A stretch of DNA of 17,882 nucleotides from an uncultured Gemmatimonadota bacterium. Lineage in GTDB: Bacteria > Gemmatimonadota > Gemmatimonadetes > Gemmatimonadales > Gemmatimonadaceae. Location: assembly GCA_946887155.1 (NCBI GenBank), contig CAMPKM010000013.1, positions 1-17,882 on the forward strand, given 5' to 3'. This document shows positions 1 through 17,882 of the stretch, piece after piece. How positions within the stretch are numbered: position 1 is the stretch's first letter; the number at the start of each line of letters is the position of its first letter. Both the position numbers and the translations under genes were made by a program. The notes beneath the pieces are model-generated. The model did no database searches and had not been told where the DNA came from. It worked only from the letters and a program-made list of their open reading frames with translations.

Positions 1-689
1 GACGGCTTCACGTGCGACACGCCGCTGCCCCGCATCCGGGCGAACACGTTGTACTCGAGCACCCGTACGCCTAACAAGTGGGCACGGATCATGATCTCGG
101 GGTCGAGCAGCCACTGCCGGCTGCTCAGCTCCAGCCGCTCGATGACCTCGCGCGGCATGATTTTGGGAAGCCCGTTGATGTCCAGCGACTCGATCCGCGG
201 CCACAGCAAACGAAAAAACACGTTGTAGCCGATGGAGACGAACTTTCGCTGAAGTCCGTCCATGCGGAACCGGCGGCGGGCCTTGGCGAGCACGACCTCC
301 CCGGTCGCGACGGCGTCTTCGTACAGGCGCACGGTGTCTTCGGCATCCACCTGTCCGTCGGCCGGAATGATGCCCACCCATGGCGCCGAACACTCCGGAA
401 GACCGCGCAGGACTCCGTTACCGTAGCCGATGTTCTCCTGGACGCGAACCACCACGATCCCCGGATACTTTTCCGCGAGCTCCTGAAGGATGGCCAGCGT
501 ATTGTCCCGCGACCCGTTGTCGACGGTGACGATTTCGATCGGGACTTCGGCGCGCTCGAACGCCTGGATCAGCCGGCGCACCGTCTGGGCAACGATGGCT
601 TCCTCGTTATAGCAGGGCATCACGAGGGACAGTCGTGGCGAACCCCCGCCTGAACTGCCCCGTGACAACCCCGCAGATGTTGCAGCCAT
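1..689 (-). CDS. Family 2 glycosyltransferase (polyprenyl-phosphate sugar synthase-like), 3' part beyond window
   Basis: Translating the minus strand from the ATG at 689-687 gives 229 residues with no stop before the window edge, so the C-terminus is missing. After a Ser/Gly-rich stretch of about 20 residues comes a GT-A nucleotide-binding start (LSLVMPCYNEE), then VTVDNGSRDNT and ENIGYGNGVLRG. The acidic motif PADGQ (D111) takes the place of the DxD metal site of GT2 enzymes, and WLLDPEIMIRAHLLG follows. This is the layout of dolichyl/undecaprenyl-phosphate glycosyltransferases, which load a sugar from a nucleotide donor onto a polyprenyl phosphate at the inner membrane face. It lies 112 bases after the epimerase gene on the same strand. 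I see no strong ribosome site before the ATG and no clear terminator or promoter in the gap. The sugar is unknown. Confidence 0.88.
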   Translation of the reverse strand, partial: MAATSAGLSRGSSGGGSPRLSLVMPCYNEEAIVAQTVRRLIQAFERAEVPIEIVTVDNGSRDNTLAILQELAEKYPGIVVVRVQENIGYGNGVLRGLPECSAPWVGIIPADGQVDAEDTVRLYEDAVATGEVVLAKARRRFRMDGLQRKFVSIGYNVFFRLLWPRIESLDINGLPKIMPREVIERLELSSRQWLLDPEIMIRAHLLGVRVLEYNVFARMRGSGVSHVKP

Positions 690-801
690 TTGAGTGCTCA
701 ATGCGCTCTCGCGTAAGGCGCTGGTCCGTCTTTACAGGACGACCAAACCTAAGAAGGGTAGCAACTTGCGCCACCTGAATACGGCCAACCCATCCGGTAT
801 T

Positions 802-1788
802 CTATCGCGAAATCCGGGCCAACCGGGTCTCGAAGGAAGTGGCCCGACGGAGCAGCGCGTCAAGGTCCGAAGGGAGGCTGAAACCGGTCAGGTCGCGGAG
901 CCGGGCAACTTCGACGCCGCTGATCTGCATTTCATCCGCGCGGACAGGCTCCGTACCGAACTCGAGCCGGTCGGGACTCAGCCCCAAGACATGGGCCGCT
1001 GTTTCGGCGAACTCCCGCACGGAAGACAGGCGGCCCGTGGCGAGGTTGACCACCTGACCCGGTGCGCCTGACGAGAGACCGAGCCTCAGCAACCCTTCGG
1101 CAACGTCCTCGACATAACCAAAGTCCCGCCGTTGCGTACCTGCAGAAAGACGCACGGTCGACCCGGTGGCCGCCGCCTCGCGAATCGCCGGTAGCAAACG
1201 CCCCGGGTGTTCACCCGGCCCGAATACGGTGAAGGCTCTGGCCACCACCGACTCGAGGTTCTCGCTCATCGCCTTTTCCGCGAGAGTGATCGTGCCTGCC
1301 AGCTTGGTGCGCCCGTAGTCCGTGTGCGGCCGTGGGGTCGTATCCTCGCGCACGACGCCTTGCACAAGGCCGTATTCGAGCGCGGAACCGACGTGAACGA
1401 GCCGGCGGCCCGCCCACCCGCCGGTTGCCTTCGTCCCGGCCAGCCCCTCCACCATGTGCCTGACGAGATCGCGGTTGATGCGTTCCATGGCGCCGGCATC
1501 TGTTTCGCCGCGGTCGACTCCGTACCCAACCACGTTGAACACGATGTCGGGGCGCGTCGTGCGGATCACCTGCCTGATGTCGTCGCGATCGAGCGCGTCG
1601 AAGCCGACGACGTCGCCGTCGATTTCCCACGCGGCCGCCACGGGATCAAAGGCGCCAGGATTCCTGACCGCCGATGTGACGACAGCACCGAGTTCGGATA
1701 GCGTCCGCGCGACCCATCGCCCGATGAAGCCGGATGCGCCGAGGACGAGCGCGCGAGCGCCGCCGTACTCGCGCAGCCGGTCGGTCAT
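802..1788 (-). CDS. NAD-dependent nucleotide-sugar epimerase/dehydratase (extended SDR)
   Basis: A 328-residue Rossmann-fold protein, the usual length for extended short-chain dehydrogenases acting on nucleotide sugars. The dinucleotide-binding glycine motif GASGFIG is at residues 17-23. The catalytic residues are visible as S135 (in VGSALEYG) and Y158/K162 (in YGRTK). FTVFGPGEHPGRLLP and the later RRDFGYVEDVAEG follow the pattern of sugar epimerases and 4,6-dehydratases. The ATG overlaps the stop of the upstream glycosyltransferase gene by four bases (1785-1788), so the two are probably translationally coupled. It likely makes or modifies the sugar used by the neighbouring transferases; epimerase, dehydratase and reductase cannot be told apart from sequence alone. 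Confidence 0.88.
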   Translation of the reverse strand: MTDRLREYGGARALVLGASGFIGRWVARTLSELGAVVTSAVRNPGAFDPVAAAWEIDGDVVGFDALDRDDIRQVIRTTRPDIVFNVVGYGVDRGETDAGAMERINRDLVRHMVEGLAGTKATGGWAGRRLVHVGSALEYGLVQGVVREDTTPRPHTDYGRTKLAGTITLAEKAMSENLESVVARAFTVFGPGEHPGRLLPAIREAAATGSTVRLSAGTQRRDFGYVEDVAEGLLRLGLSSGAPGQVVNLATGRLSSVREFAETAAHVLGLSPDRLEFGTEPVRADEMQISGVEVARLRDLTGFSLPSDLDALLRRATSFETRLARISR

Positions 1789-4007
1789 GGACCGGTCCGG
1801 GGTGGAGGCGGCGACACCGGATCGTAGACGGGCCCGATCGCGTGAGGCGGGATGGACGACGCCCGCGCCTCGTCAGGCGTGAGCGGCCCAGCCACGACGC
1901 GAAATCCATCCTTTGTCAGTGATGGCCCGTCGAGGATCCAGACCGTTCGATCGGGATACGCCTGCAGCAATTCTCCCCGTATCGATGGAGACGCATCCCA
2001 GGCGTAAATCGGTGCGTCCGCGTGCAGGTCGACAGGATTGTAGGTCGCGGCCGAGGCATAGTCGGGATGGATCGCGCCACGCACGAGCACCAGGCTCCGT
2101 CCGAAATCGTGTTCTCGCGCCAGTTGCCTGACGTCGGATCGCATGCCGCGATAGTGCCGGTACTTTCCCACGGCGCGCCACGGGACATAGATCAGGAGCG
2201 TCGCCCCCATCAGTACCACGGCAACGCTCCGCGCCGCCGCCCGTCCCGTGCGCTCCGCGCCCGGCATTTCGTCAAGCACCGTGAGCCCGCGCGCCGCCAG
2301 GGCGCAGCAGGGAACGATGATGAGGTACCAGTATCGCGCACCGAAATCGGGTCCGCCGCTGAACCAGTAGAACGTGTGCGCGCCAATCACCGCCACCACG
2401 ACCGCCAGGAACCACCAGTCGCTGCGCTTGCGGTAGCCGGCGCCTAACGTCCATACGATACCGACGATCGCAACCGCGCCGACCGGCCAGCCAAGGAGCT
2501 CGACGTTCCACTGGGCGGTGTTGAGCGCGGCGTTCACGACCACGTCCGCCGGCCCGTGGCCGGGAAACGGATCGAGTCCGCCCCAGCCCAGTCCGCGGTT
2601 CGGACCGAATCCCAGGTCGTTGGATCCCGGCACGTAGTACTTGTTGATGTAGGCCATGATCGGGAACTCGCTCGACGAGCCCGTGAGCACCTTGTTATAC
2701 GGACGGTCGAGCAATCCGGTCGCCATCGTACCCACCACCAGCGCCACGCTCGGCGCCAGCCGGAACCGGCGACCACGCGCGCCCAGCGACCAGAAGCCGA
2801 GACAGAGCGCGGTGACCAGACCCTCGAGCGGTCGAACGAGCGCGGTCATTCCAACACCCAGGCCGCCCAGCAGCGGCGCAATCCATGAACCGCGTTCCCG
2901 CGCCACGGCCACTCCCAACGCCCCGGCCAGTGCAAAGACGAGCGTGGCGGTGTGCGTCATGAGGTTCATCGACATCAGGAGGAACCACGGCGACGACGCC
3001 AGCACCAGCGTCGTCAGGCGGGCTTCGCGCCGCGACGCAATTCGCCCGAGCACAAGGTAGGTGAGGACGACGGCTGCCCCCCCCAGCACCGGGTTCACGA
3101 GCCACGGCACACCCGCCCGGACACCGATTGCCAGTACCATCGGCCACCCCGGTGGTACAGGGGAAAACCACCGCGTCGCCTCGTAATGCATCAGGTCGAG
3201 GTTGAATGCCGCCGGCACCGGCGGTAGCGGCATGGTCAACATGCCCTCCGCCAGGTAACGCGCATGCAGCAGGTAGACCACCTCGTCAGGCACGTGCGGG
3301 TGCGCTTCGTAAGCGAACCAGGACAATGTGGATGCGATGATCACCACCGCACCGGCCAGAGACACGACCCAGAGGTCGACGCGTCGCGGACCCGGTGCAT
3401 CCTCCGCACCGAGCAGCCGCGTCAGGCCACGCTGCGCCGATTCCCACACCGCCCGGTCAGCGCTACCGACGGCCGCCGCAAGCGTCAGGAACGACAGCAG
3501 TTGCAGGGACGCGGAAACGAGCAGCTCCGTGGCGTAAACCGCCGGACGGGCCGATGGGACCGCGGCAGGCAGCAACAGCAGCGCCAGCAGCGCCACGATG
3601 ACCAGCGGCGTCGTGTGTCGGCGGCACCAGCGCGCCAGCGCCACCACATGGGCGCGCCCGAACGTTGCCACCACTACCAACTGGAAAAGGAGAATGCCGA
3701 TGGCCGCAGTACGCACGGACGTGCCGGCTTCGACCTTCAGGTGCTGGTAGGCAACCCCGTTAGGCGCGTCGATGAGCTGCAGGCTGGCGCCCCCGCCGAG
3801 GATCGCGAGCGCCAGCCACGCCGACGCGACCGATCCGCCCGCGGCGACGACTGCGGTCGCGACCGCGGCAGCCAGGGGCAGCGCGACCGCGGCGGACAGC
3901 TCACCCGCCGGCGAACGAAACAGCGCCAGCGTCAATGCCGCAACGAGCAGCAGGGCCGACGTAAGCCCGGCACCCCAGCGTGCGAGCGTCGGGACGCCGC
4001 CTGTCAC
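1785..4007 (-). CDS. Multi-pass GT-C membrane glycosyltransferase, GT39/ArnT-like, with extra N-terminal membrane domain
   Basis: A polytopic membrane protein of about 740 residues. Residues 1 to about 220 form a first block of hydrophobic helices. A new transmembrane segment follows, then the acidic loop motif PDEVVYLLHARYLAEG (D241, E242). This resembles the catalytic first-loop Asp/Glu of polyprenyl-phosphate-dependent GT-C enzymes (the PMT/ArnT group). Many hydrophobic helices follow, then a soluble tail of about 110 residues. The frame is open back to 4259, but that stretch overlaps the preceding gene by 220 bases. The GTG at 4007-4005 is therefore the better start, 32 bases after the upstream stop; the AGGGA at 4015-4011 is only 3 bases from it, so the ribosome site is poor. 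The enzyme probably transfers a sugar from a lipid carrier on the periplasmic side. Acceptor unknown. Confidence 0.8.
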   Translation of the reverse strand: MTGGVPTLARWGAGLTSALLLVAALTLALFRSPAGELSAAVALPLAAAVATAVVAAGGSVASAWLALAILGGGASLQLIDAPNGVAYQHLKVEAGTSVRTAAIGILLFQLVVVATFGRAHVVALARWCRRHTTPLVIVALLALLLLPAAVPSARPAVYATELLVSASLQLLSFLTLAAAVGSADRAVWESAQRGLTRLLGAEDAPGPRRVDLWVVSLAGAVVIIASTLSWFAYEAHPHVPDEVVYLLHARYLAEGMLTMPLPPVPAAFNLDLMHYEATRWFSPVPPGWPMVLAIGVRAGVPWLVNPVLGGAAVVLTYLVLGRIASRREARLTTLVLASSPWFLLMSMNLMTHTATLVFALAGALGVAVARERGSWIAPLLGGLGVGMTALVRPLEGLVTALCLGFWSLGARGRRFRLAPSVALVVGTMATGLLDRPYNKVLTGSSSEFPIMAYINKYYVPGSNDLGFGPNRGLGWGGLDPFPGHGPADVVVNAALNTAQWNVELLGWPVGAVAIVGIVWTLGAGYRKRSDWWFLAVVVAVIGAHTFYWFSGGPDFGARYWYLIIVPCCALAARGLTVLDEMPGAERTGRAAARSVAVVLMGATLLIYVPWRAVGKYRHYRGMRSDVRQLAREHDFGRSLVLVRGAIHPDYASAATYNPVDLHADAPIYAWDASPSIRGELLQAYPDRTVWILDGPSLTKDGFRVVAGPLTPDEARASSIPPHAIGPVYDPVSPPPPRTGP

Positions 4008-4039
4008 CTGTCCCTGGATGCCGATGACGTGGACATTAC

Positions 4040-5824
4040 CTAACGACCACTCGTGCTGCCGGCCGACGCCATCGCCGGAATCACGGCCGGCATGCTGCAA
4101 CGCCCGGGACTGGCCGGCGTGGCCGCGACACGATACGGCTCGAGCAGGGACCGGTTCTCCGGCGTTGGCGCAAGCGCCAGGAAGCCATCGCCCGCCACGC
4201 CCCCGCGCGCGGCGCCGCCATACGAGAAGGCGGTGAAGAAGTCGTGCAGGTCGCGCCATCGAACGCGGAGGTCATCACCTTCGACCCAGCCCCATCCGGG
4301 GCGCGGCTCCTCGGCAACCAGGCGCTCCGAGACGAAGACACTGGTTCCGTTGTCCCACGCGCTCAGGATGCGGCGCGCGGCCCGTGGCTTCCAGTCGAGG
4401 ACCGAGTTGTTCCCCGGCGTCAGCAGGTGGTACGGCCGGTATGACAGCGGCGCCGCCCCCGGCGGATAGTTGCGGTAGAACTGGACCCGCTCGTCCTGCC
4501 AGTGCGAAAAGACCAGCATCGGCCGGTCCGGTGTCTCGAAATCGCGCGTCGTGGACCGGAGCCGGTCCCGCTCGGCGCGCACCGCCGGCACGCCTAACGT
4601 GAGTGCGTTGGGGATGACCATCAGTACGACCAGCAGAACCAGCACACGGCGCGAGGCCAGCGTTCCCGCGGAAAAGGCCGTGGCGGCCAGCAGTGCGACG
4701 CCCGGCACCAGCGGAAGGTAGCGTTCGAGGTCTCCGCCCTGCCAGAATATCGCGAACGCGGCGACAGCCAACGCGTTGCAGGCGAAAAACGCCAGCAGGC
4801 GGTTCCGATCCCGGTGCCGGAATGCCAGTACCAGCATGAACAGCATTCCGCCATAGAAGCCGAGAATGCCGAGCATCGGGAACCCGAACAGTGCCCGCAT
4901 CGGAACCGGGTCAGCGGGGTCGGCGAGAAGGAATCGCTTGACGATCCGGCCGTAGTCACCGGTCTCCACGTAGGAACGCGCGAAACCAAGCACGGCGCGC
5001 GGCAAACCGCCGGTGGCTATCCCGTGATCCGCCGTTCCTGCCCAGGCAGCAAGGTCCGATGCGGAGTCCATGCCGAGCGAACGCGCAACCCAGACAGCGG
5101 AAATGATGGCAACCGTAACGCCCCCCAGCCCGGCCCAGACGGTGTTCCGAAAGGCATCCCGGGCGTTACGCCCAAAGATCATCGGTGCCGCCAGCGCCGC
5201 CGGGAGTGCTACCACAAACGTCCCCCAGTAGAGCACCGACAATCCCAGGCAAGCTCCGGCCGCGATTGATCTGACCGGTGTGGCGTCCTCCTCGGACAGC
5301 AGCAGTACGGCCACCATCAACAGGGCCAGCGCCGGCATGTACGACGCCCCAACCTGCGCGTAGTTGATGAATGCCTTCGACAGGAGCACCACGGCGACGC
5401 CGAAGAACGTGGCCGCCATGTTTCCGATCCTGCGTTGCAACCACGTCGCGCAAGCGACAATCGTGATCAAACCCGCGACCCAGGCTAACCATCCAAGCTG
5501 GACCTGGCTGGCCCGCAATACCGTATCCGTCTGTTGGCCCGCCTGCGCCGTGTTGAAAGCGTCGAGCATGACCGCACCGCTTGGGCGCCAGAGCAGGTGT
5601 CCGGGCTCGAGATAGTTGCAATACTGGCCGATGATCCGGCCCAGCGCGGAGACCGCCATATCGGGTGTGTCGGCGACGAACACCGGATCGGTGACGCTGG
5701 TGACCACCACATACGCCAGGGCTGACACCGGCGCCACTACCGTCGCCGCTGAGCCAAAGGGCCCTGCGTTCGCGGAGGTGCCGAGATCCGTGCCGTGCGT
5801 GGATACCTTCGCTTGGACGGTCAC
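4040..5824 (-). CDS. Multi-pass membrane protein, GT-C glycosyltransferase-like
   Basis: About 594 residues from the GTG at 5824-5822. An N-terminal helix ends near an acidic loop (VFVADTPDMA) followed by EPGHLLWRPSG, and then many hydrophobic helices. A soluble tail of about 190 residues includes LVFSHWQDERVQFYRNYPPG. The early acidic loop followed by a His-containing loop and a ladder of helices is typical of GT-C enzymes that use lipid-linked sugars, so I call it glycosyltransferase-like without naming a family. The frame stays open to a TTG at 5884, but GGAGG at 5839-5835 lies 10 bases before the GTG at 5824, the same spacing as the small gene upstream. The stop codon TAG sits inside the recurrent CGTTAGG word (4038-4045). 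Probably co-transcribed with the next gene, 32 bases on. Confidence 0.75.
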   Translation of the reverse strand: MTVQAKVSTHGTDLGTSANAGPFGSAATVVAPVSALAYVVVTSVTDPVFVADTPDMAVSALGRIIGQYCNYLEPGHLLWRPSGAVMLDAFNTAQAGQQTDTVLRASQVQLGWLAWVAGLITIVACATWLQRRIGNMAATFFGVAVVLLSKAFINYAQVGASYMPALALLMVAVLLLSEEDATPVRSIAAGACLGLSVLYWGTFVVALPAALAAPMIFGRNARDAFRNTVWAGLGGVTVAIISAVWVARSLGMDSASDLAAWAGTADHGIATGGLPRAVLGFARSYVETGDYGRIVKRFLLADPADPVPMRALFGFPMLGILGFYGGMLFMLVLAFRHRDRNRLLAFFACNALAVAAFAIFWQGGDLERYLPLVPGVALLAATAFSAGTLASRRVLVLLVVLMVIPNALTLGVPAVRAERDRLRSTTRDFETPDRPMLVFSHWQDERVQFYRNYPPGAAPLSYRPYHLLTPGNNSVLDWKPRAARRILSAWDNGTSVFVSERLVAEEPRPGWGWVEGDDLRVRWRDLHDFFTAFSYGGAARGGVAGDGFLALAPTPENRSLLEPYRVAATPASPGRCSMPAVIPAMASAGSTSGR

Positions 5825-5834
5825 CAGTGTCTTG

Positions 5835-5839
5835 CCTCC
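5835..5839 (-). promoter_or_regulatory. Ribosome binding site (GGAGG) selecting the GTG start at 5824
   Basis: On the minus strand GGAGG is followed by 10 bases and then GTG. It lies inside the longer open frame that would begin at TTG 5884, so it argues for the internal GTG as the real start of the membrane protein gene. Confidence 0.55.
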
Positions 5840-6036
5840 GTGGACGGCGCCTGGACGCGGCCAGACCGAACGTCGGACGAACAATAGGCGTCAGGCACTA
5901 TTCGCAACACCGGCACGGCACCGGAGCACGGACGGATCGTGGGCCAGGTCCGTCAGGGCGTTTCTCATGGTCGTCGGGATACATGCGTGGCGGCAACGGG
6001 CAACCATCGAGGCTCCGGCGCGGCACCAGCCGGCGC

Positions 6037-6115
6037 GCCTAACGTCCTCGTCGGGAAGGCAAGAGCGATACCGCCACCCCTGGATGGCGGGCACGGCGCC
6101 GGTTAAGCGTTAGGC
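6037..6115 (+). repeat. Inverted pair of GCCTAACG/CGTTAGGC with internal hairpin; attC-like element
   Basis: GCCTAACG at 6037-6044 and CGTTAGGC at 6108-6115 are perfect 8-base inverted repeats bounding 79 bases. Inside is a second stem, CCGCCA/TGGCGG, around an 8-base loop. Integron attC sites begin with RYYYAAC and end with GTTRRRY, enclose a folding central part, and run roughly 55-140 bases; the outer boxes and length fit that description. The inner L boxes are only weakly complementary (CGG with CCG, unequal spacers), and no integron integrase or cassette array is in the window. The outer word is also common elsewhere here as single copies. It could equally be a transcript hairpin between two minus-strand genes. 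Confidence 0.45.
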
Positions 6116-6164
6116 GGTGGTCACCGCCCTGACGCCTGGCCCCGATGCCAACGCAGCTTCCCGA

Positions 6165-6314
6165 TCAGGAATTCTGCTGGGGTTCCCCGCCACGGAACTT
6201 CGCGAACAGCATCTTCACGGCACCCACCAGCCGGCGCCAGAACATCATTACGAAACCGGCCACCGCGGCGAATACGGAAGCGATCGGCATCAACGCGTCA
6301 GGTCCGATATACAC
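6165..6314 (-). CDS. Small single-span membrane protein, 49 residues, unrecognised
   Basis: The minus strand from GTG 6314-6312 to TGA 6167-6165 encodes 49 residues beginning (M)YIGPDALMPIASVFAAVAG. One hydrophobic helix spans about residues 8-26. A basic, amphipathic stretch follows (WRRLVGAVKMLFAKFR), then a short polar tail ending EPQQNS. AAGGAG at 6330-6325, 10 bases before the GTG, is the strongest ribosome site in this part of the window. I do not recognise the family. The positive-inside pattern predicts the N-terminus outside and the C-terminus in the cytoplasm. It is the first gene of the minus-strand glycosyltransferase group, so a small subunit or regulator of the membrane glycosyltransferases is possible. 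An ATG at codon 9 is an alternative start but lacks a ribosome site. Confidence 0.65.
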   Translation of the reverse strand: MYIGPDALMPIASVFAAVAGFVMMFWRRLVGAVKMLFAKFRGGEPQQNS

Positions 6315-6324
6315 GGCGCTTGCT

Positions 6325-6330
6325 CTCCTT
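6325..6330 (-). promoter_or_regulatory. Ribosome binding site (AAGGAG) of the 49-residue gene
   Basis: AAGGAG reads on the minus strand, with 10 bases before the GTG at 6314. It is the main evidence that this very short frame is translated. Confidence 0.6.
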
Positions 6331-6367
6331 TGAATGTTGCGGATTAACGGCCCGTCATCGTCTTGCC

Positions 6368-6390
6368 CCTGTGGGGCTCGACCCCCCAGG
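6368..6390. other. Hairpin in the divergent intergenic region
   Basis: CCTG-T-GGGG, loop CTCGA, CCCC-C-CAGG gives eight base pairs with one internal mismatch. It has no following T-run on either strand, so it is not a standard terminator. It lies in the presumed leader of the minus-strand small gene, or upstream of the plus-strand promoter. Function unknown. Confidence 0.4.
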
Positions 6391-6438
6391 AAACGCCGTC
6401 ACTACCATTACGGCAACTGTATTGCGTTTACACTCGTT

Positions 6439-6452
6439 CAGGCAGCAGCCTG
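6439..6452. promoter_or_regulatory. Inverted repeat CAGGC-AGCA-GCCTG, possible operator
   Basis: Perfect 5-base arms around a 4-base spacer, directly beside TATAAC (6453-6458). It sits in the only spacer between the two divergent transcription units, 6315-6603. Position and symmetry would suit a regulator of sulfate activation or of the minus-strand unit, but the arms are short and chance is possible. Confidence 0.25.
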
Positions 6453-6527
6453 TATAACTCATGCAGGTTCGTTGCCAAAGTTGCAGCTTGGCGGCAGAGC
6501 CCGGTGCACAAATTGCGCCAGCCCCTC

Positions 6528-6556
6528 ATGACTTCGTCAACCTGATGCTGCATAAA
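6528..6556 (+). promoter_or_regulatory. Weak candidate promoter for the sulfate-activation genes
   Basis: ATGACT (6528-6533), 17 bases, then CATAAA (6551-6556), preceded by TG: four of six matches at each box to the sigma-70 consensus. It lies about 50 bases before the ATG at 6604. The rest of 6315-6603 shows no better match on the plus strand and no clear promoter for the minus-strand gene. Confidence 0.22.
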
Positions 6557-6603
6557 CAGTTACATTCACGCACCCACTCTCTCTCGAACCTCGGATAAGC
6601 GAA

Positions 6604-8382
6604 ATGTCAAAAGGCGTTACCGTCTGGTTTACCGGTTTGTCGGGATCTGGCAAGACCACCGTCGCAACTCGTGTCCTTGAACTATTGCAGGAACGCCACA
6701 TATACGCCGAGCGCCTCGACGGCGACGTCGTCCGTCGGAGCCTGACTCGCGACCTCGGCTTTTCGAAGGAAGACCGCGACAAGAACATCGAGCGCGTCAC
6801 GTTCGTGGCCAAGCTGCTCACCCGGAACGGCGTCGTGGTCCTCTCGGCGTTCATCTCGCCCTACAAGCGCATGCGCGACAACGCGCGCGCTGAAATCGGT
6901 GATTTCGTGGAAGTGTACGTCCGCACGCCAATGGAGGTCCTGCTCGAGCGTGACGTGAAGGGCATGTACAAGAAAGCGATGGCTGGCGAGATCCAGGGAT
7001 TCACCGGGGTGAACGATCCATACGAAGAACCGGAAAATCCCGAGCTCGTCCTCGAGACGGCCAACGAGTCGATCGAGGAGAGCGCGCTGCGGGTGATCGA
7101 CCTGCTCGAAGAACGCGGCTATGTGCCAAAAGGCACGTCGGGCGCGGTGTCGGCGAAGGTCGACCGCTCCAGCGACGCCCGCAAGCTGGCAGAGTCCCGA
7201 AAGACACCTGGACCGAGCGTGCCCCATGGTGGTTCGCTGGTCAATCGCGAGCTCCAGGGCGATGCCCTCAAATCCGCGATCGCGCACGCGAAGGAACTGC
7301 CGCAGTTCACGCTCGACGAGCGCGAACTGAGCGATCTCGAACTGATTGGCGTGGGCGCGCTGTCGCCGCTGACCGGGTTCATGCGGCGCATGGACTACGA
7401 GACGGTCGTGGAAAGCATGCGGCTCTCGGATGGACTGATCTGGGCGATGCCCGTGACCAAGGCCGTCACGAAGGAACAGGCCGCGACCCTGAAGGAAGGA
7501 CAGGAGATCACGCTCGTCGACGAGAACGGCGAAGCGATGGCGATCATGCAGGTGACCGACATCTACTCGTACGACAAGAAGCGTGAGGCAGAGAAATGCT
7601 TCGGCACCACCGAGGACAAGCACCCCGGGGTGGCACGCCTCTACGCACAGGGAGACGTCCTGCTTGGCGGACCGATCCAGGTGCTTCGCCGGCCTGCGTA
7701 CAGCCAGTTCAATGACTACCGCCTGACGCCCATGGAAACGCGCAAGGCGATGGATGAGAAAGGGTGGAAGACCGTGGTCGCGTTCCAGACGCGCAATCCC
7801 GTGCACCGCGCCCACGAATACCTGCAGAAGGTCTCGCTGGAAACCATCGACGGCCTGATGCTGCATCCGCTGGTCGGCGCCACCAAGTCCGACGACGTGC
7901 CGGCCGATGTCCGCATGAAAACGTACGAGACGATTTTCGAGCACTACTACCCGAAGAACCGTTCGATGCTGGCCGTCTTCCCAGCCGCAATGCGTTATGC
8001 AGGACCGCGTGAGGCGGTCTGGCACGCGATCGCAAGGAAGAACTACGGTTGCACGCACTTCATCGTCGGTCGCGACCACGCGGGCGTCGGCAACTACTAC
8101 GGATCGTACGACGCCCAGACACTCATCAGCAGCTTCCCGGAACACGAACTCGGCATCATCCCGCTGAAGTACGAGCATACGTTCTATTGCAAGACGTGCG
8201 GGAGCATGGCGTCGACACGCTCCTGTCCGCACGGCAAGGAACATCACGTGATCCTCAGCGGCACCAAGGTTCGTGAAATGCTGACCAACGGTGAAATGCC
8301 GCCGGTCGAGTTCACGCGGCCGGAGGTGGCGAAGATCCTGATGGATGCCCACCAGTCCCAGGCCACGGCCGGCGCTCGCTAG
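6604..8382 (+). CDS. cysC-sat: Bifunctional APS kinase / ATP sulfurylase (CysC-Sat fusion)
   Basis: 592 residues with two complete enzymes in series. Residues 1 to about 180 are adenylyl-sulfate kinase: Walker A GLSGSGKTT (11-19), LDGD (38-41), FISPYKRMRD and GFTGVNDPYEEPENPE. Residues from about 205 to 585 are ATP sulfurylase: QTRNPVHRAH (395-404), GRDHAGVG (H492), HPLVGATKSDD and a C-terminal SGTKVREML. C529, C532, C541 and H547/H548 form a probable zinc site. Sulfate plus ATP gives APS, and a second ATP gives PAPS, the sulfate donor, in the cytoplasm. Kinase-first order matches animal PAPS synthase and is the reverse of the Aquifex-type Sat-CysC fusion. The ATG has only a weak GGA eight bases upstream. 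It heads a plus-strand unit with the next two genes. Confidence 0.95.
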   Translation: MSKGVTVWFTGLSGSGKTTVATRVLELLQERHIYAERLDGDVVRRSLTRDLGFSKEDRDKNIERVTFVAKLLTRNGVVVLSAFISPYKRMRDNARAEIGDFVEVYVRTPMEVLLERDVKGMYKKAMAGEIQGFTGVNDPYEEPENPELVLETANESIEESALRVIDLLEERGYVPKGTSGAVSAKVDRSSDARKLAESRKTPGPSVPHGGSLVNRELQGDALKSAIAHAKELPQFTLDERELSDLELIGVGALSPLTGFMRRMDYETVVESMRLSDGLIWAMPVTKAVTKEQAATLKEGQEITLVDENGEAMAIMQVTDIYSYDKKREAEKCFGTTEDKHPGVARLYAQGDVLLGGPIQVLRRPAYSQFNDYRLTPMETRKAMDEKGWKTVVAFQTRNPVHRAHEYLQKVSLETIDGLMLHPLVGATKSDDVPADVRMKTYETIFEHYYPKNRSMLAVFPAAMRYAGPREAVWHAIARKNYGCTHFIVGRDHAGVGNYYGSYDAQTLISSFPEHELGIIPLKYEHTFYCKTCGSMASTRSCPHGKEHHVILSGTKVREMLTNGEMPPVEFTRPEVAKILMDAHQSQATAGAR

Positions 8383-8385
8383 GCA

Positions 8386-9246
8386 GTGCCGAAGACCAAC
8401 GGCGAGCGCTTCGCCGACCTGCAACTGCATTCCTCTGCCTCCGACGGATCGGACCAGCCGTCGGAGGTGGTGCGTCGCGCGGCGCGCAAGGGATTTTCGG
8501 CCATCGCGCTGACCGATCACGATACCATGGAAGGCGTGCCCGAGGCCGCGGCGGAAGCCGCGGCCCACGGCATCGACCTCATCCCGGCCTGCGAGCTGTC
8601 GACGCTTGATGATGCCGAACGGCAGATCGACATCCTCGCCTACGGGATCGACATCGCCGACGCCGAGTTCCAGGCCACGCTGAACACGATTCGTTCCGGG
8701 CGGCTCGGCCGGGCGTTTCTCATGGTGCAGCGGCTCAACGAGTGCGGGTACCCGGTTTCGTGGGAGCGCGTTCAGGCCATCGCCGGCGGCGAGAACATCG
8801 GCCGGCCGCACGTCGCGAAGGCGATGGTCGAAGCCGGCGTCGTGCCGACGGTGAAGCACGCGTTCACGACGGAGTTTATCCTCGACGGCGGACGGTGCTA
8901 CGTTCAACGCGTGAAGATCACGCCGGTCGAGGCGATCGAGCAGATCCATCGCGCGGGCGGTGTCGCGGTCGCGGCGCACCCGGGACGCACCGGTCTCTCC
9001 GACGACGATGTCGCTGCCCTCGCCTCGTCAGGCCTCGATGGCATCGAGGTGCATTACCCGCGGCACTCGAAGGCGGAGACGGTCCGGTTCCTCGAGCTGG
9101 CGGGGCGGTTCGACCTCCTCGTAACGGGCGGTTCGGACGACCACGGTGACGTGAACGAGGGACGGCTCATGGGACGCGTGCGATTGCCCTGGCCGTTCGT
9201 CGAGCGTCTCAAGGAAGCGATTGCCCGGAGCGTCACGCGGCGCTGA
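8386..9246 (+). CDS. PHP-domain phosphoesterase, possibly 3',5'-nucleoside bisphosphate (pAp) phosphatase
   Basis: 286 residues from a GTG three bases after the fusion gene's stop, so probably translationally coupled. PHP-family metal motifs appear in order: DLQLHSSASDG (H15, D20), TDHDT (D44-D46), E70 in ACELS, H198 in AAHPGRTG, and GGSDDHGD (D251-H253). The usual first ligand pair is HxH; here the first position is Gln (Q13). The related Chromobacterium enzyme Cv1693 and the YciV/RNase AM group remove phosphate from pAp or nucleotide ends. PAPS-dependent sulfation releases pAp, so the position right after the PAPS synthase gene favours a pAp-recycling role. This remains inference; a short-RNA nuclease is the main alternative. 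Confidence 0.85.
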   Translation: MPKTNGERFADLQLHSSASDGSDQPSEVVRRAARKGFSAIALTDHDTMEGVPEAAAEAAAHGIDLIPACELSTLDDAERQIDILAYGIDIADAEFQATLNTIRSGRLGRAFLMVQRLNECGYPVSWERVQAIAGGENIGRPHVAKAMVEAGVVPTVKHAFTTEFILDGGRCYVQRVKITPVEAIEQIHRAGGVAVAAHPGRTGLSDDDVAALASSGLDGIEVHYPRHSKAETVRFLELAGRFDLLVTGGSDDHGDVNEGRLMGRVRLPWPFVERLKEAIARSVTRR

Positions 9247-9272
9247 GCCGCCCCGTCCTCATTCCTTTCCCG

Positions 9273-10775
9273 TTGCCCGACCCCGTCAGGCAGGATCCGC
9301 CTAACCAAGCCGGTTCCTTCCGCTGGCCCGCCGAACGGCCGCGGCAGACGCCTCCCGGCGGTGCACCCGTTACGCCGCCGGCGCCGCTTCCCTGGAAGCG
9401 GGTCGTCAAGTTCCTGCTCATCTGGGGAAGCGTCGGACTCGGCCTCCTCATCTATCTGCTGCCGGCACCGACCGGGCTCACGGTCGAAGGCAAGAACGCC
9501 TGGGCCATCTTCATTCTCTGCACCGGGCTCTGGGTCTCGAACGCCGTGCCTTTCGGGATCACGGGACTGCTGGCGATTGCGCTGCTCGCCCTCACCGGCA
9601 CCATGCGGACGTCGGAGGCGTTTGCGGCCTTCGGCAACTCGGCGGTCTTTTTCCTGATCGGCGTTTTCATCATCGCCGCCGCCCTGATCGAGAGCGGATT
9701 GAGCAAGCGTTGTGCGCTACTCTTTCTCCGGCCGTTCGAACGATCGCCGTATGCGTTTGCCGCCGGCATGATGTTCGTCGGCGCGTTCGGCACCCTGTTC
9801 ATGCCGAACCAGGCCACGTCGGCCCTGCTCTTTCCGATCGCGCTCGAGGTGGCGCTGGCGCTGCGCCTGGCGAAGGGGCGAAGCGCCTACGCCAAGGTCC
9901 TGTTCCTGTCGCTCGCGTGGGGGGCCATGATCGGGTCGAACTCGAGCTTCCTTGGCAGTACCCGCGCCGCGCTGGCGATCGGCATGCTGCAGGAAAAGCA
10001 CGGGATCGGGATTTCGTTCGGCCAGTGGGTCGTCGCGGGCCTCCCGATGGTCGTGCTGGGCTGTGCCATCGCCCCGCTGGTCCTGCGGCTCTGCTTCCCG
10101 CGCGAGGAAATCGCGTTTTCCGCGGCGCGGCAGGTGCTCGAGGATGCCGTGAAGGAGATGGGTCGCGCCGGACGGCGCCAGTGGACCGTTGGCGTCATCG
10201 TCCTTCTCACCATTGCCGCCTGGATCATCCTTGGCAGCCGCGTCGACCTCGCGATCATTGCGTTGCTGGGCAGCTTCGCCCTCTTCGCCACCCGTTGCAT
10301 CAGCTGGGACGAGGCGGAACGCCGCATCTATTGGAACATCGTCCTGATGTACGGCGGCGCGATTGCGTTAGGCATCGTGATCGACCGGACCGGGGCCGCG
10401 AAGTGGATCGTCGACGGAGTCCTCCAGGGCGCCACCATCCCACCGGCTCTCGCGGTGGCAGCCGTGGCCCTGGGATCGCTCATCCTGTCGGAGTTCATGA
10501 GCAACGTCGCGGCGGTAGCGGTGATGCTGCCGCTCGCTTTCAACCTCGCGACTCAACTGGGCGCCTCGCCGGTGGCGCTGACGCTGGCCACGTCCATCGG
10601 CGCCGGACTCGACTTCGCGCTGCCATTCAGCTCGGCGCCGAACACGATCGTTTTCTCCAGCGGCTACCTGCGCATGGTGGACGTGGTGAAGGCCGGTGGC
10701 GCGATGACCATCGTCTCGCTGCTGCTGGTGATGCTGCTGGTCTGGGTGTGGTGGCCGCTGCTCGGTCTCGTCTAA
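9273..10775 (+). CDS. DASS/SLC13-family anion transporter, probable sulfate permease
   Basis: About 500 residues starting at TTG 9273, 26 bases after the PHP gene. A proline-rich cytoplasmic tail of about 42 residues is followed by many hydrophobic helices arranged as two related halves. Family landmarks include WVSNAVPFGITGLLAIALL, IGSNSSFLGS and FALPFSSAPNTIVFSSGYL. In sodium/dicarboxylate or sulfate carriers the paired substrate loops carry SNT; here they read PNQ (178-180) and SNV (410-412). That leaves substrate uncertain, but the neighbouring sulfate-activation genes favour sulfate. No ribosome site precedes the TTG, and no ATG or GTG occurs in frame before the first helix, so the start is uncertain. 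The TAA stop overlaps the stop of the convergent gene. Confidence 0.85.
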   Translation: MPDPVRQDPPNQAGSFRWPAERPRQTPPGGAPVTPPAPLPWKRVVKFLLIWGSVGLGLLIYLLPAPTGLTVEGKNAWAIFILCTGLWVSNAVPFGITGLLAIALLALTGTMRTSEAFAAFGNSAVFFLIGVFIIAAALIESGLSKRCALLFLRPFERSPYAFAAGMMFVGAFGTLFMPNQATSALLFPIALEVALALRLAKGRSAYAKVLFLSLAWGAMIGSNSSFLGSTRAALAIGMLQEKHGIGISFGQWVVAGLPMVVLGCAIAPLVLRLCFPREEIAFSAARQVLEDAVKEMGRAGRRQWTVGVIVLLTIAAWIILGSRVDLAIIALLGSFALFATRCISWDEAERRIYWNIVLMYGGAIALGIVIDRTGAAKWIVDGVLQGATIPPALAVAAVALGSLILSEFMSNVAAVAVMLPLAFNLATQLGASPVALTLATSIGAGLDFALPFSSAPNTIVFSSGYLRMVDVVKAGGAMTIVSLLLVMLLVWVWWPLLGLV

Positions 10776-12577
10776 CGAACCCGTCGCCGACCGTCCAGGA
10801 GCCGTTGCAAGCCAGGAAGCACAGCCCGACCGGACACGCTGTCGACATAGTTGATTGTTTCCGCCGAGTCGTCGCGCCAGCGATACAACTCCTCTTCATC
10901 GCCCGCGAATCGCATCAGGTGCCACTCGCTGTTCAACACCCCATACACCTCACCGTGGCTCGCGCGGCGCGTCGCCGGTTGGTTGATCATTCGGCTGGAC
11001 ATGAACAACACGTAAGGATCCCCGTCATCGGTAAAGGACCTCGACATCAGGGACCGTCCCGGGATCGCCGAGTCTGAGATCCCCGCCGCGTCGATGATGG
11101 TTGCCGGAATGTCGGCCGTCGTTGCGAGTCCCGGCACGCGCACGCCCGCCGTTATCCGATTCGGATAGCGAAGCACCAGGGGCACGTGAACGATTGGCAG
11201 ATAGAGTCCGCTCCCGTGCTTGAATTCGCCATGTTCGCCGAACAGCTCACCGTGGTCGCTCGTGACAATGACCAGGGTCCGGTCCAGGTCGCCGCGCGAC
11301 CTCAATTCGGTGAAGAGGGCACCGACCACCGAATCGATCCACGCGATCGAGCCGTCATACTTGTCGACATTCGTTGCGCCGGCATTGAACCGGTCCGAGT
11401 ACGGCGTGGCGTATGGTTCGTGCGCGTCGAAGATGTTGAGCGTTGCGAACCATGGATGTTTTGTCCCGACGAGATCCCGCCAGGCAAGGAACGAGGCGGT
11501 GACCGCCGGGGCGCGCATCCGGTCCGGAGTAATAGGAGTCTGGGCACGGAGGTCGAAGCGCGCGATCGAGCGAACCATGCGCATGGGATCGCGAGTGACG
11601 ATTCCGCCGATGATTCCTCGCGCCAATGGCGTCTGGGTCAGCGTCGTATTCCAGACGATCTGGTCCAGGTCGTCCGGGTACGTCACATAACGATGGAATC
11701 CCGCCGCCAGGCCGGTTTCGGGACCTGCCCAGCCGGCATTGCCCATGAATGCACCCGTGAGATAACCGTGCTGCCGCAGCACGGTGCTCACTCGGGGGAG
11801 ATCGTCATTGGCGCGGCGAAGGTAACTCGCTCCCGTTTCGTGCCCCCACACCCCGGTGAGCAACGAAGCGTGCGAAGGCAGGGACCACGACGAGGGAGTA
11901 AATGCGTTGTCGTAGACGATGCCACTCGCAGCCAGTGAATCGATCGCCGCGGAAGTCGGCCGCTGGTAGCCGTAGAGGCTCAGGTTCGCGGCGCGAACCG
12001 TATCGAGAATCAGGAGCAGGACGTTCGGTGCATCCTCAGGCGCAGTTCGCGTTGCGCCAAGCGCGCTGCGTTCCTGCCACCACGAGAAAATGTGCGGCAA
12101 GCCACCATTCAGGACCAGCAGCAGCGCCATGACCGGTCCAGCACGGCGTGTCAGGCGCTGGAGGACTTCGGGGCGGAGTGTGCACCATCTGGAGACTTGC
12201 CACCCCATGCCTGCCGCCAGGACGACGAACGCCAATGGATGAATGCGGCGATACAACAGCAGGATCGAAAAGGCCGCGAGTCCGGCAAAGACTCCGTGAA
12301 CCGCGCAATAACCATTCGGGAGTCTGACAAACCTGAAGATGAGGGCTATTGGTACCGCCAGTGCGAGGAACACGCCAACGTAGGCAATGGGCGCCGTGAG
12401 TTCGAACAGCGGCGTCGTGCCCGTGAAGGCGTGTAGCACATGTTGCCGGAAGTTCACGACGGTCACGTGCCCAAACGCCGCAACGATCGCCCAGGCCACG
12501 GCAATTGCCATGACCCTGACCGGCGAAAGGCCTGTATCGCCGCCGTGATTCGCGGCCGGGTTCGACACGGATGTCAC
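10772..12577 (-). CDS. Membrane-anchored sulfatase/alkaline-phosphatase superfamily enzyme with Ser-type active site
   Basis: 601 residues from GTG 12577. Residues 1 to about 165 hold several hydrophobic helices; the rest is an extracytoplasmic sulfatase-fold domain. Visible motifs are LILDTVRA (D192), SSWSLPSH with S232 at the nucleophile position, and TSDHGELFGEHG (D441, H442). Classical sulfatases carry Cys-X-Pro-Ser-Arg for formylglycine conversion. Here it is Ser-Leu-Pro-Ser-His, without the Arg, so a true formylglycine sulfatase is doubtful. A phosphotransferase or phosphodiesterase like the LTA synthase or phosphoethanolamine-transferase relatives is possible. Context among polysaccharide and PAPS genes suggests a role in modifying a surface glycan. 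It converges on the transporter gene with stops overlapping at 10772-10775 and diverges from the second cysC. Confidence 0.82.
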   Translation of the reverse strand: MTSVSNPAANHGGDTGLSPVRVMAIAVAWAIVAAFGHVTVVNFRQHVLHAFTGTTPLFELTAPIAYVGVFLALAVPIALIFRFVRLPNGYCAVHGVFAGLAAFSILLLYRRIHPLAFVVLAAGMGWQVSRWCTLRPEVLQRLTRRAGPVMALLLVLNGGLPHIFSWWQERSALGATRTAPEDAPNVLLLILDTVRAANLSLYGYQRPTSAAIDSLAASGIVYDNAFTPSSWSLPSHASLLTGVWGHETGASYLRRANDDLPRVSTVLRQHGYLTGAFMGNAGWAGPETGLAAGFHRYVTYPDDLDQIVWNTTLTQTPLARGIIGGIVTRDPMRMVRSIARFDLRAQTPITPDRMRAPAVTASFLAWRDLVGTKHPWFATLNIFDAHEPYATPYSDRFNAGATNVDKYDGSIAWIDSVVGALFTELRSRGDLDRTLVIVTSDHGELFGEHGEFKHGSGLYLPIVHVPLVLRYPNRITAGVRVPGLATTADIPATIIDAAGISDSAIPGRSLMSRSFTDDGDPYVLFMSSRMINQPATRRASHGEVYGVLNSEWHLMRFAGDEEELYRWRDDSAETINYVDSVSGRAVLPGLQRLLDGRRRVR

Positions 12578-12654
12578 GCGCGAATCGTCAGATATGGGAC
12601 CCTCGAATGCCCGGGGGGTGGGGTGTCAAATTACATTCGATGGGCGGACCTCGC

Positions 12655-13335
12655 ATGGCCTCCGGCCCGTCCAGAGCGCGATTCAACAGACTGTCAATCC
12701 ATTCCGTGCTTTCGACGCCACTCCATCCCACGCAACAACCGGGCCCACAGGGCGCCACCCTGTGGTTTACCGGGCTGCCCTCGTCAGGCAAGTCGACGAT
12801 CGCCCGGGAGGTGTTTCAGCGCCTGCTCGACCGGGGCCTGCCCGTGGAGCTGCTCGACGGCGCGGAGGTCCGCGAAAGCCTGTCCCGCGGCCTGACGTTC
12901 TCCCGCGAGGATCGGGAGGAACACATTCGCCGCATCGGCTATGTCGCCAAGCTGCTCTCCCGAAACGGCGTGATCGCCATCTGTGCGGCGGTGTCCCCCT
13001 ACCGCGCGACGCGGGAAGAGGTCCGCAGGAACACGGCGCGCTTCGTCGAGATCTACGTCGAGTGCCCGGTTGAAGTGGCCGAGCAACGGGATAGCGACGG
13101 CTGGTACGCCCGGGCGCGGCGTGGCGAAGTCGAGGAATTCACCGGCGTGAACGCGCCGTACGAACCGCCCACGTCACCCGAGGTCCACGTCCATTCCGAC
13201 CGGGAATCGGTGGAGGACGCGGCGGCGAGGGTCATCGCGCGCCTCGAGGACCTGGACATCATTCAGCGCAAGTTAGATGAAGCGCGGGCGCAGGACGAGT
13301 TTCGCCGCCGCCTGGCGGCCCTGGGCTTCCAGTAG
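12655..13335 (+). CDS. cysC: APS kinase paralogue (CysC-like) with altered Mg/APS motif
   Basis: The core from 12754 is adenylyl-sulfate kinase: GATLWFTG, Walker A GLPSSGKST, FSREDREEHIRRIGYVAKLL, AAVSPYR and EFTGVNAPYEPPTSPE. It differs from the first copy: LDGD is LDGA, RDLGF is RGLTF, KGMYKKA is DGWYARA, and FISPYK is AVSPYR. Loss of the acidic residue in DGD could weaken catalysis or change substrate. The frame is open from ATG 12571, but that would overlap the start of the divergent gene at 12577. ATG 12640, ATG 12655 and GTG 12706 are all possible and none has a ribosome site; I chose 12655. Its stop TAG directly abuts the ATG of the amidotransferase gene, so the two are surely co-transcribed. 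Confidence 0.85.
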   Translation: MASGPSRARFNRLSIHSVLSTPLHPTQQPGPQGATLWFTGLPSSGKSTIAREVFQRLLDRGLPVELLDGAEVRESLSRGLTFSREDREEHIRRIGYVAKLLSRNGVIAICAAVSPYRATREEVRRNTARFVEIYVECPVEVAEQRDSDGWYARARRGEVEEFTGVNAPYEPPTSPEVHVHSDRESVEDAAARVIARLEDLDIIQRKLDEARAQDEFRRRLAALGFQ

Positions 13336-15252
13336 ATGTGCGGCATCGCCGGTTTCGTTCGCTCGTCAGGCACCACGGTGCCGGACGAGGCGCTGCTCCG
13401 GGCCATGTGCGATGCCATCACGCATCGCGGCCCTGATGACGACGGCCGCCAGCTGATCGGCGCGGCGGCGCTGGGGATGCGCCGCCTGAGCATCATCGAC
13501 GTCGCCGGCGGCCAGCAGCCCATCGCCAATGAAGCCGGCGACGTGACCGTGGTCTTCAATGGGGAGATCTACAACTATCGGGACCTTCGCGACCGCCTCC
13601 TGAAGGCGGGACACCGGCTCGCGACGCGCAGCGACACGGAGACGCTGGTCCACCTGTACGAGGATGACGGCGACCGGCTGGTCGACTCGCTGCGCGGCAT
13701 GTACGGCTTCGCGATCTGGGACGCGAACCGGCAGCGGCTGCTGCTGGGCCGGGACCGGCTCGGGATCAAGCCGCTGTACTACTGGCTGCGCCCCGACGGT
13801 CTCTCGTTCGCTTCCGAGCTGCGATCGTTCCTGGTCGACCCGGCGTTCACGCCCCGCCTGTCCGAGGAAGCGATCGCGCTATACCTCGCGTTAGGGTATA
13901 TCCCCGATCCCTGGTGCATCTTCGCCGGGGTGCGCAAGCTGCCGCCCGGCCACACGCTGGCCTGGACGCGCGAGCAGGGTACCTCGGTCACACGCTACTG
14001 GACGCCGGCACGGGACGAGGTGCGCATCGACCCCGCCGACGCCGTGGCCGAGCTGCGGCGGATCCTCGACGACGCGGTGCGCTCCCACCTCGAGTCCGAG
14101 GTACCGTTAGGCGCGTTCCTGTCCGGCGGCATCGACTCATCGACCGTGGTCGCCCTCATGGCGCGGGCCATGGACCGCCGGGTCCAGACGTTCTCCATCG
14201 GGTTCGAGGAACCGGAGTTCAACGAGGCCCCGCATGCGGCCCGCGTCGCCAAGGCGCTGGGCACCGACCATACGGAGCTCATCGTCCGGCCGGACGCCGA
14301 CCAGCTGGTCGAGGACGTGATCCGGGGCTTCGATGAGCCGTTCGCCGATTCCTCGGCGCTGCCGACGCTGCTGGTGTCGCACCTGGCGCGGGAACGCGTC
14401 ACCGTGGCGCTGTCCGGAGACGGTGGCGACGAACTCTTCGGTGGGTACACGCGTTATGCGCAGGTGAACGGCATGGCGGCGCCGGCGCCGGCCATCGCCC
14501 GTCGCCTGCTCCGCGGCCTCGCGCTCATGCGACCGCCGGGGGCCAAGGGACGTGCCTGGATGCTCAACGTGGGCAGCGGCGTACGTGGTCGTTATGCACG
14601 AACGGTGGCACAGCCGTTGTCAGTCGCCGAGGGAGGCATCGCGGCCGGGACGGTGGCCCGTCATCAGCCGTCGATCGAGCAGTTGCTCGACCCCTGGTTC
14701 GACCGGTTCGGCACGCGCGACTTCGTGACGCAGATGATGCTGGTCGACCTCGAGACGTACCTGCCGGGCGACATTCTCACCAAGGTCGATCGCATGAGCA
14801 TGGCCGTATCGCTCGAAGCGCGGGTGCCCCTGCTCGACCATCACGTCGTCGAGTTCGCGATGGCGCTTCCCAGCCACCTCAAACTGCAGGGCGAAACCGG
14901 GAAAGTGATCCTTCGCCAGGCGATCTCCGGCATCGTTCCCGATTCGGTGCTGCAGAAGCCGAAGCAGGGATTTGCGGTGCCGCTGGCGAACTGGTTCCGC
15001 GGGCCACTCAGGCACCGGATCGAGGCGCTGTCTGGCAAGGACGCACCGGTCGCCCAGTGGGTCGATGGGGACGCGATGCGCCGCGTGACGGCGGAGCACC
15101 TCGCCGGCCGGCGTGAGCATCCGGGGCTGATCTGGCGGCTGGTCGTGCTGAACGGGTGGCTGCGCGCGCTCGACGACGGGGCACTGGCCGGCCCGCAGCG
15201 CGTACATGACCTGCTACGCCGGACCGTTTCCGCGCGCGCGAAGGCGGGCTGA
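13336..15252 (+). CDS. asnB: Glutamine-hydrolysing asparagine synthase-type amidotransferase
   Basis: 638 residues. The N-terminus MCGIAGF exposes Cys2, the nucleophile of class II glutaminase domains; ITHRGPDDDG, RRLSIID and FNGEIYNY complete that half. The second half is the ATP-pyrophosphatase synthetase domain with SGGIDSS at 263-269, DEPFADSSALPT, ALSGDGGDELFGGY and later KVDRMSM and EARVPLLDHHVVEFA. Length and the segment YIPDPWCIFAGVRKLPPGH resemble amidotransferases found in exopolysaccharide and exosortase-A loci rather than housekeeping AsnB. Here it may amidate a sugar acid or make asparagine locally. The start is fixed by the zero-base junction with cysC and by Cys2. It ends two bases from the stop of the convergent gene. 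Confidence 0.93.
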   Translation: MCGIAGFVRSSGTTVPDEALLRAMCDAITHRGPDDDGRQLIGAAALGMRRLSIIDVAGGQQPIANEAGDVTVVFNGEIYNYRDLRDRLLKAGHRLATRSDTETLVHLYEDDGDRLVDSLRGMYGFAIWDANRQRLLLGRDRLGIKPLYYWLRPDGLSFASELRSFLVDPAFTPRLSEEAIALYLALGYIPDPWCIFAGVRKLPPGHTLAWTREQGTSVTRYWTPARDEVRIDPADAVAELRRILDDAVRSHLESEVPLGAFLSGGIDSSTVVALMARAMDRRVQTFSIGFEEPEFNEAPHAARVAKALGTDHTELIVRPDADQLVEDVIRGFDEPFADSSALPTLLVSHLARERVTVALSGDGGDELFGGYTRYAQVNGMAAPAPAIARRLLRGLALMRPPGAKGRAWMLNVGSGVRGRYARTVAQPLSVAEGGIAAGTVARHQPSIEQLLDPWFDRFGTRDFVTQMMLVDLETYLPGDILTKVDRMSMAVSLEARVPLLDHHVVEFAMALPSHLKLQGETGKVILRQAISGIVPDSVLQKPKQGFAVPLANWFRGPLRHRIEALSGKDAPVAQWVDGDAMRRVTAEHLAGRREHPGLIWRLVVLNGWLRALDDGALAGPQRVHDLLRRTVSARAKAG

Positions 15253-15253
15253 C

Positions 15254-16636
15254 CTAACGAGCCTGCCGCAGGACGGCTTGCGGTACCGCCGCCGGCGCCG
15301 GCGCGGACGCGTACCACGGCTCGCGACCGAGTATGTCTCCGGCCAGCCAGAGGATGCCGAAACTGAAGTATGTGAACGACAGGTGGCCGTATGTCCCGAA
15401 CAGCGAAGCGACACTGAAGGAAATCATCGCCAGCTGGAGGTAGAAGAGCAGCTGATGCTCCTTCGGCCGCGCATTCCGGATGCTGCGCCGCGATTTCTGC
15501 AGCTTCAGGAACACGGAACCGAAGAGCAGCAGGTAGAACGCGAGACCGGGAAACCCGGACTCCGCCGCAAGGCGCAGGTACGTGCTGTGGGTGTCCCGGT
15601 TCCCGCGGGCCGAATAGTTGAGTCCCAGGCGCGCCGACTCCAACCGGTGTTTCGTGGGCATCATGCCTGCCCCGATCCCGACGAGCGGATTATCACGTGC
15701 GGTGCGTGCCGCGATCATCCAGATCTTCCAGCGCGCTTCGGCTGACCCTTCCTTGTCCACGCCTTGCATGCCGCTGGAGATCGACGCGTTCGACAGGCCG
15801 GATACGCGATCCCACACGTCCTTCGGCGCCACGATGGCCGCCAGGCCGAACAGCGCGGCGATCAGGAACAGGTCCCGGCCACGGTTCTTGCTGGTCAGTG
15901 GAAGGAGGATCACCGAGGTACCCAGCGCGAGAATCGCTCCGCGCGACTGGGTGAGCATGACGATGAGCGCCAGCATCGCCACCCCGATGAGTGCCGCCCA
16001 TCGGAAGATCTTCGTGCGTTCGACCGTCGCTACGCCCGCGGCCACGCCCAGCGGAAAGATCGAGAGCGCGGCGAGGTCGTTCGGGTTGTTGAAGATGAAG
16101 TTCCACGCGACGCGCCCGAATTCCGTGCAGCGACAGATGTACTGGTTGAAAAGCGCCCCGCGCACCGGATAGAGCGCAAACAGCGCCAGCCAGGCGATCA
16201 GAACCATGCGGAGTTCGGCAGCGTTCCGCACCACGTTCATGACACAGAACATGATGATCCACAACTTCCCCAAGTCGATTAGCGCATTGGTCGTGACGAT
16301 CGTGGACGTCGTCGTCGCGAGACCGAAGCAGCTCCAGATGATCAACAGGCCGAAGAACTGCAGCGGCGCCGGGAAACGCAACTGGCCACCGCGCAGCAGC
16401 ACACCGATGCCAAGCAGCGCGACCGCCACCTCACCCGCCGCCAGCTTGTACGAGTGGATGAGCCACATGTAGAACACCAACGCGACGAGACCAAGTCCCA
16501 GTCGCAGCGGCTCCTGCGTCACGAACGGAAACGGGTGCAGCGGTGCCGGTGCGGCGACTGCCTGGGCGCGCAGCGGCATCGCGGCATTTGGCCGTGTGTG
16601 TCGTGCGCTGCGCCATCCTCGGAGTGACTGCCTCAT
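15254..16636 (-). CDS. O-antigen ligase/polymerase-like membrane protein (Wzy/WaaL type)
   Basis: 460 residues with a polar N-terminus of about 40 residues, then many hydrophobic helices. TQSRGAILAL follows the mid-protein helices, and a large loop carries GIGAGMMPTKH and RDTHSTYLRLAAESGFPG (R348, H350), the signature region of O-antigen ligase family proteins. These enzymes transfer or polymerise undecaprenyl-pyrophosphate-linked glycans on the periplasmic side. The ATG at 16636 has no evident ribosome site; Met20 (about 16579) is an alternative. The gene converges on the amidotransferase gene. Its TAG stop (15256-15254) lies in the CGTTAGG word, with the preceding codon CGT. Polymerase and ligase, and lipid or protein glycosylation, cannot be separated here. 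Confidence 0.85.
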   Translation of the reverse strand: MRQSLRGWRSARHTRPNAAMPLRAQAVAAPAPLHPFPFVTQEPLRLGLGLVALVFYMWLIHSYKLAAGEVAVALLGIGVLLRGGQLRFPAPLQFFGLLIIWSCFGLATTTSTIVTTNALIDLGKLWIIMFCVMNVVRNAAELRMVLIAWLALFALYPVRGALFNQYICRCTEFGRVAWNFIFNNPNDLAALSIFPLGVAAGVATVERTKIFRWAALIGVAMLALIVMLTQSRGAILALGTSVILLPLTSKNRGRDLFLIAALFGLAAIVAPKDVWDRVSGLSNASISSGMQGVDKEGSAEARWKIWMIAARTARDNPLVGIGAGMMPTKHRLESARLGLNYSARGNRDTHSTYLRLAAESGFPGLAFYLLLFGSVFLKLQKSRRSIRNARPKEHQLLFYLQLAMISFSVASLFGTYGHLSFTYFSFGILWLAGDILGREPWYASAPAPAAVPQAVLRQAR

Positions 16637-17250
16637 TTCACGTGATCGTCGAGTCGCTGGTTGGATCGTTCACATCAAACAATGACGAGCGCACGCGCGA
16701 AAACAAAAAAAGTCGGTGGAATCCTTCAATGTGTGCGCAATGTCACCGCACGGACCTGTTCGAAATTCTAAAAAGCGCCTCGCGAGAACTGCTCTCTCTC
16801 TGAAGTGGTGAGAATCACTCTCCCTTAAGACGTATCACTGTTGTCTCAAGTTACCAGCGCGCGCCCGTACGCGGGGCCGTTGTATCTGCCACGCGATCGG
16901 ACGCGACGAGTGCGTCGAGCATCGACGCATGCACTGGTCACCGGTCACGTTCGCGTGCCATCGGAACGCATGGACCGATGCGGACCCGCGCCCTGTTGCA
17001 GGACGCCGGTGTGGGGCACGGCGCGTGATGGAAACCGACAACGGAAGAATGTCACCGCCTCTCCGTACACCCGAGCCGGTGACGGGGGGCACGTTCATCG
17101 TGTAAGCAAGCGCAAACTCGGCGTGGTCGCGTATCGCGTTATGCGACAACATGTTAGAGAAGTCTATTTGTTACTGCCCTGTTTGCGGTCTCGTCTATTC
17201 GGCGAGAAGTCATGTCCGACAACTGATGTCCGCAGGTGCCTCCTCCGGGA
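16637..17250. other. Long non-coding region with inverted repeats
   Basis: About 610 bases. I found no frame with a ribosome site and family-like sequence. The first 200 bases are less GC-rich, with A and T runs near 16705 and 16770, and probably hold the promoter of the minus-strand ligase gene, though I cannot place its boxes. From about 16850 the DNA is GC-rich, with several short inverted repeats. The part from 17100 on should contain the promoter for the riboswitch transcript. No tRNA, rRNA or CRISPR pattern is seen. Confidence 0.5.
16911..16929. repeat. Perfect inverted repeat TGCGTCGA-GCA-TCGACGCA
   Basis: Eight-base arms around a three-base loop make a strong hairpin, with no T-run after it. 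Further arms nearby are CATCGG/CCGATG (16959-16980) and CGCAT/ATGCG (16967-16982). They could be binding sites, part of a structured RNA, or a terminator without a T-run. Confidence 0.5.
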
Positions 17251-17252
17251 GG
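17239..17252 (+). promoter_or_regulatory. Hairpin CCTCC-TCCG-GGAGG just before the aptamer
   Basis: A five-pair stem with a four-base loop whose 3' arm shares bases 17251-17252 with the proposed P1 closing strand of the riboswitch. Its 5' arm is complementary to the GGAG ribosome site at 17355-17358. It may therefore take part in the switching mechanism. Confidence 0.4.
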
Positions 17253-17351
17253 ACACCACGATACGGCAAACCAGTCGAAAGGCTGGGACGCAAAGCCCCG
17301 AGGCTACAGCGCGACGCACCGCGCCATGCCAGTCGAGCCGCCGAACGGTCC
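17251..17351 (+). promoter_or_regulatory. Cyclic-di-GMP-I riboswitch (GEMM motif)
   Basis: The conserved GEMM-I core is present in order: GGCAAACC (17265-17272), stem CCAGTC/GGCTGG capped by a GAAA tetraloop (17271-17286), and GGGACGCAAAGCC (17285-17297). Then come the tetraloop-receptor-like CCGAGGCTA, a second stem GCGC/GCGC (17309-17324) and the closing segment ATGCCAGTCGAGCCGCC. These align closely with the Vibrio Vc2 aptamer as I remember it, including CACG before the core. GGAC (17251-17254) can pair with GTCC (17348-17351) as the outer P1 helix. The lipoprotein start codon is 15 bases beyond. There is no T-rich terminator between aptamer and gene, so control is more likely at translation. 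The ligand, cyclic di-GMP, usually governs sessile or motile behaviour and matrix production. Confidence 0.9.
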
Positions 17352-17354
17352 ACT

Positions 17355-17359
17355 GGAGA
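17355..17359 (+). promoter_or_regulatory. Ribosome binding site (GGAGA) of the lipoprotein gene
   Basis: GGAGA ends 7 bases before ATG 17367 and starts 3 bases after the proposed end of the riboswitch P1 helix, close enough for folding to affect ribosome access. Confidence 0.65.
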
Positions 17360-17366
17360 AGCACCG

Positions 17367-17882
17367 ATGCGTCTGACGCTCCGGCACGCGCTTGCCGCCG
17401 TCATTACCTGCACGCTCAACGCGTGCAGCGGGAATGAGGCCGATCCTGCCTCACCCGGCCCTGGAATCGAGCAGAAGCTTCATGTCTCGTTGTCGGCACA
17501 TGTCGACACTATTCCCGAGTCGACGTCGAAGACATTTACGGCCCGCGTCACCGACCAGACAGGATTCCTGAAATCGGTCCCGGTCACGTGGTCGTCCAGT
17601 GACCCGAACGTCGCGTCGGTTGCGAGCGGGAACGTTACCGGCGTCACGCCTGGTACCGCCTGGGTCGTCGCATCGGTCACCGGCGCACGCGACAGCGTGC
17701 ACGTGGTCGTGACCACGAATGATCTGACACTCGATATCCAGCCCAGCGCCGCCGCGGTGGCCATGGGCGACACCGTGGACTTCGTCGCCACGCTGCGTAC
17801 GCGCAGTGGCGACATTCTCGCCGTCAACACCTTCGCCTGGAACAGCAGCGACACTGCCGCGGCGCAGTTTGTCGGTGGCGGT
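17367..17882 (+). CDS. Lipoprotein with bacterial Ig-like (BIG2-type) domains, C-terminus beyond window
   Basis: 172 codons, open at the window end. The N-terminus MRLTLRHALAAVITCTLNAC has a charged start, a hydrophobic core and a lipobox LNAC with C20 as the probable lipidated residue. This implies export and membrane anchoring. After a linker of about 20 residues comes an Ig-like domain (about 38-115): VTWSSSDPNVASV, then GNVTGVTPGTAWVVASV, the usual BIG2 pattern. A second starts near residue 118 (NDLTLDIQPSAAAVAMGDTVDF) with NTFAWNSSDTAAAQFV. Such repeats build surface stalks, adhesins or matrix proteins. The start is supported by GGAGA 7 bases upstream. Placement behind a c-di-GMP riboswitch fits a biofilm or surface role; the functional C-terminal part is not visible. 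Confidence 0.88.
   Translation, partial: MRLTLRHALAAVITCTLNACSGNEADPASPGPGIEQKLHVSLSAHVDTIPESTSKTFTARVTDQTGFLKSVPVTWSSSDPNVASVASGNVTGVTPGTAWVVASVTGARDSVHVVVTTNDLTLDIQPSAAAVAMGDTVDFVATLRTRSGDILAVNTFAWNSSDTAAAQFVGGG

What the first reader, a model, noticed from the sequence alone, without database searches (positions are those of the whole stretch)
17251..17882. c-di-GMP-I riboswitch controlling an Ig-like lipoprotein
All GEMM-I core blocks are readable at 17257-17345, immediately before a lipoprotein with BIG2-like repeats. This ties a surface or matrix protein to cyclic di-GMP beside a polysaccharide locus. The same signal could coordinate glycan and protein parts of a biofilm matrix.
Basis: partly seen in the sequence, partly recalled or inferred. 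Interest (0 to 1): 0.75.

Follow-up and report, generated by a model that had tools for sequence, protein, structure and literature searches.

The report
c-di-GMP riboswitch before glycan-enzyme-like lipoprotein
A bacterium related to soil Gemmatimonadaceae carries a standard RNA sensor for the signal molecule cyclic di-GMP just before a surface protein that ends in a sugar-polymer-modifying enzyme fold, and many relatives keep the same sensor before surface lipoproteins, which suggests direct signal control of how these cells remodel their coat.

Summary
RF01051 (c-di-GMP-I) matches window 17255-17345 at 68.1 bits (E 9.2e-12), 21 nt before an ATG. The gene, cut by the window end, encodes a 1372-aa lipoprotein (P0008): about nine Big_2 repeats and a C-terminal domain that AlphaFold2 folds as a parallel beta-helix (pLDDT 93). 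Best structural matches are alginate C5-epimerases, the Vibrio matrix lyase RbmB and alginate lyases, but an adhesin and NosD also match. A matrix-modifying enzyme is thus likelier than a purely structural protein. RF01051 occurs in 123 of 179 Gemmatimonadaceae genomes; of 99 sites examined 75 lie 9-35 nt before the called start, and 65 of 86 products carry a lipobox against 29 of 215 background ORFs. The short spacer and pairing between upstream leader and ribosome site (GC-stratified z -5.0) suggest translational control. I lean to c-di-GMP lowering translation (about 0.55), but energies over 70 leaders show no direction, and the window's own value points the other way. Known riboswitch class; its use in this phylum was not found in the papers searched.

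The parts
17255..17345 (+). c-di-GMP-I riboswitch aptamer (RF01051, model positions 1-87)
   Evidence: 68.1 bits, E 9.2e-12
17231..17260 (+). Upstream hairpin P0: core arms 17235-17243 and 17248-17257, loop 17244-17247; two weak outer pairs use 17259-17260, the P1 5' strand
   Evidence: pairs listed; z -1.9 for 17223-17260
17235..17254 (+). 5' side of the alternative long helix (extended P1). It shares 17235-17239, 17241 and 17243 with the P0 5' arm; the Shine-Dalgarno core GGAG pairs with 17243-17246, mostly P0's loop
   Evidence: 16 pairs; duplex energy -25.5 kcal/mol
17348..17365 (+). 3' side of the alternative long helix; contains the Shine-Dalgarno GGAG (17355-17358)
17367..17882 (+). Start of the lipoprotein gene (ATG 17367, Cys20); runs off the window; full product is P0008, 1372 aa, identical over the 171 residues compared
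15254..16636 (-). O-antigen ligase / Wzy_C-like membrane protein, divergently placed neighbour
13336..15252 (+). Glutamine-dependent asparagine synthase-like enzyme
12571..13335 (+). APS kinase
10772..12577 (-). Sulfatase-family protein
9273..10775 (+). Sodium/sulfate-type symporter
6604..8382 (+). APS kinase - ATP sulfurylase fusion (PAPS synthesis); used to find relatives

Best explanation
17255-17345 is a genuine c-di-GMP-I riboswitch that acts on translation of the gene starting at 17367. The gene makes a 1372-aa lipoprotein: about nine Big_2 repeats as a stalk and a C-terminal parallel beta-helix domain that probably binds and modifies (cleaves or epimerises) an exopolysaccharide, perhaps the possibly sulfated one made by the neighbouring locus. 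Proposed mechanism: without ligand the upstream arm (17235-17243) is held in a local hairpin and the ribosome site is free; ligand closes P1, which favours zipping of the arm and the hairpin's loop onto 17348-17365, covering the Shine-Dalgarno sequence, so c-di-GMP lowers translation. Shown by computation: aptamer match, spacing, product architecture, predicted fold, recurrence in the family. Inferred: ligand binding, translational mode, direction (OFF about 0.55), enzyme activity and substrate.
Against: Direction: over 70 leaders the opening energy of the ribosome site shows no consistent change when the aptamer is enforced (p 0.14), and for the window it becomes easier to open, 10.8 to 6.9 kcal/mol, against the OFF model. 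5 of 14 leaders folded in detail favour the state without the closing helix, and in one that favours it the Shine-Dalgarno stays 0.59 unpaired. In the window the Shine-Dalgarno core pairs mainly with P0's loop, so the hairpin alone does not hide it. Shared use of hairpin arm and Shine-Dalgarno partner is only mildly above permutation (28 of 72 against 22.0, p 0.07; mean nucleotides p 0.02; Shine-Dalgarno pairing p 0.09). Enzyme: matches include the adhesin PfbA, NosD and tailspikes; Foldseek TM-scores are modest (TMq about 0.2-0.5); catalytic residues were not mapped. Beta-helix relatives occur in only 26 of 179 genomes, and 42 of 56 are not behind a listed riboswitch (listing cut near 62 bits), so this target is a minority of the regulon and often not riboswitch-linked.
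Confidence: 0.65

Rival explanations
1. Same riboswitch, opposite logic: c-di-GMP binding frees the ribosome site (ON), so the lipoprotein is made in the biofilm state as an adhesin, a matrix cross-linker or a polysaccharide-maturing epimerase.
For: In the unconstrained ensemble the window's start codon is mostly paired (AUG 0.35 unpaired), and enforcing the aptamer lowers the opening energy. AlgE epimerases are the top structural matches and the adhesin PfbA is also listed. A surface adhesin under a c-di-GMP-I ON switch is known: Cap of Bacillus thuringiensis (PMC4933901, abstract and outline).
Against: The upstream sequence complementary to the ribosome site encloses the aptamer, so closing P1 should favour sequestration; Vc2, with translational control, is described as OFF.
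Confidence: 0.32
2. The aptamer has changed ligand and senses 3',3'-cGAMP (GEMM-Ib type).
For: GEMM-I aptamers have been retargeted elsewhere; four relatives carry A at the position equivalent to G20.
Against: The window has G at this position (17265); in a Geobacter GEMM-Ib riboswitch A20G switches selectivity to c-di-GMP (PMC6456294, passages).
Confidence: 0.04
3. Transcriptional control: the aptamer governs termination or Rho access, not ribosome access.
For: Several c-di-GMP-I riboswitches work on terminators: Cd1 (passages), Bc2 (abstract), Bc1 (abstract in the listing).
Against: Only 21 nt separate aptamer and ATG; no terminator-like site in 16600-17420 (a weak test); spacing is 9-35 nt in 75 of 99 sites.
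Confidence: 0.1
4. Chance or decayed aptamer without regulatory role.
For: Two non-standard pairs, variant receptor, short P1.
Against: E 9.2e-12; retained at the same place in L001 and before homologous beta-helix genes in other genomes.
Confidence: 0.02

Closest known systems
Vc2 c-di-GMP-I riboswitch of Vibrio cholerae (RF01051)
   Same: Aptamer class and pocket G; proposed translational mode with P1 as control point (PMC9262584 passages).
   Different: Different target gene and lineage; here the leader upstream of the aptamer offers a sequence complementary to the ribosome site; receptor variant CUACAG.
RbmB, polysaccharide lyase of the V. cholerae matrix
   Different: Here a lipoprotein on a Big_2 stalk directly behind a riboswitch; activity untested.
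Alginate C5-epimerases AlgE4/AlgE6, PL6 lyases and alginate lyase 6kfn (PL31, family name recalled)
   Different: 13-18% identity in those rows; no catalytic residue mapped; substrate unknown.
Bc2-Cap of Bacillus thuringiensis
   Same: c-di-GMP-I riboswitch before a surface protein (abstract).
   Different: Transcriptional ON switch; collagen adhesion protein.

Membership tests
c-di-GMP-I riboswitch (RF01051) | Covariance-model score above gathering threshold over the full model | tested here: met
   68.1 bits against 35, model 1-87
c-di-GMP-I riboswitch (RF01051) | Ligand-contact G20, A47 and C92 equivalents | tested here: met
   Read from the cmscan alignment: G 17265, A 17292, CC at 17341-17342; A47 and C92 roles and numbering recalled, G20 role from PMC9262584
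c-di-GMP-I riboswitch (RF01051) | GNRA tetraloop and its receptor | tested here: inconclusive
   GAAA at 17277-17280 present; receptor strand CUACAG differs from consensus CUAAG
c-di-GMP-I riboswitch (RF01051) | P1 closing helix | tested here: inconclusive
   Two pairs plus an optional GGAC/GUCC extension
c-di-GMP-I riboswitch (RF01051) | Binds c-di-GMP and changes expression | not testable with these tools
   -
GEMM-Ib (3',3'-cGAMP) riboswitch | A at position 20 | tested here: not met
   G at 17265
Big_2 lipoproteins | Signal peptide with lipobox Cys and Big_2 repeats | tested here: met
   Cys20 after LNA in the translation, a loose lipobox that my script pattern did not accept; nine Big_2 stretches in P0008
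Beta-helix polysaccharide lyases/epimerases (PL6, AlgE, RbmB, 6kfn) | Right-handed parallel beta-helix fold | tested here: met
Beta-helix polysaccharide lyases/epimerases (PL6, AlgE, RbmB, 6kfn) | Family catalytic residues | not tested
   Many polar residues are invariant in 30 sequences but were not mapped onto an active site
Beta-helix polysaccharide lyases/epimerases (PL6, AlgE, RbmB, 6kfn) | Family-level sequence membership | tested here: inconclusive
   Pfam Beta_helix below cut-off for P0008 and no lyase family matched it; Chondroitinas_B matches 2 of 91 riboswitch-linked proteins

The most novel reading that the evidence does not exclude
In Gemmatimonadaceae the c-di-GMP-I riboswitch is a main, direct output of c-di-GMP onto the cell surface: many different lipoproteins with lyase-, epimerase- or hydrolase-like ends have been put behind the same translational switch, so that matrix-remodelling enzymes are made as c-di-GMP falls (a dispersal programme without transcription factors), with a side branch whose A20 aptamers may read cGAMP.
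Probability: 0.25. Interest if true: 0.72.

Novelty: new member of a known kind. Interest (0 to 1): 0.5.

Why it matters
c-di-GMP governs building and leaving of biofilms. Here a sensor for it sits directly on messages for surface lipoproteins, some with glycan-enzyme-like ends, in a widespread but little-cultured phylum. If the OFF logic holds, it gives a one-step route from falling c-di-GMP to matrix breakdown. The large set of sites (123 of 179 genomes) makes the question testable.

Tried and rejected
Own genome: not held, so the window's contig could not be extended; P0008 was used instead. Literature: (Gemmatimonadetes, c-di-GMP riboswitch) 0 papers; (Gemmatimonad, riboswitch, c-di-GMP) 1 paper, a heavy-metal review with one mention of each, seen in the listing only; (c-di-GMP riboswitch, lipoprotein, polysaccharide lyase) 0; seen as listings; a review of tandem riboswitches (PMC9481103, passages) has no 'Gemmatimona'. 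Thermodynamic proof of the switch direction failed. The A and B rows came from a wrongly applied constraint and are discarded (one search replaces them); its unconstrained rows stand. NCBIfam on the 91 riboswitch-linked proteins listed mostly response-regulator and GGDEF models, five members each. The promoter scan found nothing, uninformative for this phylum. A second class of downstream C-terminus (ending like KQFNQ..SYRYL; L098, L172, L207) was not folded; L172 matched no Pfam family over its last 440 residues. The Big_2 part of P0008 was not folded.

Rows and limits: of the 123 genomes with a match, 85 were sampled: the best listed site of 79 genomes, four further sites of those genomes, and 15 sites of six genomes; with the window 99 sites. 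Two of those 15 are below the family cut-off. Starts were called by a script that favoured lipobox starts within 260 nt; some frames are short or doubtful (for example L169, L183, L186). Eight of the 99 with starts outside 9-100 nt were left out of the Pfam count (91), and there only the last 440 residues were scanned, so N-terminal Big_2 repeats are undercounted. Thirteen of the 99 with products under 150 aa were left out of the lipobox comparison (86). The 215 background ORFs come from 20 partly overlapping loci around relatives, not from whole genomes, were chosen by length alone, and include riboswitch-linked genes; any early start was allowed for them. Leaders: 75 of 99 were usable, 72 after dropping near-duplicates; two more were dropped. 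After rechecking, the odds for OFF were lowered from 0.6 to 0.55 and the overall confidence from 0.68 to 0.65, because in the window the Shine-Dalgarno core pairs mostly with the hairpin's loop, not its arm.

Full report
Observation. Rfam RF01051 matches window 17255-17345 + over its full length at 68.1 bits, E 9.2e-12, the only gathering-level match in the window; a permissive scan of 16640-17882 gives the same site and leaves out two weaker same-clan matches. Pocket G (17265), GAAA tetraloop (17277-17280) and the 3' CC (17341-17342) are in place; two pairs are non-standard and the receptor strand is a variant (CUACAG). The aptamer ends 21 nt before ATG 17367.

Origin. The APS kinase-ATP sulfurylase of the window is 83% identical to that of a Gemmatimonadaceae MAG (L001) and 66-77% to five other loci titled Gemmatimonadaceae or Gemmatimonadetes. 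L001 has the aptamer at the same place, 71.5 bits, 23 nt before a 1395-aa counterpart of the window gene. Of the six loci, only L001's stretch held the aptamer; all six genomes have at least one site.

Setting. Upstream lie glycosyltransferase, NAD-dependent epimerase, sulfatase, sulfate symporter, two APS kinases (one fused to ATP sulfurylase), asparagine synthase-like and O-antigen-ligase-like genes. In G001, the genome of L001, a convergent sulfotransferase gene follows the counterpart, and beyond it lies a second beta-helix protein whose domain is 65% identical; G001 has only one RF01051 match. A sulfated exopolysaccharide is a reasonable guess, not shown.

Lineage. RF01051 occurs in 123 of 179 Gemmatimonadaceae genomes, 72 of 101 in an order-wide sample (71 above cut-off), 0 of 14 control genomes. 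I examined 99 sites from 85 of the 123 genomes plus the window. 75 of 99 lie 9-35 nt before the called start; 65 of 86 products of 150 aa or more carry a lipobox against 29 of 215 background ORFs (Fisher p 6e-25); with one site per genome 58 of 75. 92 of 99 aptamers have the pocket motif GGC. Of 91 products scanned over their last 440 residues: Big_2 19, Beta_helix 12, Polysacc_lyase_14 6, GGDEF 5, Polysacc_lyase 4, 3keto-disac_hyd 4, subtilase 4, STAS 3, GH6 1, classes overlapping and many of the 91 without any of these. Reciprocally, 56 beta-helix relatives (E 1e-30 or better) occur in 26 of 179 genomes; by hand comparison of coordinates 14 of the 56 follow a listed riboswitch on the same strand within about 3.1 kb, a lower bound because one search lists places only down to about 62 bits. 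So the link recurs but is neither exclusive nor universal, and the beta-helix proteins are a minority of the targets.

Mechanism. The short spacer points to translation; the absence of terminator-like sites agrees but is weak. Upstream of many aptamers lies a hairpin (mean z -1.03 against -0.31 for a far-upstream control, p 9e-5, 72 leaders). The upstream region can instead pair with the ribosome site beyond the aptamer; in the window 16 pairs, 17235-17254 with 17348-17365, -25.5 kcal/mol. Seven of the nine hairpin 5'-arm nucleotides (17235-17239, 17241, 17243) are used in both; the Shine-Dalgarno core pairs with 17243-17246, mostly the hairpin's loop. Over 72 leaders own-partner pairing is stronger than swapped partners (-18.6 against -16.6; GC-stratified z -5.0, 0 of 10000), than shuffled upstream regions (p 1e-5) and than pairing to the coding region (p 0.012). 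The stricter test that the hairpin arm itself is the Shine-Dalgarno partner is weak (28 of 72 against 22.0 expected, p 0.07). Because the alternative helix encloses the aptamer, ligand closure of P1 should favour it, giving an OFF switch like Vc2 (PMC9262584, passages). For the window the Shine-Dalgarno is 0.80 unpaired without and 0.11 with this helix; 9 of 14 leaders favour the state with the closing helix, 5 the other. Against this, the whole ribosome site of the window opens more easily when the aptamer is enforced (10.8 to 6.9 kcal/mol), and 70 leaders show no net direction. I hold OFF at about 0.55.

Biology. If OFF, the enzyme is made when c-di-GMP falls, like a dispersal lyase; RbmB is such an enzyme in Vibrio (PMC7768729, passages). 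If ON, an epimerase or adhesin role in matrix building fits better. G001 has 17 GGDEF matches, so the signal is likely present.

Novelty. The riboswitch is a new member of a known class. Its use before such lipoproteins in this phylum was not found in the searches named, which cover open-licence PMC papers only.

Noticed in passing
L190, L197, L204, L212 (sites in G138, G153, G142, G147): Four RF01051 sites carry A at the G20-equivalent position (AAGAGCAAA). Three lie 84-94 nt before the called start; three STAS matches among the 91 scanned products (members not named there) are presumably these. Candidate cGAMP-type switches in this family.
   Followed up: partly
L146, L151, L152, L153, L175: Five sites lie 11 nt before near-identical starts of response-regulator genes with a GGDEF-like domain (five GGDEF matches; L146 checked): possible feedback on c-di-GMP signalling.
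   Followed up: partly
L097:5019-12181 and L167: Two riboswitch-lipoprotein units in direct succession, each followed by its own beta-helix protein.
   Followed up: partly
L096:7995-10028 +: Second beta-helix protein with a 65% identical domain and no Pfam match, oriented against the riboswitch-linked one in G001.
   Followed up: no
L098, L172, L207: A different riboswitch-linked C-terminus ending like KQFNQ..SYRYL; no Pfam match over the last 440 residues of L172.
   Followed up: no
window 6604-13335: Dense sulfate-activation set (APS kinase-ATP sulfurylase fusion, second APS kinase, sulfate symporter, sulfatase) inside a polysaccharide locus: possibly a sulfated exopolysaccharide.
   Followed up: partly
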